From NCBI RefSeq assembly GCF_023516455.1, contig NZ_JAMGBA010000002.1:1-64000 (forward strand): a DNA stretch of 64,000 bases, given 5' to 3'. Below the pieces are notes generated by a model that searched no databases, was not told the DNA's origin, and saw only the letters and a program-made list of their open reading frames with translations. Positions 1 to 64,000 of this stretch are shown here, in pieces (position 1 is the stretch's first letter; each line of letters starts with the position of its first letter). This DNA comes from Sphingomonas caseinilytica (lineage in GTDB: Bacteria > Pseudomonadota > Alphaproteobacteria > Sphingomonadales > Sphingomonadaceae). A program made the translations under genes and the position numbers.

Positions 1-36
1 GGGGGGGGGGGGGGGGGGGGGCCCCCCGCCCCGAGG
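1..36. other. G/C homopolymer run at window edge
   Basis: The window begins with 21 consecutive G followed by runs of C. This has no coding logic and is most simply a sequencing or assembly artefact at a contig end, so bases here should not be trusted. Confidence 0.7.
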
Positions 37-79
37 CAGCTCGATGCTGCCCAAGGGCTTGCCTAAAGCTGCCGTGGGG

Positions 80-112
80 CCCCCCCCTGCCCCTCCCTGC
101 CAGGGAGGGGAG
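80..112. repeat. CCCCTCCC-type palindromic repeat before the acyl-CoA dehydrogenase gene
   Basis: A C-run and TGCCCCTCCC lead into a perfect palindrome at 90-110 with 10-bp arms (CCCCTCCCTG and CAGGGAGGGG) around one base. It matches the pattern of the inverted repeats at 21402-21434 and 21793-21825. Its 3' end (GGGAGGGGAGAG) is the Shine-Dalgarno sequence of the gene starting at 115. Confidence 0.65.
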
Positions 113-114
113 AG

Positions 115-1257
115 ATGACTGATTGGCTAGACTGGCCGTTCTTCGAGCCGCGCCATCGCGAGTTGCAGGCGCACCTAGCCAAATGGTGTTCCGCCAACCT
201 TGGCGATGACCATCACGATGATGTCGACAACGCTTGCCGGACCTTGGTTGCTCAACTTGGACAAGCGGGCTTCCTGGGGCTGTGCGTGGCCGAAGGCGAC
301 ACGGCCCCCGACGTCCGCAGCCTGGCCATTGCGCGATCGACCTTGGCGCGGGCCAGCGGCCTCGCCGACTTCGCCTTTGCCATGCAAGGGCTGGGGTCGG
401 GCGCGATCAGCCTGTTCGGAAGCGCCGAGCAGAAAGCGGAATGGCTGCCAAAGGTTTCATCCGGCCGAGCGGTCGCGGCCTATGCACTGACGGAGCCTGA
501 AACCGGCAGCGACGCCGCCAACATCGCGATGCGCGCTGAGCGGGACGGCGATGGCTGGGTCCTGACGGGTGAGAAGAGCTACATCAGCAACGGTACCATC
601 GCCGACGTACTGACGGTGTTCGCGCGGACCGGGTCGACTGAAGATGGCGCTCGCGGAATCTCCGCCTTCATCGTCCGGGGCGATGACCCCGGCCTGTCGG
701 TCGCCGAGCGGATCGAAGTCATCGCACCCCACCCGCTTGCCCGATTGAAGTTCGACCGCGTCCGCGCCGATCCGCTTGGATCCGAGGGCGATGGCTTCCG
801 GATCGCAATGCAGACGCTCAACCTGTTTCGCGTAACCGTTGGCGCGGCGGCGCTTGGGTTCGCCCGCCGGGCGCTCGACGAGGCGCTTGATTTCGCGACC
901 TCGCGCAGACTCGGCAGCGGCGTTCTCGCGGACAACCCGATGACCTGGGACAGGCTCGCCGGAATGAAGATGGCGGTCGACACGTCCGAGCTGCTCATCG
1001 CCCGCGCGGCGTGGCAGCAGGATATGGGAGAGGCCGACAACCGCCGGGCGGCGGCCATGGCCAAGCTTCATGCCACCGACGAGGCACAGAAAGTCATCGA
1101 CGCGGCCGTGCAGATGCATGGCGGGCTTGGCGTGACCAAGGGCGCCAAGGTCGAGGAACTCTATCGTGAAATCCGCGCTCTGCGCATCTATGAAGGCGCA
1201 AGCGAGGTACAGCGGATGATCATCGCCCGCGACCTGTTGAAGGAGCATCGCTCATGA
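115..1257 (+). CDS. acyl-CoA dehydrogenase family protein
   Basis: This 380-residue protein is a full-length FAD-dependent acyl-CoA dehydrogenase, which desaturates an acyl-CoA at C2-C3 and passes electrons to ETF. The family signature ALTEPETGSD lies near residues 125-134. The C-terminal helix has YEGASEVQ, where family members carry the catalytic or substrate-facing glutamate, followed by IARDLL. The ATG follows a strong GGGAGGGGAGAG ribosome site. The stop overlaps the next gene (RidA) by 4 bases and a CoA ligase follows with the same overlap, so the three form one operon. In known aminobenzoyl-CoA catabolic clusters a dehydrogenase of this type accompanies a RidA protein and an aromatic CoA ligase. 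That role is inference; the exact substrate cannot be read from sequence. Confidence 0.93.
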   Translation: MTDWLDWPFFEPRHRELQAHLAKWCSANLGDDHHDDVDNACRTLVAQLGQAGFLGLCVAEGDTAPDVRSLAIARSTLARASGLADFAFAMQGLGSGAISLFGSAEQKAEWLPKVSSGRAVAAYALTEPETGSDAANIAMRAERDGDGWVLTGEKSYISNGTIADVLTVFARTGSTEDGARGISAFIVRGDDPGLSVAERIEVIAPHPLARLKFDRVRADPLGSEGDGFRIAMQTLNLFRVTVGAAALGFARRALDEALDFATSRRLGSGVLADNPMTWDRLAGMKMAVDTSELLIARAAWQQDMGEADNRRAAAMAKLHATDEAQKVIDAAVQMHGGLGVTKGAKVEELYREIRALRIYEGASEVQRMIIARDLLKEHRS

Positions 1258-1646
1258 GGTCCTTGCTGCCGCCCGGCTGGCCGCGTCCCAAGGGCTATTC
1301 CAACGGAATCAGCGCAACCGGCCGAATGATCTTCACTGCCGGCGTCGTCGGCTGGGACGAGCGCGAATTCTTCCCGTCGCATCGCCTCGACAGCCAGTTC
1401 GCGCAGGCGCTGCGGAACATCCTTGCAATCCTGAAAGAGGATGGGGCCGGCCCGGAACATATCGTCAGGCTCACCATCTACGTCACCGACATCCAGGAAT
1501 ATCTGAGCCTTCGCGACGAGCTGGGCCCGATCTGGAAATCGATCATGGGGGCCAACTACCCGGCAATGGCGCTGGTCGAAGTGAAACGGCTCGTCGAACA
1601 TGCGGCCAAGATCGAGATTGAAGCAACGGCGGTGGTTGCCGAATGA
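1254..1646 (+). CDS. RidA family (YjgF/YER057c/UK114) protein
   Basis: The 130-residue product has the RidA fold signatures: GPEHIVRLTIYVTDIQEY around residues 63-80 and a C-terminal YPAMALVEVKRLVEHAAKIEIEATAV, in which the arginine-equivalent and EIEA positions are typical. RidA proteins hydrolyse reactive enamine/imine intermediates; distant members work in dedicated catabolic pathways. It overlaps the dehydrogenase stop (ATGA) and the CoA ligase start by 4 bases each, so translation is probably coupled. The context suggests a pathway-specific deaminase for an aminated aromatic or cyclic CoA ester rather than the housekeeping RidA, but this is inference. Confidence 0.9.
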   Translation: MRSLLPPGWPRPKGYSNGISATGRMIFTAGVVGWDEREFFPSHRLDSQFAQALRNILAILKEDGAGPEHIVRLTIYVTDIQEYLSLRDELGPIWKSIMGANYPAMALVEVKRLVEHAAKIEIEATAVVAE

Positions 1647-3229
1647 GCTACGACTCGTTCGTCCGCGATCGGTTGCCGCCGGCTGATGAGCTTCCCGAGT
1701 TCCGCTTCGACCTGCCTGCCCTGAACTATCCCGAACATCTGAACGGCGCTGCCGAGCTTTTGAAGCGCGGAAAGCCCGGCGACCTCGCGGTCGTCAACGC
1801 GCATGGCCGCTGGACCTATGCCGAGCTCGACCTCTTCTCCGGCCGCATTGCTAGGCTGCTGGTCGAAGAGAAGGGCCTGGTGCCCGGCAACCGCGTCCTC
1901 CTGCGAGGACCCAATGGCTACACGTTATTCGCCGCCTGGCTCGGCGTGCTGAAGGCCGGCGGGGTTGTCGTGACCACCATGCCGCTATTGCGTCCCGGCG
2001 AAATCGCGACCGTGATCGACACAGCAGAGATCACCCACGCCCTGGTCGACAGCCGCTTCATCGGCGACTTCCGCGCAGCGATGAGCCAGACGCGGCACAT
2101 CAAGCATCTCGTCAAATATGACGGCGACTATGGCAAGGGCGAGCTGGAGACGCGTTGCGCCACGCTGTCGCCGCTCCCACCTGTCGACACCCGCCGCGAC
2201 GATCCGGCGATGATCGCCTTCACCAGCGGCACCACCGGCGTCCCCAAGGGCTGCATCCAGTTCCACCGCGACATTTTGGCGCCGTGCGACAGCTTCGCCC
2301 GGACGCATTTCCGGATGGAGCCGGGCGATGTCGTCCTGACCAGCGCCCCCATCGCCTTCACCTTCGGGCTTGGCGCGACGGTGATGTTTCCGCTCTATTT
2401 CGGCGCGGCAGCTGCAACGATCGAGCAGCCGTCCCCGCCGGCCATGCTGGAAGTGATCGCCGCCCACGGCGTCACCCACCTCGCCACCGCACCCACCGCC
2501 TACAAGGCGATGTTGTCGCAGCCGACGCTCGCCGACGCACTCAAGAGCCTCAAATGCTGCCTGTCCGCCGGCGAGCATTTGCCCAGCGCGATCTGGGCCG
2601 CATGGAAGGCGCATACCGGGATCGCCATCGTCGACGGCATCGGCGCGACCGAGATGATGCATATCTTCATTTCCGAAAGCGGCGATGCGATCCGCCCAGG
2701 ATCAACCGGCCGTGCAGTGCCGGGCTATCAGGCCACCGTACTGGACGCCGAGGGCAATCCACTGGACGAGGGTGAAGGGCGGCTGGCCGTGAAGGGTCCA
2801 ACCGGCTGCCGCTACCTCGATGATCCGCGTCAGCGTAATTATGTCGAGGGCGGCTGGAACCTGACCGGCGACACCTATCGCAAGGATCGCGACGGTTACT
2901 TCTGGTATGTGGCGCGCAGCGACGACATGATCGTCAGCTCAGGCTACAACATCGGCGCGCCTGAAGTAGAGAATGCACTTCTGGGCCACCCGGCCGTGGC
3001 GGAGTGCGCGGTGATCGGCGTGCCCTGTCCGGAACGCGGCCAGAAGGTGAAAGCATTCGTTGTCCCGGCCGCTTCCGCGACGCCAAATGATGCTTTGATT
3101 TCAGAACTCAAAGATTTTGTAAAAGCAACAATTGCGCCATACAAATATCCCCGCGAAATCGAGTTCGTCGAGGCATTGCCGAAGACGGCGACAGGCAAAT
3201 TGCGGCGGGTGGAGCTGAGGAATCAGTAG
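1643..3229 (+). CDS. AMP-forming aromatic acid-CoA ligase (benzoate/2-aminobenzoate-CoA ligase-like)
   Basis: The protein has 528 residues and belongs to the ANL adenylating superfamily. The P-loop IAFTSGTTGVPKG is at about residues 191-203, the ATP-binding GIGATEMMHIF near 333, the TGD motif near 413, and the C-terminal catalytic lysine in TATGKLRRVEL near 520. The organisation and the short N-terminus resemble the benzoate-CoA ligase group, which activates aromatic acids with ATP and CoA. It is the third gene of the operon with RidA and acyl-CoA dehydrogenase. A 2-aminobenzoate-CoA ligase role is suggested by this company; other aryl or alkyl acids are possible. Confidence 0.88.
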   Translation: MSYDSFVRDRLPPADELPEFRFDLPALNYPEHLNGAAELLKRGKPGDLAVVNAHGRWTYAELDLFSGRIARLLVEEKGLVPGNRVLLRGPNGYTLFAAWLGVLKAGGVVVTTMPLLRPGEIATVIDTAEITHALVDSRFIGDFRAAMSQTRHIKHLVKYDGDYGKGELETRCATLSPLPPVDTRRDDPAMIAFTSGTTGVPKGCIQFHRDILAPCDSFARTHFRMEPGDVVLTSAPIAFTFGLGATVMFPLYFGAAAATIEQPSPPAMLEVIAAHGVTHLATAPTAYKAMLSQPTLADALKSLKCCLSAGEHLPSAIWAAWKAHTGIAIVDGIGATEMMHIFISESGDAIRPGSTGRAVPGYQATVLDAEGNPLDEGEGRLAVKGPTGCRYLDDPRQRNYVEGGWNLTGDTYRKDRDGYFWYVARSDDMIVSSGYNIGAPEVENALLGHPAVAECAVIGVPCPERGQKVKAFVVPAASATPNDALISELKDFVKATIAPYKYPREIEFVEALPKTATGKLRRVELRNQ

Positions 3230-3232
3230 TAT

Positions 3233-3295
3233 CACGCGAAGGCGCGAAGTGCGCGAAGCTCAAAAATCCCTTCGCGTCCTTCGCGTCTTCGCGTG
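3233..3295. repeat. Long inverted repeat between convergent genes, likely bidirectional terminator
   Basis: CACGCGAAGGCGCGAAG... at 3233-3258 is nearly the reverse complement of ...CGCGTCTTCGCGTG at 3270-3295 (23 of 26 positions). It lies between the convergent CoA ligase and pccA genes, so it could form a hairpin that ends both transcripts. The CGCGAAG unit is itself repeated inside each arm. Confidence 0.65.
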
Positions 3296-3303
3296 CAAAA
3301 TTC

Positions 3304-5301
<1,998 letters not shown>

Positions 5302-5318
5302 TAGCGAGCCCCTAACCC

Positions 5319-5403
5319 GTCACCCTGAACTTGATTCAGAGTCCATTCCTTCGTTCGCTCCGCCCTTCCCGAAAATGGATGCTGAAACAAGTTCAGCATG
5401 ACG
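5319..5403. repeat. REPIN-like inverted repeat, copy 1
   Basis: CGTCACCCTGAACTTG and a terminal GCTGAAACAAGTTCAGC...ATGACG enclose about 45 bases of unrelated spacer. The halves are inverted to one another and each is itself a small hairpin. A second copy is at 9272-9358. Both sit in gaps of the propionyl-CoA gene set. Confidence 0.8.
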
Positions 5404-5416
5404 AATTGCGGCAAAT

Positions 5417-7552
5417 TCACTCCGCCGCCTCATCGACCGGCGGCTTGTTGTGGCCGAGAAGCCGAAGCACTTCGTCCGCCGCGTCGGCGAGATTGGTGCC
5501 AGGTCCGAAGATCGCCTGCACACCCGCCTCGCGGAGCATCGCATAATCCTGCGGCGGGATAACGCCGCCAGCGACCACCTTGATGTCCGGCCGGCCGGCC
5601 TCCTTCAGCGCCGCGATGAGTTCGGGGATCAGCGTCTTGTGGCCTGCCGCGAGCGACGATGCGCCCACGACGTCGACATCATGCTCCACCGCCAGTTCCG
5701 CACTCTCGCGCGGGGTCTGGAACAGCGGCCCTGCGATTACCTCGAAGCCCAAATCGCCGAACGCCGAGCTGACCAGGTTGGCGCCGCGGTCATGTCCATC
5801 CTGGCCCATCTTGGCGACGAGGATGCGGGGCTTGCGGCCCATGCGCTCCGCCACCGATGACGTGCCCGCGACGGCTTCCTTCCAGCGCGCGTCATTGCGG
5901 CGTCCGTAGATGCCGCGAACCGGTTCCGGGTTGGTGTGATAACGGCCGAACGCACGCTCGAGCGCATCCGAAATCTCGCCCAGCGAGCAGCGCGCCCTCG
6001 CGCATTCGACCGACAGCGCCAGCAGGTTGCCACCGTCGCGAGCGCCCGTTTCCAGCAGGTCCAGTGCGGCGCGTGCCTTCGCCTCGTCGCGGGTGCTGCG
6101 CATTTTCTCCAGACGTGCAATCTGGCCGGCGCGAACCTTGGCATTATCGACTTCCAGGATGTCGAGATGCGGTTCATTTTCCAGCCGGTAGCGGTTGACG
6201 CCGACAATCACCGTTTCGCCCGTATCGACCTTGGCCGCGCGCTCGGCGGCGGCTTCCTCGATCCGCATCTTGGGCAGGCCTTCGGCGACCGCCTTGGTCA
6301 TGCCGCCGTGGCTCTCGACTTCCTCGATCAGCGCCCAGGCGCGCTCTTCCAGCTCGCGGGTCAGCGCCTCGACATACCAGCTGCCGCCGAGCGGATCGGC
6401 GACGGCGGTGACGCCACTCTCTTCGGCCAGGATCAGCTGGGTATTGCGCGCGATGCGGGCTGAGAAATCGGTCGGCAGCGCGATCGCCTCGTCGAAGCTG
6501 TTGGTATGCAGCGACTGGGTCCCGCCCAGTACCGCGGCAAGCGCCTCGATCGTGGTGCGGATGACATTGTTGTACGGGTCCTGCTCGGTCAGCGACACGC
6601 CGCTGGTCTGGCAGTGGGTCCTGAGCAGCTTCGACTTCTCGGTCTTGGCGCCGAGGTCGGTCATGATCCGCGCCCACAGGGTCCGCGCCGCGCGTAGCTT
6701 CGCGACCTCCATGAACAGGTTCATGCCGATGCCGAAGAAGAATGAGAGGCGCGGCGCGAAATCGTCCACGTCCAGCCCGTCCGCGATCGCAACGCGGACA
6801 TATTCCATGCCGTCGGCAAGCGTGTAGGCCAGTTCCTGCACCGCCGTCGCTCCGGCCTCATGCATGTGATAGCCGCTGATTGAGATGCTGTTGAACTTGG
6901 GCATCTCTTCTGACGTGTAGGCGATGATGTCAGAGACGATCCGCATCGATGGTTCGGGCGGATAGATGTAGGTGTTGCGAACCGCGAACTCTTTCAGAAT
7001 GTCGTTCTGGATCGTTCCGGAAAGCTTCTCGCGAGGAACGCCCTGTTCTTCGCCGGCGACGATGTAGAAGGCCATGACCGGCAGCACCGCGCCATTCATC
7101 GTCATGCTGACCGACATTTCGTCCAAGGGAATGCCGTCGAACAGCAGCTTCATATCCTCGACGCTGTCGATCGCGACACCCGCCTTGCCGACATCCCCGG
7201 CGACACGCGGATGGTCGCTGTCGTATCCGCGGTGGGTGGCGAGATCGAAGGCGACCGAGAGCCCCTTCTGGCCCGCCTTCAGATTGCGGCGATAGAAGGC
7301 GTTGGATTCCTCGGCAGTCGAAAAACCAGCGTACTGGCGAATGGTCCAGGGACGCCCCGCATACATGGTCGCATAGGGGCCGCGCGTATAGGGAGGCAGA
7401 CCCGGCAAGCCACTGTCGATCCCGGCCGCGTCTTCGGGGCCGTAGACATTCTTCAGGCGGATATGCTCGGGCGTCTCACGCGACAGGTCTTTCCCACGCG
7501 ATTCCTTGTCGGCCAGCGCCTTCCAGTCGTTAATTGTCGGTTTCTCAGTCAT
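5417..7552 (-). CDS. methylmalonyl-CoA mutase, single-chain form
   Basis: The protein (711 residues from ATG 7552) converts (R)-methylmalonyl-CoA to succinyl-CoA with adenosylcobalamin. The catalytic TIM-barrel half carries [21 protein letters not shown] near residues 55-75 and the substrate-binding [18 protein letters not shown] near 140. The C-terminal cobalamin domain has DGHDRG with His587 as lower axial ligand, plus [10 protein letters not shown] and GGVIPPQDY. Catalytic and B12 domains are on one chain, as in MutB-type subunits and ScpA, with no separate small subunit nearby. The next ATG upstream-annotated start would add ten residues ([10 protein letters not shown]) without family support, so 7552 is preferred. 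It lies between the OsmC gene and pccA. Confidence 0.96.
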
Positions 7553-7606
7553 TGTGGACGCCCCTAGCGCCAGCCGAAGCAAAGCTCCAGCATCCGTTCG
7601 AGGTTG

Positions 7607-8068
7607 TTACCTCGACTCCACCACCACTTCGCTGGTGATCGAATTGGCGATGAAACAGGCCTCGTGCGACTTGTGGTGGAGCTCGTCGATGATCGCCTGC
7701 TCGGGCTCCTCGCTGGCAAACACGATCCGCGGGCGAAGCGCGACGCGGGTAATGCGGGTCTTGCCGTCACTGCCCTTGTGCATTTCGCCCTCAGCTTCGT
7801 CCTCATAACCCGTCACGACCAGCCCGGACCGCCGCGCGAAATCCAGGAAGAAGAGCATGTGGCAGCTCGCGACGCTGGCCACGAACGCCTCTTCCGGATC
7901 GACGGCATCGGGATTGGCCCAGGGCATCGGGACAATGTGCGGTGAGGCCGAAGCCGATACGTTGGTCAGGCCATCGAAGTTCCAGCTATGCGCCCGGCTA
8001 TACTGCCCCTTGGCAAAATCCTCGCCGGGCGAGGCGAACCAGCGAATGGTGGCGAAGTGGCTGGACAT
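7607..8068 (-). CDS. OsmC family peroxiredoxin-like protein
   Basis: The 153-residue protein has the OsmC/Ohr layout: a central conserved cysteine in FVASVASCHMLFFLDFARRSGL near residues 63-84 and a second cysteine in HEACFIANSITSEVVVE near the C-terminus. OsmC-like proteins reduce organic hydroperoxides through this cysteine pair. A textbook AGGAGG ribosome site precedes the ATG by four bases. It is embedded in the propionyl-CoA module between an esterase-like gene and the mutase; a role in that pathway is not evident. Confidence 0.92.
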   Translation of the reverse strand: MSSHFATIRWFASPGEDFAKGQYSRAHSWNFDGLTNVSASASPHIVPMPWANPDAVDPEEAFVASVASCHMLFFLDFARRSGLVVTGYEDEAEGEMHKGSDGKTRITRVALRPRIVFASEEPEQAIIDELHHKSHEACFIANSITSEVVVESR

Positions 8069-8078
8069 GATGCCTCCT

Positions 8079-8840
8079 TTAGCTCGTGCCGCGGCTCCGG
8101 CCCAGAACGAAGTCGACGCCCTCTGACAAGAGCGTCTTGTCTACCCGATGCCCGCCTTCGAATTGGCGGAAGCTGATGTCGAAGCCAGCCTTCTTCAGCG
8201 AAGCGACGGTATCGTCGCGCGTGCGCTCGAACGACAGGATCTGGTCGGCTGGCGAATGGGCGATGAACAGCCGTTGCTTGGGATCGATCGCGGCGGGTTC
8301 CAGGTGGAATCCGGGAGCGAAGGCGACGACCCCGCGGACGATCGCCGGGTTGGCAAGGCCAAGGCTCAGCGCATAGCTCGCGCCATCGGAGAAGCCGGCG
8401 AAAACCACCGCGCGGTGATCTGCATCGGGCGCTCGAAGCGCGATCGAAAGCGCCTGCTCAACGCGCCCGGCATCCGCACCGAAAAGGTCATCGCGCATGG
8501 CCCGTCCGTTCCTGGATGCCGCGCTGACCAGGCCAATCGTATCCCAGGTCGCGCCGGTCGATTGGACCGACAGCAACAGGCAATCGCATCGATCCGCCTC
8601 AGCCTTGGCTCCGTCGAGGAAATTGCGCGCCGACATTCCCGCGCCATGGAACAGGACGATCAGTGGGCGTGGCGAAGTGGAAGCGGCTGCGGGCCGGTAG
8701 AAGAATGCGTTGGCACCAAGCTTCTGAACGCCGGCAGTAGTGGCCGGCGCGGCCACATCGCTAGCCAGCGTCATTACGGGGGAACGGGCAGCGGCGGGTG
8801 GGCAGCACAGCAGCAACGCACTGACCGCGACCCGCCACAT
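8079..8840 (-). CDS. secreted alpha/beta hydrolase (carboxylesterase/phospholipase type)
   Basis: This 253-residue protein starts with a signal peptide (VAVSALLLCCPPAAA). The alpha/beta hydrolase fold is shown by an oxyanion-hole segment LFHGAGMSARNF near residue 68, a nucleophile elbow GFSDGAS (serine near 149), an aspartate in FIAHSPADQIL near 202 and a C-terminal histidine in EGGHRVDKTLL. The arrangement recalls the phospholipase/carboxylesterase (PF02230-like) group. It starts 2 bases after the epimerase stop, so the two are cotranscribed. The substrate is unknown. Confidence 0.85.
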   Translation of the reverse strand: MWRVAVSALLLCCPPAAARSPVMTLASDVAAPATTAGVQKLGANAFFYRPAAASTSPRPLIVLFHGAGMSARNFLDGAKAEADRCDCLLLSVQSTGATWDTIGLVSAASRNGRAMRDDLFGADAGRVEQALSIALRAPDADHRAVVFAGFSDGASYALSLGLANPAIVRGVVAFAPGFHLEPAAIDPKQRLFIAHSPADQILSFERTRDDTVASLKKAGFDISFRQFEGGHRVDKTLLSEGVDFVLGRSRGTS

Positions 8841-8842
8841 GG

Positions 8843-9262
8843 CTAATGCGCCTGCTTCGGCGATTCCATGATCTCCGTCAGCACCCCGCCCATATCCTTG
8901 GGGTGGAGGAAGAAGATCGGCGTCCCATGCGCCCCGATCCGCGTCGGCCCGAGGATGCGCACGCCCTTGCCGTCGTAAAAGGAGCGCGCCGCTTCGATAT
9001 CCGGCACCTCGAAACAGAGGTGATGCTGCCCGCCTTCAGGACTGCGTTCGAGAAACTTCAGGATCGGCGAGTCCGCACCCAACGGCTCGATCAGCTCGAT
9101 CTGTGAATTGGGCGTGTCGACGAAGCAGACGCGGACGCCCTGCGCCGGCAGGTCAAACGGCTCGCGAACCACTTCCGCGCCCATCCGCTCGCGGTACATG
9201 GCGACCGATTTCTCGATCGACGGGGTTGCCACGCCTACGTGGTTGAGCCTGCCCAATTTCAT
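8843..9262 (-). CDS. mce: methylmalonyl-CoA epimerase
   Basis: The 139-residue vicinal-oxygen-chelate protein begins MKLGRLNHVGVATPSIEKS with the first metal-ligand histidine (NHVG). The second module shows QHHLCFEVPDIEAARSF and the C-terminal VLTEIME glutamate. It interconverts (S)- and (R)-methylmalonyl-CoA between PccAB and the mutase. ATG 9262 is chosen because GGAGAG lies just upstream; the upstream GTG at 9277 lies within the repeat at 9272-9358 and gives a non-family extension. Confidence 0.93.
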   Translation of the reverse strand: MKLGRLNHVGVATPSIEKSVAMYRERMGAEVVREPFDLPAQGVRVCFVDTPNSQIELIEPLGADSPILKFLERSPEGGQHHLCFEVPDIEAARSFYDGKGVRILGPTRIGAHGTPIFFLHPKDMGGVLTEIMESPKQAH

Positions 9263-9271
9263 AAATCTCTC

Positions 9272-9358
9272 CGTCACCCTGAACTTGTTTCAGGGTCCAT
9301 CTCGCCGCCCGTACCGCCCTACGAAAAAAATGGATGCTGAAACAAGTTCAGCATGACG
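9272..9358. repeat. REPIN-like inverted repeat, copy 2
   Basis: The ends (CGTCACCCTGAACTTGTTTC at 9272 and ATGGATGCTGAAACAAG...ATGACG ending 9358) match the copy at 5319-5403, including a TGGATGCTGAAACAAGTTCA block identical in both. The spacer between them differs. The left half is the hairpin CCCTGAA/TTCAGGG. The repeat ends 9 bases before the epimerase start. Confidence 0.8.
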
Positions 9359-9400
9359 GCATTCGGGGCAATACCGGACGGTGAACTCGGCACGACGAAC

Positions 9401-10936
9401 TTAAAGCGGAATATTGTCGTGCTTCTTCCACGGGTTTTCCAACTGCTTGTCGCGCAGCTTCCTTAATCCCAGCGCAATTCGACGACGCGTCGAATGCGGC
9501 ATGATCACCTCGTCGATGAAGCCCTTCGACGCCGCTACGAACGGGTTGGCGAAGCGCTCCTCATATTCGCGGGTGCGTTCCGCGATCTTGTCGGGATCGC
9601 CGATGTCCTTGCGGAAGATGATCTCGACCGCACCCTTGGCGCCCATCACCGCGATCTCGGCGGTCGGCCAGGCATAGTTCAAGTCGCCGCGAAGGTGCTT
9701 CGACGCCATGACGTCGTAGGCCCCGCCATAGGCTTTGCGGGTGATGACCGTGATCTTCGGTACGGTTGCTTCTGCATAGGCGAACAAGAGCTTGGCGCCA
9801 TGCTTGATGATGCCGTGATGCTCCTGCCCCACGCCCGGAAGGAAGCCCGGCACGTCGACCAGGGTCAGGATCGGGATGTCGAACGCGTCGCAGAAGCGGA
9901 CGAAGCGCCCAGCCTTCTTCGAAGCATTGATGTCGAGGCAGCCGGCCAGCACCATCGGCTGGTTGGCGACGACGCCGACGGTTTTCCCTTCGATCCGGCA
10001 GAAGCCGATGATGATGTTTCCGGCATGCCCGGGCTGAAGTTCGAAGAAATCGCCTTCGTCGGCGACCTTCCGGATCAGCTCGTGCATGTCATAGGGCTGG
10101 TTGGCCGACGGCGGGATCAAAGTGTCGAGGCTGTCCTCGATCCGGTCCCACGGATCGGCGCAGGGCCGCTCGGGAATGTCATGCCGATTGGATAGCGGCA
10201 GATAGTCGAAGAACTCCCGGGTCGCGATCAGCGCGTCGATGTCATTTTCGAACGCGACATCGGCGACGCCGGATTTGGTGGTGTGGGTGATCGCGCCGCC
10301 CAGTTCTTCCTGCGTCACGACCTCGTTGGTGACGGTTTTCACCACGTCCGGCCCGGTGACGAACATGTAAGAGCTGTCCTTCACCATGAAGATGAAGTCG
10401 GTCATCGCGGGCGAATAGACTGCACCGCCGGCGCAAGGGCCCATGATCAGGCTGATCTGCGGTACCACGCCGGAGGCCAGCACGTTCCGCTGGAATACCT
10501 CGGCATAGCCGCCGAGCGACGCAACACCTTCCTGGATGCGCGCGCCGCCGCTGTCGTTGAGGCCGATCACCGGAGCGCCGACCTTCATCGCTGCGTCCAT
10601 GATCTTGCATATCTTCTGGGCGTGCCGTTCCGACAGCGAGCCGCCGAACACGGTGAAATCCTGCGCGAAGACATAGACGAGCCGGCCGTTGATCGTGCCC
10701 GACCCGGTGACGACGCCGTCGCCCGGGATCTTCTGCGTCTCCATGCCGAAGTCGACGCAATTATGCTCGACGTACATGTCGACTTCTTCGAAACTGTCAG
10801 GATCGAGCAGCACGGTCAGCCGCTCGCGCGCGGTCAGCCGTCCCTTGGCATGCTGCGCCTCGATGCGCTTTTCGCCGCCGCCCAGACGCGCCTGCGCGCG
10901 CTTGGCTTCCAGCTGCTCGATGGTGGTGGTCGTCAA
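9401..10936 (-). CDS. pccB: propionyl-CoA carboxylase beta subunit (carboxyltransferase)
   Basis: The protein (511 residues) is a biotin-dependent carboxyltransferase moving CO2 from biotin on PccA to propionyl-CoA. Crotonase-fold oxyanion segments are visible: [17 protein letters not shown] and [16 protein letters not shown] in the N-terminal half, [18 protein letters not shown] and [11 protein letters not shown] in the C-terminal half, and the conserved end of the family (GNIPL-like HDNIPL). I place the start at TTG 10936, preceded by GGGAGAG with a short spacer, which gives the usual family length and start ([15 protein letters not shown]). The ATG 17 codons upstream would have to read through the ribosome site. 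Confidence 0.95.
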
Positions 10937-11067
10937 TTTGCTCTCCCGTTCGGAAGGCCGCTGCCACGATTGAGGCACCGAGCGCAAGTGAGCGATTGCG
11001 GAGCGATCGGGAGCTAGCGCGTAGAGATGCCGAAATCCGGACGGCCTGCCGCACAGCGGACAGGACC

Positions 11068-11094
11068 GACGTCACGAATTTACTTCGTGACGTC
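11068..11094. terminator. Perfect hairpin between prsW-like gene and pccB
   Basis: GACGTCACGAA (11068-11078) and TTCGTGACGTC (11084-11094) are perfect 11-bp arms around a TTTAC loop. It lies in the 166-base gap downstream of the PrsW-like gene and upstream of pccB, both on the minus strand. There is no T-run, so it may be a factor-dependent terminator, an mRNA-stabilising hairpin or a protein-binding palindrome for pccB control. Confidence 0.5.
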
Positions 11095-11102
11095 CTGCAC
11101 CG

Positions 11103-12152
11103 CTACTCGGATTCCAGCAACTCCTTGAGCTCGCTCAGCTCCCATTCGTCATTGCGGCTAAATGGGAGAATCCGGCGCAATGCGGCAAAGCCGGTGCGAC
11201 CGATTTCCTGCTGCAGTGCCTCCAACCGCGCGAAGCCCGTCCGGAGTCGCTCCGATTCACCTTCCTCAAGCTTGCGGTCGCGGTCGAGCAGCTCCTCTTC
11301 GGCGGTCAGGACCAGCTCGGTTTTCAGCATGCAATATTCGCGGATGCGCTCGGACTCGGCCTTGGTCGCCCGGCCCGCGAGCGCGGCGATCCGCTGCCCG
11401 CTGGCATCGGCGGGAAAGCCGCCCTTGCGCCATTCTTCCAGCCAAAGGCGATGGCCTTCACTCTCCTCGACGAGCCATAGTTGCGCCTCCGTCTCGCCGA
11501 AGCGGAGGAGGCCGATGATCGCGATCGGTGCCAGGACCAAGGTCGCCAGCATTACCAGGCCGGGCCGATCCGGGAACTGGTTGAAGATGATGTGGATGAA
11601 CCCCGCCGCGAGATAGCCGGGCACGAACCAGAGCAGGTTGAAGGCCAGACCGGTCCCCTGTTCCCGCAACCTGCGCTCGCCGAGCTCATGAGCAACCGCG
11701 GCGAGGATTGCCGTCGTGGTGCCATGCATGACCGCGGTGCCCAGCCCACGAACTACCCACACCGGCATCGTCAGGTCTGGATAGCGCATCAGGTAAAAGC
11801 CGTTCTCTACAACGGAGAATCCGGCGCCGATCGCAAAACCGAAGATAATCGCATCGATCTTGTAGCCGATCCGGTTGGCGGCGATCAGGATCATCAGCGG
11901 GATGGCCTTCAACGCCTCCTCGATCCACGGGGCGACCATGCGGCTGTAGAAGCTGTAGCCCATCGGCAGCGTGTCGAGCATCTGGCCGCTGATCGGCCAG
12001 GCGACCAGCGCCATGAAGCCGCCCATGATCAGCGGTCCGACCAGCTCGCGCGGCGCCATCAGCTTGAAGACGTCGAGCCAGGCGAACAGCACGACCATCA
12101 CCAGCACCGGAACCAGCGCGACCGACCAGTTGAGGACTTCGATCAGGTTCAT
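11103..12152 (-). CDS. PrsW-like intramembrane metalloprotease
   Basis: The 349-residue protein has about eight hydrophobic segments in residues 10-240 followed by a charged, coiled-coil-like cytoplasmic tail. The PrsW/CPBP signature is present: APWIEEALKAIPLMIL (Glu78, Glu79, Lys82), FGFAIGAGFSVVENGFYL with a second glutamate near 128, and HGTTTAILAA. PrsW proteases perform site-1 or intramembrane cleavage, for example of anti-sigma factors. The gene starts 10 bases after the stop of the HExxH/barrel gene and is the last gene of that operon. The substrate is unknown; the two upstream genes are natural candidates. Confidence 0.88.
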   Translation of the reverse strand: MNLIEVLNWSVALVPVLVMVVLFAWLDVFKLMAPRELVGPLIMGGFMALVAWPISGQMLDTLPMGYSFYSRMVAPWIEEALKAIPLMILIAANRIGYKIDAIIFGFAIGAGFSVVENGFYLMRYPDLTMPVWVVRGLGTAVMHGTTTAILAAVAHELGERRLREQGTGLAFNLLWFVPGYLAAGFIHIIFNQFPDRPGLVMLATLVLAPIAIIGLLRFGETEAQLWLVEESEGHRLWLEEWRKGGFPADASGQRIAALAGRATKAESERIREYCMLKTELVLTAEEELLDRDRKLEEGESERLRTGFARLEALQQEIGRTGFAALRRILPFSRNDEWELSELKELLESE

Positions 12153-12162
12153 CTGAGACCCC

Positions 12163-15100
12163 TCACAGGATCTTCAGCGATGCCATAAATTCGGTTCGCC
12201 CGTCGATATCCTTGTCGCCGAACCCCTGTGCGATGCCCAGCGAGAGAACCATTGGAAGCCGCATCACGACGGTGAACCCAAGGTCCACCTGCGCACCCAA
12301 GGTGAACAGCCGATATTTGGTGTCCTCAGGCGAATCCAGCAGCATGGCGCCGCCGAACAGGGCCGGCCGCGCATAGCTCAGGAAGAAGGCAGCCGTTCCG
12401 ACCTCTTCGAACCGCACCGGCGGCAGGTTCACCTCACCGGTCACCTTGCCGAACTTTCGCGCGGCGATCTGGTCGATTTCGAAGCCCGGAAATGCCTCGA
12501 GCTCGCGGTACCGTTTCTCCGGCCGGTTATCGACATAGTTGTTGCGGAAGCTGCCGAAGTAGAGCGCGCCGAGCGGGCTGTCGCTGTCGCCGCCGACGAT
12601 GCCGGCCTGCGCATAGCCCCAGACGGAGCTATTGGGCCACGGCAGCGGCACGCCATAATCGATGCCGCCCCATAGCCTCGGAAATTCCTTCCCCTCGGCA
12701 TGGTCGATGCCGGTGACCGCGCGCCAGGCGATCCCCTTTTCATGGTCGACCCCGCCGAGCGCACTGGTCGAATTGGTATATTTGATGCCCAGTTCGCCGG
12801 AATAAATGTCCTTGGGGCTGGGTACGTTCTGGGCCGACGGCAGCTGCTCCAGCCCGAAATAGCCGGCGACGCTGCCGAAGATGTCGAGCTGCCGCGGCGG
12901 ATCGTAGATCTTGGTCTTGTTGTAGCCAATGATGATCGCATCGCCCTTGCGGCTCCGCAGCACCGGACCCGCCAGATCATAAATGTCGGCGTCGTTGTGC
13001 CAGTAGCGGAGGTTCCAGTTCAGCGTCTTATATTCGATGTCCGCGTGCAGCCCCTCGCCGTCGCCGAAGTCGCCCCATGGCGAGACGCTGAACGCCGCGC
13101 TCAGCTGATGGAACTGCATCGGATCTTCGAAGTGGAAGAAATAGCCGGCGGTTAGCTTCTGCTTGTAACCCTCGATGATCGGATAGGCGGCGGCCAGCTT
13201 CATCCGGTCGGTGGCGTGATACATGCCGCGCGCCTTGACCAGCGGGTCGAGATCGACCTTCGCAGGAGACCCCACGCCCCATTCCTTCAGCTCCGGATGG
13301 GTCTTGATCACCTTGGTGCCGAGGAACTCGATCGTTCCGAGGTCATCCCGCTTTTCCGCGCGGATCAGCGAGGGGTTCAATCCTTCGCCAGTATATTCAT
13401 AGACCAATAGCTGACCGTCAGGCCGCAACATCGGCCGGAAGAAACCGGTCGAGGCGTTGGACAGCACGTCATATTTCTGGGTGTCGAGATCGAACCGGAA
13501 GATGTTCGACACACCGGTGTAGTAGCTGGTGCCGTACATCGACTTGCCGTCAGGCGCGAAGGTGAAACCCTCCGGCGTCGAAGAGGCGAGGTCGAGCCGC
13601 GCCACCTCGTTGGGCGTGCCCGATGCCTCGAAATCCTCGGTCTTCCAGACCCGCACGGATTGGGTGCCGTTGATCTCGCCATAGCTTGCGGAGATCAGCG
13701 ACCCGTCCGGCGAGATATCGAGGTCGAACGGCGTGATCCCATAGTCGAAGGTGTGGACCTGGTTGAAACCGGCATAGGGCGCCGGAATGCGGACCAGGGT
13801 CGCATAGCCGTTCTGGTGCCTTATGCCCCAGATCGACTTGTCCCTGGGATTGAGGACCAGGTCGCCGATGCGCGCGTCGCGCAGCAGCATGCGTTTCTTG
13901 CCGGTGTCGACATCGACTTCCATGACATCCCGGAACGCCCGGTTGTCGTCGGTATAATAGGCCTTGCGGCTGTCCGGATCGAAGGCGACGCTCGTCACGA
14001 AATAGAGCATCATGCCTTTCAAATCGGACAGACGCCGAAGCTTGCCGGTCGCGAGGTCCATCGTCCCGATGAAACCGATTTGCCCGGGGAAGCGGAATGC
14101 AGCGACCAGGCTGTTGGTACGCTCGTCGACATAGCCCCGCGACATGGAGCCGAGGCCCTTGGGGCTGAGATGCTGCACGTCGGTCAACGGATAGGCGGAT
14201 AGCTTGGCGAGATTCTCCTGCTGGAACACCCGCTCGAACGCGTGCCACTCGCTCCACACCGCATCGAGCGATTTGCCGAAGGTGCGCTTGAACTGGGAGG
14301 CGTAGAAGGCCGCGCTGTCGTCGTCGCGGCGCAGCCACTGCATCACCTTTTCGGGTCCGTAGGTCAGCGCAAGGTATGAGAAGAAGCGGGTGCCGTAGAG
14401 ATAATCGTTGGCGCCGATCTGGAAATCGACCGCGATGCCTTCGCTCTCCAGCCCGAGCGGCGAATAGAGCTTGTCGTTGTCGCGGACCTTGGCCCGGAAC
14501 ACCATCTCGTCATAGCCGCCCTGCGCACGGCCTAGCCCACCGGCCATCCATGTTTCGAAGAAGACGGCCGACCCTTCGGCGTACCAGCGCGGGATATTGT
14601 TTCGGGGCGTCGTCAGATAATTGTAAAGGATCGATTCCGGATGCTCCTGGATGGGCATCGGCTTGCCGGCCAGCCATTTGCGCCAGAAGGCGTCGCGCTT
14701 GTTCCACGCATCGAGCGTCGCGACGTGCGCAAGCTCATGGTTGATCAGCGTGTAGAAGCGCTCGCCCGGCGTGAAGGTCTCCATCCGTTGCGACACCGGC
14801 GCGACGTCGAGCAGCACGCCATTGTTGGGCGACGCCCGAGCGCCGGCGTTACCGAAATCGCCGAAATCCTTGAGCAGGACCGTGGTGCGGTCCCAGGGCT
14901 CCCAGTGGAAGCGATCCTTGTGCCACTCGATCGCATTCTCGAACGCCCTTGCGACATAGGGCGTGAGATAAGTCTGGATCGGGTCGAAATAGAGCAGGAG
15001 CTGGTTGTCGGTTTCGATCGTCGACAAGGGAATGCCGCCGGCATTGGGCGGCGAATGCTTGAGCTCGCCAGTCTCGGGCTCTTCCGTCGGCGGCGAAACG

Positions 15101-15288
15101 GGTGGGCCCACCGGCTCCGTTTCCGGAGCCGGCGCGACTGGCCCATCCTGAATTACCGTCGTGTCGGGAGGTGGGGGCAAAGGTTCCTGCTGAACCTGAG
15201 CCATTGCCCCGCTCGCGACGCTGCCAAGGCAGATCGCAGTCAACTGCCTTGCCCAGCGCCGCTTGCGGCGCGCCTTTGCCCCGATCAT
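12163..15288 (-). CDS. secreted HExxH metallopeptidase with TolB-like propeller and C-terminal outer-membrane barrel
   Basis: This product of about 1040 residues begins with a signal peptide (LTAICLGSVASGAMA) and a Pro-rich linker. A gluzincin-type zinc site is visible: HELAH at about residues 185-189 and WYAEGSA with a candidate third ligand Glu near 239, as in the peptidase-MA group. Residues about 370-660 show repeated propeller-like strands (PDSRKAYYTDDNR, SPDGSLISASYGE, APDGKSMYGTSYY). The last 350 residues alternate polar and aromatic positions (ADIEYKTLNWNLRYWHN, DYGVPLPWPNSSVWGYAQAG) and end in MASLKIL, as expected for a barrel strand. Start ATG 15288 follows AAAGGGGGG. It is 31-34 bases downstream of the decapeptide-repeat gene. 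The domain combination is seen in the sequence; the biological substrate is unknown. Confidence 0.75.
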   Translation of the reverse strand: MIGAKARRKRRWARQLTAICLGSVASGAMAQVQQEPLPPPPDTTVIQDGPVAPAPETEPVGPPVSPPTEEPETGELKHSPPNAGGIPLSTIETDNQLLLYFDPIQTYLTPYVARAFENAIEWHKDRFHWEPWDRTTVLLKDFGDFGNAGARASPNNGVLLDVAPVSQRMETFTPGERFYTLINHELAHVATLDAWNKRDAFWRKWLAGKPMPIQEHPESILYNYLTTPRNNIPRWYAEGSAVFFETWMAGGLGRAQGGYDEMVFRAKVRDNDKLYSPLGLESEGIAVDFQIGANDYLYGTRFFSYLALTYGPEKVMQWLRRDDDSAAFYASQFKRTFGKSLDAVWSEWHAFERVFQQENLAKLSAYPLTDVQHLSPKGLGSMSRGYVDERTNSLVAAFRFPGQIGFIGTMDLATGKLRRLSDLKGMMLYFVTSVAFDPDSRKAYYTDDNRAFRDVMEVDVDTGKKRMLLRDARIGDLVLNPRDKSIWGIRHQNGYATLVRIPAPYAGFNQVHTFDYGITPFDLDISPDGSLISASYGEINGTQSVRVWKTEDFEASGTPNEVARLDLASSTPEGFTFAPDGKSMYGTSYYTGVSNIFRFDLDTQKYDVLSNASTGFFRPMLRPDGQLLVYEYTGEGLNPSLIRAEKRDDLGTIEFLGTKVIKTHPELKEWGVGSPAKVDLDPLVKARGMYHATDRMKLAAAYPIIEGYKQKLTAGYFFHFEDPMQFHQLSAAFSVSPWGDFGDGEGLHADIEYKTLNWNLRYWHNDADIYDLAGPVLRSRKGDAIIIGYNKTKIYDPPRQLDIFGSVAGYFGLEQLPSAQNVPSPKDIYSGELGIKYTNSTSALGGVDHEKGIAWRAVTGIDHAEGKEFPRLWGGIDYGVPLPWPNSSVWGYAQAGIVGGDSDSPLGALYFGSFRNNYVDNRPEKRYRELEAFPGFEIDQIAARKFGKVTGEVNLPPVRFEEVGTAAFFLSYARPALFGGAMLLDSPEDTKYRLFTLGAQVDLGFTVVMRLPMVLSLGIAQGFGDKDIDGRTEFMASLKIL

Positions 15289-15322
15289 CACCCCCCTTTC
15301 GGGCCGCTAGGGCCCGGCACCC

Positions 15323-16906
15323 CTATTGGTTCGATAGGCTTGCTGCGAACCTGGCGTCCCCCATCGCTGCCGCAAACGACGGATTGGCGGCCAGTGCATG
15401 GAAGGCGCTCATGCTCTTCAGTGCGTTGAACGCGTTGGCATTGGCGGACAGTGCCTGAAGCGCCTGCGCATTGTTGGCGATCGCCGCCCAAGCTGCCGGT
15501 TGCGCCGACATCGCCGCAACGGCCGCCGGATTGGCCGACATCGCCTGCATCGCGCGGGCGTTGAACTGGCCCCTGGCCGACAGGCTTGCCGCAGCCGACG
15601 CAGCATTGAACGCCTGGGCCGCGTTGACCGCCGAGGCCAACGCATTGGCATTCGCCGACATCGCCTTCCACGCCGCCGCATTGGCCGACATGGCATTCAA
15701 TGCATTGACGTTTGCCGCAGCGTTGAAGGCCTTGGCATTGGCCGCGAGCGCGCTGAACGCATCGGCGTTCTTGGCAATCGCGCTGAATGCGCTTGCGTCA
15801 CGCGACAGCGCCGACATCGCGCTGGCATCACGCGACAATGCCTCGAACGCGCTGGCGTCGCGGGACATCGCAGCCATGGCCGACGGATTGCGCGCGGCCG
15901 CCGAGAACGCACTCGGGTTCTTGGCGAAACCGGCGAAGGCCGCCGGGTTGCGCGCAATCGCCGCGAAGGCCTGCGGATGCCGTCCCAAAGCCGCAAAGGC
16001 GCTCGGATTAGACGAGATCGCCTCCAGCACTTTCGGCTGCAGGGACATCGCATTGAATGCGCTGGCATGCTGCGACATTGCCGCCGCAACCTGCCCATTC
16101 ATGGCATTGGCCTGTCCAAGGTTTGCCGAAAAGGCGCTGGCGGCCTTTGCCGACAGCGACAATGCGTCCGCATTCTTGGCCAGGCCGCTGAACGCGTCGG
16201 CGTTCTTGGCGATCGCATCGAATGCACTGGCTTCGCGGGTGATTGCCGACATGGCGCTGGCATCACGCGACAACGCCTCGAATGCGCTGGCGTCGCGAGA
16301 CATCGCAGCCATGGCCGACGGATTGCGTGCCGCAGCCGAGAACGCACTCGGGTTCTTGGCGAAACCGGCGAAGGCCGCCGGATTACGCGCAATCGCCGCG
16401 AACGCCTGCGGATGCCGTCCGAACGCCGCGAAGGCGGCCGGATTATTGGACATCGCCGCAAAGGCCTGGGCCTGGCCGGCGTTGGCGCTAGCCGCCGCCG
16501 CCGAAACCGCCTGCGCCGCATTCACGGTTGCCATGAAGGCTGCAGGATCCTTGGCCAGACCGGTAAAGGCATTCGGATTGGCCGCAATCGCCGACATCGC
16601 CTGCGGATTTGCGGCAAGCGCCGCAAAGCCCGGGTGGCTGGCCAAGGTCCGGAAATTCGGATTCTTGGTCATCACCTCGAACGCATCCGTCTGCATCAGC
16701 TTCGGAATGGACGTATCCCCGAGTGTTACGTCACCCTCGCCGACTTGAGACGATACGTAGCGGTCTGCCGGGGCGATTGTGCCCTCGGTCGGACCCAGCG
16801 GCGGATAGATCCGGCCGAGCCCATACGCTGCTACTGCGACGGCGATAATCGCCGCGCCGGTTGCCATATATTTTCGATTGGATTGGTTTGATTCGATCGT
16901 AGTCAC
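15323..16906 (-). CDS. membrane-anchored alanine-rich decapeptide-repeat protein
   Basis: I do not recognise a characterised function. The 527-residue protein has a short polar N-terminus, one membrane segment (about residues 15-31, ATGAAIIAVAVAAYGLG) and then an almost uninterrupted series of 10-residue repeats of the form [N/D]-[P/A]-x-A-[F/M]-x-A-[I/L/M]-[A/S]-[R/K/N] from about residue 80 to the end (for example NPAAFAGFAK, NPSAFSAAAR, DASAFEALSR, NADAFSGLAK). More than 35 repeats can be counted; there is no cysteine in the repeats. With an uncleaved anchor the repeats would lie in the periplasm. NP-x-F-x-x-L spacing is reminiscent of STI1-like chaperone motifs, but that is only a resemblance. 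The GTG start follows GAGGGGGTGCGAC. It is the first gene of the operon with the HExxH/barrel protein and the PrsW-like protease. Confidence 0.8.
   Translation of the reverse strand: MTTIESNQSNRKYMATGAAIIAVAVAAYGLGRIYPPLGPTEGTIAPADRYVSSQVGEGDVTLGDTSIPKLMQTDAFEVMTKNPNFRTLASHPGFAALAANPQAMSAIAANPNAFTGLAKDPAAFMATVNAAQAVSAAAASANAGQAQAFAAMSNNPAAFAAFGRHPQAFAAIARNPAAFAGFAKNPSAFSAAARNPSAMAAMSRDASAFEALSRDASAMSAITREASAFDAIAKNADAFSGLAKNADALSLSAKAASAFSANLGQANAMNGQVAAAMSQHASAFNAMSLQPKVLEAISSNPSAFAALGRHPQAFAAIARNPAAFAGFAKNPSAFSAAARNPSAMAAMSRDASAFEALSRDASAMSALSRDASAFSAIAKNADAFSALAANAKAFNAAANVNALNAMSANAAAWKAMSANANALASAVNAAQAFNAASAAASLSARGQFNARAMQAMSANPAAVAAMSAQPAAWAAIANNAQALQALSANANAFNALKSMSAFHALAANPSFAAAMGDARFAASLSNQ
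15812..15985 (-). repeat. Internal 174-bp duplication in the decapeptide-repeat gene, copy B
   Basis: This block encodes 58 residues nearly identical to those of 16247-16420, 435 bases away (HPQAFAAIARNPAAFAGFAK through DASAFEALSRDASA). DNA identity is also high and differences are mainly silent. A recent segmental duplication or gene conversion inside the array is the likely origin. Confidence 0.8.
16247..16420 (-). repeat. Internal 174-bp duplication in the decapeptide-repeat gene, copy A
   Basis: This is the N-terminal-proximal partner of the block at 15812-15985. The flanking decapeptides have diverged, while this stretch is nearly the same at DNA and protein level. Confidence 0.8.
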
Positions 16907-16964
16907 GTCGCACCCCCTCGCGGTGAAACCAACTGCTTGACCCCCTCTGCTACGCGATGGGCCA

Positions 16965-17040
16965 ATCGGCGAAGATTTACTTTTCCTTTACCAAAGTCAA
17001 TGAACCTTTGGCTAAGTTATTGATAAAGGCTAACTATATA
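16965..17040. promoter_or_regulatory. AT-rich divergent promoter region
   Basis: The 245-base gap between the decapeptide-repeat gene and the histidine phosphatase gene contains an island that is much richer in A and T than its surroundings (TTTACTTTTCCTTTACC, TAACTATATATTCG). A TTGACT on the minus strand near 17000 could be a -35 element. I cannot fix a -10 box or transcription start, so this is only a probable divergent promoter. Confidence 0.35.
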
Positions 17041-17151
17041 TTCGCAGCAGAGATTCTGGGCCATTAAACGCCCGGATCCGGGCCCCGAATCGGCTGAAAA
17101 CTGAACCATCCTGCCCCTTCGCGCTTTCATCCGCGGGTTAAGGAGAAAAGG

Positions 17152-17922
17152 ATGCGGCACGGACGAACTTGGCCGGAACGGCTGTGGCTGGTTCGGCATG
17201 GGCAGAGCCAAGGCAATGTCGCCCGGGATGCAGCCAATGAAGCGGGCCATAGCGTCATTGAACTCGACATCCGAGATGTCGACGTACCCTTGAGCGATCT
17301 TGGTCATCAGCAGGCGGAGGCGGCCGGCCGCTGGTTTGCAGCCCTGCCCGAAGACGAGCGGCCCGAAATATTGCTCTCCTCTCCATATATCCGGGCGCGC
17401 CAGACCGCGGAGGCAATCTGCAATGCAGGCGGGCTGGCCGGTGGTGCAAAACCGACCATCATCGACGAACGGCTTCGCGAGCGCGAGTTCGGCATTTTCG
17501 ACGGGCTTACGACCCGGGGGATCCGGGAGCAGTTCCCGACCGAAGCGGCCCATCGCACCAAGATGGGCAAATTCTATCATCGTCCGCCGGGCGGCGAGAG
17601 CTGGGCCGACGTCATCCTTCGCCTTCGGTCGGTGATGAACACCATCAACCTTCATTATGCCGACCATCGCGTGCTGGTGGTCTGCCACCAGGTCGTCGTG
17701 CTGTGCATGCGCTACATATTGGACGAGCTCAGCGAAGGTCAGATTCTGGCGATCGACAAGCAGGCAGAGATCCTCAATTGCGGCATCTGCGCCTATGATT
17801 TCTCGTTCGACGAAAACGGCCTCTGCTCGCCTAAGCTCGACTTGTGGAATGTCGGCGCCCCCATGGAAGCCGAAGGTACGCCGCAAACCGCCGAACCCGA
17901 CGCTATGGCCGGGTCGCGATGA
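17152..17922 (+). CDS. histidine phosphatase family protein (phosphoglycerate mutase-like)
   Basis: The 256-residue protein has the histidine-phosphatase signature LWLVRHGQSQGN with the phosphorylated histidine at residue 16. An acid/base REFG segment follows (RLREREFGIFDG near 115), and the second catalytic histidine lies in RVLVVCHQVVV near 180. Members are cofactor-dependent phosphoglycerate mutases or broader phosphatases; the length and divergent centre favour a phosphatase with unknown substrate. AAGGAGAAAAGG precedes the ATG. Its stop overlaps the next gene by 4 bases. Confidence 0.88.
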   Translation: MRHGRTWPERLWLVRHGQSQGNVARDAANEAGHSVIELDIRDVDVPLSDLGHQQAEAAGRWFAALPEDERPEILLSSPYIRARQTAEAICNAGGLAGGAKPTIIDERLREREFGIFDGLTTRGIREQFPTEAAHRTKMGKFYHRPPGGESWADVILRLRSVMNTINLHYADHRVLVVCHQVVVLCMRYILDELSEGQILAIDKQAEILNCGICAYDFSFDENGLCSPKLDLWNVGAPMEAEGTPQTAEPDAMAGSR

Positions 17923-18806
17923 GCCATTGTACGCCGCTCGACCTCGACGAACTTCGGCGTCACCCCCTGCCACCGGTCGAAGAGGAGGATAAGAATAGCC
18001 GAGGCAAGCTGTTGGTGATTGCCGGAACGCGGGAGATTGCGGGGGCAGCCAGCATCTGCGCCAATTCCGCGTTGCGGGCAGGCACCGGCAAGATCACCAT
18101 TGCGACCGTTGGCAGCGTTGCGCCGCTGCTGGCCGTCGGCGTTCCCGAGAGCCGCGTCGTTTCGGTTTCGGAGAACCGGGACGGCGGGTTCGCCCATTCG
18201 GCGGTTCCTACCTTGGCGGAGATGGCCAAGGAATATGATGCAGTGGTTGCCGGCCCAGGGATGAGCCCGACCAATGTCGCTACCAGCCTTGCCGCCGCAC
18301 TATGCGCTACCGGCCGTCCGCTGGCCCTGGACGCGGCATTGCTCCACGGGCTGGCCCCGGCCGCCGATCATGCCCGCGCCGCTCGCATACCCCCCATTCT
18401 TCTGCCCCACAGCGGCGAGATGGCCTCATTGATCGACTGCAGTGTTGAGGAGGTCGAGGCCGAACCTTTGCGTTGCGGCCAGGAAGCGGCCCGGCGCTAT
18501 GAAGCACTCGTCCTTGTGAAGGGACCGGAAAGCCATGTCGTCACGCCGGCCGGAGACTCCTGGAAATACCCCGGCGGTGGGCCCGGACTCGGCGTTTCCG
18601 GGTCTGGCGATACACTCGCGGGAATCCTCGGAGGCCTGCTGGCGCGCGGAGCAGCACCACTCGAAGCGCTGCTGTGGTCCGTCTGGCTGCACGGCGAGGC
18701 GGGAGCGTCGCTGGCGAAGAAGATCGGCCCGATAGGTTTCTTCGCCCGCGAAATCTCGGGCGAGGTGCCCGCATTGCTTGCCCGGACTCAACCCTCGGCG
18801 GAATAG
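17919..18806 (+). CDS. nnrD: ADP-dependent NAD(P)H-hydrate dehydratase
   Basis: The 295-residue protein is a ribokinase-like NAD(P)HX dehydratase that repairs hydrated NAD(P)H using ADP. Visible motifs are GKLLVIAGTREIAGAA near residue 29, AGPGMSP near 111, LLPHSGEMASL near 163 and the nucleotide-binding GSGDTLAGILGG near 228. Only the dehydratase half of the common two-domain Nnr protein is present; no epimerase domain (NnrE) is encoded next to it. ATG 17919 overlaps the preceding stop (ATGA). Its 3' end overlaps the convergent pyruvate kinase gene by 19 bases. Confidence 0.92.
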   Translation: MSHCTPLDLDELRRHPLPPVEEEDKNSRGKLLVIAGTREIAGAASICANSALRAGTGKITIATVGSVAPLLAVGVPESRVVSVSENRDGGFAHSAVPTLAEMAKEYDAVVAGPGMSPTNVATSLAAALCATGRPLALDAALLHGLAPAADHARAARIPPILLPHSGEMASLIDCSVEEVEAEPLRCGQEAARRYEALVLVKGPESHVVTPAGDSWKYPGGGPGLGVSGSGDTLAGILGGLLARGAAPLEALLWSVWLHGEAGASLAKKIGPIGFFAREISGEVPALLARTQPSAE

Positions 18807-20242
18807 GTCTCCAGCTCGTCTCCGACGATCTTCACAACGTGGATGACATTGGTCGACCCCGATGTCTTGAACGGAACGCCCGCCATGATCAGTACGCTAT
18901 CGCCTGCATTCGCCAGATGATGGCGCAGGACCATCCGCTTCGCCTTGCCGACCATCTCCTCGAAATTATTCACGTCGCGGGTGTGAACTGCGTGCACGCC
19001 CCACTGCAGGCCCAGCCGGCGGGCGACCTTCATGCTTGCCGTCATCGCCAAGGTCGGGACCTGCGCGCGTTCGCGGGCAATCCGGCGCGCGGTCGATCCC
19101 GAAGCGGTGTAACAGGCCATTGCCCTGGCATCGATAATCTTGACGATCTGCGCGGCGCTTTCCGACAGCGCGTCGGCGGTAGTCGCTTCGGCCGGCGTTT
19201 CCGTGAAATGGATGCGCGCCGAATAGACCGGATCGGCTTCGACGCTTCGGCCGATCTTGTCCATCATTGCCACGGCCTCGACTGGAAAGGCCCCCGCGGC
19301 GCTTTCCGCCGACAGCATAACCGCATCCGCGCCTTCATAGATGGCATTGGCGACGTCGCTGACCTCGGCCCGCGTCGGCGTCGGCGACACGATCATCGAT
19401 TCCAGCATCTGCGTCGCGACCACCACCGGCTTTCCGGCCTGTCGCGCGGCGGCGACGATCTTGTTCTGGAGCGGAGGCACTCCCTCTGGCGGAAGCTCAA
19501 CGCCAAGGTCGCCGCGCGCGACCATCACCGCGTCGGCCAGCTCCAATATCTCGCCCAGCCGGTCGATCGCCTGGGGCTTCTCGATCTTGGCCAGGAGCGC
19601 CGCGGAATCCCCGACCAGCTCGCGCGCCTCGGCAACGTCTTCCGGTCGCTGGACGAACGACAGGGCGATGAAGTCGGCGCCCTGCTCGAGGGCGAACTTC
19701 AGATCCTCCCGATCCTTCTTGGTCAGTGCCGGGATCGGCACCAGCACGTCAGGGACGTTGACGCCCTTGTTGTTGCTGACTTTCCCGCCGACCTCGACCA
19801 CCGCGGCGATCTGGTCCTTTTCGACGCCAACGACCCTCAGGCGCACCTTGCCATCGTCGATCAGGAGGCGCGTGTCCTTCTTGACCGCCTCGAACAGCTC
19901 GGGGTGGGGCAGTTCGACCCGCGTCGCGTCGCCCAAATCCTTCTTCCGGTCGAGTATGAACATATGGCCGTTGACGAGTTCGGCCGACCCATTCTTGAAT
20001 TTGCCGACCCGAAGCTTTGGGCCCTGCAGGTCGAACAGGATGGTCGTCGGCCGATGCTTGGCCTTTTCGAGCGATCGGATCGCATCGACCAGCTTCGCCT
20101 TCTCGGCCTGGCTGCCGTGGCTCATGTTGATACGGAAGGCGTCGGCCCCTGCCTCCATCAGTGCTCGGATCATTTCGGGGCTTGATGAGGCGGGACCCAG
20201 CGTGGCCAGAATCTTTACCTTGCGCTCACGCGGTCTCAGCAT
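18788..20242 (-). CDS. pyk: pyruvate kinase
   Basis: The 484-residue enzyme transfers phosphate from phosphoenolpyruvate to ADP. Motifs are KILATLGPASSS at the N-terminus, FRINMSHGS near 41, the active-site signature LAKIEKPQAIDRLGEIL near 215, MVARGDLGVELP near 237, and ATQMLESMI near 270. ATG 20242 is preceded by AGGAGACAGG. The upstream alternative at 20269 adds nine atypical residues. It is divergent from gapR. Confidence 0.96.
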   Translation of the reverse strand: MLRPRERKVKILATLGPASSSPEMIRALMEAGADAFRINMSHGSQAEKAKLVDAIRSLEKAKHRPTTILFDLQGPKLRVGKFKNGSAELVNGHMFILDRKKDLGDATRVELPHPELFEAVKKDTRLLIDDGKVRLRVVGVEKDQIAAVVEVGGKVSNNKGVNVPDVLVPIPALTKKDREDLKFALEQGADFIALSFVQRPEDVAEARELVGDSAALLAKIEKPQAIDRLGEILELADAVMVARGDLGVELPPEGVPPLQNKIVAAARQAGKPVVVATQMLESMIVSPTPTRAEVSDVANAIYEGADAVMLSAESAAGAFPVEAVAMMDKIGRSVEADPVYSARIHFTETPAEATTADALSESAAQIVKIIDARAMACYTASGSTARRIARERAQVPTLAMTASMKVARRLGLQWGVHAVHTRDVNNFEEMVGKAKRMVLRHHLANAGDSVLIMAGVPFKTSGSTNVIHVVKIVGDELETYSAEG

Positions 20243-20381
20243 CGTCCACCTGTCTCCTATTCGCCCCACATCGCCATAGCGGTTCGAACGCTACGTTCAA
20301 CCGGCTTGAGGCGCGCCGAGCCTTTGCCTAGGGAACCGCACGGATTTGACGATTTCATGAGATTCGAAAGGGCGAGTTCAA

Positions 20382-20624
20382 ATGAGTGAAGGCAATGTCG
20401 CAGCCGATCAGCTGCGGCTTTTCATCGAGCGTATCGAGCGGCTTGAGGAAGAGAAGAAGGGCATCGCCGACGACGTCAAGGACGTCTATGCGGAGGCCAA
20501 GGCCAACGGCTATGACACCAAGACGATGCGCAAGATCGTCGGTTTGCGCCGAATGGAAAAGCACGCCCGCGACGAAGCCGACGCGCTGCTGGAGACCTAT
20601 CGCAACGCGCTCGGTCTGCACTAA
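20382..20624 (+). CDS. gapR: GapR family chromosome-structuring protein (DUF2312)
   Basis: The 80-residue product matches DUF2312/GapR over its full length: a helical N-terminus ([19 protein letters not shown]), [21 protein letters not shown] in the middle and a C-terminal helix with EADALLETY. GapR of Caulobacter is a nucleoid protein that binds overtwisted DNA and assists replication through topoisomerases. It is followed 31 bases later by yebC on the same strand. Family assignment is strong; function is transferred from the Caulobacter homologue. Confidence 0.93.
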
Positions 20625-20655
20625 AGGGCGTTAAACGGGATCATTCGGGGTTCAA

Positions 20656-21399
20656 ATGGCAGGCCATTCAAAATTCAAGAACATCATGCACCGCAAGGGC
20701 GCGCAGGATAAGAAGCGCTCTGCGATGTTTTCGAAGCTCAGCCGCGAAATCACCGTCGCGGCGAAGATGGGCCTGCCCGACCCCGACATGAACCCGCGCC
20801 TGCGCGCGGCGGTCCTCGCCGCCAAGGCCCAGTCGATGCCCAAGGACAATATCCAGCGGTCGATCGACAAGGCCGTCAAGGGCGAAGGCGATAATTATGA
20901 GGAGATCCGCTACGAAGGCTTCGGACCCGGCGGCGTCTCCATCATCGTCGAAGCCCTGAGCGACAATCGCAACCGCACCGCGACCAATGTCCGCACCATC
21001 TTCTCGAAGAATGGCGGCAACCTTGGCGCGTCAGGATCGGTAAGCCACGGTTTCGACCGGATGGGCCTGATTGAATATGGCGCGGCCGCCGGTGACGGCG
21101 ACAAGGTGCTTGAAGCGGCGATCGACGCAGGTGCCGACGACGTCCAGAGCGACGAGGAAGGCCATGAGATCTGGACCTCGATCGATGCGCTTCATGAGGT
21201 AGCCAAGGCGCTCGAGGGTTCGCTCGGCGAAGCCGAAGCGGTGAAGCTCGGCTGGAAGCCGCAGAACGAAACCACGGTCACCGGCGGCGACGCGGAAAAG
21301 CTGATGAAGCTGATCGACCAGCTGGAGGACGACGACGACGTCCAGACTGTCTGGGGCAATTACGACGTTCCCGACGAGGAACTGGAGAAGCTGGCTTGA
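20656..21399 (+). CDS. yebC: YebC/PmpR family transcription/translation regulator
   Basis: The 247-residue protein begins [18 protein letters not shown], the hallmark start of YebC/TACO1, and has [21 protein letters not shown] near 45 and [19 protein letters not shown] near 95. YebC proteins bind DNA in some bacteria and help ribosomes through proline stretches in others. It heads the ruv region, as commonly found next to ruvC. The DUF559 element starts two bases after its stop. Confidence 0.96.
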
Positions 21400-21401
21400 T
21401 T

Positions 21402-21434
21402 CCCCTCCCCTTGAGGGGAGGGGCAGGGGTGGGG
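21402..21434. repeat. Left 33-bp inverted repeat of DUF559 element
   Basis: CCCCTCCCC-TTGA-GGGGAGGGG followed by CAGGGGTGGGG. It matches the reverse complement of 21793-21825 at 28 of 33 positions, and its core is itself a palindrome (9-bp arms). Confidence 0.8.
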
Positions 21435-21459
21435 AACTACGCTGGGACAACAGGCCTAC

Positions 21460-21834
21460 TTGCTTGAACGGGCGAAGCGCTTGCGTAACGGCACCACGCC
21501 GTTCGAAGCAAAGTTATGGCGTCACCTAAGCCGATCGCAACTGGGGGGTTTCAAGTTCCGCAGACAGCATGTCATTGGGAATTGCATTGCCGACTTTTTT
21601 TGCCCTGCGAAGGGCTTGATCGTCGAAGTCGATGGAGACACGCACAGTGTCGGCAAGGACCTGGCTCGGGATGAAATGCATGCCTACCAAGGCTTTGCGA
21701 CATTAAGGTTTTCAAACGCCGAAGTTGGGAAAAATATTGAGGGCGTCTTGGCCTCCATCCTCGACCAGCTCATGGCACTTCCCGACCGTTGGCCCCACCC
21801 CAACCCCTCCCCCGAGGGGGAGGGGAAGAAGTGA
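21460..21834 (+). CDS. DUF559 endonuclease-like protein (Vsr/restriction-endonuclease fold)
   Basis: The 124-residue protein belongs to DUF559: [21 protein letters not shown] at the start, [19 protein letters not shown] near residue 31 with the conserved R-x-Q and D, then [11 protein letters not shown] near 52, giving the D...E-x-D pattern of PD-(D/E)XK-like nucleases. The start is TTG at 21460 with only a poor ribosome site. The last dozen residues ([13 protein letters not shown]) are encoded by the right inverted repeat, so the coding region runs through it and overlaps the ruvC GTG by 4 bases. Nuclease activity is predicted by fold only. Confidence 0.82.
21793..21825. repeat. Right 33-bp inverted repeat of DUF559 element; source of ruvC ribosome site
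   Basis: CCCCACCCCAACCCC then TCCCCCGAGGGGGAGGGG. It is the inverted partner of 21402-21434. GAGGGGGAGGGGAAGAA directly precedes the ruvC GTG and is its Shine-Dalgarno region. Confidence 0.8.
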
Positions 21835-22346
21835 TCATTCTCGGTCTGGACCCCGGCCTCGGCACGACCGGCTGGGGCGTCATTTCCGCCGAAGGCAATC
21901 GCCTGAGCCATATCGCGAACGGCCAGCTCAAGACCGATGCCAGCGAGGAGCTACCGAAGCGCCTCGCCCACCTCGCAACCATGATTGAAGCGGTAATCGC
22001 GGACCATGCGCCGCGATCGGCGGCGGTCGAAGAGATATTCCTCAACAAGAACCCGCAATCGACCCTGAAGCTCAGCCAAGCCCGCGGCGTCGCGCTGATG
22101 ATCGCCGCCCGCGCCGGACTCGACGTCGGCGAATATGCGGCCCGGCTGGTCAAGAAAGCGGTGGTCGGAACCGGAAGCGCTGAGAAGGCTCAGGTCCATG
22201 CGATGGTGCAGCGATTGCTGCCTGGCGCAAAGATCGCCGGCCCGGACTCCGCCGACGCTCTGGCAGTCGCGATCACTCATGCGCATCATCTAGCCAGTGC
22301 GCGAAGAGCTCCCGGCGGTCCGACACCCGGCAGCGAGCCGCATTGA
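21831..22346 (+). CDS. ruvC: Holliday junction endodeoxyribonuclease RuvC
   Basis: The 171-residue enzyme resolves Holliday junctions. Acidic active-site residues are visible in [15 protein letters not shown] (Asp7), [13 protein letters not shown] near 68 and the C-terminal [15 protein letters not shown]. The GTG start at 21831 overlaps the DUF559 stop and has a ribosome site within the inverted repeat. The longer open frame from 21789 would translate the repeat itself and is not supported. The partner genes ruvA and ruvB lie further on, each separated by an antisense gene. Confidence 0.96.
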
Positions 22347-22348
22347 GC

Positions 22349-23842
22349 CTAAAGGTGATTACGGGCGATTACCGTTTGCAGTAGCTCGGATTCAGCCCCG
22401 TCAGGCTCGCACCCGCCATCGCGGCGATAGACACAGATCCGCTCGTTGCCGTCATTTTCGCACCGGACGGGGCGATAGCCGGTTGGCATGTTTCGGCGGG
22501 AATCTTCAAATGCGACGATAACATTGTAAGCTGGCGCATTGGCCGCCAGCACCTTGAAACTGTCTGCCGAACCCCGCCGCCACGGAAAATAAAGGGGGAC
22601 GTCCCGCTTCAAATAGGCATAGGCAGCGCTCCAATAGTCAAAATCGTGGATCGCGACGCCGCAAAGACCGCGCACTCGCCCGGCATCCGCGACCGCCGCC
22701 GTACGGGCGCCGAAGCGGTTCCAGTTGGGCCAAATGCGGTCATAAGTTGACAGCGCGGCGGACAAGACCGCCCAACCGGCAACGAGCATCAGCATTGCTG
22801 CACGCCGCTGTTTTTGCCCAGCGTCCCATCGCCGCAGCGCGTCGGTCATCACGTCGACGGAAGCCAAGGCAGACAATAGCAATAGCGTCTGCGTCGTTAG
22901 CCAGACGAAGCGATATTCCTTGTGACCAATGGCCATGTGAATAAGGAAGTTAGCGATCGCCGCCCAAAAAAGGCCGGGAAAGCGGCGCGCCACCAATACG
23001 GGCAACGCAAGCAGCAAAGGTGCGGCCGGGCCCCAGCGCAAAAACAGCATCTGGAAATATGCGAGCGGGCCCGAAACGCCGAAGCGGTTGGCACCTCCCT
23101 TGATTACATTCTCTTGAAAATTGACCAGGATCCAGCCGAACGGGGCCTGGCCCATGCCCACGTCGACCAAGGCGGAGATTGCCATTACGACCAGTCCGCC
23201 GGCGATCAGCGGTACCCAGTCACGCCAACGCTTGCCAAGCGTGATCGCAGCGAAAAGGCCCAGTACCGGAGCGTAATGAAAGCGAAGCAGGCCGGCCAAG
23301 GCCAACAAGGCGCCACCGATAAACAGGGTGCGGCGCGAGACCCCGGGTTTGATAAGCGCCACAGCAGGAAGGAAGAGGGCAACCGCCATGACTTCCATCA
23401 GGATATGGCCGGAGAAATATATGTTTTCGAACCAGATGGCCATCACGGCAGCCGCGACCAACCCATGGAGACGCGAAATTCGGGATCCGATCGCAAAGGC
23501 CGCGAAGATGGGCGCCAATGCAATGATCGCAACAAAGCCCCTGGCTAGAGCCACTGAAAGCAGGCTTTGGGGGGCGATCGCATCGCCCAGCCGCATCGGC
23601 AAGCTCAACAATAGTGGCGGCAACCAGCTGCGCATCCCCAGGCGATATTCCCAGGGAACGACACCATTGCCCGTGATTAGGCGATGTGCCTGCTCCAGAT
23701 ATTGGTAGACCTCGTCAGGGTGATGAACGGCAAAGGGCCGGAACGTCCAAACTCGCAAGGCAACCGCCAATGCGAATAGACCCCAGAACCAGATTCGCGC
23801 CTGACGCGCCGAAATGTCTTGATCCCCCATCGCACCGTTCAT
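22349..23842 (-). CDS. GT22 family (Alg9-like) mannosyltransferase, multipass GT-C enzyme
   Basis: The protein of about 497 residues has ten or more hydrophobic segments. Two features point to glycosyltransferase family 22 (ALG9/PIG-B type, polyprenyl-phosphate-mannose users): HHPDEVYQYLEQAHRL in the first extracytoplasmic loop, with the conserved aspartate-glutamate, and HKEYRFVWL near residue 325. The C-terminus is soluble (AYAYLKRDVPLYFPWRR). The start is uncertain: ATG 23842, ATG 23830 and GTG 23881 are all open, and none has a clear ribosome site. It lies antisense between ruvC and ruvA. The acceptor glycan is unknown. Confidence 0.75.
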   Translation of the reverse strand: MNGAMGDQDISARQARIWFWGLFALAVALRVWTFRPFAVHHPDEVYQYLEQAHRLITGNGVVPWEYRLGMRSWLPPLLLSLPMRLGDAIAPQSLLSVALARGFVAIIALAPIFAAFAIGSRISRLHGLVAAAVMAIWFENIYFSGHILMEVMAVALFLPAVALIKPGVSRRTLFIGGALLALAGLLRFHYAPVLGLFAAITLGKRWRDWVPLIAGGLVVMAISALVDVGMGQAPFGWILVNFQENVIKGGANRFGVSGPLAYFQMLFLRWGPAAPLLLALPVLVARRFPGLFWAAIANFLIHMAIGHKEYRFVWLTTQTLLLLSALASVDVMTDALRRWDAGQKQRRAAMLMLVAGWAVLSAALSTYDRIWPNWNRFGARTAAVADAGRVRGLCGVAIHDFDYWSAAYAYLKRDVPLYFPWRRGSADSFKVLAANAPAYNVIVAFEDSRRNMPTGYRPVRCENDGNERICVYRRDGGCEPDGAESELLQTVIARNHL

Positions 23843-23911
23843 GGCCGGGCAGGTGAAACACGGCAAGCCAGTCCCTTGCACAGATAATGATTTGGCCTAG
23901 ACCCTGTGACA

Positions 23912-24508
23912 ATGATCGCACGCCTTGTCGGGAAACTTGCCGAAACCACCGCCGACAGCGCGATCCTCGACGTTAATGGCGTCGGCTATCTGGTGCAGGC
24001 CAGCGCCCGCACACTGGACGCCCTTGGCCCGGTCGGAGGCGACGTCACCATCCTGACCGAACTCCAGGTGCGCGAAGACGGCTGGACCCTGTTCGGCTTT
24101 GGATCGACGGGCGAGCGCGAAGCCTTTCGCCAACTGACCAGCGTGCAAGGGGTCGGAGGCCGCGTCGCCCTGGCGATCCTTTCCGTCCTCGATCCCGGCG
24201 AACTGGCGGCAGCTGTCAGCAGCGGCGACAAGGCCATGGTCGCGCGCGCCAACGGCGTCGGGCCGAAGCTTGCCCAGCGCATCGTCAACGAGCTAGCAGG
24301 AAAGCTCGGTTCGCCGGCGCTTGCTGGAACGATCGGCGCCTCGGCCCCGCGCGGCGGAGCGGCCGCCGACGCCCTCTCCGCCCTCGCCAACCTCGGCTTC
24401 AAGCCGGCAGAAGCAAGCGCCGCGGTCGCGGCCGCCAACGAAGAGCTAGGCGCGGACGCGACCCTCGATGCGCTGGTTCGACTGGCCCTCAAGAAGGCGG
24501 CTCGCTGA
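23912..24508 (+). CDS. ruvA: Holliday junction branch migration protein RuvA
   Basis: The 198-residue protein starts [19 protein letters not shown], with OB-fold domain I, then helix-hairpin-helix motifs ([19 protein letters not shown] near 73; [18 protein letters not shown] near 110) and the C-terminal RuvB-binding domain ([16 protein letters not shown]). It forms tetramers that hold the junction for RuvB. The start at 23912 matches the family; the GTG two codons earlier is the alternative. Confidence 0.96.
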
Positions 24509-24526
24509 GGAAACATTGGGTTAGCC

Positions 24527-24593
24527 CGTCATTGCGAGCGCAGCGAAGCAATCCAGCCTAGATTGCCGCGTCGCTACGCTCCTCGCAATGACG
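24527..24593. repeat. CGTCATTGCGAG-type inverted repeat
   Basis: CGTCATTGCGAGCGCAGCGA at one end and TCGCTACGCTCCTCGCAATG-ACG at the other are near-perfect inverted copies, with AAGCAATC/GATTGCCGCG also pairing inward. It lies between convergent ruvA and the M19 gene and may act as a transcript terminator. This repeat type is widespread in alphaproteobacterial genomes. Confidence 0.75.
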
Positions 24594-24603
24594 CCAACGG
24601 CTA

Positions 24604-25725
24604 CTACCCGCCCCACGCCTCCTTGTAGACGCGCAGGAAATTGCCGCCCATCAGCTTCTCCAGCCGCGACTGGCTCCAGCCGCGCTTCTCGAGGTCGCGG
24701 ACGAAGCGGCGATAGCGGTCGACGCTGTTATAGTCCTCAATCAGCGGATAGACGCCGACGGCCTCGCCCGGCGCGGCGATCCCGGCCTTGATCCGCTGCT
24801 CCTGCCATTCCTTCATCTTGCGCTTGGTTTCTTCGTCCAAGGTTGTCGGAAGGACGCCATTGTCGGTGCCGATGCCGATATGATCTTCGCCCGCGACATT
24901 CGCGATATGATCGACATGACGCAGCAAATCCTCGCCCTTGGGATGGCTGTCGAGCGTCAAAAAGGGCATGAAATAGACGCCGACCACGCCGCCCTTGTCG
25001 GCCACCGCCTTGATCGTCTCGTCGGCCGTATTTCGCGGATGCTCGGTCAATGCGCGCGACCCGGTATGGCTGATCACCATCGGTCGCTTACCGAAGGCCG
25101 CCGCCTCGGCCATCGTCTTCGCGCCGCCATGGCTTAGGTCCAGCAACAGCTTCTCAGCCTCGATCCGCTCGATCGTGGCGCGGCCCAGCTTCGAAAGTCC
25201 GGCATTGGCCGGCTCCAGCGCGCCGTCGCCCGCCAGGTTGCGGTTGTTGTAGGTCAGCTGGACGGTCATCACGCCGTCCTTCTTCATCTGCGCCAGCCGG
25301 TCGAGTTCCGGCCCGACCATGGCCGTGTCCTGAGTGCCCAGAAGCACCGCGAATTTCTTCTCGCGCTTGGCTTTCAAGATGTCGGCGGCGGTTCGTACCA
25401 GGACCAGCCGGTCCGGGTTGGCGTTGAGGATGTTCTGCTTGAGCGCGACATCCTTCTGATAGTCGCCCCAACTGTCCGCCAAATTGCCGACCGGCATGAC
25501 GGTATCGCGGAGCAAGGTGACGCCCGTTTCCACCATCTCCGACCAGGCGCGATCGCCGAGCCGCAGCTGATCCTCCGGCGAATAGGGATCGCCAACGCCG
25601 CCCAGCGCGTCGATCACGATCGCCTGGTCGTACCAACCGGCCTTTGCCTTGGCCTTGGCCAACCCGGGCGCGCTGGCCAGCAGTGCCGCGCTTCCCGCCA
25701 TCATCGTCCGCCGATCGATTTCCAT
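24604..25725 (-). CDS. M19 (membrane dipeptidase) family protein with degenerate first metal site
   Basis: The 373-residue protein begins with a Tat-like signal (RRTMMAGSAALLASAPG). The C-terminal half keeps renal-dipeptidase motifs: LDLSHGGAKTM, VISHTGSRALTEHPRN and GIGTDNGV, with the two histidines of one metal site. The N-terminal H-x-D metal motif is missing (VIDALGGVGDPY where DGHND is usual), and the bridging glutamate region reads LLGTQDTAMVG, with Gln where Glu is expected. The second M19 protein at 46107 has all these residues. It may therefore bind one metal or none. It lies antisense between ruvA and ruvB. Confidence 0.82.
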   Translation of the reverse strand: MEIDRRTMMAGSAALLASAPGLAKAKAKAGWYDQAIVIDALGGVGDPYSPEDQLRLGDRAWSEMVETGVTLLRDTVMPVGNLADSWGDYQKDVALKQNILNANPDRLVLVRTAADILKAKREKKFAVLLGTQDTAMVGPELDRLAQMKKDGVMTVQLTYNNRNLAGDGALEPANAGLSKLGRATIERIEAEKLLLDLSHGGAKTMAEAAAFGKRPMVISHTGSRALTEHPRNTADETIKAVADKGGVVGVYFMPFLTLDSHPKGEDLLRHVDHIANVAGEDHIGIGTDNGVLPTTLDEETKRKMKEWQEQRIKAGIAAPGEAVGVYPLIEDYNSVDRYRRFVRDLEKRGWSQSRLEKLMGGNFLRVYKEAWGG

Positions 25726-25911
25726 GTTCCCGCCTCCCTTTGTGAGGGGAGGCTAGCAAAAGACGGCGCGAAATCCACTGTCCTACCGCCGAACAAATGT
25801 GCAACATGGGCGCCATGACCGGCGGGGACAGTCAATCATATTCATGCGCGCGGCGCGGCGCTGCCCGATTGGCCATAACGTCACTAACGTCGCACAAAAT
25901 GGCGCCTCACC

Positions 25912-25929
25912 TTGAGACTTTTGAGACTT
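25912..25929 (+). promoter_or_regulatory. Tandem 9-bp direct repeat upstream of ruvB
   Basis: TTGAGACTT occurs twice in immediate tandem, ending 10 bases before the ruvB ATG. A second short direct repeat, AACGTC-ACT-AACGTC, lies at 25877-25891. Either could be a regulator site; no consensus SOS box was seen in this gap of about 200 bases. Confidence 0.3.
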
Positions 25930-25939
25930 TAGTGAAGTT

Positions 25940-26980
25940 ATGAGCGCCACAGACCCCGCCCGCATCACCACTCCTGAACGGACGTCCGAGGACGCGGACG
26001 CTGCGCTTCGGCCGAAAAGCCTCGACGAGTTCGTCGGCCAGCAGGCGGCCCGCGAGAACCTCCGCATCTTCGTCAATGCCGCCCGGTCGCGCGGCGAAGC
26101 GCTGGACCATGTGCTGTTCTTCGGTCCTCCGGGCCTCGGCAAAACCACATTGGCCGGGATCCTCGCACGTGAAATGGGTGTCGGCTTCCGCGCCACGTCC
26201 GGACCGGTGATCGCCAAGTCCGGCGATCTCGCCGCCCTCCTCACGAACCTCGAAGACGGCGACGTCCTGTTCATCGACGAGATCCACCGGCTCAATCCGG
26301 CCGTCGAGGAAGTGCTCTACCCGGCGATGGAGGACCGCGCCCTCGACCTGATGATCGGTGAAGGCCCGTCGGCCCGCTCGGTGCGGATCGACCTTCCGCG
26401 CTTCACCCTGATCGGCGCGACCACCCGGCAGGGCCTGCTCACGACCCCGCTCCGCGACCGCTTCGGAATTCCGGTCCGGCTCAACTTCTACACGGTCGAG
26501 GAACTGGAAAAGGTCGTCAGCCGCGGCGCTCGCCTGCTCGGCGCGCCGACCACCAGCGAAGGCGAGCATGAGATTGCCCGCCGTAGCCGGGGCACGCCGC
26601 GCATCGCCGGCCGGCTGCTTCGCCGGGTCCGCGATTTCGCCCATGCGGCGGGCGACGATGCGATCGACGCCGGTGTCGCTGACCGGGCGCTGACGCGGCT
26701 GGAGATCGACAGGCTCGGGCTCGACGCCATGGACCGGCGCTACCTGACGATGATTGCCGACCTATACGGCGGCGGCCCGGTCGGGATCGAAACGCTCGCG
26801 GCGGGCCTCAGCGAACCTCGCGACACGCTGGAAGATGTGGTCGAACCCTATCTCATTCAGCTTGGCCTCATCGCCCGGACGGCAAGAGGACGGTGTCTCA
26901 ACGGCCGCGGGTGGCAGCATCTTGGCCTCACCCCGCCGGCGGGCAGCCAGTCCGGCCTGTTCGATCCGGAGAGCAAATAA
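25940..26980 (+). CDS. ruvB: Holliday junction branch migration ATPase RuvB
   Basis: The 346-residue AAA+ motor has Walker [13 protein letters not shown] near residue 56, Walker [13 protein letters not shown] near 108, sensor 1 [12 protein letters not shown] near 156 with the arginine-finger segment PLRDRFGI, and the C-terminal winged helix ([20 protein letters not shown]). It drives branch migration with RuvA. The stop overlaps the next start by one base (TAATG). Confidence 0.97.
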
Positions 26981-28125
26981 TGTCGTTGTTGGTTGCTGCG
27001 TCCCTCTTCGCCGCCCAGGCCACGGCCGGCGTTGCCGGTCCCGATTATGCCAAGCCGGCCAGCTGGCTCTGTCTTCCCGGCCGGTCCGATATTTGCACCA
27101 CCCCGCTCGGAACGACCGCACTCAACCCCAATGGCTATGGCTCGACCGGGCAGTCGGTCGTGTCGAAGGATGCCAGCGTCGACTGCTTCGTGGTCTATCC
27201 GACCGTCAGCCGCGACGCTGGCATGAACAGCGACCTGACGCCCGGCGACGGCGAAGAGAAGGCCGCGATCAAAAGCCAGTTCGCCCGCTTTTCCGGCTCC
27301 TGCCGCATGTTCGCACCCGTGTATCGGCAAATGACCCTGGGGGCGGTGGCAGCCGCCGCCGCGGGCGCGGACGTCACCAAGCCGGCAATCCTCGCCTATT
27401 CGGACGTCCGCTCGGCCTGGAAGGAATATCTGGCCAAGCATAACAAGGGCCGGCCCTATGTCCTCCTCGGCCACAGCCAGGGCGCGCTGATGCTTCAGCA
27501 GCTGATCGCCAACGAGATCGAGGGCAAGCCGGAAGCGGCCCGGATGAAGCTGGCGATCATCCCCGGTTTCAACCTGCTGGTACCGCAGGGCAAGCTGGTC
27601 GGCGGAACGCTCAAGCAAACCCCGGTCTGCTCGAAAGCTGGACAGACCGGCTGTGTCATGACCTGGGTCAGCTTCCGTGAGAAGAATGTCCCGCCTGCTG
27701 GCGCCATCTTCGGCGTTGCCGACAAGCCGGGGATGACGGTTGCCTGCACCAACCCGGCGCGGCCGGGTGCGAGCGGTTGGGTAGAGCTAGACAGTTACTG
27801 GAATGCCCGCTCGACCTTGCCGGTCCCTGGCGGTCCCATCAGCTGGTCGACCGAAGGTGCCCCGCCCACTCCGTTCCTTCGCACCGAGGGGTTGGTTTCG
27901 GCCCAGTGCGTCAGCAACGGGCCGCGCGGCTATCTTTCGATCCGCACCAACGCCGACCCCAACGACAAGCGCACCGACCGCGTCGGCGGCGAGGTCGGGG
28001 TAATGGGCATGTTCATCCCCGGCTGGGGAATGCATCTCGCCGACATGAATGCGCCGATGGGCGACCTGATTCGGCAGGTTTCCGCGTTAAATGGGCCGAA
28101 ATCCGCCAGCGGCCAGCCGCGCTGA
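26980..28125 (+). CDS. DUF3089 family secreted alpha/beta hydrolase
   Basis: The 381-residue protein has a short signal sequence (SLLVAASLFAAQATA) and matches DUF3089: DCFVVYPTVSRDAG near residue 68, PVYRQMTLGAV near 113, and the nucleophile elbow VLLGHSQGALML (serine near 166). DUF3089 proteins are lipase-like hydrolases without a firmly assigned substrate. ATG 26980 overlaps the ruvB stop, so the two are probably cotranscribed even though they are not functionally linked. Confidence 0.85.
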   Translation: MSLLVAASLFAAQATAGVAGPDYAKPASWLCLPGRSDICTTPLGTTALNPNGYGSTGQSVVSKDASVDCFVVYPTVSRDAGMNSDLTPGDGEEKAAIKSQFARFSGSCRMFAPVYRQMTLGAVAAAAAGADVTKPAILAYSDVRSAWKEYLAKHNKGRPYVLLGHSQGALMLQQLIANEIEGKPEAARMKLAIIPGFNLLVPQGKLVGGTLKQTPVCSKAGQTGCVMTWVSFREKNVPPAGAIFGVADKPGMTVACTNPARPGASGWVELDSYWNARSTLPVPGGPISWSTEGAPPTPFLRTEGLVSAQCVSNGPRGYLSIRTNADPNDKRTDRVGGEVGVMGMFIPGWGMHLADMNAPMGDLIRQVSALNGPKSASGQPR

Positions 28126-28185
28126 CGCCACTTTCTGACCATCAAGACTTGCCCCGCGAGTCAGGGGTTGGTTAATGCGAAGGCG

Positions 28186-28638
28186 ATGCAATCATCACCC
28201 TATGACCAACCCTACCGCGGCGGTTTCGTCGGCAAGCAGCATCGGTTCGCGCTGACGGTCTTCTTCGAGGACACCGACACGGCGGGGATCGTCTATTATG
28301 CCAATTATTTGAAGTTCATGGAGCGGGCACGCTCCGACATGCTGCGTGCCGCCGGTATCGATCAAAGGGCTGCCAAGGAGGATGGAACCGGCGTCTATGC
28401 GGTTGCCGAAGTCGGCATCAAATATGTCCGGCCGGCCAAGCTTGGCGACGATTTGCTGGTTCTAAGTACCGTGCAGCTAGTTCGGGCTGCCAGCGTTGTC
28501 ATTCATCAGCGAGTCATGCGGGGGTCCGAACTATTGGCCGATGCCCGCGTCACCGCAGCCTTCCTCGATCACCGCGACCGGCCGAAGCGCCAGCCGCGCG
28601 AATGGGTCGAGAAATTCAATGCGATTAGCGAGGATTAA
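28186..28638 (+). CDS. ybgC: Tol-Pal associated acyl-CoA thioesterase
   Basis: The 150-residue hotdog-fold thioesterase has the signature FEDTDTAGIVYYANYLKFMERAR near residue 25, with the catalytic aspartate. YbgC acts on acyl-CoA or acyl-ACP and is encoded with the Tol-Pal system. Start ATG 28186 is chosen; the TTG at 28168 is an open alternative. Its stop overlaps tolQ by one base. Confidence 0.92.
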   Translation: MQSSPYDQPYRGGFVGKQHRFALTVFFEDTDTAGIVYYANYLKFMERARSDMLRAAGIDQRAAKEDGTGVYAVAEVGIKYVRPAKLGDDLLVLSTVQLVRAASVVIHQRVMRGSELLADARVTAAFLDHRDRPKRQPREWVEKFNAISED

Positions 28639-29338
28639 TGCCTGAACTGACTGCTACCGCCGATCTCATGTCGCCGCTCAACCTGTTCCTGCAGGCTGAC
28701 GTGGTGGTGAAAGCCGTGATGCTCGGCCTGCTCCTGGCCAGCGTCTGGACATGGGCGATCATCTTCACCCACTCGATCCGCCTCCGGCAGATCAATCGCG
28801 GCACCGACAAGTTCGAGAGCGATTTCTGGGCGACCAACGATATCGACGCCTTCTACAGCCACCGCGGCACGGACCGGCTACCGATCGCGGCCGTCATGTC
28901 CGCGGCGCTCGACGAGTGGCGCCGTTCTACAAAGACCAAGCAGGTCGACCGAGCGGGAACCCGCGAACGTCTCGCCAGCCGGATGAACGCTGCAGTCGCG
29001 ACCGAGCTCGATCGCTTGAGCGACCGCCTCAACATCCTCGCCACGGTCGGTTCGGTGGCGCCCTTTGTCGGCCTGTTCGGCACCGTCTGGGGCATCATGC
29101 GCAGCTTCACCGCAATCGCCGGCGCCAACAATACCTCGCTCGCGGTCGTCGCCCCCGGCATCGCCGAAGCGCTGTTCGCAACCGCCATCGGCCTGTTCGC
29201 GGCCATTCCCGCCGTCATCGCCTACAACCGGCTGACGCACGGGCTCGACCGGCTGGAAGCCAAGCTCAGCCGCTTCGCCGACCGCTTCCACGCGACCCTC
29301 AGCCGCGAGCTGGAGGTTGAGGTGGCGACGGGTCACTG

Positions 29339-29339
<1 letters not shown>
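28638..29339 (+). CDS. tolQ: Tol-Pal system proton channel subunit TolQ
   Basis: The 233-residue protein has three membrane segments: one near residues 25-45 ([16 protein letters not shown]) and two after the loop in [21 protein letters not shown] and [26 protein letters not shown]. These carry the conserved threonine and proline residues of the ExbB/TolQ/MotA family. With TolR it uses the proton gradient to power TolA. It overlaps ybgC and tolR by one base each. Confidence 0.95.
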
Positions 29340-29775
<436 letters not shown>

Positions 29776-29779
<4 letters not shown>

Positions 29780-30582
29780 GGATGGACCGCGCCGAGAAGG
29801 TCGGGACGGGAGCAGCCCTGCTGTTCCACGTCGCGCTGATCGGTGCGATGTCGATGAGCCTGGCGCATATAAACTCGACCCCCGAACCGCCGGCAATGGA
29901 GGTCGAACTCGTCGAGGAGGTCGGCCTCACCGCCGCCGCCCCGCAGCAGGTCGTCGTCCCGCCACCACCGAGCCAGGCGCCCGAGATGGGCGAGGCCGAG
30001 CCGGTCGAAGCAGTGGCGCCGCCTCCCCCAACGCCACGACCGACACCCGCACCGGTAGTGAAGCCGGTTCCGCCGAGGGCCGCGCCGCCAAAGCCATCAC
30101 CTGTGGTGAAGCCCGCGCCGCCGAGGACCGCACCTCCCAAGCCCACGCCCCGCGTCTCACGGATCGGCGATGATTTCCTGAAAGGGATTTCCGACGACAA
30201 GCTCGCCCCGCGTGCTGGCCCCGCGCCCAAGCCCGCCGCCGCGACCGTCAGCGCCTCGGCGATGGCCGGAATCGTCCAGGCGATCCGCCGCCAGGTCCAG
30301 CCCTGCGCCGACCGGCAGGTGAATCCGGGCGAAGGTGCAAGCCGGATCAAGGTGCGGATGCGCCTGCAACTCACCCGAAGCGGCCGCCTCCGCGCTCCGC
30401 CGCAGGTTATCGGCACTTCCGGGGTCGATGACGAAAACGCTCGCTATGAGGAGCGGGTCAAGGATCTCGCCGTCGCCACGTTCGTCGGTTGCGCACCGCT
30501 CGTCGGATTGCCCCCCGAGCTCTACGAGACCGAGAGTGGTCGGGGCTGGTCCGATTTCATCATGAACTACAATTTGCCGTGA
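29776..30582 (+). CDS. tolA: Tol-Pal system protein TolA
   Basis: The 268-residue protein has one N-terminal membrane helix (GAALLFHVALIGAMSMSLAHI), a Pro/Lys-rich linker at about residues 60-135 with repeated KP-x-P-P-x-A-P-P-K units, and a C-terminal domain (IRRQVQPCAD through GWSDFIMNY) of the TonB/TolA type. Two cysteines (CAD and GCAP) may form a disulfide. It spans the periplasm between TolQR and TolB/Pal. It overlaps tolR by 4 bases. Confidence 0.9.
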
Positions 30583-30593
30583 GGAGTCTTCCG

Positions 30594-31901
30594 TTGAAGC
30601 CGATCATCGCCGCCCTTCTTGCCCTGCCGATGGCGAGTGCCGCCGTGGCCCAGGACTCCGGACCGCTCGAAGTCGACGTCGTCGGCGGCATCCAGGCGCC
30701 GATGGCCATCGCCGTCCCGGCAATGCCGAGCGCCAATGGCGATGCCGCGATGGGCAGGCAGATTGCTGAGATCATCTCGTCCGACCTGCGCACGACCGGC
30801 CTGTTCACGCCGCTCGGGCCGGGCGGAATTGCCGGCTACAGCTATGCCGAAGCGTCCAACCCGGTTTACGCCACCTGGCGAAGCGCCGGCGCCGCAGCGC
30901 TGGTCGCCGGCTATGTGGAAGGAGCCGGAACGGGCCGTTTGACGCTCGCATGCTACCTGTACGACGTCACAGCGGGTCGGGAGCTTGTGCGCCAGGGTTT
31001 TGCGGTCAATGCCAACAATTGGCGCAGCGCCGCACACAAATGCGCCGACCTCGTCTATTCGCGTCTGTCGGGCGAACAGCCCTTCCTCGATACCAAGGTT
31101 GTTTATGTCTCCGAGACGGGGCCGAAAAACGCCCGCGTAAAGCGCATCGCGATCATGGATTCCGACGGCTCCAACCATCGCTACCTGACCGAAGGCAAGG
31201 CGACCGTGCTGACCCCGCGGTTCAGCCCGCGCGGCGACAAGCTTGTCTACATGAGCTACCAGGGCCGGCGTCCGCGCGTCTATGTGATGGACGTCGCGAC
31301 CGGCACGGAACGGCTGCTGGTTCCGGGCACCGCCTTCACCTTCGCACCGCGCTTCTCGCCGGACGGCAGCCAGATCGTCTTTTCGATGGCCGCTGGCGGC
31401 AACACCGACATTTATGTCGTTGGCGCCAACGGCGGTACACCGCGCCGGCTGACGGCGACGCCGGGCGCGGACACGTCGCCAAGCTTTTCGCCGGACGGCA
31501 ACCGCATCGTGTTCGAAAGCGACCGGTCGGGCAGCCAGCAGCTCTACGTCATGAACTATGACGGATCGAACCAGCGCCGGATCAGCTTCGGCGGCGGCAA
31601 CTATGCCTCGCCGGCCTGGAGCCCGCGCGGCGACCTGATCGCCTTCACGCGAATCGGTGGCGGCGCCTTCCGAATCGGCGTGATGAGCCCGAGTGGCGGC
31701 GGGGAGCGTACGCTGACCAATGCCTGGCAGGACGAGGGTCCCAGCTGGGCGCCCAATGGCCAGTTCGTCATGTTCCATCGCACCACGCAGGGATCGGGCA
31801 ACGCCGCCCTCTATGCGGTCAACATCAATGGCGGCCAGCCAAGGCGCATGCCGACTCCGGTCGGCGGATCGGACCCCAGCTGGTCGCCCCTCAACAATTA
31901 A
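30594..31901 (+). CDS. tolB: Tol-Pal system periplasmic protein TolB
   Basis: The 435-residue protein has a signal peptide (ALLALPMASAAVAQ), an N-terminal alpha/beta domain (QIAEIISSDLRTTGLF) and a six-bladed propeller with repeated FSPRGDKLVYMS, FSPDGSQIVFSM and FSPDGNRIVFES strands. It links TolA to Pal. TTG 30594 is preferred: GAGGAG sits 7 bases upstream. A GTG at 30579 overlapping the tolA stop is the alternative. Confidence 0.95.
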   Translation: MKPIIAALLALPMASAAVAQDSGPLEVDVVGGIQAPMAIAVPAMPSANGDAAMGRQIAEIISSDLRTTGLFTPLGPGGIAGYSYAEASNPVYATWRSAGAAALVAGYVEGAGTGRLTLACYLYDVTAGRELVRQGFAVNANNWRSAAHKCADLVYSRLSGEQPFLDTKVVYVSETGPKNARVKRIAIMDSDGSNHRYLTEGKATVLTPRFSPRGDKLVYMSYQGRRPRVYVMDVATGTERLLVPGTAFTFAPRFSPDGSQIVFSMAAGGNTDIYVVGANGGTPRRLTATPGADTSPSFSPDGNRIVFESDRSGSQQLYVMNYDGSNQRRISFGGGNYASPAWSPRGDLIAFTRIGGGAFRIGVMSPSGGGERTLTNAWQDEGPSWAPNGQFVMFHRTTQGSGNAALYAVNINGGQPRRMPTPVGGSDPSWSPLNN

Positions 31902-31930
31902 AACGAACAGGGAATTTCAAGGAGTAAGGA

Positions 31931-32449
31931 ATGAACAAGTCTGTCCTCATCGGCATGACCGCCCTGGCGCTGGCGCTCGGCGCATGCGGCAAGAAGACGC
32001 CTCCCGCGGACATTCCGCCGGCAGTCGACCAGTCGGCCAACCCGCCGGGCACCGCGACCGACGACAGCGTCGACCTGATCGAACTTCCGGCGATGCAGGC
32101 CGACCTCATCGCCAAGGCGGGTTCGGACACGGTCTATTTCAGCACGGACGAATCCTCGCTCGACAACCAAGCCCAGGCCACACTGGCGGCACAGGCGCGT
32201 TGGATGCTCGCAAATCCGTCTGTTCGTGGATCGATCGAAGGCCATGCCGACGAACGCGGCACGCGTGAGTATAATCTTGCACTGGGCGAGCGGCGGGCCA
32301 ATGCCGCCAAGCAATTCCTGATTGCCAATGGCGTTCCCGAAGGCCGGCTGACGACGATCAGCTGGGGCAAGGAACGCCCGGTTGCCGTTGGCTCCAACGA
32401 GGAAGCCTGGGCCCAGAACCGCCGCGCCGTGACGGTGGTCGTTAAATAA
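31931..32449 (+). CDS. pal: Peptidoglycan-associated lipoprotein Pal
   Basis: The 172-residue lipoprotein has a lipobox (LALALGAC, Cys19) and an OmpA-like peptidoglycan-binding domain: VYFSTDESSLD, then SIEGHADERGTREYNLALG and RANAAKQFLIANGV. It anchors the outer membrane to peptidoglycan. No cpoB/ybgF gene follows it here. Confidence 0.96.
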   Translation: MNKSVLIGMTALALALGACGKKTPPADIPPAVDQSANPPGTATDDSVDLIELPAMQADLIAKAGSDTVYFSTDESSLDNQAQATLAAQARWMLANPSVRGSIEGHADERGTREYNLALGERRANAAKQFLIANGVPEGRLTTISWGKERPVAVGSNEEAWAQNRRAVTVVVK

Positions 32450-32465
32450 GCACCAAGTCTAGGAT

Positions 32466-32488
32466 CCGGCGCGCACCTTGCGTGCCGG
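32466..32488. terminator. Hairpin terminator between tol-pal operon and convergent SEL1-like gene
   Basis: CCGGCGCGCA (32466-32475) pairs with TGCGTGCCGG (32479-32488) except for one G-T position. It lies just after pal and just after the 3' end of the convergent ORF. A T-run is lacking. Confidence 0.5.
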
Positions 32489-32496
32489 GTCTCAGA

Positions 32497-32799
32497 TTAC
32501 GCGGCGTAGCGATGGTGGCCGGTATGACCCAGCCATGCACGAGCCTGGCGCTGCGCTTCGGCGATTTCGCGCGCGGTCATCTCGATCGAGATTTCCGCCC
32601 GGCATGCCTGGCTGCGAGTGTCGCCCGACAGGGCAGCGAGGTTGAACCATTTGTGAGCTTCGATGAGGTCAACGGCAATTCCGCCGCGGCCCGTCGAATA
32701 GCTGACACCAAGTTCATACAGCGCTTCGACGCTACCTGCCTCGGCATCCGCCATCCGGCTGCGGAGGAAGAAGTCGGCACTCTTCTGACTGATCGCCAT
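32497..32799 (-). CDS. small SEL1-like repeat protein
   Basis: The 100-residue protein carries one SEL1/TPR-like pair of helices: EALYELGVSYSTGRGGIAVDLIEAHKWFNLAALSG, a match to the A-x-x-x-L-G-x-x-Y-x-x-G...A-x-x-W-x-x-x-A-A pattern. The remainder is helical (AREIAEAQRQARAWL). There is no signal peptide. SEL1 repeats mediate protein interactions; the partner is unknown. It sits where cpoB, also a TPR protein, usually follows pal, but it is on the other strand and lacks the CpoB coiled coil. Confidence 0.72.
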   Translation of the reverse strand: MAISQKSADFFLRSRMADAEAGSVEALYELGVSYSTGRGGIAVDLIEAHKWFNLAALSGDTRSQACRAEISIEMTAREIAEAQRQARAWLGHTGHHRYAA

Positions 32800-32877
32800 A
32801 ACGAAAATCCCCTGTTCCTTCGATCGAGCTGAAATTCGCGCTCGAAGGGCAAAGAAATGGTTAACGGCGTGGAGACC

Positions 32878-33735
32878 TTAATTTTCTGCTGTGGCCGAAA
32901 TGACACGAATATTATCGATGAGGCGGGTCGCTCCCATGAAAGCGGCCGCGATCAGGCGCATCTCACCGGCTGGTGAATCCAGCGGTTCAAGGGTCGCCGC
33001 ATCGACCAGCGCGAAATAATCGATCCGGCCAAATCCGGCTTCGGTCAGATTCCGTTTGGCATCATCCAGCGCCGCCTCGACAGGCTCACCGCCGAGAATC
33101 GCTTCCCTCGCATGTTCCAGGGATTGCGGCAGCGCCAGAGCGCGCGACCGTTCGTCGGGCGTGAGATATGCGTTGCGTGATGAAAGGGCCAAGCCGTCAG
33201 CGTCGCGGACGGTCGCAACGCCGCGCACATTGATGCCGAGCCCGAGGTCCGCTTCCATTCGCCGGATCACTGCCAGCTGCTGAAAATCCTTTTCGCCGAA
33301 GAAGGCGAGGTCGGGCCTGACGGCAGTGAACAGCTTGGCGACGACGGTCGCAACTCCCGCGAAATGGCCGGGCCGGGCGGCGCCATCCCACCGCTCGCTA
33401 ACCCCGGAAACGCTGACGGTTGTCGCGAATCCGGGCGGATAGAGCTGATCGGCGGTCGGCAGCCAAAGCAGGTCGCAGCCACGACCCTGCAGCAACTCGG
33501 CATCTTCTGCTTCCTGGCGGGGGTAGCGATCGAGATCCTCGGTCGGCCCGAACTGCAGTGGATTGACGAAGATTGACGCCACCACCCAGTCGGCCTCCGC
33601 CTTGGCCGCGTCGATTAGTGCCAGATGGCCGGCATGAAGGGCGCCCATGGTCGGAACCAGCGCAATCCTTTGGCCAGCCCCCCGCCAGGGAACCAGGGCT
33701 GCGGGCAAATCGCTTAACCTTCTAATGATTTGCAT
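32878..33735 (-). CDS. panC: pantoate--beta-alanine ligase
   Basis: The 285-residue enzyme makes pantothenate from pantoate, beta-alanine and ATP. Motifs are LVPTMGALHAGHLALI near residue 27 (HIGH-like site), SIFVNPLQFGPTEDLDRYPR near 53, FFGEKDFQQLAVIRRM near 146 and LALSSRNAYLTPDER near 184. The C-terminus is standard (ATRLIDNI). It is divergent from mipZ. Confidence 0.96.
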   Translation of the reverse strand: MQIIRRLSDLPAALVPWRGAGQRIALVPTMGALHAGHLALIDAAKAEADWVVASIFVNPLQFGPTEDLDRYPRQEAEDAELLQGRGCDLLWLPTADQLYPPGFATTVSVSGVSERWDGAARPGHFAGVATVVAKLFTAVRPDLAFFGEKDFQQLAVIRRMEADLGLGINVRGVATVRDADGLALSSRNAYLTPDERSRALALPQSLEHAREAILGGEPVEAALDDAKRNLTEAGFGRIDYFALVDAATLEPLDSPAGEMRLIAAAFMGATRLIDNIRVISATAEN

Positions 33736-33819
33736 GCGATTCCGGCCTTCGGTATCTCTGGGTACGGGGCCGCGACATAAAGGCGCGGTTGTGGGAAATC
33801 ACAAGGGGAATAGCAGGCC

Positions 33820-34623
33820 ATGGGCCAGCCGCATTTCATCGTATTCGCCAATGAAAAGGGCGGCACTGGTAAGTCGACGACCGCGGTCCACACCGCAATC
33901 GCTCTAGCAGCCGGCGGCCGGAAAGTCGGCGCTCTCGACCTGGACCACCGGCAGCGGACGATGACCCGCTACCTTGAAAACCGCGACGCTACGATGCGCC
34001 GGTTGGACAAGGAATTGCCCCAGGTCACCTATGAGGTGCTGGAGGATCAGAGCGAAGCCGGCCTCGACGCGGCGATTGCACGGCTTTCGACCGATGCCGA
34101 GGTAATCGTTGTCGATACACCCGGCCGCGACGATCCGGTCGCTCGCGCAGCGATCCTCAGGGCCGATACGCTGGTCACGCCGATGAACGACAGCTTCGTC
34201 GACCTTGACCTGATCGGTCAGGTCCACCCGGAAAACTTCAAGGTCACCAAGCCCAGCTTCTATGCCGAACTAATCTGGAACAGCCGAACGCAGCGCGCCA
34301 AGGTCACAGGCAAGAGCGTCGACTGGGTCGTGCTCCGCAATCGCCTACAGCATATCCAGTCGCATAACCTTCAGAGGGTAGGCGCGGCGCTGGACGAGCT
34401 CGCCCGCCGCGTCGGCTATCGGGTCATTCCGGGCCTCGGCGAGCGCGTTATCTACCGCGAACTCTTCCCCAAGGGCCTTACGCTGCTCGACCTTTCGGAC
34501 CTGGGCGACGTCGGGCTTGGACACATTGCGGCCCGCCAGGAGTTGCGCGAAATGATCGCGGGCCTTGCCGTCCCCGGGCAAGACGATATGGGCGAAGCGC
34601 CCAGGGCGGCTGCCGCGGGCTGA
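33820..34623 (+). CDS. mipZ: division plane positioning ATPase MipZ
   Basis: The 267-residue ParA-like ATPase has a deviant Walker A (NEKGGTGKSTTAVH, residues 10-23), the MipZ signature LDLDHRQRTMTRYLENR near 45, and VIVVDTPGRDDPVARAAI near 96. In Caulobacter MipZ forms a gradient from ParB at the poles and inhibits FtsZ. No parB lies next to it, which is normal for mipZ and argues against ParA. Confidence 0.9.
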   Translation: MGQPHFIVFANEKGGTGKSTTAVHTAIALAAGGRKVGALDLDHRQRTMTRYLENRDATMRRLDKELPQVTYEVLEDQSEAGLDAAIARLSTDAEVIVVDTPGRDDPVARAAILRADTLVTPMNDSFVDLDLIGQVHPENFKVTKPSFYAELIWNSRTQRAKVTGKSVDWVVLRNRLQHIQSHNLQRVGAALDELARRVGYRVIPGLGERVIYRELFPKGLTLLDLSDLGDVGLGHIAARQELREMIAGLAVPGQDDMGEAPRAAAAG

Positions 34624-34647
34624 TTCAACCCGCCAACAGGAATTTCA

Positions 34648-36027
34648 ATGTCGCACCAGTTCAACCGCACCATCTTGCGCGAATATGATGTTCGCGGGAT
34701 CGTCGGATCCACGCTCTATCCCGAAGACGCCTATGCCCTTGGCCGCAGCTACGCGGCACTTGCGGTGTCCGAGGGTGCGAAGCGCGTTGCGGTTGGGCGG
34801 GACGGCCGAACCCATTCGCCGGACCTCGAGGCGGCGCTGGTCCGCGGGCTTGCCGAGGGCGGTCTTGATGTCGTCCGCACCGGCATGGGCTCGTCGCCGA
34901 TGCTTTATTTCGCGGTTGCGACGCTGGACGTGCAGGGCGGCGTCCAGGTCACCGGCAGCCACAATCCGGCCGACTACAACGGCTTCAAGATGCTTTTGAA
35001 CGGCCGTTCGGTATTCGGGGCGGAGATCCAGGAATTGGGCCGCCGCGCCGCCGAGGGCGACTGGAGCGAAGGTGAGGGCGGTGTCGAGGAAGCCGACGTC
35101 ACCGACGCTTATGTCGACGCACTGGTGAAGGGCTTCGACGGAAAGGCCTACCGCATCGGTTGGGATGCCGGGAACGGCGCAGCTGGTCCGATCGTCGAGC
35201 GGCTGATCAAGCGGCTCCCCGGCGAGCATCACACCTTGTACACCGATGTCGACGGCAATTTCCCCAATCATCATCCTGACCCAACGGTCGAAGCGAACCT
35301 CGTCGACCTCAAGAAGCTGGTTGCCGACAAGGGGCTCGATTTCGGCTTCGCCTTCGACGGCGACGCTGACCGCATCGGCGCTGTCGATGCCAAGGGACGG
35401 GTGATCTGGGGCGACCAGCTTTTGATCATCCTTGCTGCTCCCGTGCTCGAAGAACTTCCAGGCGCCACGATCATTGCCGACGTGAAGGCCAGCCAGACCC
35501 TGTTCGAGCGAATTGCCGAAATGGGCGGCTCGCCGCTGATGTGGAAAACCGGTCACAGCCTCATCAAGTCGAAGATGAAGGAAACGCACGCCCCGCTCGC
35601 CGGTGAAATGAGCGGGCACATCTTCTTCAAGCATGAATGGTACGGGTTCGACGACGCGCTCTATGCGGCTGTCCGGACGATCCGCGCTGTCTCCGCCAGC
35701 GGCAAGTCGCTGACCGACCTCCGGAGTGAGATGCCGGTTTCGGTGGCGACACCCGAGCTTCGTTTCCAGGTCGACGAAAGCCGCAAGTTCGCCGTGATCG
35801 GCGAGGTCGCCGAGCGCCTTGCCGCCGAGGGTGCTGAGGTCAATGCGACCGACGGCGTCCGCGTCAACACGCCGGACGGCTGGTGGCTGCTGCGCGCATC
35901 GAACACCCAGGATGTGCTGGTGGCTCGCGCCGAAGCCAAGGACCAGGCTGGTCTCGATCGGCTGATGCAGACGGTCAACAAGCAGCTTGAGAAAAGCGGC
36001 ATAGCGGCAGTCGAGGCCGCTCATTAG
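34648..36027 (+). CDS. phosphomannomutase/phosphoglucomutase
   Basis: The 459-residue alpha-D-phosphohexomutase has REYDVRGIVGSTLYPEDAY at the start, the phosphoserine loop QVTGSHNPADYNGFK near residue 101, the metal-binding loop FAFDGDADRIGAVD near 234, the sugar loop GEMSGHIFFK near 317 and the phosphate-binding RASNTQDVLVARAE near 412. It interconverts hexose 1- and 6-phosphates for envelope polysaccharides. Resemblance is to AlgC-type PMM/PGM. Confidence 0.94.
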   Translation: MSHQFNRTILREYDVRGIVGSTLYPEDAYALGRSYAALAVSEGAKRVAVGRDGRTHSPDLEAALVRGLAEGGLDVVRTGMGSSPMLYFAVATLDVQGGVQVTGSHNPADYNGFKMLLNGRSVFGAEIQELGRRAAEGDWSEGEGGVEEADVTDAYVDALVKGFDGKAYRIGWDAGNGAAGPIVERLIKRLPGEHHTLYTDVDGNFPNHHPDPTVEANLVDLKKLVADKGLDFGFAFDGDADRIGAVDAKGRVIWGDQLLIILAAPVLEELPGATIIADVKASQTLFERIAEMGGSPLMWKTGHSLIKSKMKETHAPLAGEMSGHIFFKHEWYGFDDALYAAVRTIRAVSASGKSLTDLRSEMPVSVATPELRFQVDESRKFAVIGEVAERLAAEGAEVNATDGVRVNTPDGWWLLRASNTQDVLVARAEAKDQAGLDRLMQTVNKQLEKSGIAAVEAAH

Positions 36028-36071
36028 GGTCCGCCAATAGGCGGTGGGAGATTGGGCAGGCCGGGACGGAT

Positions 36072-36587
36072 ATGGACGCGCAGCGCGTAACAGAATTGCG
36101 CACCGACCGGCTTCGAATGCGACGGGTGCGATCCGCTGACATCGACGCAATTCATGCCATCATGAGCGATGCGGAGACGATGCGGTTCTGGTCATCGCCG
36201 CCGCATTCGACCCTGGCCGAAACGGAAAAATGGCTCGCCTCGATGATCGAGGCCGACCGGGCCGGCGAAAGCGACGAATTCATCCTCGAGCATCAGGGGC
36301 GAGTGATCGGAAAGCTCGGCGCGTGGAGGCATCCGGAGATCGGCTTTTTCCTGGACCGCGACTATTGGGGGCGAGGCTTGGCGAGCGAAGCCCTGCTGCA
36401 ATTCATCAACTACGCGCGGGATCTGGGCCTCAATTGCTTGACCGCCGATGTCGACCCAAGAAACACGGCCTGCCTGCACCTGCTCGCCAAATGCGGTTTC
36501 CACGAGACCGGACGGCAGAGCGCCACTTATGTCGTCGACGGCCAAGCCTGTGACAGCGTCTACCTGAAGGTCGATCTCTACCCGTAG
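36072..36587 (+). CDS. GNAT family N-acetyltransferase (RimJ/RimL type)
   Basis: The 171-residue protein has the acyl-CoA binding signature IGFFLDRDYWGRGLASEALLQFINYA near residues 93-118 and the downstream VDPRNTACLHLLAKCGFHETG. The N-terminus (TELRTDRLRMRRVRSADIDAI) is typical of the RimJ/RimL group that acetylates protein N-termini or small amines. The substrate is unknown. Confidence 0.9.
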   Translation: MDAQRVTELRTDRLRMRRVRSADIDAIHAIMSDAETMRFWSSPPHSTLAETEKWLASMIEADRAGESDEFILEHQGRVIGKLGAWRHPEIGFFLDRDYWGRGLASEALLQFINYARDLGLNCLTADVDPRNTACLHLLAKCGFHETGRQSATYVVDGQACDSVYLKVDLYP

Positions 36588-36627
36588 GCCGCGTGACGGC
36601 GGATTATCGTTGTTGTATGTGCGTAAC

Positions 36628-37578
36628 ATGCAGATCCAGATGGCTATGGACGGTCACGAGCGAGAAAGGCTCCAGCGCCTGTTCGCTCAGGCGCCCGGCT
36701 GCCTGGCAATCCTCGAGGGCAGCGGTCACCGCATAACGGTCGCTAACAAGGCGTTCGAGGACCTCGTCAATAGAAGCGATCTCGTCGGCAAGGGCCTGGC
36801 CGAAGCAGTACCGGAATTGGCCGAGCAGGGCTTCGTGGGATTGCTGGACGAAGCCAAGCGCTCGGGCAATCCTTACATCGGGCGCGGAATGCCGATCCGA
36901 ATGAACCTTCCTGGCGGCTGGTGCGAAGAGATTTTCGTCGACCTCATCGTCCAGCCGTTGAGCGATGCGGGTAGCGGAACTCCCGGCGTTCTCTTGCAAG
37001 GCCATAACGTCTCAGAGGATAAGAAGAGCGAAGAGCTTCGTTCCGCGCATAACAGAGTCCTCGAGCTGGCGATCGGCGATAGCCCTCTCGAGCAGACGTT
37101 GGGCGAGCTCATCAAAATTATCGAGGCCACGTCCCGGACCGAAGTATTGGGATCCATCCTGTTGCTCGATCTCGATGGAAAGCATCTTCGGCACGGCGCG
37201 GCACCAAGCTTGCCGAGCGAATATATGAAGGCGATCGACGGCGCCGAAATCGGGCCTTGTGCCGGATCGTGCGGCACCGCCGCCTACCGCGGCACGCCGG
37301 TCTTCGTTTCGGACATCGCGACCGACCGGTTATGGGAAGAATATAAGGTGGTCGCACTGCCCCATGGGCTTCGCGCTTGCTGGTCGATCCCAATTCTTAC
37401 CCGTGGCCGAAGAGTGCTCGGTACGTTTGCGATGTACCACCGCGAACCGCGCGAACCGACGGTACGCGACCTCGCCCTGGTCGACCTTATTACCCAAACC
37501 GCTGCCTTGGTAATCGACCGCGAGCGCGCGCACTCCGCGCTTCGAGAAATCGCGGAAATGGCTGAAGACGAGGATTAG
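36628..37578 (+). CDS. PAS-GAF sensory protein without an output domain
   Basis: The product of about 316 residues has an N-terminal PAS domain (LFAQAPGCLAILEGSGHRITVANKAFEDLV, residues about 15-45) and a C-terminal GAF domain (GPCAGSCGTAAYRGTPVFVSDI through VLGTFAMYHREPREP). The same PAS-GAF order is common upstream of HWE-type histidine kinases. Here the chain stops 13 residues after the GAF helix, with no kinase, cyclase or DNA-binding domain. The start may be ATG 36628 or TTG 36610. It overlaps the convergent exonuclease gene by 4 bases. Confidence 0.85.
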   Translation: MQIQMAMDGHERERLQRLFAQAPGCLAILEGSGHRITVANKAFEDLVNRSDLVGKGLAEAVPELAEQGFVGLLDEAKRSGNPYIGRGMPIRMNLPGGWCEEIFVDLIVQPLSDAGSGTPGVLLQGHNVSEDKKSEELRSAHNRVLELAIGDSPLEQTLGELIKIIEATSRTEVLGSILLLDLDGKHLRHGAAPSLPSEYMKAIDGAEIGPCAGSCGTAAYRGTPVFVSDIATDRLWEEYKVVALPHGLRACWSIPILTRGRRVLGTFAMYHREPREPTVRDLALVDLITQTAALVIDRERAHSALREIAEMAEDED

Positions 37579-38573
37579 TCGTCCTCATCCTCATATCCGA
37601 TTAGGTTGAGCTCCCGCGCCTTGATCTGGTGAAGCTGGCACCAATGCATCAGCGCATCCTCGCGCCCATGGGTGATCCACACTTCCCTGGGCGCCACTTC
37701 GCGGATCGTCTGCGTGAGCTCGTCCCAGTCGGCATGATCGGAGATGATCAGCGGCAGCTCGACATTTCGCTGCCGTGCCCGCTGGCGGATCCGCATCCAC
37801 CCCGACGCCATGGCGGTGATGGGATCCGGAAGACGACGCGACCAGCGATCGTTGAGCGCGCCGGGAGGGCAAATGACGATCTTGTCGGCAAGTTCCGCCT
37901 TGGCCGCCCCGGTCGCCGGCCTCAACTCACCTAATGGCACACCCAGCTCCTCATAGAGCCGGCATAAGCGTTCAAGCGCCCCGTGGATGTAGATCGGCTC
38001 ATCATAGCCCCGCCCGCGCAGTTCCATGATGACCCGCTGCGCCTTTCCCAGCGCATAGGCGCCGACAAGAATGCAGCGTCCCGGCTCGGCCCGAAGCCGA
38101 TGCAGCAGGCGATCGACCTCGCTGCCCGTTTCGGGATGGCGAAATACCGGCAGTCCGAACGTGGCTTCGGTGATGAAGATGTCGCACGGCGTCACGACGA
38201 ATGGGGCGCAGGTGGGATCGGGTCTGCGCTTATAGTCTCCCGAAATCACGACTCGTTCGCCCGCATGCTCCAGTACGATTTGCGCCGATCCGAGCACATG
38301 ACCGGCGGGCACGAAGCTGACATCGACGCTTCCGAGCCGGACGGATTCGCCATAGCCGACGGCGAGCCCGTTCTGGTCGCCATAGCGGACGCCCATGATT
38401 GCCAGCGTTTCCGGCGTTGCCCAAACCTGGCCGTGTCCGCCGCGCGCATGATCCCCATGGCCATGCGTGACCAACGCCTTCGCCTTCGGCTGCGACGGAT
38501 CGATCCAGGCGTCGGCCGGCTTTACGTAGATGCCTTCAGGAAAAGGCTCGATCCAGGAACCCAGACGGGGCAT
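37575..38573 (-). CDS. ligase-associated DNA damage response exonuclease (MBL fold)
   Basis: The 332-residue metallo-beta-lactamase-fold nuclease has the metal motif THGHGDHARGG near residues 36-46, VSFVPAGHVLGSAQI near 85, VISGDYKRRPDP near 109, and the C-terminal HADWDELTQTIREVAPREVWITHG region typical of SNM1/Exo-like proteins linked to an ATP-dependent DNA ligase. The family acts in end or crosslink repair. It is divergent from the helicase gene of the same set, but the ligase that normally lies beside it is absent. Confidence 0.9.
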   Translation of the reverse strand: MPRLGSWIEPFPEGIYVKPADAWIDPSQPKAKALVTHGHGDHARGGHGQVWATPETLAIMGVRYGDQNGLAVGYGESVRLGSVDVSFVPAGHVLGSAQIVLEHAGERVVISGDYKRRPDPTCAPFVVTPCDIFITEATFGLPVFRHPETGSEVDRLLHRLRAEPGRCILVGAYALGKAQRVIMELRGRGYDEPIYIHGALERLCRLYEELGVPLGELRPATGAAKAELADKIVICPPGALNDRWSRRLPDPITAMASGWMRIRQRARQRNVELPLIISDHADWDELTQTIREVAPREVWITHGREDALMHWCQLHQIKARELNLIGYEDEDD

Positions 38574-38632
38574 TGCGGCATTATACCGTCAGCGTGGCGG
38601 ATGAGTTCCGCTTGGTGCATGGAGTGTATGTC

Positions 38633-38821
38633 ATGGATACTGGCGGACTGAACCTGTTCACGATGGAAGTCATTGGCGTCGTCATCCTGGGCGTGGTCCT
38701 GATCTGGGCAGTTCTGCGTACGCGGAGCAAGGGCAGGTCGACCAGTAATCCCAGGACCGAACAGGCGACCCGCGACCTTTACGAGGCCGAGGACAAGGCG
38801 GCCAAGCGTCAAGAGCCCTGA
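38633..38821 (+). CDS. small single-pass membrane protein of unknown function
   Basis: The 62-residue product from ATG 38633 (GGAG 8 bases upstream) has one membrane helix, TMEVIGVVILGVVLIWAVL, followed by a basic, then charged tail (RTRSKG...RDLYEAEDKAAKRQEP). I do not recognise its function. Its stop TGA overlaps the probable CTG start of the helicase, so it may couple helicase translation. The longer frame from 38573 adds 20 residues with no support. Confidence 0.65.
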   Translation: MDTGGLNLFTMEVIGVVILGVVLIWAVLRTRSKGRSTSNPRTEQATRDLYEAEDKAAKRQEP

Positions 38822-41235
38822 GCCCAGCGCTTCCGCCACCTCTCGAACAATGGTTTGCCGCAAGGGGGTGGCAGCCTCGCCGGCATCAGTTGGAGATGTT
38901 GGCGGCCGCACGTGACGGCGCGAATACGTTGCTTGTTGCAGCAACCGGCGCCGGAAAGACGCTGGCGGGTTTCCTTCCTACCCTGGCCGACCTGATCGAA
39001 GCACCGGCGGACGGCCTGCATACCCTTTACGTATCGCCGTTGAAGGCCCTGGCGGTCGATGTTCAGCGCAACTTGTTGACCCCGGTCGCGGAAATGGACC
39101 TCGATATCCGCGTCGAAACCCGAACCGGCGACACGCCTTCCGACCGGAAAGCGCGCCAACGCGTACGTCCGCCGCAAATTCTGCTGACCACGCCGGAATC
39201 CCTGAGCCTGCTTCTGAGCTATCCGGACAGCAGGCTGATGTTCGAGAATCTCCAGTCCGTCATCGTCGACGAGATACATGCCTTCGCCCGGGACAAGCGA
39301 GGCGATCTGCTGTCGCTTGCACTGTCGAGGCTGCAAGCGCTCGCTCCCCAGCTTCGTCGGATAGGTCTCAGCGCAACGGTGGCCGAGCCCGACGCCTATC
39401 GTTCCTGGCTCGCGCCGGATGCCGATCTGGACGCGGTGCGGCTGGTGAAGGGGGACCCGGGCGCGGATCCCGACCTTTCGATCCTCATTCCCGAAAACCG
39501 CATCCCCTGGTCGGGTCACTCTGGCTATCATGCGGTGCGCGACGTGATGCAGCTGATCGAGAAGCATCGCACGACGCTGATTTTCTGCAACACGCGGGGC
39601 CTCGCCGAGCTGACGTTCCAGAAGCTGTGGGCCGTCAACGACCAGTCGCTACCGATCGGGATCCATCACGGCAGCCTCGCCGTCGAGGCGCGGCGGCGGA
39701 TCGAGGCGGCCATGGCCGACGGCAAGATTCGCGCGCTGGTCGCGACCGCGAGCCTCGACCTTGGCATCGATTGGGGCGACATCGACCTGGTCATTCAGAT
39801 GGGCGCCCCCAAGGGCAGCTCTCGCCTGCTCCAGCGGATCGGGCGCGCCAATCACCGGCTGGACGAGCCGTCGAAGGGAATGATCGTTCCCGGGAACCGG
39901 TTCGAATATCTCGAAGCCCGGGCCGCGCTTGACGCCATCGACGATGGCGAGCTGGACCCCGAGACGTTCCGCCCGGGGACGTTGGATGTCCTTGCCCAAC
40001 ATGTCCTCGCGGTCGCCTGCGCCGGACCGTTCGACGAAGCCGAACTACTAAACGAAATTCGTTCGGCTGCTCCCTATGCCGGGCTCAAGGACGAGACTTT
40101 CCGCGAGATCCTCGGCTTCGTTTCGACCGGCGGCTATGCATTGAAGGCCTATGACCGGTTCAGGCGTATCGTCGAGGAGCCATCCGCCTCAGGCCACTGG
40201 CGTCTTTCGAAACCGACGATCGCCCAGCAGCACCGGATGAATGCGGGGGTGATTGTCGAGCAACCGCTGCTCGACGTCCGATTCAAGGGCGGGCGGCGCC
40301 TTGGAACCGTCGAGGAAGGCTTTGCCTCAACGCTTTCTCCCGGCGACCATTTCTTCTTCGCCGGCCTCAGCCTGGAGGTCGAGCGCATCAAGGACACCGA
40401 CATAATCGTCCATGCGTCAAAGAAGTCGGCGCGCATCGTCACCTACGGCGGACAGCGAATGTCGATGTCGACGCACCTCGCCAACCGCGTAAGGAACATG
40501 CTCGCTGATCGGAACGACTGGCATCGCTTTCCCGACGATGTGAGCGAATGGCTGGAGGTCCAGTCCGAACGCTCGCTGCTCCCGGAACCGCACCAGCTGC
40601 TGGTCGAGACCTTCCCGCACGAAGGCCGCCACTATATGGTTGCCTACAGCTTCGAGGGCTGGAATGCGCACCAGTCGCTGGGGATGCTGATCGCCAAGCG
40701 CATGGAGAAAGCTGGGCTGAAGCCGCTGGGCTTCGTCGCCAACGATTATGGCCTGGCTTGCTATGGCCTGGAGCCTGTCACGGACCCGCAATCCTTATTC
40801 TCGGCCGACATATTGGAACGCGAGTTCGTGGAGTGGGTCGAGCGTTCCTATTTGCTGAAGAATGCATTTCGCGAAGTCGCGGTGATCGGCGGGCTGGTCG
40901 AGCGGCAGCATCCCGGCAAGCGCAAGACCGGGCGGCAGGTCAGCTTTTCAACCGACCTCATCTATGACGTGCTTCGCAAATATGAGCCGGACCATCTGCT
41001 GCTACGGGCCGCCTGGGACGATGCGCGGACCCGGATGACCGAGCTTGGCAGGCTGGTTCGGCTGGTCGATCGGGCGGCGGCGACGATGGTGCATGTCGAG
41101 GTCGACCGGATCACGCCCATGGCGGTGCCGCTCATGGTTATCGTCGGCCGGGAGGCGGCGCCGGAAGGCAGCGCCGATGAAGCGTTGCTGGTAGAGGCCG
41201 AAGCGCTTGCCGAAGAGGCGATGCGGCTGGAGTAA
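38818..41235 (+). CDS. ligase-associated DNA damage response DEXH-box helicase (Lhr-like)
   Basis: This is an SF2 helicase with AATGAGKTLAGFLPTLADL (Walker A), VSPLKALAVDVQRNL, LLTTPESLSLLLS, VIVDEIHAF (DEIH, motif II), LSATVAEP (motif III), TLIFCNTRGLAEL and QRIGRANHRL (motif VI). Its C-terminal half resembles Lhr. The first ATG, GTG or TTG in frame is TTG 38890, but family-like sequence continues upstream (LPPPLEQWFAARGWQPRRHQ), giving the Q-motif region. An in-frame TAA at 38746 limits the start, and the only plausible codon is CTG 38818, which overlaps the previous stop (CTGA). From there the protein is 805 residues. The start is inference; the helicase assignment is firm. Confidence 0.88.
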   Translation: MSPALPPPLEQWFAARGWQPRRHQLEMLAAARDGANTLLVAATGAGKTLAGFLPTLADLIEAPADGLHTLYVSPLKALAVDVQRNLLTPVAEMDLDIRVETRTGDTPSDRKARQRVRPPQILLTTPESLSLLLSYPDSRLMFENLQSVIVDEIHAFARDKRGDLLSLALSRLQALAPQLRRIGLSATVAEPDAYRSWLAPDADLDAVRLVKGDPGADPDLSILIPENRIPWSGHSGYHAVRDVMQLIEKHRTTLIFCNTRGLAELTFQKLWAVNDQSLPIGIHHGSLAVEARRRIEAAMADGKIRALVATASLDLGIDWGDIDLVIQMGAPKGSSRLLQRIGRANHRLDEPSKGMIVPGNRFEYLEARAALDAIDDGELDPETFRPGTLDVLAQHVLAVACAGPFDEAELLNEIRSAAPYAGLKDETFREILGFVSTGGYALKAYDRFRRIVEEPSASGHWRLSKPTIAQQHRMNAGVIVEQPLLDVRFKGGRRLGTVEEGFASTLSPGDHFFFAGLSLEVERIKDTDIIVHASKKSARIVTYGGQRMSMSTHLANRVRNMLADRNDWHRFPDDVSEWLEVQSERSLLPEPHQLLVETFPHEGRHYMVAYSFEGWNAHQSLGMLIAKRMEKAGLKPLGFVANDYGLACYGLEPVTDPQSLFSADILEREFVEWVERSYLLKNAFREVAVIGGLVERQHPGKRKTGRQVSFSTDLIYDVLRKYEPDHLLLRAAWDDARTRMTELGRLVRLVDRAAATMVHVEVDRITPMAVPLMVIVGREAAPEGSADEALLVEAEALAEEAMRLE

Positions 41236-41274
41236 CCGATATCGCGGGCCGCCCGAGCCGGCTAAACTACGGAC

Positions 41275-41547
41275 ATGCGCGTACTGATTCTGCCTGTTCT
41301 TCCGCTTCTATTGTCTGGCTGTGTCGTTGGGGCTGTTGCCGACGCCGCGGTTGATGTCGTCACACTGCCGGTCAAAGTCGTCTCGACCGGGGTCGATGCG
41401 GTGACGACCAGCCAATCCGAAGCTGATGAAAAGCGCGGCCGGGAGATCCGCAAGGCCGAGGAAAAAGCCGGGAAAGAGGCTCGCGCCCGGGAGAAGCGCT
41501 GCCGCGAAGGCAAGCCTCTCCCGAACGACGATTGCTCGGCGCTTTAG
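41275..41547 (+). CDS. small lipoprotein of unknown function
   Basis: The 90-residue product has a short hydrophobic signal with lipobox (LLLSGC, Cys16), a segment rich in Val and Ala (AVADAAVDVVTLPVKVVSTGVDAV), and a highly charged helical tail with Lys, Glu and Arg repeats. The last part carries two cysteines (KRCREG, DDCSAL). It looks like a membrane-anchored lipoprotein with a coiled tail. No function can be named. Confidence 0.75.
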   Translation: MRVLILPVLPLLLSGCVVGAVADAAVDVVTLPVKVVSTGVDAVTTSQSEADEKRGREIRKAEEKAGKEARAREKRCREGKPLPNDDCSAL

Positions 41548-41552
41548 CCGAC

Positions 41553-43070
41553 CTAGTTCTTCTTCTTGGCGGTTCGCGCGACTTCATAGAGGAAGTCGGC
41601 GTACAGAACGGCCTGCCCGTCGAAGCCGACCACCTTGGGATTGGTGCTTTCGATGAGCAGCCATTCGTCCGGCGCATGGGCGCCGCCACCGCGACCGGCG
41701 CCGAACTGACCGGCCGGAAGATGCAAAGGCGGGCCGGTGAACACGACGCCCGGCCAGCTACCGGCAGATCGTGCCGACAGGGTGGCCGGAATTTTCGCGT
41801 CCGCAAGCGTCGCCTGCTCCGCCTTGATCAGCGGGCTGTTTTCGTCGGTCTGGTTGGGGCCGTAACCGCCGCTGACATTGACCTCGATGTCGCCGAAGCC
41901 GCGCTTGGCGAGATGGGCCTTCAGCTTAGAGATGACTTCGTCCTTGGTCATGTCGGGCACCAGCCGAAGGTCGATCTTGGCCTCCGCACGGCCGGGAAGG
42001 ACCGTCTTGCCGCCAGGTCCCATATAGCCGCTGACCAGTCCCTGGATGTTGATGGTCGGCTGCTCGGCAAGCCGGTAGGACGCAGTCAGATAATCCTCGT
42101 CCTTGTACCAATGCTTGATGCCCAGCGTCTTCATATCGTCCGCTTCATTGCCTGCGGCCACGTCGGCGGCGATCAATTCCTTCTGCCGTGCGGTCAGCGG
42201 CTTCACATTGTCGTACCAGCCGTCGATGGCTGGCGTTTGACCATCCTCGGAAACGAGAGTGTTGAGCGCCTTGATGAGGTGCCAAACCGGGCTGTCGACA
42301 TTCGCCTTGAGGCTGGAGTGAACGTCCTTGGTGGGGCCACGGCCCCATTTCTCGCCGCTGGAGATGAGCTGCAGCTCGACTGCGCCCTTGGCACCCAGAA
42401 GTAGCGTAACCTGTCCGTCGACGGACTGGCTTGCCGACGGGATGATGATGCCGACCGCTTTCTCCAGGGCCGCCTTCACCTCCGGCTGGGTGACTACTTG
42501 CGAGAAGTTGGGCGAAGCGATTTCCTCTTCGCCTTCCGCGACGAACACCAGGTTGACCGGAAGCTTGACGCCCGACGTCTTGAAGGCGCGCAGCGCCGTC
42601 AGGAAGGCGGTTTCCGGACCCTTCTGGTTGACCGCGCCGCGGCCGACGAGCGCCTTGCCCTCTCCGGGCCTGTCGACGATCTTCCCCTCAAGCGGCGGCG
42701 ACGACCATTCGGCCGGGTCATAATGCTTCACGTCGTACATGAAGTAGATCGCCAGCGTGTCCTTGGCGCCCGCATCGAGCGTCGCGAAAACGCCCGGGAC
42801 CCCGGCGGTGTCGATGATCTTCGCTTGCTGGAAGCCCGCATCGAGCACCAGCTGCTTCATATATTCGGCGCCTTCGCGGTGATTGATGTTCATGTTGGCG
42901 ATGGTCGGCAGCGCGATCCATTTGCGAAGACGATCGATCGACGCGTCATGGTCCGCCTTGATCGCAGCGACCACCTTTTCCCGGCCAGGATCGCCCGGCT
43001 TGGCGAACGCCGCCGACGAGCCCACCGCGATCAATGTGGTCGCAGCCAAAAACGCTGAACGCAATTTCAT
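41553..43070 (-). CDS. secreted M20 family peptidase-like protein with altered metal ligands
   Basis: The 505-residue protein has a signal peptide (AFLAATTLIAVGSSAAFA) and an M20 peptidase layout with a dimerisation insert in the middle. The usual first ligand motif GHYDV reads FMYDVKHYDP, so the metal histidine is Met. The usual RGxxDDKG reads RGAVNQKGP, so the bridging aspartate is Asn. The catalytic glutamates (VAEGEEEIASPN) and the C-terminal histidine (GAHAPDEW) remain. It may bind metal differently or have become a binding protein. Confidence 0.82.
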   Translation of the reverse strand: MKLRSAFLAATTLIAVGSSAAFAKPGDPGREKVVAAIKADHDASIDRLRKWIALPTIANMNINHREGAEYMKQLVLDAGFQQAKIIDTAGVPGVFATLDAGAKDTLAIYFMYDVKHYDPAEWSSPPLEGKIVDRPGEGKALVGRGAVNQKGPETAFLTALRAFKTSGVKLPVNLVFVAEGEEEIASPNFSQVVTQPEVKAALEKAVGIIIPSASQSVDGQVTLLLGAKGAVELQLISSGEKWGRGPTKDVHSSLKANVDSPVWHLIKALNTLVSEDGQTPAIDGWYDNVKPLTARQKELIAADVAAGNEADDMKTLGIKHWYKDEDYLTASYRLAEQPTINIQGLVSGYMGPGGKTVLPGRAEAKIDLRLVPDMTKDEVISKLKAHLAKRGFGDIEVNVSGGYGPNQTDENSPLIKAEQATLADAKIPATLSARSAGSWPGVVFTGPPLHLPAGQFGAGRGGGAHAPDEWLLIESTNPKVVGFDGQAVLYADFLYEVARTAKKKN

Positions 43071-43144
43071 GATTCCTCCCCTTCAGGTCCCAATTCGGCA
43101 ATGAGACTGGAACGTCGGGACGCGTTCGTCCAGAGTAAGTATCG

Positions 43145-43600
43145 ATGCGCTACTTTCTCGACACGGAATATAACGGATTTAACGGGCAGCTATTGAGCCT
43201 GGCGCTTGTTCCCGAGGACGGCAGCGAAGAGTTCTACGTCACGCTGGAGTTCGACGAGCCCTACGATCCGTGGGTCGAGCGACATGTCGTCCCCTTCCTC
43301 GACATGGTGCCGGAGGGCCTCCGTGGCCCGCGCCTGTCCCGGCTGGCAGCGGCCGAGGCGCTGGCATCCTGGCTCGCCCATGATGAAGCGCCTGACATAG
43401 TTGCCGATTGGCCCGAAGATTTGGCGCAACTGTCCATGTTGCTGGTAACCGGCCCGGGAATGATGCTGACCGTTCCGCCATTGAGCCTCCACTTCGTTCC
43501 GCTTCACGGCTTCTCGACGGCAGCCAACAGCACGGTCCCGCACAATGCGCTTCACGATGCGCGGGCGCTTCGCGATCACATCATGAACCATTTGGAATAG
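43145..43600 (+). CDS. DEDDh exoribonuclease-like protein (Rv2179c-like)
   Basis: The 151-residue protein has the pattern of a DEDDh 3'-5' exonuclease: FLDTEYNG (D-x-E, residues 4-11), IVADWPEDLAQL (third acidic) near 96, and HNALHDARALRDHI with the histidine and last aspartate near 137-150. Short single-domain proteins of this type resemble the Rv2179c family of exoribonucleases, which act on RNA 3' overhangs. It is followed 29 bases later by the PdeM-like gene. The nuclease activity is predicted from motifs only. Confidence 0.75.
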   Translation: MRYFLDTEYNGFNGQLLSLALVPEDGSEEFYVTLEFDEPYDPWVERHVVPFLDMVPEGLRGPRLSRLAAAEALASWLAHDEAPDIVADWPEDLAQLSMLLVTGPGMMLTVPPLSLHFVPLHGFSTAANSTVPHNALHDARALRDHIMNHLE

Positions 43601-43629
43601 CGGCAGAATTCGCGCTACAGGCGGAATCG

Positions 43630-44292
43630 ATGGTTCCCCTTTCGTTCGCTCATCATGATTTTCAGGCAAGCCCGGCTGGAGCCGTCTATTGGCCTTCCGA
43701 ACGGGCGATGCTCGTTGCCGATCTGCACCTTGAAAAGGCCAGCTGGTTCGCGCGTCTGGGCCAGATGCTTCCGCCCTATGATTCCCTGGCGACGCTCCAG
43801 GCGCTCGCGGAGGAAATTGAGCGAACCAAGGCCGAGCATCTCTATTGCCTGGGCGACAGCTTCCACGACCGGTTCGGTTGCGAGCGGCTTCCCGGCGATG
43901 CCCGGAGCCTGTTGCTGCGCCTGACGTCGCAGATCGACTGGGTCTGGATCGTCGGCAATCACGACCCTGGATTTGCCGATCAATGCGGTGGCCGGATCGA
44001 GGAGGAATGCGAGGTCGGCGGCATCGTCCTGCGCCACGAGGCCGTGGTCGGGGAGGCCCGGCCGGAGATTTCGGGCCATTTCCATCCCAAGATGAGGCTC
44101 AACCTCAAGGGACGAAATGTTTCACGACGCTGCTTCGTCGCCAGCGCGACCAAGTTGATCCTGCCAGCCTATGGTGCACTGACCGGAGGGCTCGACGCCG
44201 GTCATCCCGAGATTGTTCGAAAGGTCGGCTCGACGGCTTCGGCACTGGTTCCGGTTTCCGACCGGATGCTGCGCTTCCCGATCGCCGCCTAG
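43630..44292 (+). CDS. pdeM: ligase-associated DNA damage response endonuclease PdeM
   Basis: The 220-residue calcineurin-like phosphoesterase shows the metal-binding series MLVADLHLEKASWF, CLGDSFHDRFG, IVGNHDPGF and ISGHFHPKMRL. The length and the DLHLEKAS sequence match PdeM, the endonuclease encoded with ATP-dependent ligase, exonuclease and Lhr-like helicase. ATG 43630 follows AGGCGGA. The longer open frame from 43408 overlaps the exoribonuclease gene and is not supported. It overlaps the convergent pabBC stop by 4 bases. Confidence 0.92.
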   Translation: MVPLSFAHHDFQASPAGAVYWPSERAMLVADLHLEKASWFARLGQMLPPYDSLATLQALAEEIERTKAEHLYCLGDSFHDRFGCERLPGDARSLLLRLTSQIDWVWIVGNHDPGFADQCGGRIEEECEVGGIVLRHEAVVGEARPEISGHFHPKMRLNLKGRNVSRRCFVASATKLILPAYGALTGGLDAGHPEIVRKVGSTASALVPVSDRMLRFPIAA

Positions 44293-46034
44293 GCGATGCG
44301 CGCCGGGATCAGGCCCCGGATGACGTTGCCGATATAAAAGCCTTCATCGAGATCGGCGGGTGTGAGCTCGGCTTCCTGTGCCTTGCCTTCCTCGATCAGC
44401 TTGGCCCTAAGGATGCCCGGCATGAGGCCGCGCGACAGCGGCGGGGTGAGGAGTTTGCCGTCCCGCTCAACGAAAATGCTGGTCCGGCTGCCTTCGGTAA
44501 GCTGACCGTCGGGATCGACGAAGATGGTCTCGTAGGCATCCTCGCTCTCCCTCGCGAGGTCGAGGAAACGGCGGTCGGTCGTCTTGTAACGAAGCCGGAA
44601 ATCACTGGGATCGACCGGAAGCGGTCGCACCGCCACCCGGACCGGAAGGTCGGCCGGATCGTCATAGGGCTTTGCCTGGATGGCCATCGCCCCGCTGCGC
44701 GAGAGAAGCAGGCGGACCATTGCCCGCTGCTTGCGGCCGAAAGTTGCGGCCTGCAGTTCATTGCGGGCGGCATGGCGGTCGAAACGGAAATCCAGGTCCG
44801 CCGAGGAATTTCGCATTCGATCCAGATGCCGGTCGAGATCGACGATGCCTTCTGACGGGTCAAACCGCATCGTTTCAATCAGGTCGAAGTCCTGGCTTTC
44901 GCGACGCACGAAATCCCCTTTCAGCAAACACTCGGCCCATTCATTGCTTGGCTCGCTGTCCACGACAAGCCCAGATCCGAGGCCGAGGCGGGCCTTCGCC
45001 GACGGCCGGTGCCATTGCAAGGTTCGGATCAGCACATTGAACGCCGCATCCCCCGCCTCCCCGTTCCGATGAGGTTCGATCCAACCCATCGAGCCGGTAT
45101 AGGCGCCCCGAGGTTCGAGTTCGAGCTGCCGGAGGGCCACAATCGCCGCGATCTTTGGCGCGCCGGTTACGGAGCCGCAGGGGAAGATGGTGCGGAGAAT
45201 GTCTATCGCATCGCATTCGGACCGAATCGTCGCGGTGATCCGGCTGACCATCTGATGGACGGTCGGATAGGTCTCCACGGCGAACAGGTCTGGCACTTCC
45301 ACGCTTCCCGGGATCGAGATGCGAGCCAGGTCATTGCGCATCAGGTCGACGATCATGAGATTCTCGGCGCGTTGCTTCTCGTCGGAGGCAAGCTCGGCTG
45401 CTTCGGCCCGGTCGGCGACGTCGACGCTTCGCCGGGGCGCGGTTCCCTTCATGGGCCTTGCCTCGACGACGCCTCGGCCAAGCGTGAAAAATTGTTCGGG
45501 CGACAAGGAGATGACAGCCCTGTCGTCATGCAGGACGACCCCGCCCCAGCCTGCTTGCGATGATCGGCGCAGCCGCGAGTAGATCGCGATTGGATCTCCG
45601 GCGACCGCCACATCGCAGCCGAATGTCAGATTCGCCTGGTAAAAATCCCCGGCAAGTAGATGGTCGTGAACCGCCGACACGGCCGCTTCGTACTGAGCCC
45701 GCGAAATGCGCGGCGACGGGAGCCCGACGAATGCGCTGTCCGGTGAAGGGAGGAGCGCCGAAATGACCGGCGTTTCGAATCCATCAAACAGTCCAAAGCA
45801 AAGTAACGGCCCGCCGGGCTTTCGGAAGCTGGGCACCAGCTTCGGGTCCAGGGCGTGACCGGCTTCATAGGCGAGATAACCGGCCGCATGCTTGCCGGCT
45901 TGCAGCCCCGACCGGATCCGATCGAGCGCGGGGACAACTTCATCCAGTTCGTTCGCGACGATGACCTTGGAAGGCTGCCGGTATAGCCGCGGCGCCGCTC
46001 CCCCTTCCCGCGCATCGTCGAACAGGATCCACAT
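44289..46034 (-). CDS. bifunctional aminodeoxychorismate synthase component I / aminodeoxychorismate lyase
   Basis: The 581-residue fusion makes 4-aminobenzoate for folate. Residues 1 to about 350 form a PabB domain: LSPEQFFTLGRGVVEARPMKGTAPR near 175, RNDLARISIPGSVEVPDLF near 235, FPCGSVTGAPKIAAI near 287. The remainder is a PLP-dependent fold IV lyase (PabC): FDLIETMRFDP, a lysine-containing LRYKTTDRRFL, EGSRTSIFV and GLMPGILRAKLIEEG. The amidotransferase PabA is not in this window. A single ORF with no frameshift shows this is a real fusion. Confidence 0.93.
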   Translation of the reverse strand: MWILFDDAREGGAAPRLYRQPSKVIVANELDEVVPALDRIRSGLQAGKHAAGYLAYEAGHALDPKLVPSFRKPGGPLLCFGLFDGFETPVISALLPSPDSAFVGLPSPRISRAQYEAAVSAVHDHLLAGDFYQANLTFGCDVAVAGDPIAIYSRLRRSSQAGWGGVVLHDDRAVISLSPEQFFTLGRGVVEARPMKGTAPRRSVDVADRAEAAELASDEKQRAENLMIVDLMRNDLARISIPGSVEVPDLFAVETYPTVHQMVSRITATIRSECDAIDILRTIFPCGSVTGAPKIAAIVALRQLELEPRGAYTGSMGWIEPHRNGEAGDAAFNVLIRTLQWHRPSAKARLGLGSGLVVDSEPSNEWAECLLKGDFVRRESQDFDLIETMRFDPSEGIVDLDRHLDRMRNSSADLDFRFDRHAARNELQAATFGRKQRAMVRLLLSRSGAMAIQAKPYDDPADLPVRVAVRPLPVDPSDFRLRYKTTDRRFLDLARESEDAYETIFVDPDGQLTEGSRTSIFVERDGKLLTPPLSRGLMPGILRAKLIEEGKAQEAELTPADLDEGFYIGNVIRGLIPARIA

Positions 46035-46106
46035 GATGCGCCATTGCCCCCGATGGCACTGCTCCGTAAACCCTCGCGCAAATCATAACTGGGAGGGGTC
46101 CTGCCA

Positions 46107-47360
46107 ATGCGTTCGTTCGTTTTGCTTGCTGCGATGCTTGTTTCCACATCCGCGCTTGCTCAACAGCCTATCGATGCCAAGGTTCAGGCCCGCATCGACC
46201 GTATCTTGAAGAAGACGCCGCTCATCGATGGCCACAACGACATTGCCGAGCAGCTGCAGGAAAGCCACGGCTTCCGTATCGACAATCTTGCCAGCGGAAC
46301 CGACAAATGGCCGGACAATCCGCTGATGACCGATATGGCCCGGCTACACGCCGGCCGCGTCGGCGGGCAGTTCTGGTCGGTCTATATTGACGGCAATCAT
46401 ACTGGTGATGAGGCAATCCGCCGGACGATCGACCAGATCGACATCGTCGACAGAATGATCGCCGCCTACCCCAATGATCTTGAGCGGGCGTTGACAGCCG
46501 ACGACGTCGTCCGGATCCACAAGAGCGGCAAAGTCGCATCGATGATCGGCATCGAGGGTGGCCGGCAGATCGGCGGCGATCTCGCGGCGCTCCGCCAATT
46601 CTATCGGCTAGGCGCGCGCTACATGACGCTGACCCACAACCAGACCACCGAATGGGCGGACAGCGCCACCGACGAACCGAAGTATGACGGCCTTTCCCCC
46701 TTCGGCCTCAAGGTTGTCGCTGAAATGAACCGGCTGGGGATGCTGATTGACCTGAGCCATGTATCCGCGGCGACGATGCGCGACGCGATCGAGGCTACCC
46801 GGGCGCCCGTAATTTTCTCGCACAGCGGAGCAGGCGGGTTGAACGCTCATCCGCGCAACGTGCCCGACGAGGTACTGCGGCTTTTGCCCGCGAATGGGGG
46901 CGTCGTAATGGTCAACTTCGTGCCGCCCTTCCTGTCGAAGGAAGTTTGGGAATGGGGCGCGGCGCAGTCCGCCGAGGAAGCGCGGCTCAAGGCCATGCAT
47001 CGCGAAAGCAAGGCCGCTGTGGCCGCGGGCAAGAAGGCTTGGGAGGCGGCCCACCCGCGTCCCGAAACCGGCGTGACCGACGTCGCCGACCATATCGAAC
47101 ATGTCGTCAAGTTCGCGGGCTACGACAATGTCGGCCTCGGCGGCGATTTCGATGGAATTCCCTTCACGCCAACCGGCCTGACGGGCGTCGAGACATATCC
47201 GCTGATTTTCGCGGAGCTGATCAAGCGCGGCTGGAGCGACGAGAATCTTGCCAAGCTTGCGGGGGGTAATGTGCTGCGTGCGCTGCGTCGGGCCGAGACG
47301 GTTTCGGCATCGATGAAAAACGTGCCGGCCGCGCTCGACAAACTTCCGGGCCAACCCTAG
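46107..47360 (+). CDS. M19 family membrane dipeptidase (complete metal site)
   Basis: The 417-residue protein has a signal peptide ([16 protein letters not shown]) and all renal-dipeptidase motifs: [11 protein letters not shown] (H-x-D), [13 protein letters not shown] (bridging Glu), [32 protein letters not shown] and GLGGDFDGI. It hydrolyses dipeptides, probably in the periplasm. A GGGAGGGG ribosome site precedes the ATG. A second, degenerate paralogue lies at 24604. Confidence 0.93.
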
Positions 47361-47370
47361 GCGAATTTTC

Positions 47371-48033
47371 ATGTCGAATCCGCCGCTTAAAGCCGCGATC
47401 ATCCCGGTCACGCCGCTGCAGCAGAACTGCACGCTGCTGTGGTGCACGGAAACGATGAAGGGCGCCTTCGTCGATCCTGGCGGAGACCTGGATCGGCTGA
47501 AGGCGGCGGCCGCACAGGCCGGCGTAACGATCGAAAAGATTTTGCTGACGCACGGTCACATCGACCATTGCGGGCAGGCGGGCATCCTCGCCGAAGAACT
47601 GGGCGTGCCGATCGAAGGCCCGCATGAAGAAGATTTGTTTTGGATCGCGCGGCTGCAGGAAGATGGGCAGCGGTATGGGATCAACGGCAAGCCGTTTGAA
47701 TCGGATCGCTACCTTGTCGACGGCGATACGGTGACAGTCGGCAAGTTGACCTTCGACGTGCGTCATTGCCCTGGCCACACCCCCGGCCACGTCGTTTTTC
47801 ACCACCCCGAATCGAAGCTGGCGATCGTCGGCGACGTGCTGTTCCAAGGCTCGATCGGACGAACCGATTTCCCGCGCGGCAATCACCAGAATCTGCTGGA
47901 TTCCATCACCCAGCGGCTATGGCCGATGGGAGACGACACGCATTTCGTGCCCGGCCATGGACCCATGTCCACCTTTGGCCACGAACGGGCGACCAACCCC
48001 TTTGTCGCGGATCGTGTCCTGGCCCGGGCGTGA
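47371..48033 (+). CDS. MBL fold metallo-hydrolase (glyoxalase II-like)
   Basis: The 220-residue protein has the motif LLTHGHIDHCGQAG near residue 60, HCPGHTPGHVVF near 134 and LAIVGDVLFQGSIGRTDFP near 151, followed by VPGHGPMSTFGHE. This is the YcbL/hydroxyacylglutathione-hydrolase-like subgroup. The substrate is a thioester or similar; unassigned. It begins 10 bases after the M19 gene and is probably cotranscribed. Confidence 0.9.
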   Translation: MSNPPLKAAIIPVTPLQQNCTLLWCTETMKGAFVDPGGDLDRLKAAAAQAGVTIEKILLTHGHIDHCGQAGILAEELGVPIEGPHEEDLFWIARLQEDGQRYGINGKPFESDRYLVDGDTVTVGKLTFDVRHCPGHTPGHVVFHHPESKLAIVGDVLFQGSIGRTDFPRGNHQNLLDSITQRLWPMGDDTHFVPGHGPMSTFGHERATNPFVADRVLARA

Positions 48034-48038
48034 ATCGC

Positions 48039-48066
48039 TTGCGCGGCCCAGAGATTCCGCTATAGG
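48039..48066 (+). promoter_or_regulatory. Candidate housekeeping promoter of rpmF-plsX-fabH-ihfA
   Basis: TTGCGC (48039-48044) and TATAGG (48061-48066) are separated by 16 bases in the 152-base gap before rpmF. The leader would be about 110 bases and contains a hairpin at 48103-48122. Confidence 0.4.
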
Positions 48067-48102
48067 GCGCCTTCGTTCGCGACGATCCGGCCGCCGCCGC
48101 GG

Positions 48103-48122
48103 GGGTCCTTTCACGAGGACCC
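48103..48122 (+). promoter_or_regulatory. Leader hairpin upstream of rpmF
   Basis: GGGTCCT (48103-48109) and AGGACCC (48116-48122) pair around TTCACG. There is no T-run right after it, so it could be a leader structure for translational control rather than a terminator. Confidence 0.35.
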
Positions 48123-48185
48123 ACGACGAGCTGGGCGCAGGAGAGTCGCCTATTTTTTTGAACCGAAGATTGAGGAAGAGCCGAG

Positions 48186-48365
48186 ATGGCCGTCCCTAAG
48201 AGAAAAACGTCGCCCTCGAAGCGCAACATGCGCCGCAGCCATCACGCGCTGAGCCCGGCTGCTTTCCAGGAATGCCCGAACTGCGGCGAACTGAAGCTTC
48301 CGCACAATTTGTGCTCGGCCTGCGGCCACTATAACGGCCGCGAGATCGTTTCGACCGAGGCCTGA
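48186..48365 (+). CDS. rpmF: 50S ribosomal protein L32
   Basis: The 59-residue protein reads [20 protein letters not shown] at the start and carries the zinc-ribbon cysteines CPNCGE and CSACGHY. The ATG at 48186 follows GAGGAAGAGCCGAG. It leads the fatty acid/phospholipid operon with plsX and fabH, a conserved arrangement. Confidence 0.97.
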
Positions 48366-48396
48366 GCGGCATTAGCGGCACGAGGGCACAACACGC

Positions 48397-49446
48397 ATGG
48401 ACGTGAGCCCGCGCATCGCAATTGACGCCATGGGTGGAGACATCGGCCCGGCGGTGATGATCGCCGGTATGGCCCGTGCGCGCCGCAAGGACCGGGCCCT
48501 CAGGTTCGATGTCTTTGGCAACGAAAAGCTTATCAAGCCGGAGCTGGATAAGCACCGGCCGCTGATGGAAGCGGTCACCCTCCACCATACCACCGATTCG
48601 ATCGAAGCATCGGAAAAGCCTAGTCAGGCCATCCGCAGAGCCAAAACCACCTCGATGGGAATGGCGATCAATGCGGTGAAGGAAGGCACTGCCAACGCCG
48701 CGCTTTCGGGCGGCAATACCGGCGCACTGATGGCGATGGCCAAGCTGGCGCTTCGCACCATGCCCGGGATCGATCGGCCCGCTTTGGCGGCATTACTCCC
48801 GACCCTCGGCACTACCGACTGCGTCATGCTGGATCTTGGCGCCAATACGGAATGCGATGCCCAGAACCTGGTTCAGTTCGCTGTGATGGGAGCGGCCTAT
48901 TCGCGCACGGTGCTTGGCATTTCCAAGCCGAGGGTAAAGCTGCTCAATATCGGTACCGAGGAACTCAAGGGCACTGGCGAGCTCAAGGAAGCAGCCGCTC
49001 TCCTGCGTGAGGCAACCTATCTTCCCTTCAAGTTCGATGGCTTCACCGAAGGCGACAAGCTGTCGCGCGGCGACGTCGACGTGGTGGTAACCGACGGATT
49101 CTCCGGCAATATCGCACTCAAGACGGCGGAAGGAACGGCGCGGTTCGTGACCGACCTGTTGCGCCGGGCGTTCACGTCATCCTTGAGATCGAAGGCGGGA
49201 TTCGCCCTTTCCAAGCCGGCGCTGAACCTGCTCAAGGTCCACCTCGACCCAAATAATCACAATGGCGCGGTCTTCCTCGGTCTCAACGGGCTGGTGGTGA
49301 AGAGCCATGGCGGTGCCAATTACAAGGGCGTTGCCAACGCCATTGCCGTTGCTGCATCGATGGTCCGCAACGATATCACACGGAAGATCGGCGACGATCT
49401 CGACAACTTCCGCGCCCATGCATTTTCTGGAGAAGCAGCCGAATGA
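48397..49446 (+). CDS. plsX: phosphate acyltransferase PlsX
   Basis: The 349-residue enzyme makes acyl-phosphate from acyl-ACP, the first step of phospholipid synthesis. Motifs are [18 protein letters not shown] at residues 7-24, [14 protein letters not shown] near 104, and the C-terminal [22 protein letters not shown] region. Its stop overlaps fabH by 4 bases. Confidence 0.97.
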
Positions 49447-50402
49447 CCCTTCGTTCCGTCGTTAAGGGTACCGGTTCCGCGCTTCCTTCCAGGCGTGTCG
49501 ACAATGCCGAACTGGCAGAGATGGTGGAAACGTCAGACGAATGGATCGTCGAACGCACGGGTATTCGCAGCCGCCACATTGCGGCGGACGGCGAGACCAC
49601 CGCCACGCTGGCGGTGGAGGCCTGCCGCAAAGCGCTCGAATCGGCCGGGCTGCAGCCCGACGACATTGGCCTCATCGTGCTGGCCACCGCTACGCCGGAT
49701 CAGACCTTCCCGTCTTCGGCGACCAAGGTTCAGGCGCTGCTCGGGATTCGAGATTGCATTGCCTTTGACGTCCACGCCGTCTGCACCGGCTTTCTTTATG
49801 CGTTGAGCATCGCCGACGCGATGCTGCGCGGTGGAAATGCCAAGCGCGCGCTGGTCATCGGTTCCGAGACCTTCAGCCGCATTCTGGACTGGGAAGACCG
49901 GACCACCTGCGTCTTGTTCGGGGACGGTGCGGGTGCGGTGGTCCTCGAAGCGGAGGAAGGCGAGCGCGGTATCCTGTCGACTAAGCTCCACGCCGATGGG
50001 CGGCATAACGGGTTGCTGTTCGTCGACGGGGGTCCGTCGACCACAGGAACGGTAGGCAAGCTGCGAATGAAGGGCCGCGAAGTCTTCCGTCACGCGGTCG
50101 TGAACCTTGCCGACGTGCTGTCCGAAGTATTGTCGGAAGTCGGCCTTACTTCCTCCGACATTGATTGGGTCGTGCCCCATCAGGCCAATGCCCGGATCCT
50201 CGATGCGACAGCCAAAAAGCTTGGCCTGCCGCCCGAGAAGGTGATCGTCACAGTCGACCGCCATGCCAATACATCAGCGGCATCCGTGCCCCTGGCGCTT
50301 GATGTCGCGGTGCGCGACGGGCGCGTCAAACCGGGCGACCTCCTTGTCCTCGAAGCGATGGGCGGCGGATTTACTTGGGGCGCGGCCGCTCTCCGATATT
50401 GA
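49443..50402 (+). CDS. fabH: 3-oxoacyl-ACP synthase III
   Basis: The 319-residue condensing enzyme starts fatty acid synthesis from acetyl-CoA and malonyl-ACP. The Cys-His-Asn triad is visible in [16 protein letters not shown] (Cys near 113), [13 protein letters not shown] (His near 245) and [16 protein letters not shown] (Asn near 275). It ends in [16 protein letters not shown]. It overlaps plsX (ATGA). Confidence 0.97.
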
Positions 50403-50417
50403 AACCCAAGGAAAAAC

Positions 50418-50436
50418 CGGCAATGTCGAATTGCCG
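50418..50436 (+). promoter_or_regulatory. Hairpin between fabH and ihfA
   Basis: CGGCAAT (50418-50424) and ATTGCCG (50430-50436) are perfect arms around GTCGA. It lies 15 bases after the fabH stop in the 106-base gap and could attenuate or process the transcript before ihfA. Confidence 0.35.
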
Positions 50437-50508
50437 ACGGCGGAACTTTGCAGTAGCGTTACGGCAAGGTCAGCGAGAGCAACGTTTTAGGGGGCGGAGA
50501 TTCTTAAC

Positions 50509-50835
50509 ATGGCTGATGCGGGTATTGCCCGTTCGACGGACGGATTGCACTTGGGCACGCTTACGCGTGCCGACCTGTCCGATATCGTTCACAACCGGCT
50601 GGGCGTGTCGCGCGCTGAAAGCGCGAGCATCGTCGAGCGCGTATTGCACCACATGTGCCACGCGCTGAGCGACGGCCAGAATGTGAAGGTTTCCGGCTTC
50701 GGAACCTTCATACTGCGCGACAAGGGTGAGCGGGTCGGCCGCAACCCGAAGACCGGCATCGAAGTGCCGATCGCTCCTCGCCGGGTCATGACGTTCCGCG
50801 CAAGCCAGATCATGCGCGACCGGATCGCCAAGTAA
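50509..50835 (+). CDS. ihfA: integration host factor alpha subunit
   Basis: The 108-residue HU/IHF family protein has [21 protein letters not shown] near residue 18, [25 protein letters not shown] near 62 (DNA-binding arm with the prolines) and [14 protein letters not shown] at the end. The N-terminal extension and position between fabH and merR match IhfA. It bends DNA with IhfB. A GGGGGCGGAG ribosome site precedes it. Confidence 0.95.
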
Positions 50836-50842
50836 GGCGGCT

Positions 50843-51217
50843 GTGGCGACCGGCGAAAAATCTCCGGACGCCTTCCGAACGATCGGCGAGCTTTCCGCCG
50901 AGCTTGGCGTGGCGCAGCATATATTGCGCTATTGGGAGACGAAGTTCCCTCAATTGAAACCGCTTCAACGGGCCGGGAACCGACGCTACTATCGGCCGGA
51001 CGACGTCGCGCTAGCCCGGCGCATTCACCGCCTTCTCAGCGAAGAAGGCTATACGGTGAAGGGCGTTCAGAAGCTGCTCAGGTCAAAGGGCGGCGTTGAC
51101 GCGGAACCAGCCCAACCGCCGGCCTTTAAAATGCCGAGCATTCCAGGGGACGCGCTCCTTGATCTCGACCGGCTACGGTCGGTTCGCGATCAACTGGCCA
51201 CCGCGCTCCGCGACTAG
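50843..51217 (+). CDS. MerR family transcriptional regulator
   Basis: The 124-residue protein has a MerR-type winged helix: [28 protein letters not shown] at residues 11-38 and [23 protein letters not shown] near 46-68. It has no metal-binding cysteines and a short C-terminus. The start is GTG at 50843, 7 bases after ihfA. The target is unknown; this gene conventionally follows ihfA in alphaproteobacteria. It overlaps the convergent sixA stop by 4 bases. Confidence 0.9.
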
Positions 51218-51684
51218 CGCAATTCCTTTGGCTTGATGAAACGGACCAGGCGCCCGGTTGCCTCCGTTACGTCCGCCCAACGGTCCACCGGAATTCCTAT
51301 CTCGATCAGCGAGCCCGTCGGCATTTCGACGTCTTGGCCGGTGAGGCGGCTGGCCAGCCGCTCGAAACCGGGATTATGGCCAACCATTGCAAGCCGCCCG
51401 ACTTCTTCGGGCGCGCTTTGCACGAGGGCCAGCAGTTCGCTCGTCGCGGCGTCGTAGATCCGCTCGTCGAATCGAACGTCGAGACCTGCCAGTTCGGCAG
51501 TCTCCGCTGCCCTTGCCGCAGGGCTGGAAATGACCAGATCATATTCCAGGTCGAGCGCTCGCATCTCCTCGCCGATGCGCTTCGCGTCCTGCTGGCCACG
51601 CTCGATCAATCGCCGGTCGAAATCGCGTCCCGTATCGGAATCCCGCTCGGTCTTGGCATGGCGAAACAGTGTCAGGCTCTTCAT
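51214..51684 (-). CDS. SixA-type histidine phosphatase
   Basis: The 156-residue protein starts [17 protein letters not shown], the R-H-A form of the histidine-phosphatase motif typical of SixA, and has [16 protein letters not shown] near residue 50 and [14 protein letters not shown] near 95 with the second catalytic histidine. SixA removes phosphate from histidine phosphotransfer proteins. ATG 51684 overlaps the helicase stop, so it is the second gene of that pair. Confidence 0.9.
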
Positions 51685-54389
51685 CGTTCGCTCTCCGCCA
51701 TGATGGGTTGAGAAGCGCCTTCTGCGGCAAAAAGTTTCGCCCTGACGCGCTCCAGTGCAACATCGAAGGTAACCCGTGAGACGGGGACTTCCGGTGGAAA
51801 GGCCGTCAGCAGGCGCGAGGGAAGTGCGCTCGACAGGATGACGAATAGCCCGCGGTCCCCCTGTCGGCGGATCAGCCGCCCGAAGGCCTGGGCCAACCGC
51901 GCTCGAACCACGCGGTCATCGTAGGCGCTACCGCCGCCGGCGAGCCTGCGCGCGGCATGAAGCACGGTTGGCCTTGGCCAGGGAACCCGTTCCATCACCA
52001 CTAGGCGCAAGGAATCTCCAGGGACGTCAACGCCGTCGCGCAAGGCATCGGTCCCAAGCAATGACGCGTGCGGGTCGTCACGGAAGATATCGACCAGCGT
52101 ACCGGTGTCGATCGGATCGACATGCTGGGCCAGCAGCGGCAGCCCTGCCCGGGCGAGCCGGTCGGCAATGCGCGCGTGGACCGCCCGCAACCGCTGGATA
52201 GCCGTAAACAGCCCGAGCGTGCCGCCTTCCGCCACCTCGATCAGCCGGGCGTAGGCGCCGGCCAGCGCGGAAATATCGTTCCTGCCGATATCCGTGACGA
52301 TCAACACTTCGGCCTGCCGGCCATAGTCGAAAGGGCTTTCCGCTTCGAAATGGCCGGCCGGACCAGGCAGGTGGAGCGCACCCGTGCGCGCTTCCGCGCT
52401 CGGCCAGCCCTCGGGGCCGCGGAGCGTTGCTGATGTAACGAGAACGCCATGGGCCTGTTCAAGCACTGCCCGTGCGAGCGGACGGGTCGGGTCCAGCCAG
52501 TGCCGATGCAGGCCGACATCATATTCGCGGCCCTCGACGCGGTCGATCGCCAGCCAGTCGACGAAGTCGGGATCTCCAGCGCCGCCGATCCTACCCAGCA
52601 AGGCAATCCAGCTGGCCAGTGTCTCGCGCCGCCAGGCGAGCCCGCTGATCGCTCCTTCAACACGGGCGCGGGCCTGCGAATCCAGCCAGTCCGGTGCATC
52701 TTCGAGCAGCGCTTCCAACCGCCGATTCAGCGCCGCAAGGGGCTTGGCCAGCGATTCCAGTGCTTCCATCGCGGCGGAGGCAGCCGACACGAGATTGCCG
52801 TCAGGCTCAGCCAATTCGGTTTCAAGACCGTAGCCCGCTTCCTGCGCCTTGGCCCTGGCGTAGACGGTACCGCGAACTTCATGCAGCAGCGCTTCCACCG
52901 GGCCGAATGGGCCGCCCTCCGCCAACCGTGCAAGCCAGCCTTCGCTTGGCATCGTCCGCGCTGCCTCGACGGCAGCATCAAGCGCCTGCGCTCCCTGCTC
53001 GTCATAGCTTGCGACGTCGAGCAGGCGTGCCGAGAGGCCTCGCCTCCGCCCGCGCGATTTGCCCTCCGGCCCCACGATCCAGCGCCGCAACTCGATGGCC
53101 TCGCGGCCGGTCAGGGCTGACGAAAAAGTCGAATCCGCGGCATCGAACAGGTGATGGCCTTCATCGAAGATGATCCGGCTCGGTGCATCGGGCCGCCCAC
53201 GCGCTGCATTCACCATCACCAGCGCATGGTTGGCGATCACCAGGTCCGCCTCTCGCCCCGCCCGCTCGGCACGCTCGATGAAGCATTTCCGATAGTGCGG
53301 GCAGCCTGCATAAACGCATTCGCCGCGCTGATCCGTCAGCGCCGTGGCCCCGGCGCGCCGGAACAGGCTGGGAAGCCAACCGGGCAAGTCACCGCCGACC
53401 ATGTCACCGTCCTTGGTGTAGGCTGCCCAGCGCCCGACCAGCTGTGCCAGCACGGCGGCTCTGCCGGAAAATGCGCCCTGCATCGCGTCCTCGAGGTTGA
53501 GGAGGCAGAGATAATTCTCCCGACCCTTGCGGATCACGATCCGGCGCTTGCGTTCATCCGCATCGGGAAACAGGCGCACGCCTTCTGCATCGAGCTGCCG
53601 CTGCAACGCTTTGGTGAAAGTGGAAACCCAGACGGTTCCGCCGGCCCGGTCCGCCCAGAGGGAGGCCGGCGCGAGGTAGGCGAGCGTCTTGCCGATACCG
53701 GTCCCTGCCTCGGCGAGCAGCATGTTGGGATCGCCTGCGGCCCGGCGCGGGGCGAAGATGGCGGTGGCCTCTGCCGCCATCGCCCGCTGTCCTTCGCGCG
53801 ACTCAGCCTGGGAGCCCGTCAGCTCGGCAAGCTTTTGCCCGGCGTCCGCGGCAGGGATGGAAATCGTCTTGGGCTGCGGCCGCTCTGCCTGATCCTCCCA
53901 TTGCGGCAGGCGCGAGAAGAGCATCCGTTCGGCCCGTTCCGGCTGGGCGATGCGCTGGCCAATGAACGGCGCCCAGCTCCAGCCGAGGCGCTGGAGCGTC
54001 GCATTGGCGGTCCATGCCCCTTCCCGTTCCGGCCAATCTGTATCGGCCAGTACGGCGAGCAAGGCTTCCGCGATTTCCACCAGCTTGGCGGCCGCCTCCG
54101 ACTCGCCGGCCGGAGGCAGGATTCCGGTCGCTCGCGCCAGCCCCGCGACGGTCGGAACGGCGAAGCGTGCCGGGTGGACGAATGCGAATAGCTCCAACAA
54201 GTCGAGGCCGGACACATCGGCGTAGCCAAGGCGTTGACCGACCAGCGGTGCGTTCAGGATGATGTGCGGAGTATCAGCCAGGCGGGAGATCGCCTCGCCC
54301 CGCGACGCCTCGCGCACCTCGCCTACGGCGGCGATCCAGATACCGGCATGGGTTGCATGAAGGGCAGGAAGAGGCAAAGGAGCGCGCAC
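51681..54389 (-). CDS. DinG/XPD-type Fe-S ATP-dependent DNA helicase
   Basis: The 902-residue SF2 helicase has Walker A EAGTGIGKTLAYLAP near residue 229, an Fe-S cluster region with cysteines in NYLCLLNLED, GECVYAGCPHYRKCFIE (near 350-372), a DEGH box in IIFDEGHHLFDAADS near 408, and a C-terminal ATPase segment LVVMERVPWPRPTVL and ARLAQAFGRLIRRQGDRG (motif VI). The first 190 residues look like an extra domain with no clear motif. GTG 54389 is the start, only 42 bases from the divergent lysK TTG. Function: unwinding of damaged or structured DNA. Confidence 0.93.
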   Translation of the reverse strand: MRAPLPLPALHATHAGIWIAAVGEVREASRGEAISRLADTPHIILNAPLVGQRLGYADVSGLDLLELFAFVHPARFAVPTVAGLARATGILPPAGESEAAAKLVEIAEALLAVLADTDWPEREGAWTANATLQRLGWSWAPFIGQRIAQPERAERMLFSRLPQWEDQAERPQPKTISIPAADAGQKLAELTGSQAESREGQRAMAAEATAIFAPRRAAGDPNMLLAEAGTGIGKTLAYLAPASLWADRAGGTVWVSTFTKALQRQLDAEGVRLFPDADERKRRIVIRKGRENYLCLLNLEDAMQGAFSGRAAVLAQLVGRWAAYTKDGDMVGGDLPGWLPSLFRRAGATALTDQRGECVYAGCPHYRKCFIERAERAGREADLVIANHALVMVNAARGRPDAPSRIIFDEGHHLFDAADSTFSSALTGREAIELRRWIVGPEGKSRGRRRGLSARLLDVASYDEQGAQALDAAVEAARTMPSEGWLARLAEGGPFGPVEALLHEVRGTVYARAKAQEAGYGLETELAEPDGNLVSAASAAMEALESLAKPLAALNRRLEALLEDAPDWLDSQARARVEGAISGLAWRRETLASWIALLGRIGGAGDPDFVDWLAIDRVEGREYDVGLHRHWLDPTRPLARAVLEQAHGVLVTSATLRGPEGWPSAEARTGALHLPGPAGHFEAESPFDYGRQAEVLIVTDIGRNDISALAGAYARLIEVAEGGTLGLFTAIQRLRAVHARIADRLARAGLPLLAQHVDPIDTGTLVDIFRDDPHASLLGTDALRDGVDVPGDSLRLVVMERVPWPRPTVLHAARRLAGGGSAYDDRVVRARLAQAFGRLIRRQGDRGLFVILSSALPSRLLTAFPPEVPVSRVTFDVALERVRAKLFAAEGASQPIMAESER

Positions 54390-54431
54390 AACGACTTATC
54401 CAATGACCATGCCGGAACGAAAGGGCAACAG

Positions 54432-56018
54432 TTGAGCGACGACGCGATCCGCCAGGCAGCCTTGACGAGCAAGGCATGGCCCTATGAGGAAGCGCGCAAG
54501 CTCTTGAAACGCTGGCCAGACGGAAAGCCTGGCGGCGAACCGATCCTGTTCGAAACCGGCTACGGCCCGTCAGGTTTGCCGCACATCGGCACGTTCAACG
54601 AGGTTCTGCGGACCACCATGGTGCGCCACGCCTATGAGGAACTGACCGGCGGTGCGCCGACGCGCCTGCTGGCGTTCAGCGACGACATGGACGGGCTTCG
54701 CAAGGTCCCGGACAATGTGCCGCAGCAGGAAATGCTGGCGAACTATCTCGGCATGCCGCTGACCAAGGTGCCCGACCCGTTCGGCGAGTATGAGAGCTTT
54801 GCGGGCCACAATAATGCGATGCTGCGGCGCTTCCTCGATCGCTTCGGCTTCGATTATGAGTTCGCCTCCTCCACCGAATATTACGCAGCGGGCCGGTTCG
54901 ACGAGACGATCCGCCAGGTCCTGCGAAAGTGGGATGAGGTGATGGGCGTGATGCTCCCGACTCTGCGTGAGGAGCGCCGCCAGACCTATTCGCCCGTGCT
55001 CCCTGTATCGCCGATTACGGGCAAGGTGCTGCAAGTCCCGGTTCGCGTAGTCGATGCCGATGCCGGCACGATCGCTTTCACCGATGAGGACGGCACGAAG
55101 GTCGAGCAGTCTGCGCTTGGCGGCCAGTCCAAGCTTCAGTGGAAGGTCGATTGGGCACTCCGCTGGGTTGCACTTGGCGTCGACTATGAAATGGCCGGCA
55201 AGGACTTGATCGATTCCACGATCCAGTCGGGCAAGATCGCGCGTATCCTCGGCGGCCGTCCGCCGGAGGGCTTCAACTATGAGATGTTCCTCGACGAAAA
55301 GGGCGAGAAGATCTCCAAGTCGAAGGGCAATGGCCTCAGCCTCGAAGAATGGCTGACCTATGGTAGCGAGGAGAGCCTGTCCTTCTTCGCCTATCGCGAG
55401 CCCAAGAAGGCGAAGAGCCTCCACATCGCGGTCATCCCGCGGGCGGTCGACGAATATTACCAGTTTCGCGGCAATTATCCGGCGCAGCCGGTCGAGCAGA
55501 AGCTCGGCAACCCCGTGCACCACATCCATGGCGGGAAGGTTCCGACGGACACGCTGCCACTGACCTATGGCCTGTTGCTCAACCTGACGTCGCTGCCAGG
55601 TGTCGGCGACAAGGAAACGGCGTGGCGGTTCGTTCAGCGCTATGCGCCGGACACATCGCCCGAGACGCATCCGGAGCTCGACAAGCTCATCGGCCTCGCC
55701 GTCAATTATGCGCGCGATTTCGTGGCGCCAAGCCTCAATCGACGCAAACCGGAGGGGCATGAAGTTGACGCGCTTAAGGACCTCGATGCCGAGCTTGCGA
55801 AGCTGTCACCCGATACGCCGGGCGACGAGATCCAGAATGTCGTGTTCGAAGTCGGCAAGCGCCACCCGTTCGAGAGCCTTCGCCATTGGTTCCAGTCGCT
55901 CTACGAGACGCTGCTGGGGTCGCCGCAAGGGCCGCGCATGGGCAGCTTCATCGCGCTTTACGGGCTCGACAACAGCCGAAAGCTAATTGCGGAGTCGTTG
56001 GAGCAGGTCGCGGCCTAG
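54432..56018 (+). CDS. lysK: lysyl-tRNA synthetase, class I
   Basis: The 528-residue protein is a class I LysRS, unrelated to the usual bacterial class II LysS. The HIGH motif is SGLPHIGTFNEV near residues 46-57 and the KMSKS motif is KISKSKGNGLS near 293. TTG 54432 is chosen because family sequence starts there (SDDAIRQAALTSKAWPYEEA) and GAAAGGG is upstream. It is divergent from the helicase and overlaps the convergent S41 protease gene by 4 bases. Confidence 0.95.
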   Translation: MSDDAIRQAALTSKAWPYEEARKLLKRWPDGKPGGEPILFETGYGPSGLPHIGTFNEVLRTTMVRHAYEELTGGAPTRLLAFSDDMDGLRKVPDNVPQQEMLANYLGMPLTKVPDPFGEYESFAGHNNAMLRRFLDRFGFDYEFASSTEYYAAGRFDETIRQVLRKWDEVMGVMLPTLREERRQTYSPVLPVSPITGKVLQVPVRVVDADAGTIAFTDEDGTKVEQSALGGQSKLQWKVDWALRWVALGVDYEMAGKDLIDSTIQSGKIARILGGRPPEGFNYEMFLDEKGEKISKSKGNGLSLEEWLTYGSEESLSFFAYREPKKAKSLHIAVIPRAVDEYYQFRGNYPAQPVEQKLGNPVHHIHGGKVPTDTLPLTYGLLLNLTSLPGVGDKETAWRFVQRYAPDTSPETHPELDKLIGLAVNYARDFVAPSLNRRKPEGHEVDALKDLDAELAKLSPDTPGDEIQNVVFEVGKRHPFESLRHWFQSLYETLLGSPQGPRMGSFIALYGLDNSRKLIAESLEQVAA

Positions 56019-57088
56019 CGGAGCGCCGCTAGTGCGGCCTGACCCGTCAGGCCGACGCCGGCACGGCGCAGCGCCTCGTCGAGCGCCTGGTCCGCCGAGA
56101 CAGCCACGTCCGGCTTCACCCCGACTCCTTCCCAGCCCTCGCCGTTATCGGGATCGAAGGTGCGACCGACCGGTATGAACGCCGCATAGATGCTGCCGAC
56201 CGGCATCATCCGGCCATAATGACCAGCGCCATAGGTCGTCTCACCGATCACCGTCGCTCGATGGCTGCGCTTGAACGCGAGGGCGAGATGCTCGGCGGCC
56301 GAGGCGGAGCGCTTCGAGGTCAGATAATATACATCGGCCTGCCGCAGCGCCGTGGGCGTGGAGTCGGGTAGCGCGCTATGCACCCGGCGCACCACATCTT
56401 CGGAGGTCGGGACCATCTTGATGGTCGGGCGATTGTCATCCGGGTCGCTTCCCGCTTCCTCGGCCGCCCGGCGCGTATCCATCGTGAGCAGATCGGCCGG
56501 CTTGGAGAATATCTCCCCGAAAATCATGTCCATTTCATCCATGCCGCCACCGCGATGGGCACGCGCATCGATGATCAATGTCTTCGCATCCTTGTGCGCG
56601 TCGAGGAATTTGCGAAGCTCCTGCAGCGTCGCCTCATTGCCCGGGAACATGGCGAAGCTGATGTAGGCCACGCCCGGCGCCAACCAACCCGACCTCGTAA
56701 TTGCGCTACCGTCGGGCAAGCTGATCGGAGCATTCTCGTTTGCATTGCCGCGATCCTCGGGCGGAATGACGTGCAGGCGGAGGTGCCCATCTTTATGCAC
56801 TGCCTGGAGATCGTTTGAGACGCGAATGGCGAAGGCCCTGGCATTCGGGAAGCTGTCATAAGCACCCGACGCGAGGTTGGACCGAAGCATCGCCGCGTAG
56901 GCCTTCCCCACGTCGGGGAAGACGAAATTGCTTTCCAGCGCCGTCGCCAGATTCTCGACGGCGACCTTGGCGTCGCCCGCCCGGAACGGGTCGTCTGCCG
57001 CCTGCTGGACTGGCGCTGTGATAGGCTGGCTGGAAAGCGGGCCGGCAATCGCGACCGCAGCCAGCACTATGGGAAACAGGCGTGTCAT
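56015..57088 (-). CDS. secreted S41 family peptidase
   Basis: The 357-residue protein has a signal peptide (FPIVLAAVAIAGPLSSQ), a tail-specific-protease N-terminus (AYAAMLRSNLASGAYDS), and the catalytic region KTLIIDARAHRGGGMDEM near 190, then YYLTSKRSASAAEHLALAF near 255 with the nucleophilic serine, followed by VIGETTYGAGH. The usual PDZ domain is short or absent. The ATG at 57088 has CGGAG upstream and a palindrome at 57103-57124. Confidence 0.88.
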   Translation of the reverse strand: MTRLFPIVLAAVAIAGPLSSQPITAPVQQAADDPFRAGDAKVAVENLATALESNFVFPDVGKAYAAMLRSNLASGAYDSFPNARAFAIRVSNDLQAVHKDGHLRLHVIPPEDRGNANENAPISLPDGSAITRSGWLAPGVAYISFAMFPGNEATLQELRKFLDAHKDAKTLIIDARAHRGGGMDEMDMIFGEIFSKPADLLTMDTRRAAEEAGSDPDDNRPTIKMVPTSEDVVRRVHSALPDSTPTALRQADVYYLTSKRSASAAEHLALAFKRSHRATVIGETTYGAGHYGRMMPVGSIYAAFIPVGRTFDPDNGEGWEGVGVKPDVAVSADQALDEALRRAGVGLTGQAALAALR

Positions 57089-57102
57089 TTACGGAAGCTC
57101 CG

Positions 57103-57124
57103 CTGTGTTAAATTAATAACACAG
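57103..57124 (-). promoter_or_regulatory. Operator-like palindrome upstream of S41 peptidase gene
   Basis: CTGTGTTA (57103-57110) and TAACACAG (57117-57124) are perfect 8-bp arms around AATTAA, 14 bases before the start codon in an AT-rich patch. The size fits a dimeric TetR- or GntR-type repressor site. It could also fold as a hairpin in the leader RNA. Confidence 0.5.
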
Positions 57125-57189
57125 TAGCTGAAGATTCACGGAAAATCTGACTGAATTAAGGGGTAAGGGCGCCAAAAACGGGCGGAGGA

Positions 57190-57414
57190 TCAGGGTCCGA
57201 AGCTTAAAATCTGCACGTCGAGCTTGCGCTTCTCGACCAGTGCAACGCTGCGAACCGGTGCCGCCTTGATCGTGGCGGTTGAGCGCTTCGCGACCTTCTT
57301 GCTGTGATGGCATTTTGACGAGCCAGACTTGTCCGCCGACCAGGCGGGCGCAGCGACGGATGCTGACAACATCAGCGAAATTGCCGTGGCGGCATTGGCG
57401 AGCAGCTTGATCAT
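57190..57414 (-). CDS. small secreted protein of unknown function
   Basis: The 74-residue product has a signal peptide (LLANAATAISLMLSASVAAPAWSA) and a basic mature part of about 45 residues (SSKCHHSKKVAKRS, VRSVALVEKRKLDVQILSFGP) with one cysteine. I do not recognise it. It is divergent from the Lrp-type regulator and lies on the far side of that regulator's palindrome, which makes it a possible regulatory target. Confidence 0.6.
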   Translation of the reverse strand: MIKLLANAATAISLMLSASVAAPAWSADKSGSSKCHHSKKVAKRSTATIKAAPVRSVALVEKRKLDVQILSFGP

Positions 57415-57481
57415 TGTCCGGTTCCCAATGTCGGAGTCTTAACTCAAATTATTGGCGCAGGGTAGGCAATTGCACTGGCTT

Positions 57482-57502
57482 CCTTGCCAAAATTTGGCAA
57501 GG
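57482..57502 (+). promoter_or_regulatory. Perfect 21-bp palindrome upstream of Lrp/AsnC regulator
   Basis: The arms CCTTGCCAAA (57482-57491) and TTTGGCAAGG (57493-57502) are perfectly complementary around one A. It ends 8 bases before the ATG of the regulator gene. Lrp/AsnC proteins bind such dyads to control their own gene, so an autoregulatory operator is likely. It lies in the 96-base gap to the divergent small secreted protein. Confidence 0.7.
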
Positions 57503-57510
57503 TTCGGCAG

Positions 57511-57990
57511 ATGTTCGACAATTTCGACCTGAAGCTCCTGAACGCCATGCAGGAGGACGCGGACCGCACCGCCGAGCAATTGGCGGAGATTATCGCGCTT
57601 TCCCCCTCCGCGATTGCCCGCAGGCTGCGGCGATTGCGAGAGGAAGGCCATATCGCGCAAACCATCGCGCTTTTGCCCACGGCAATGGCCGATCGGCGGT
57701 TGAGGGCACTGGTCAATATCCAGCTGCACGACCATGCGCCGGCGGGCGGCCTCGCCGAGCTCAAGGAACGTATGCGTGCGTTGGATCAGGTTCAGCTATG
57801 CCTGGAAGTCAGCGGTACCACGGACATGCTCCTCCTGGTCGCGTCCCGGGACATGGCCGAATTCAACGCATTCGCCGACGCCGAGCTGGGATCGAACCCG
57901 GTCGTCCAGCGATACGAGACCAGCTTCGTCAAGAAGGAGATCAAGAACCGGCCGATGATCCGGCTGGACGAGCGCGACGCGCAGGCCTGA
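57511..57990 (+). CDS. Lrp/AsnC family transcriptional regulator
   Basis: The 159-residue protein has the N-terminal helix-turn-helix (FDLKLLNAMQEDADRTAEQLAEIIALSPSAIARRLRRLREEG) and a C-terminal RAM ligand domain (VSGTTDMLLLVASRDMAEFNAF). ATG 57511 is chosen because the TTG at 57484 would translate the palindrome. Targets are unknown; amino acids are usual ligands. The neighbouring DUF885 peptidase is a possible target but is not in the same operon. Confidence 0.92.
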   Translation: MFDNFDLKLLNAMQEDADRTAEQLAEIIALSPSAIARRLRRLREEGHIAQTIALLPTAMADRRLRALVNIQLHDHAPAGGLAELKERMRALDQVQLCLEVSGTTDMLLLVASRDMAEFNAFADAELGSNPVVQRYETSFVKKEIKNRPMIRLDERDAQA

Positions 57991-58011
57991 GACCCGCGAG
58001 CCGCATGACGG

Positions 58012-59838
58012 TTAGCTGGCCTTCTTGCTCGCGATCCAGCGGTCGATCTTCTGCTCGAGGATCGCGAGCGGAAGCGCGCCGGTCATCAGCACCTGTGCGT
58101 GGAATTCGCGAACATCGAACTTTTCGCCCAATTCCGCTTCCGCCTTCTTGCGAAGACGCTGGATGGTCATCGCGCCAGTCTTGTATGCAAGCGCCTGGCT
58201 GGGGATGGCGATGTAGCGTTCGACCTCGGCGGTGGCGTCGGTCTTCCCCATGCTGCTGTTGGCCAGCATGTAATCGATCGCCTGTTCGCGGGTCCAACCC
58301 TTGGAGTGGATGCCAGTATCGACGACCAGCCGCATCGCGCGGAGCATTTCATCGTCGAGCGTGCCCATGCGCTGATAGGGGTCCTTGAAGAAGCCCATGT
58401 CGTAGCCCAGCGTCTCGGCGTAGAGCGCCCAACCTTCGACGAAGGCGGTGTTTCCGCCGAACCGCATGAAGGCGGGCAGGTCCGCATTCTCCTGCGCCAG
58501 GCTGATCTGGAAATGGTGCCCAGGCGAACCCTCGTGCAGGTAGAGTGTGGTCATGCCCGGCGTCGTGCGTGACGGCAGGTCGTATGCGTTGAAGTAGAAG
58601 ATGCCGGGCCGCGAACCGTCGGGCGTTCCCTGTTCATAGCTGCCGCCGGCCTGGAACTTCTCGCGGAACGGCTCGTACGGGCGGATCTCCAGCTTGGCCT
58701 TGGGAAGCGTAGAGAAATAGGTCGGAAGCTTCGCATCGACCGCCTTGCCGATGTCGTAGTAGCCCTGGGTCAAAGCCTCGCGGGTCGGCTTCTTGAATTT
58801 GGGGTCCGTGCGAAGATATTCGAAGAACTCCGGCAACGTGCCCTTGAAGCCGACTTCCTGCTTCACCTGTTCCATGCCGGTCTTGATGCGAGCGACCTCG
58901 CTGAGGCCGGTCTGGTGAATTTCCTCCGGCGTCAGAGGCAAGGTCGTCGTCGACTGGACCATGTAGGCGTAGAGTTCCTTGCCGCCCTTCATGTACATGA
59001 GGCCGTACCCGTCGCGCGCCTTGGGCAGGTAGCTCGTCTGCAGGTAATCGCGGAGATTCTTCATCGCCGGGTAAATGTCGTTGGTGATGGCCGCCCGATA
59101 AGCGGCCTCGAGGCGGGTCTTGTCGCCCTGGCTGAAGTCAGCCGGGAATTTCTTCACTGGCTGGTAGAAGGGCGAGTCCTCGATCGGCTGCTTCAGCTGG
59201 GTGTCGAACTGCTCGATGACGTTCTTGATCGTCATCTTGGTTTCGAACACGCCGGCGGCCTCGCCTTCCTTGAACCGACCGATCGCGCGGCCCAGCAGGG
59301 TGGCGTAACCGGCGTGGCGCTTCAGTGCATTGTCATAATCCATGACGGTCTTGAACGGCGCGCCGCCTGACCCGCTGGAGAAGCTGGGATAGAAGGTGTG
59401 GAAACCCGAGAAATGGTTGATCGGGCGAACCTTGCTGACGTTCAGATACTGGGGCTCGTAACCCCTCAGCGTATCCTTGGTCGAAAATTCGAATACGTCA
59501 TAGGCGAGCTGGTCGGTCGGGCTCAGCGATGCGCGATCGATCGCGTGGAGCGCTGCAAGATCGGCTTCGGATGCGGCCTTCTCTTTCGCCAGATAGTCCT
59601 CGGTGATGTAGTCGCCGAACTGATCGGCATAGCGCAGGTCGCCGCGGAAAATGCCGAAGATTGGGTTGCGCTTCAGCTGCGCCTCATCGCTGTCCTTGAA
59701 CAGCTTGAACAGCCGGTCGTGGGGGGTCTGCGCGACGGCATCGGAAGCAGCCGGCTGGGCAGCTTGAGCCGCGACTGGCGCGGCGGAAAGCAGCGAAGTG
59801 CAAAGTAGTACTGCGAGCGTCTTGGTGCGGCGATTCAT
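58012..59838 (-). CDS. secreted DUF885 family peptidase-like protein
   Basis: The 608-residue protein has a signal peptide (LAVLLCTSLLSAAPVAAQAA) and is a DUF885 protein of mostly helical structure. The zinc-binding motif HEGSPGHHFQISLAQE near residue 450 and FVEGWALYAETLGYDMG near 490 (third ligand region) are typical. Related proteins are metallo-carboxypeptidases. GVXXX linkage to any substrate is not visible from sequence. An AT-rich stretch (ACATATAGTGTATTAAG) just upstream of its ATG at 59838 probably holds the promoter. Confidence 0.88.
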   Translation of the reverse strand: MNRRTKTLAVLLCTSLLSAAPVAAQAAQPAASDAVAQTPHDRLFKLFKDSDEAQLKRNPIFGIFRGDLRYADQFGDYITEDYLAKEKAASEADLAALHAIDRASLSPTDQLAYDVFEFSTKDTLRGYEPQYLNVSKVRPINHFSGFHTFYPSFSSGSGGAPFKTVMDYDNALKRHAGYATLLGRAIGRFKEGEAAGVFETKMTIKNVIEQFDTQLKQPIEDSPFYQPVKKFPADFSQGDKTRLEAAYRAAITNDIYPAMKNLRDYLQTSYLPKARDGYGLMYMKGGKELYAYMVQSTTTLPLTPEEIHQTGLSEVARIKTGMEQVKQEVGFKGTLPEFFEYLRTDPKFKKPTREALTQGYYDIGKAVDAKLPTYFSTLPKAKLEIRPYEPFREKFQAGGSYEQGTPDGSRPGIFYFNAYDLPSRTTPGMTTLYLHEGSPGHHFQISLAQENADLPAFMRFGGNTAFVEGWALYAETLGYDMGFFKDPYQRMGTLDDEMLRAMRLVVDTGIHSKGWTREQAIDYMLANSSMGKTDATAEVERYIAIPSQALAYKTGAMTIQRLRKKAEAELGEKFDVREFHAQVLMTGALPLAILEQKIDRWIASKKAS

Positions 59839-59951
59839 CGGTGAGAAACCCCTGACATATAGTGTATTAAGCGCATAAAACGGCTATTTCGCGTGGGCAA
59901 GTGCTGCAACGCCACTTCGACCAACTGCTCGAGCCTGTCTACCAGAGGAAG

Positions 59952-60485
59952 CTATTGAGCTGGGGCCTCTGCGGCTGCGCCTCCGGGAGACTCCGGCCGT
60001 TGGGCCGCAGTGCCTGCCGGATGGGGAGTAGCAGGCGGCGCGGCAGCCGACGCTGCCCGGGCAATGGCCTTCATGATACGCGGTGTCGCTCCGCAACGGC
60101 AGATGTTCGGGAGCGCCGAAAGCTGATCCGGCGTCGGATTGGGCGTCGCCCGCATGAGCGCCGCCAGCGCCATGATGAATCCGGGGTCGCAGCGCCCGCA
60201 CTGGCTGACCTGCTCGGCTGCCCAGGCCTGTTGCAGCGGATGGGCGCGGTCTGCGGACAGCCCTTCAATGGTGGTGATCTCGGCGCCTTCGGCGGCGGCG
60301 ATGGTCAGCTGGCAGGACAGCACGGCCTGGCCGTCAGCAATGACCGTGCAGCTGCCGCAATCGCCGCTGTAACAGCCATGCTTGGCGCCGGTGAGATTGG
60401 ATGCGTCCCGAAGCGCGAACAGCAAGGGCGTTTCCGGATCAAGCCGGTATTGGAGCGCCTCGCCGTTGACGGTCATTCGGGTCAT
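59952..60485 (-). CDS. 2Fe-2S subunit of a xanthine oxidase-type molybdenum hydroxylase (IorA-like)
   Basis: The 177-residue protein has the plant-type cluster loop CYSGDCGSCTV with a later cysteine (VLSCQLT), and the second cluster with CGRCDPGFIMALAALM and ICRCGATPRI. This is the small electron-transfer subunit of isoquinoline 1-oxidoreductase or aldehyde oxidoreductase-type enzymes. The C-terminal 34 residues are Ala/Pro-rich and lie outside the fold. No molybdopterin subunit or cytochrome lies next to it. Confidence 0.9.
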   Translation of the reverse strand: MTRMTVNGEALQYRLDPETPLLFALRDASNLTGAKHGCYSGDCGSCTVIADGQAVLSCQLTIAAAEGAEITTIEGLSADRAHPLQQAWAAEQVSQCGRCDPGFIMALAALMRATPNPTPDQLSALPNICRCGATPRIMKAIARAASAAAPPATPHPAGTAAQRPESPGGAAAEAPAQ

Positions 60486-60535
60486 GGGCGGAGCCTAGCT
60501 TGCAATATCCGCTCGCGCGACCCCATGATGCAGTA

Positions 60536-61315
60536 ATGGGGCACATCCAGACGGCGCTGGGGCGCATCGGATATATTGAGAAGGGTAGCGGCGATGAAAC
60601 GCCGATCCTTTTCCTGCACGGCGTCGGATCCGACAAAAGCGTCTGGCGGCCGCAGCTAGATCATTTCGGAAGATCGCGACGATCGATTGCATTCGATTAT
60701 CCGGGCTATGGCGAAAGCGAGTTCGTCGATGGCGAGACGCGCGAGGACTTCGCTGCCGCGATCCTCGCGGCCATGGATTCGCTTGAGATCGATCGGGCCC
60801 ATATCTGCGGACTCTCCCTTGGCGGCGTGATCGCCATCGCAATGCATTCGGTTGCGCCAGAGCGCTGCGCCTCGCTGATTATCGCCGACAGTTTTGCGGT
60901 TCATCCGGACGGCCAGGGCATCCACGACCGATCGGTCGCCGCCAGCCAGGCCATGACGATGCGCGAACTGGCCGAAGCACGAAGCGGGCTCTTGCTGGGT
61001 TCGGAAGCGACGGATGCGCTCAAATCTGAAGTAGTGGACACGATGACCGCGATCGATCCGGCCGCCTATCGCCTAGGCGCAGCGGCCGTTTGGTTGGCGG
61101 ACCAGCGCGATCGCGCAGCGAGGATCGATGTGCCGACCCTGGTCCTGGTCGGTAACGAGGATCAGATCACCCCTGCCAGTCTGTCGGAGGATCTCCACAG
61201 ATTGATCACGGGGTCGGATCTTCTGGTGATCGACAAGGCCGGTCACCTGGCCAACGCAGAGCAGCCGCAAGCCTTTAATTCAGCGATTGAATCCTTTCTC
61301 TCTCAACAGCGTTAG
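60536..61315 (+). CDS. alpha/beta fold hydrolase (enol-lactonase-like)
   Basis: The 259-residue protein has the oxyanion segment ILFLHGVGSDKSVW, the nucleophile elbow ICGLSLGGVIAIAMH (serine near residue 96), an aspartate in LVLVGNEDQITP near 206 and the final histidine in IDKAGHLANAEQP near 237. It resembles 3-oxoadipate enol-lactonase and related esterases, with no pathway neighbours to fix a substrate. ATG 60536 is preferred to TTG 60500, which would overlap the leader of the divergent 2Fe-2S gene. Confidence 0.85.
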   Translation: MGHIQTALGRIGYIEKGSGDETPILFLHGVGSDKSVWRPQLDHFGRSRRSIAFDYPGYGESEFVDGETREDFAAAILAAMDSLEIDRAHICGLSLGGVIAIAMHSVAPERCASLIIADSFAVHPDGQGIHDRSVAASQAMTMRELAEARSGLLLGSEATDALKSEVVDTMTAIDPAAYRLGAAAVWLADQRDRAARIDVPTLVLVGNEDQITPASLSEDLHRLITGSDLLVIDKAGHLANAEQPQAFNSAIESFLSQQR

Positions 61316-61374
61316 CGCCTTGTTAACTATGTGATTTAAGCCAGTTTTTTCCTTGTCCTGCGAAAAGCGGGGCA

Positions 61375-62304
61375 ATGAAGACCGCCGCACTCCGCTTTGC
61401 CCACATCCTGCCAGCTCTGGCAGTGGCCGCATTTGCACTGCCTGCACAGGCACAGGTGGTTTCAGCCGCGTACCGCGGAATTTCGAAATCGGAAGCGATC
61501 CTTGGAGGAGCGCCCAGCGCCCTTGCTGCGATCACCGCACGACAGGACGGCGCTGCCTATCTGCAACCGGCAGCGGCTCCATCCTATTATCGGCCGGCGG
61601 TTGCCAATTACGCCCGCCCGGCGATTTCGAGCGACCGCCCGGACGTGTTCAACAGTGTCGCCCTATCCATTGGCCGCAGCCCGCTCGATGCGCGCTGGAG
61701 CCAGGTGTCGGGGGCGGGCGTCGGCGGAAACGCCGGCGCCTTCGCCGCCTCGCTTCGCGACCAGGACGTGTTGTCGAAGCTCGAGGCCGTGAACAGCTAC
61801 GTCAATGCGCGCGTCCGCTTTGTCGACGATCGCGTACAATTCGGCGTCGCGGATCGCTGGCTTGCCCCGGCCGATACGCTGAACCGCGGACGCGGCGATT
61901 GCGAGGATTTCGCGCTAGCCAAGCGCGCCATGCTTCGTGCCGCCGGCGTGTCCGACAAGGACCTGTATATTGTTGTCCTGAAAGACCTCAGCCGCCGCGC
62001 CGATCACGCCGTTCTGATCGTGCGAGCAGCAGGCCGCTTCCTCGTGCTCGACAATGGCACCAACCGCATCGTCGATTCCAGCGACGTACAGGATTACAAG
62101 CCGATGCTGACCTTCGCATCCAACGGCCGGTCCTATACCCATGGATATCGCCGGGACCTGCCGCCGGTCACTTATGCGGCCAATCGCGTTACGGCGCCGG
62201 TCGTGTTGGCTGAAACGCGGTTCGAACCGTCGTCAGGCGACGATGAGCTTCCGCAGGTCGTGCAGGAAACGGCTAGCCTGGTTCCTACCGCCGTTACGCT
62301 CTGA
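61375..62304 (+). CDS. transglutaminase-like cysteine protease (LapG-type BTLCP)
   Basis: The 309-residue protein has a signal peptide (FAHILPALAVAAFALPAQA) and a C-terminal transglutaminase-like domain. The catalytic Cys is in NRGRGDCEDFALAKRAML near residue 178, the His in DHAVLIVRA near 211 and the Asp in FLVLDNGTN near 224. Bacterial members such as LapG cut large adhesins near the cell surface and are associated with type I secretion. It is convergent with an HlyD-type adaptor gene, which fits. The adhesin and LapD-type regulator are not in the window. Confidence 0.87.
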   Translation: MKTAALRFAHILPALAVAAFALPAQAQVVSAAYRGISKSEAILGGAPSALAAITARQDGAAYLQPAAAPSYYRPAVANYARPAISSDRPDVFNSVALSIGRSPLDARWSQVSGAGVGGNAGAFAASLRDQDVLSKLEAVNSYVNARVRFVDDRVQFGVADRWLAPADTLNRGRGDCEDFALAKRAMLRAAGVSDKDLYIVVLKDLSRRADHAVLIVRAAGRFLVLDNGTNRIVDSSDVQDYKPMLTFASNGRSYTHGYRRDLPPVTYAANRVTAPVVLAETRFEPSSGDDELPQVVQETASLVPTAVTL

Positions 62305-63573
62305 TCAACGCTCGCGCAGCGCGTCGCTGCGGGCCTTCAGCACCGGCTTCAACAGATAGCTGAGAACGCTCTTGCGGCCCGTGATGATCTGCGTGTCGGT
62401 CATCATGCCCGGGGTAATCGGTAGCCGACGGCCAATCTTGTCGAGATAGGCCTTTTCCGTTTCGACGATGACGATGAAGTAAGCCTGGCGCTCGACCTCG
62501 TCATAGATGCTGTCCGCCGAAACCTGGACGACTTTGCCGTCAAGCCCGCCATAGGTCGAGAAGTCGTATGCGGTGACTTTGACCAGCGCCTTGTCGCCCA
62601 CCTTGATGAAGGCGATGTCGCTCGGCTTGACCCGCGTTTCGACGAGCAATTTGTCGCCCATCGGAACGACTTCCATAACCTTCTCGCCGGGCTGGACGAA
62701 GCCGCCGATCGTGGTGATCTGAACGTCGTTGACGATGCCGTTGACCGGGGAACGCAATTCCATCCGGCCTGGTGCACCTTGCGCACCGCTCAGCGACTGC
62801 CGGTTGATGGCGATTTTCTGCTGCACCTGGCTGCGCTCGTTCAACGCTTCCTGGCGGAAGGTGAAGGATGCTTCATTGGCCTGGCTCAGCGACTCGCTGA
62901 CAGCGGCCATGGCGCGACCCTGCTGTTCGCGGGCCGCCGCGATCCGTCCCTGCAAATCGACGACCTCGCGCTGTGCGTTCGCAAGCTCAGTTACCGGAAC
63001 GATGTTCTTCGCCGCGAGCGGCTCCAGTCGATTCACATTATCCTGCGCCAGCACGAGGCTGCGCGACAGGGAACTAATCGTAGCCGCTGCTTCCGCACCT
63101 TCGCGTCGCCGCTGTTCAGCAGCAGAGCGTAACGCAGCGACACGGCTGGACAGGGCTTGCCGGCGAACCGCGCTCAAAGTCGCCTCTTCGCCGCCCAATG
63201 AGGCCGACGAACCACCCAGCCCTTCGGCTTCGAGACGGGCCGACCGGGCCTGAAGCGCATCGGTTTCGGCTTGGATCGAACGGCTTTCCGGATTGTCGAG
63301 ACGGGCCAGCAATTGGCCTTTCGTGACCTGCTGACCCGAGCGGACGAGCAGTTCGACCACTGTTGCAGGCTCAGCCGACTGGATGAGCTGTACTTTGCTG
63401 GACGGAATGACCTTGCCCTGTCCGGCGGTAACTTCGTCGACCTTGGCCAGCATCGCCCACAAGATGAAGACGGCAAAGCCGATCGAGACGGACACGATGA
63501 TCCGCTGCGCGCCGCTTAGCGGTGCGCGATGCCGGTTGGCCGGCTGCTGGGAAAGGAATGGAAGCGTCGCCAT
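62305..63573 (-). CDS. HlyD family type I secretion membrane fusion protein
   Basis: The 422-residue protein has one N-terminal membrane helix (IIVSVSIGFAVFILWAMLA), a barrel/lipoyl segment (GKVIPSSKVQLIQSAEPATVVELLVRSGQQV), a long coiled coil (about residues 90-260, with SAEQRRREGAEAAATISSL) and a C-terminal half with LRSPVNGIVNDVQI and VEVVPMGDKLLVETRVKP. It connects the ABC exporter to the outer-membrane TolC channel. ATG 63573 is the start; upstream in-frame codons lie inside the previous gene. It follows the hydrolase by 13 bases. Confidence 0.9.
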   Translation of the reverse strand: MATLPFLSQQPANRHRAPLSGAQRIIVSVSIGFAVFILWAMLAKVDEVTAGQGKVIPSSKVQLIQSAEPATVVELLVRSGQQVTKGQLLARLDNPESRSIQAETDALQARSARLEAEGLGGSSASLGGEEATLSAVRRQALSSRVAALRSAAEQRRREGAEAAATISSLSRSLVLAQDNVNRLEPLAAKNIVPVTELANAQREVVDLQGRIAAAREQQGRAMAAVSESLSQANEASFTFRQEALNERSQVQQKIAINRQSLSGAQGAPGRMELRSPVNGIVNDVQITTIGGFVQPGEKVMEVVPMGDKLLVETRVKPSDIAFIKVGDKALVKVTAYDFSTYGGLDGKVVQVSADSIYDEVERQAYFIVIVETEKAYLDKIGRRLPITPGMMTDTQIITGRKSVLSYLLKPVLKARSDALRER

Positions 63574-63586
63574 GATCCGAACTCGC

Positions 63587-64000
63587 CTATTCGCGGGCCG
63601 CCAGCGTGACCGGCTTGGCCGGCTCCGCGGGGAACGCTTGTTGCTTTGCTGTTGCGCTGGAAGCCGAGCTTGATTCGGACGGCATCGGGATGTTGAGGGT
63701 CCAGCCCTTGGATGTATCGAGAAGCCCGCCGACGTCATTCTCGGCGCGCGAAATCGGTGGTCCGGCGACCGCCGGATCCTCGACCGGAACCAGGCTGCCG
63801 TCGGTCAACACAGCCTGACGGAGAGGAGGCCGAAGCGAAGCGGGGTCGTTCGGCTCGCCGATGTAGCGACCGGAGAAAGCGGCGGTCGAACCCCAGGCGC
63901 CTGGCCAGCGATAAAAGATATGGGCGCCGATCTGGGCGATCTTCGCCAGTCGCGGCGCCCAATAGGGTGCGACATAATTGGCATGGTAATGCGTCGCTGC
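63587..64000 (-). CDS. cell wall hydrolase (SleB-type), partial, continues beyond window
   Basis: The last 137 residues of a minus-strand gene are visible and the 5' part is outside the window. The reading frame begins AATHYHANYVAPYWAPRLAK and IAQIGAHIFYRWPGAWG, a match to the Hydrolase_2/SleB domain that cuts peptidoglycan. The C-terminal 85 residues (PLRQAVLTDGSLVPVEDP onward) are a low-complexity Pro/Ala/Ser-rich tail. Its cotranscription with the HlyD gene is likely and may help the type I system pass the cell wall. Confidence 0.88.
   Translation of the reverse strand, partial: AATHYHANYVAPYWAPRLAKIAQIGAHIFYRWPGAWGSTAAFSGRYIGEPNDPASLRPPLRQAVLTDGSLVPVEDPAVAGPPISRAENDVGGLLDTSKGWTLNIPMPSESSSASSATAKQQAFPAEPAKPVTLAARE

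Follow-up and report, generated by a model that had tools for sequence, protein, structure and literature searches.

Two-step proteolysis of an anti-sigma factor is found in the RseA/DegS/RseP system, where the serine protease DegS is attached to the inner membrane. In Bacillus subtilis, PrsW cuts RsiW, the anti-sigma factor of SigW (PMC3498285, PMC5358783). A physical link from the cytosol to the outer membrane is represented by the Dma proteins, which unite an anti-sigma domain, a transmembrane (TM) segment, a long periplasmic tether, and a barrel in one polypeptide, control an ECF sigma factor, and were described as solely occurring in Bacteroidota (PMC13088901). Furthermore, a PrsW-linked release of polymorphic toxins was proposed (Zhang et al., 2012; PMC3482391).

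The locus considered here lies in a stretch of 64,000 nucleotides from Sphingomonas caseinilytica (NZ_JAMGBA010000002.1:1-64000), denoted as the window. It comprises three genes:

15323..16906, minus strand: anchor (tether) gene; single TM segment, about 44 decapeptide repeats; kept upstream of the barrel gene
12163..15291, minus strand: barrel protein gene; secreted protein with HExxH, propeller, and putative outer-membrane barrel
11103..12152, minus strand: PrsW-family intramembrane protease gene, with a C-terminal cytosolic extension

A preliminary description had listed three packed minus-strand genes with gaps of about 31 and 10 bases, and the exact coordinates agree (31 bases at 15292-15322, 10 bases at 12153-12162). 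The products are 527 (anchor, GTG start), 1042 (barrel protein), and 349 (PrsW) amino acids long. In beta- and gammaproteobacteria, the trio forms the 3' end of an eight-gene locus with the order SpoIIE-type phosphatase, RsbW-like ATPase, STAS protein, ECF sigma factor, membrane anti-sigma factor, anchor, putative outer-membrane protease, and PrsW; alphaproteobacteria, the window included, have the trio alone. The set would represent a variant form of ECF/RIP signalling, and its core trio also occurs on its own. The trio is real, conserved, widespread but patchy, and undescribed within the literature searched: in line with the preliminary description, which knew of no such system, no paper on it was found among openly licensed publications, but large classifications of ECF factors might include this group.

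With SigW/RsiW/PrsW, the locus shares an ECF sigma factor nearest to SigW in NCBIfam, a membrane anti-sigma factor, and a PrsW-family protease. In contrast to B. subtilis, the locus is Gram-negative and also unites with these genes an outer-membrane-type metalloprotease, a repeat tether, and the SpoIIE/HATPase/STAS module, and the alphaproteobacteria go without the sigma arm. The window PrsW is far below the cut-off of the PrsW equivalog (NF033739, the RsiW protease; score 23.6 vs. 225) and is hence assigned to the PrsW family, not to the equivalog. The likeness to Dma consists in a cytosol-to-outer-membrane link that would control an ECF sigma factor; here, however, PrsW is present, two protease active sites occur, and tether and barrel are separate proteins in every locus, which rules out membership in the Dma family. 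Taking the missed equivalog cut-off and the separate genes together, the locus belongs neither to SigW/RsiW/PrsW nor to Dma. Two-step anti-sigma proteolysis, as with RseA/DegS/RseP, is the likely logic, but the role of first protease would fall to a zinc-type protein with a propeller and a probable outer-membrane barrel. The proposed toxin release resembles the locus in that PrsW is linked to a repeat protein, and differs in that the locus shows neither a fusion nor a toxin domain.

The anchor had been described as a membrane-anchored protein of more than 35 ten-residue repeats, an account borne out by about 44 units and one TM segment. Its features are:

16814..16867, minus strand: TM segment, residues 14-31, preceded by a basic N-terminus (sequence and alignment of 67 anchors)
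16670..16783, minus strand: juxtamembrane motif GTIaPAeRYxxxQvxxxDVxLGDxxvxxLMQTDxFE, residues 42-79
15326..16669, minus strand: repeat region, residues 80-527, period 10, predicted alpha-solenoid

In the window, the short basic N-terminus and the TM segment lead to the motif (GTIAPADRYVSSQVGEGDVTLGDTSIPKLMQTDAFEVM) and then to the decapeptides. Self-identity over about 446 amino acids is strongest at a lag of 10 (0.40), followed by 20, 30, and 40, and AlphaFold2 places one helix of 8-9 residues in each repeat unit (mean pLDDT 73); the solenoid showed no significant match to the PDB. Short stacked helices take up about 5 Å per unit, and the 44 units are estimated to extend over about 20 nm, near the width of the periplasm. 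A match to the STI1/HOP DP repeat (PF17830; 25.4 vs. a cut-off of 29.1) and one to a PHROG tail fibre were rejected as low-complexity matches.

Throughout the 67 aligned anchors, the TM segment and the juxtamembrane motif, the sole strongly conserved part of the protein, are kept, while the repeats differ. The latter are alanine-rich, short, helical, lineage-specific, and internally homogenised; their period is 10 in alphaproteobacteria and 9 in gammaproteobacteria, and several betaproteobacteria and others harbor unrelated low-complexity repeats (RGDG, AAKAAADS, SGTSGL). What is conserved is therefore the attachment, the membrane-adjacent motif, and the long extension, not the repeat sequence. 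Some variants were observed. In at least L060 (1818-2630), an L,D-transpeptidase (YkuD) carries an anchor-type N-terminus (TM segment and a YPxxGPxxGxxAPAQRYV-like stretch), and L061 (1577-2386) encodes a similar protein, both in the window's genus; judged by sequence, this fusion points to a link between this anchor type and peptidoglycan. In L126 (about 7000-7900, on the strand opposite the barrel gene), the motif (GTIAAASRFQEQQVNVADV) is carried not by a TM protein but by a probable lipoprotein (LGIAGC lipobox), which could not signal through a TM segment; this counts against the proteolytic relay discussed below. In L078, an additional ORF (5795-6601) separates the anchor from the barrel gene.

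The second protein, presented earlier as secreted with an HELAH site, propeller strands, and a barrel-like C-terminus, contains all of these parts:

15199..15291, minus strand: signal peptide, residues 1-31, ending in ...SGAMA/Q (from sequence)
14725..14739, minus strand: HELAH zinc motif, residues 185-189, 100% conserved in 101 sequences
14575-14577, minus strand: E239, 100% conserved in 101 sequences
13342..14184, minus strand: TolB-like beta-propeller, residues 370-650
12166..13200, minus strand: beta-rich C-terminal domain, residues 698-1042, probable outer-membrane barrel

H185, E186, H189, and E239 are invariant in the 101 barrel proteins, corresponding to the HExxH motif and downstream glutamate of gluzincins (MA clan). 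The curated Pfam peptidase families yielded no match; BSP was matched in one of 26 relatives, at 0.021, and the metalloprotease region was modelled below a pLDDT of 50. Residues 370-625 superpose on TolB over 236-238 residues (Z about 19, rmsd 3 Å). What the two proteins have in common is the propeller fold alone, and the TolB equivalog (TIGR02800) was rejected at a score of 23.7 vs. a cut-off of 343. From residue 698 to the C-terminus, which ends in an invariant SLK(I/V)(L/M), about 14 strands are predicted in a low-confidence model. Since this model, built from a shallow alignment of 11 sequences excluding distant relatives, is weak overall (pLDDT 53), the barrel assignment rests on the strand pattern and on weak matches to Omp85_2 (PF19143) in 12 of the 26 relatives (best E 7.7e-5; none shown above the cut-off of 23.1 bits). 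The protein is predicted to reside in the outer membrane, with gluzincin domain and propeller in the periplasm.

The third product, taken to be an intramembrane protease of the PrsW/CPBP type from the outset, scores above the curated Pfam threshold for PF13367 (61.9 vs. 23.5 bits). The conserved membrane Glu and His residues of the family (E78, E79, E116, H143, and H187) are invariant in 96 of 96 sequences and include part of one mapped motif:

11907..11921, minus strand: EExxK motif, PrsW residues 78-82, invariant in 96 sequences

Linkage of the three genes across sphingomonad genomes was confirmed. The window's genus was covered by 37 genomes, its own and 36 others, and a full-length barrel protein with at least 60% identity is encoded in 11 of them. 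PrsW adjoins the barrel gene in all 11, and the anchor is present in 10, the contig of the remaining one (G031) ending just upstream; both partners are thus adjacent wherever the contig allows. One more genome has PrsW on a short contig, and the other 25 are devoid of all three genes. The flanking genes of the window recur only in L064 among the named loci. A scattering of the three genes over unrelated places in close relatives, which would have spoken against an operon, was not seen: the flanks differ and the trio remains together.

In a scan across 84,980 species genomes, 236 relatives were identified, and 80 of them were retained. They come from alpha-, beta-, and gammaproteobacteria plus one MAG labelled Gemmatimonadaceae that groups with the betaproteobacteria, which rules out an operon of sphingomonads only. 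With 20 further regions from the L118 family (probably Woeseiaceae), where the locus occurs in 26 of 101 genomes, the comparison comprised 100 loci. PrsW is the next gene downstream of the barrel gene in 94 of them, or 95 with L142, which had been mis-scored because its PrsW frame was merged with a longer overlapping ORF; three others are truncated by the contig, and L119 and L123 alone are truly without PrsW. In these two, anchor and barrel genes lack a downstream PrsW though the contig continues (after 6947 and 10847, respectively). A gene with the anchor motif lies directly upstream of the barrel gene in 66 of the 100 loci, 28 have less than 1.5 kb upstream, and the rest mostly possess an anchor with a variant motif or one found by profile. 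The evolutionary distances of barrel protein and PrsW are correlated (r 0.67), and the tree separates a clade of 44 rows from alphaproteobacteria (window included) without ECF from a clade of 57 rows holding every ECF locus. The conserved gene neighbourhood rules out chance adjacency. Three further samples (398 evenly drawn Pseudomonadota, 200 genomes from the Rhizobacter family, and 200 from the order to which L141 belongs) each gave a match in the centre genome alone. Outside groups such as the L118 family, the locus is therefore rare, with a patchy distribution. An anti-phage defence function (no PADLOC match) and an origin from viruses or plasmids (a peptide-pattern search of IMG/VR showed no relative, and plasmids contained none) were discarded.

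Of the 15 non-alphaproteobacterial loci whose upstream sequence extends over at least 3 kb, 13 have ECF and anti-sigma genes directly before the anchor, as do all 16 probable Woeseiaceae loci with room (among them L183 and L184, which duplicate the genomes of L122 and L112). Since profile building partly used these loci, the anti-sigma counts are not independent, whereas Pfam matches and position are. Pfam confirmed Sigma70_r2 and r4 in the ECF of L098 and L142. For the L098 ECF, the best NCBIfam model is SigW (6e-39, below the cut-off), and its neighbour gives weak matches to anti-sigma models (1e-5). Most gammaproteobacterial anti-sigma factors have a TM segment and a periplasmic domain of their own; therefore, the anchor need not be the substrate that regulates the sigma factor. 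A GAF-SpoIIE phosphatase, an RsbW-like HATPase (HATPase_c_2), and a STAS protein lie upstream in 30 beta/gamma loci and in no alphaproteobacterial locus. In L187 (4707-6678), for example, this partner-switch module directly precedes the ECF gene with its membrane anti-sigma factor, two inhibitor types being combined; in L128 (5136-7824), it is followed directly by the anchor, and neither ECF nor anti-sigma factor was detected. The linkage of the trio to a sigma factor, an anti-sigma factor, and the partner-switch module provides a likely purpose for the proteolysis. At the window locus and at all alphaproteobacterial loci, no ECF sigma/anti-sigma genes were found. The window genome encodes one generic ECF only, on another contig, and a search for the same ECF in the window's genus returned only generic ECFs, whether or not a genome carries the trio.

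In 26 of 27 loci (e.g. L187, 6699), the start codon of the sigma gene is preceded, at a distance of exactly 28 nt, by the sequence CCAACYTTT-N13-GTA, and a second copy precedes the anchor in about 20 loci, the expectation from shuffling being 0.02 per locus. Six whole genomes contain 11 strict hits in total, 8 of which fall at the eight-gene locus, and the reversed control pattern gave seven scattered hits; the window genome and one carrier congener contain none. With AAC in the -35 element, the motif looks like a promoter of the ECF type, and its closeness to the start codon suggests a nearly leaderless sigma mRNA. Upstream of alphaproteobacterial anchors, TTGAC is followed 5-6 bases on by a TTAA-like sequence, either a sigma70-like -35 or an operator; in the window, TTGACT (16995-17000, minus strand), a sigma70-like -35 common to these anchors and noted by eye, falls in the gap between the anchor and a divergent histidine-phosphatase gene.

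In five loci (L109, L127, L132, L142, and L141), a single open frame runs through anti-sigma domain and anchor. The second motif copy lies inside the linker in the first four, L141 being without a clear motif; in most, a ribosome-site-like sequence and an internal ATG follow. Codon-position GC in the linkers is flat. Free anchor is probably made from this internal start, and a read-through fusion may also be produced. The internal promoter-like motif weakens the shared frame as proof of a fused protein, and with the ribosome site at the ATG and the flat GC, the fusion may be no functional protein.

The preliminary description had supposed that the two proteases process or monitor the repeat protein. 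Repeats and metalloprotease are both periplasmic by topology, and this is still the best reading; the conserved unit, the fixed gene order, and two proteases with every catalytic residue speak for it, and cleavage itself we infer. That description had seen neither the reach beyond sphingomonads nor the sigma link of the beta/gamma loci. With the latter included, we regard the chances as evenly balanced that the trio is a trans-envelope proteolytic relay, which in beta- and gammaproteobacteria controls a dedicated ECF sigma factor. According to signal peptide, C-terminal barrel, and an N-in single TM segment, repeats, metalloprotease, and propeller would be periplasmic and PrsW would reside in the inner membrane. 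The repeat protein would be tether and substrate at once, spanning the periplasm to the barrel protein, and the latter would act as outer-membrane sensor and first protease. Upon envelope disturbance, the metalloprotease would cut the anchor (or the anti-sigma factor) near the juxtamembrane motif, and PrsW would then cleave the anchor and/or the anti-sigma factor within the membrane. In beta- and gammaproteobacteria, this would free the ECF sigma factor to transcribe its own gene and the trio, an autoregulation with positive feedback via two promoters, and the partner-switch proteins would supply a second, cytosolic input. Sigma control cannot be the sole function, since alphaproteobacteria have the trio without the sigma factor; there, it would have an output of its own, such as tether renewal or release, or it may primarily be an effector switched on by sigma elsewhere.

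This last option is a serious alternative, which we judge possible but clearly short of even: the trio would be an effector instead of a sensor, an envelope module such as a tether between inner and outer membrane or a device for outer-membrane maintenance, the proteases would mature or renew the repeat protein, and sigma in the beta/gamma loci would merely switch it on as its main target. The near confinement of the promoter-like motif to the locus would make the trio the main product of sigma, alphaproteobacteria keep it alone with both active sites intact, the TM segments of most gammaproteobacterial anti-sigma factors fit as well, and the anchor-like N-terminus on an L,D-transpeptidase in at least L060 (similar in L061) points to envelope structure. 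However, the constant pairing with a PrsW-type protease, the single well-known role of which is anti-sigma cleavage, is given no special reason, and the common frame of anti-sigma domain and anchor in five loci is left unexplained. A PrsW-dependent export or release of a surface or secreted repeat protein or toxin is improbable. Such a release was proposed earlier (PMC3482391), and here too a repeat protein adjoins PrsW; yet in that proposal PrsW is fused N-terminally to the toxin and here it is a separate gene without fusion to a C-terminal toxin domain. A toxin domain was not found on the repeat protein, whose repeat C-termini show conservation within lineages, not polymorphism, and PADLOC gave no match. 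A passive structural, adhesive, or ice-binding type of protein with unrelated neighbours, as the alanine-rich, short helical, lineage-specific, and internally homogenised repeats might suggest, is hardly credible, being contradicted by a gene order kept over three classes, correlated barrel and PrsW trees, and shared regulation.

Returning to the proteolytic relay, its fullest form is put forward tentatively, at slightly less than even confidence: a dedicated proteobacterial trans-envelope signalling system, in which an outer-membrane-anchored zinc protease would read a periplasm-spanning tether, PrsW would complete the cut, and an ECF sigma factor inhibited twice, by a membrane anti-sigma factor and a partner-switching kinase, would be freed to drive mainly its own locus, alphaproteobacteria possessing the protease-tether core alone. 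PrsW proteases are widespread, and in the papers found their sigma-regulating function is described in Gram-positives only. The present locus is a Gram-negative setting of PrsW that combines a sigma factor and a promoter motif with likely candidates for both the substrate and the outer-membrane partner, so that signalling from an outer-membrane event to an intramembrane protease is directly testable. It represents a proteobacterial counterpart to the Dma anti-sigma factors, with a fast-changing repeat protein of roughly periplasm-spanning size.

Follow-up and report, generated by a model that had tools for sequence, protein, structure and literature searches.

The window analysed here (64,000 nucleotides of a Sphingomonas caseinilytica contig) contains a gene, termed gene A, that encodes a 527-aa protein composed largely of decapeptide repeats, which are predicted to form a chain of short helices behind a single N-terminal membrane segment. 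Gene A is almost always accompanied by a gene encoding an HExxH peptidase fused to a TolB-like propeller (gene B), and usually also by a gene encoding a PrsW-family intramembrane protease (gene C). We tentatively propose that gene A encodes a TolA-like periplasmic rod within a protease-gated trans-envelope module, a reading that we favour while holding it short of probable. Neither the gene A family nor the gene set appears to have been described: a search of open-licence PMC papers for a decapeptide solenoid, for PrsW together with Omp85 or TolB, and for PrsW in Sphingomonas found no description of the system. The parts are of known kinds, whereas their combination and the decapeptide rod appear to be new.

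Table 1 Features of the three-gene module (positions in the window).
Feature	Positions	Strand	Basis or remark
Gene A, 527-aa decapeptide-repeat protein	15323..16906	-	ORF; homologs of like architecture
Gene A N-terminal membrane segment (residues 13-31), positive residues on its N-side	16814..16870	-	Kyte-Doolittle; helix 9-33 in model
Gene A conserved juxtamembrane domain (residues 42-120), GTIAPADRY...LGDTSIPKLMQTDAFEVM...	16547..16783	-	Highest conservation; invariant columns
Gene A first decapeptide array (residues 145-262)	16121..16474	-	8-9-residue helices, pLDDT 91-98 over ~152-241
Gene A second decapeptide array (residues 290-399)	15710..16039	-	Pattern units; short helices, block pLDDT 71-87 in full-length model
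Duplicated block, copy A	16247..16420	-	174 bp; 100% protein and 94% DNA identity to copy B
Duplicated block, copy B	15812..15985	-	174 bp; 100% protein and 94% DNA identity to copy A
Gene B, 1042-aa HExxH peptidase with TolB-like propeller and C-terminal probable beta-barrel	12163..15291	-	31 bp after gene A
Gene B HELAH motif (residues 185-189)	14725..14739	-	Invariant H185, E186, H189
Gene B C-terminal 357 residues, probable outer-membrane beta-barrel	12166..13236	-	Weak Omp85_2 matches
Gene C, PrsW-family intramembrane metalloprotease	11103..12152	-	PF13367 E=7.7e-17; 10 bp after gene B

The gene A reading frame begins with GTG and is not interrupted. Over residues 111-527, the self-identity at a lag of 10 residues is 0.41, compared with a mean of 0.177 and a maximum of 0.229 in 1000 composition-preserving shuffles; the values at lags 4, 7, and 11 are 0.10, 0.20, and 0.11, the latter two lying below the shuffle maximum. 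The preliminary description, made from the DNA alone, had reported a repeat N-P-x-A-F-x-A-I-A-x of period 10 that fits neither heptads nor hendecads, and both points are borne out. Pattern matching identified 33 decapeptide units, from a total of about 40, and these follow the N-terminal hydrophobic segment and a stretch without repeats. The units take the form N-P/A-x-A-F/M-x-A-I/L-A-R/K; over 20 units in register, position 4 is always alanine and position 5 is phenylalanine or methionine in 19. Long open reading frames on the opposite strand (e.g. 15398-16891) are antisense to the repeat and are taken for its shadows. A scan for consensus promoters and terminators gave nothing above chance.

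Structure prediction of the repeats, which the preliminary description had proposed as a check, gave a chain of short helices. The AlphaFold2 model of the whole protein, made with 12 homologs, has a mean pLDDT of 62 and a pTM of 0.53; its short helices reach block means of ~80-87 over a large part of residues 151-390, and the rest of the model is of low confidence. A second model, limited to residues 61-262 and made with 30 homologs (the module model), reached a mean pLDDT of 80.9, with block means of 91-98 at model residues 91-180 (about 90 residues); it shows helices of 8-9 residues separated by gaps of 1-2 residues, one helix per decapeptide. We propose that NP or DA/NA would occupy the turn of each decapeptide and that A-F/M-x-x-I/L-A would form its packing face. 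In Foldseek, no PDB entry matched the full-length or the module model at E<=0.001 (best E 2.2 for the latter), the best VIA scores were Z 2.3 and Z 2.2 (rmsd 3.1, 38 residues for the module), and the best match of the module model among viral models had an E of 2.5. The lack of a match in these fold libraries does not show that the fold is new, as the preliminary description had suggested it might be in raising a possible novel solenoid.

At the sequence level, the gene A family profile matched a single PDB entry at E<=0.001, namely 7QLR (E=1.3e-12, and 3.6e-8 with the module profile, both for unscrambled profiles only), which is the tail fibre Gp22 of the Clostridioides difficile phage CDHS-1. 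The two proteins share the period-10 layout N-x-x-A-[F/M]-x-x-[I/L]-A-x, and the matching stretch of 7QLR has a lag-10 self-identity of 0.23 against a shuffle maximum of 0.187. Unlike gene A, 7QLR is a phage protein for which no connection to gene B or gene C is known, and the resemblance may as likely reflect convergence on a good short-helix repeat as shared descent. 7QLR was not among the matches that Foldseek and VIA listed for either model, which is no evidence of a different fold.

Other candidate relationships were rejected. The DP domains of STI1/HOP and the XPC-binding domain consist of short helices with NP or DP turns and belong to cytosolic or nuclear proteins acting as co-chaperones and in repair. 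Gene A resembles them in its short helices with NP turns and in weak Pfam matches, which remain below the cut-offs (STI1-HOP_DP, PF17830, 25.3 bits vs 29.1; XPC-binding domain, 23.9 bits vs 26.4). The Cons_hypoth95/RsmD methyltransferase model (PF03602) does pass its cut-off (25.1 bits vs 24) but covers only 50 of 182 profile positions, all inside the alanine-rich repeats, and the corresponding TIGR00095 scores 15.8 of 117.5 bits; we read this match as compositional.

Homologs of gene A were collected from named genomes (11 loci) and from the same family, class, and genus. The gene was found in 4 of 149 genomes of the family (one of them, G127, at only E=6e-4 and with internal stops), in 5 of 385 genomes of the class, and in 31 of 71 genomes of the genus, 30 of which are clear; the 31st (G581) matches over the first 45 positions only (E=9e-7). 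The aligned homologs retain the membrane segment and the juxtamembrane domain GTIAPAxRY...DVxLGDTSIPxLMQTDAFEVM. By Kyte-Doolittle analysis, the N-terminal segment of gene A has a 19-residue mean of 1.64 and the body a maximum of 1.15; 32 of 37 family sequences possess an N-terminal segment with a mean of at least 1.6, and none of the 37 has a hydrophobic segment in its body. Mean pairwise identity is 0.61-0.78 for blocks within residues 21-120, 0.33-0.53 for most of the body, and 0.48-0.58 for residues 461-520. The period of 10 is still visible in most of ten rows tested. Its signal is weak in L087 (0.17, shuffle maximum 0.153), in L096 (0.22, shuffle maximum 0.212), and in L017 (0.18, shuffle maximum 0.183), that of L017 lying within its maximum. 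The L017 protein also lacks the family-consensus end, and L094 carries an extra tail, both possibly due to frameshifts.

Two sets of proteins depart further from this plan. In genome G152 (L068:2722-4026), the same anchor and juxtamembrane domain are followed by a low-complexity AASQ/AASN array of period 4 that lacks the family C-terminus. Genes B and C are conserved beside it, and it seems that the sequence of the rod can be exchanged. Four further proteins (L070-L073, from G562, G552, G550, and G581) are weak second matches of the gene A N-terminal profile, with the membrane segment and linker in common, and their motifs lead us to take them for L,D-transpeptidase-like proteins. L,D-transpeptidases are periplasmic enzymes, and the sequences give the impression of a single anchor joined to various periplasmic domains.

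Genes A and B are tightly linked. Within the genus, gene B is present in 31 of the 71 genomes (34 pass the search threshold, three of them only at E about 1e-4 to 1e-3), and the sole gene B lacking a gene A, that of G582, lies at a contig edge, with its start 130 bases from the end. The two genes lie in line on one contig in 29 of 30 genomes and on two contigs in the other (G539), and within the class the same 5 genomes hold both. A PrsW gene follows gene B in 15 of the 16 loci readable that far (L010, L013, and L016 are cut too early); a Marinicaulis metagenome-assembled genome (L011) has genes A and B but no PrsW gene at the expected place, where an opposite-strand gene comes next. Neither a clear gene A nor a strong gene B occurs in 40 of the 71 congeners, and the three-gene module is accessory. 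Its location is variable, as it adjoins the pyruvate kinase gene in the window and in two other loci (L007 and L008), lies close to it in G537, and is far from it in G577. A phage or plasmid origin was considered and rejected, with no gene A match in 50,697 phage records and no gene B match in 72,556 plasmid records. A search of 398 genomes gave, apart from the window's own, 6 with B-like proteins; these come from another family of the phylum, and in the four loci read no repeat gene stands beside them. These proteins (L143-L146, family f191) are of ~940-950 aa, contain the gene B HExxH domain, and are possible older relatives of gene B.

The N-terminus of gene B, judged by eye, looks like a cleavable signal peptide. 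In the domain that follows, H185, E186, H189, and E239 are invariant in 13 of 13 sequences, i.e. an HExxH motif with a downstream glutamate ligand as in gluzincins; the assignment to a peptidase family is weak, since Peptidase_MA_2 matches 1 of the 13 members (E=0.0081). The propeller is recognized by PD40 in 10 of the 13 members and by TIGR02800 (TolB) in 9, with TolB as its best match (E about 1e-3 for PDB TolB). The C-terminal region is probably an outer-membrane beta-barrel, judging from weak matches to Omp85_2 (PF19143) in 4 of the 13 members (best E=6.8e-4), none being the window copy; hhalign gave no significant match to BamA/TamA profiles of relatives, no PDB sequence matched up to E=5, and an Omp85_2 search of 39 genomes of the family found the domain in none. 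WD40-Omp85 proteins, as outlined by Heinz and Lithgow (2014; PMC4104836), consist of a TolB-like propeller followed by an Omp85-type barrel, and gene B probably follows this general plan, with the differences that it adds an N-terminal HExxH gluzincin-type domain and that its barrel matches Omp85_2 weakly. Gene C belongs to the PrsW proteases both by Pfam (PF13367, 61.9 bits against a cut-off of 23.5) and by its motifs, EExxK, FxxxEN, H143, and HxxxN being invariant in 10 of 10 sequences. Gene C differs in its setting from PrsW proteases tied to an anti-sigma factor or a fused toxin, its partners here being a repeat protein and an envelope peptidase.

A close parallel to the module is the Tol-Pal system. 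PMC7391070 describes TolA as having three parts: a membrane helix, a helical domain rich in alanine that is believed to reach across the periplasm, and a domain at the C-terminus. Its repeat number ranges from 8 to 16 and is 13 in 66% of 234 strains, with length-dependent phenotypes and an optimum, according to PMC3477136. Judged from sequence and prediction only, gene A has the same layout, its one inner-membrane helix leading into a helical repeat rich in alanine; the module also resembles the TolA-TolB-Pal system in having a partner with a TolB-type propeller and a repeat length near an optimum. In contrast to the long Lys/Glu/Ala helix of TolA, gene A is an array of short decapeptide helices, and the module differs from Tol-Pal by the fusion of the propeller to a peptidase and a probable barrel and by the presence of PrsW. 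Gene A is not itself a TolA, since no TolA model of Pfam or NCBIfam matches it up to E=1 and tolR, tolA, tolB, and pal are found elsewhere in the window. This Tol operon occupies positions 29339-32449 on the plus strand (tolB named by TIGR02800, the other genes by position and sequence), and its tolA is proline-rich and contains a 48-bp tandem repeat at 30050-30143.

In the mechanism that we tentatively propose, the gene A protein would be held in the inner membrane by its N-terminal helix, and the juxtamembrane domain would be followed by ~40 short-helix decapeptides forming a rod that extends through the periplasm towards the outer membrane. Its partner would be the gene B protein, presumably exported and placed in the outer membrane by its probable barrel, with its gluzincin-type domain and TolB-like propeller. 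Contact between the two would generate a trans-envelope bridge, working like TolA with TolB and based on a helical repeat of controlled length, and the PrsW protease could cut gene A close to its membrane anchor in order to set, release, or recycle the bridge.

This bridging role is favoured by the linkage of genes A and B in genus and class, by the single N-terminal membrane segment with none in the body, by the L,D-transpeptidase-like proteins found behind the same segment and linker, by TolB being the best match of the gene B propeller, and by the precedent of TolA, with its membrane helix, alanine-rich helical domain, and length-dependent phenotypes. It is also favoured by the length of gene A, which is 506-537 aa in 19 of 29 congeners (median 525) despite bodies that are only ~45% identical. 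The count covers the congeners with a readable gene, one genome per species (in G539, the 30th, the gene runs into the edge of a contig); the other congeners measure 380, 400, 401, 481, and 563-586 aa, and the full range outside the main cluster is 380-617 aa. This tight clustering argues against the free expansion and contraction of repeat number supposed in the preliminary description, and comes close to the constant repeat number across strains that the same description had named as evidence against its own proposal, although it was observed between species and not between strains. Other observations disfavour the bridge: proteins of 380-617 aa would span different distances, the gene A C-terminus, expected to meet gene B, is only modestly conserved and is missing in G152, it is not evident why a tether would require two proteases, the window also carries the genome's own Tol operon, the gene B barrel is weakly supported by sequence, and the B-like proteins of the other family stand without a repeat gene in the four loci read.

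The main rival of the bridge, which we consider doubtful without dismissing it, is that gene A encodes an exported surface fibre. The protein would be made as an anchored precursor and cut near the membrane by PrsW, and gene B would export, trim, or anchor it at the outer surface; with the same degree of doubt, the conserved N-terminal domain would be a sorting signal and the body a displayed rod. The constant N-terminal domain and variable body, including the AASQ array of G152 beside conserved genes B and C, fit this reading, as do the two conserved proteases of the operon, the proposal in PMC3482391 that PrsW is a releasing or export peptidase, also for filamentous proteins, and the identity of the sole solved protein found with a related decapeptide array, a phage tail fibre. 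However, the lengths cluster tightly, unlike those of typical variable adhesins, cysteine is absent from gene A in all 37 rows scored, no surface-anchoring motif was seen in gene A by eye, and Omp85-type export by gene B is unproven. The likeness to surface or adhesive proteins drawn in the preliminary description is likewise unproven, as gene A begins with one membrane segment and stands in an operon-like arrangement with gene B and PrsW. Thus, the constant length favours a rod, whereas the constant N-terminus, the weak C-terminus, the two proteases, and the AASQ variant favour a fibre.

It is improbable that gene A is the sensor or substrate of a regulated proteolysis in which gene B senses or cuts the periplasmic part, PrsW then cuts at the membrane, and a signal is released. 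The prototype PrsW performs the site-1 cleavage of the anti-sigma factor RsiW, as stated in PMC3482391, and both genes B and C carry protease motifs, but the cytoplasmic tail of gene A (~12 residues) is too short for an anti-sigma domain and no sigma factor was noticed among the immediate neighbours translated.

The bridge, if true, would be a second and independently built answer to the problem solved by TolA, the bridging of two membranes by an alanine-rich helical rod. With still less confidence than in the bridge itself, we suggest that the gene A repeat represents an undescribed class of alpha-solenoid serving as a length-controlled periplasmic rod in an accessory envelope machine of three genes, with PrsW and the gene B protein acting on it from the two membranes, and that the rod sequence would be free to vary, up to an AASQ array, as long as the anchor, the juxtamembrane domain, and the length class are kept. 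Natural length and sequence variants are available in dozens of species and the module, being optional, should be deletable. The array of short decapeptide helices is also a simple modular scaffold of interest for protein designers.

The preliminary description had also noted the two nearly identical 174-bp blocks and ascribed them to a recent duplication and to recombination. The blocks are as described (Table 1); they lie 435 bp (145 aa) apart within a longer pair (15726-16022 and 16161-16457, 297 bp) of 85% identity. Over 80 codons, copies A and B show 18 synonymous and 5 non-synonymous differences, and the predominance of the former (18 of 23) indicates that the protein is under constraint. 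This ratio, the persistence of period 10 in distant homologs, the length clustering, the near-perfect linkage to gene B, and the high-confidence predicted fold already disfavour the idea that gene A represents the neutral expansion of a low-complexity sequence and does not function as a rod, which we consider very improbable even though its body diverges fast (block identity down to 0.33-0.53) and one homolog has an AASQ body.

As for the age of the pair, a recent origin has to be qualified in view of the 18 synonymous and 5 non-synonymous differences and of the presence of the pair in many species. In many of the 37 sequences scored, a stretch of 80 residues matches another in the same protein at 0.55-0.94, the two being 140-215 residues apart (141-145 aa for many species, 168-213 for others); in other sequences, the pair is weak or missing. 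Such similarly spaced pairs across the family led us to reject an independent recent duplication in this genome alone as the sole account. For a tree, we took 19 of the 37 sequences, namely those that match themselves over 80 residues at 0.55 or more with a spacing of 140-215. Sequences whose pair is weak or missing were excluded, six outgroup-like rows (L011, L019, L020, L021, L068, and L074) were removed by hand, and L005, which duplicates L100, and L013, which is truncated at a contig end, were dropped. Copies A and B are sisters in 14 of the 19 genomes, mean block identity is 0.73 within a genome compared to 0.50 between genomes at the same position, and the within-genome value is the higher one in 163 of 171 genome pairs, in agreement with the recombination between blocks that had been suggested. 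In one clade (L085, L086, L090, and L098), the copies cluster by block, A with A and B with B, which places the origin of the pair before these species. This grouping by position and the similar spacing in diverged species indicate an old duplication kept alike by gene conversion, and the data point to a pair homogenised by concerted evolution in most lineages, a clear case of this process within one bacterial gene. In L080, the copies are not sisters for another reason, its A copy grouping with L081.
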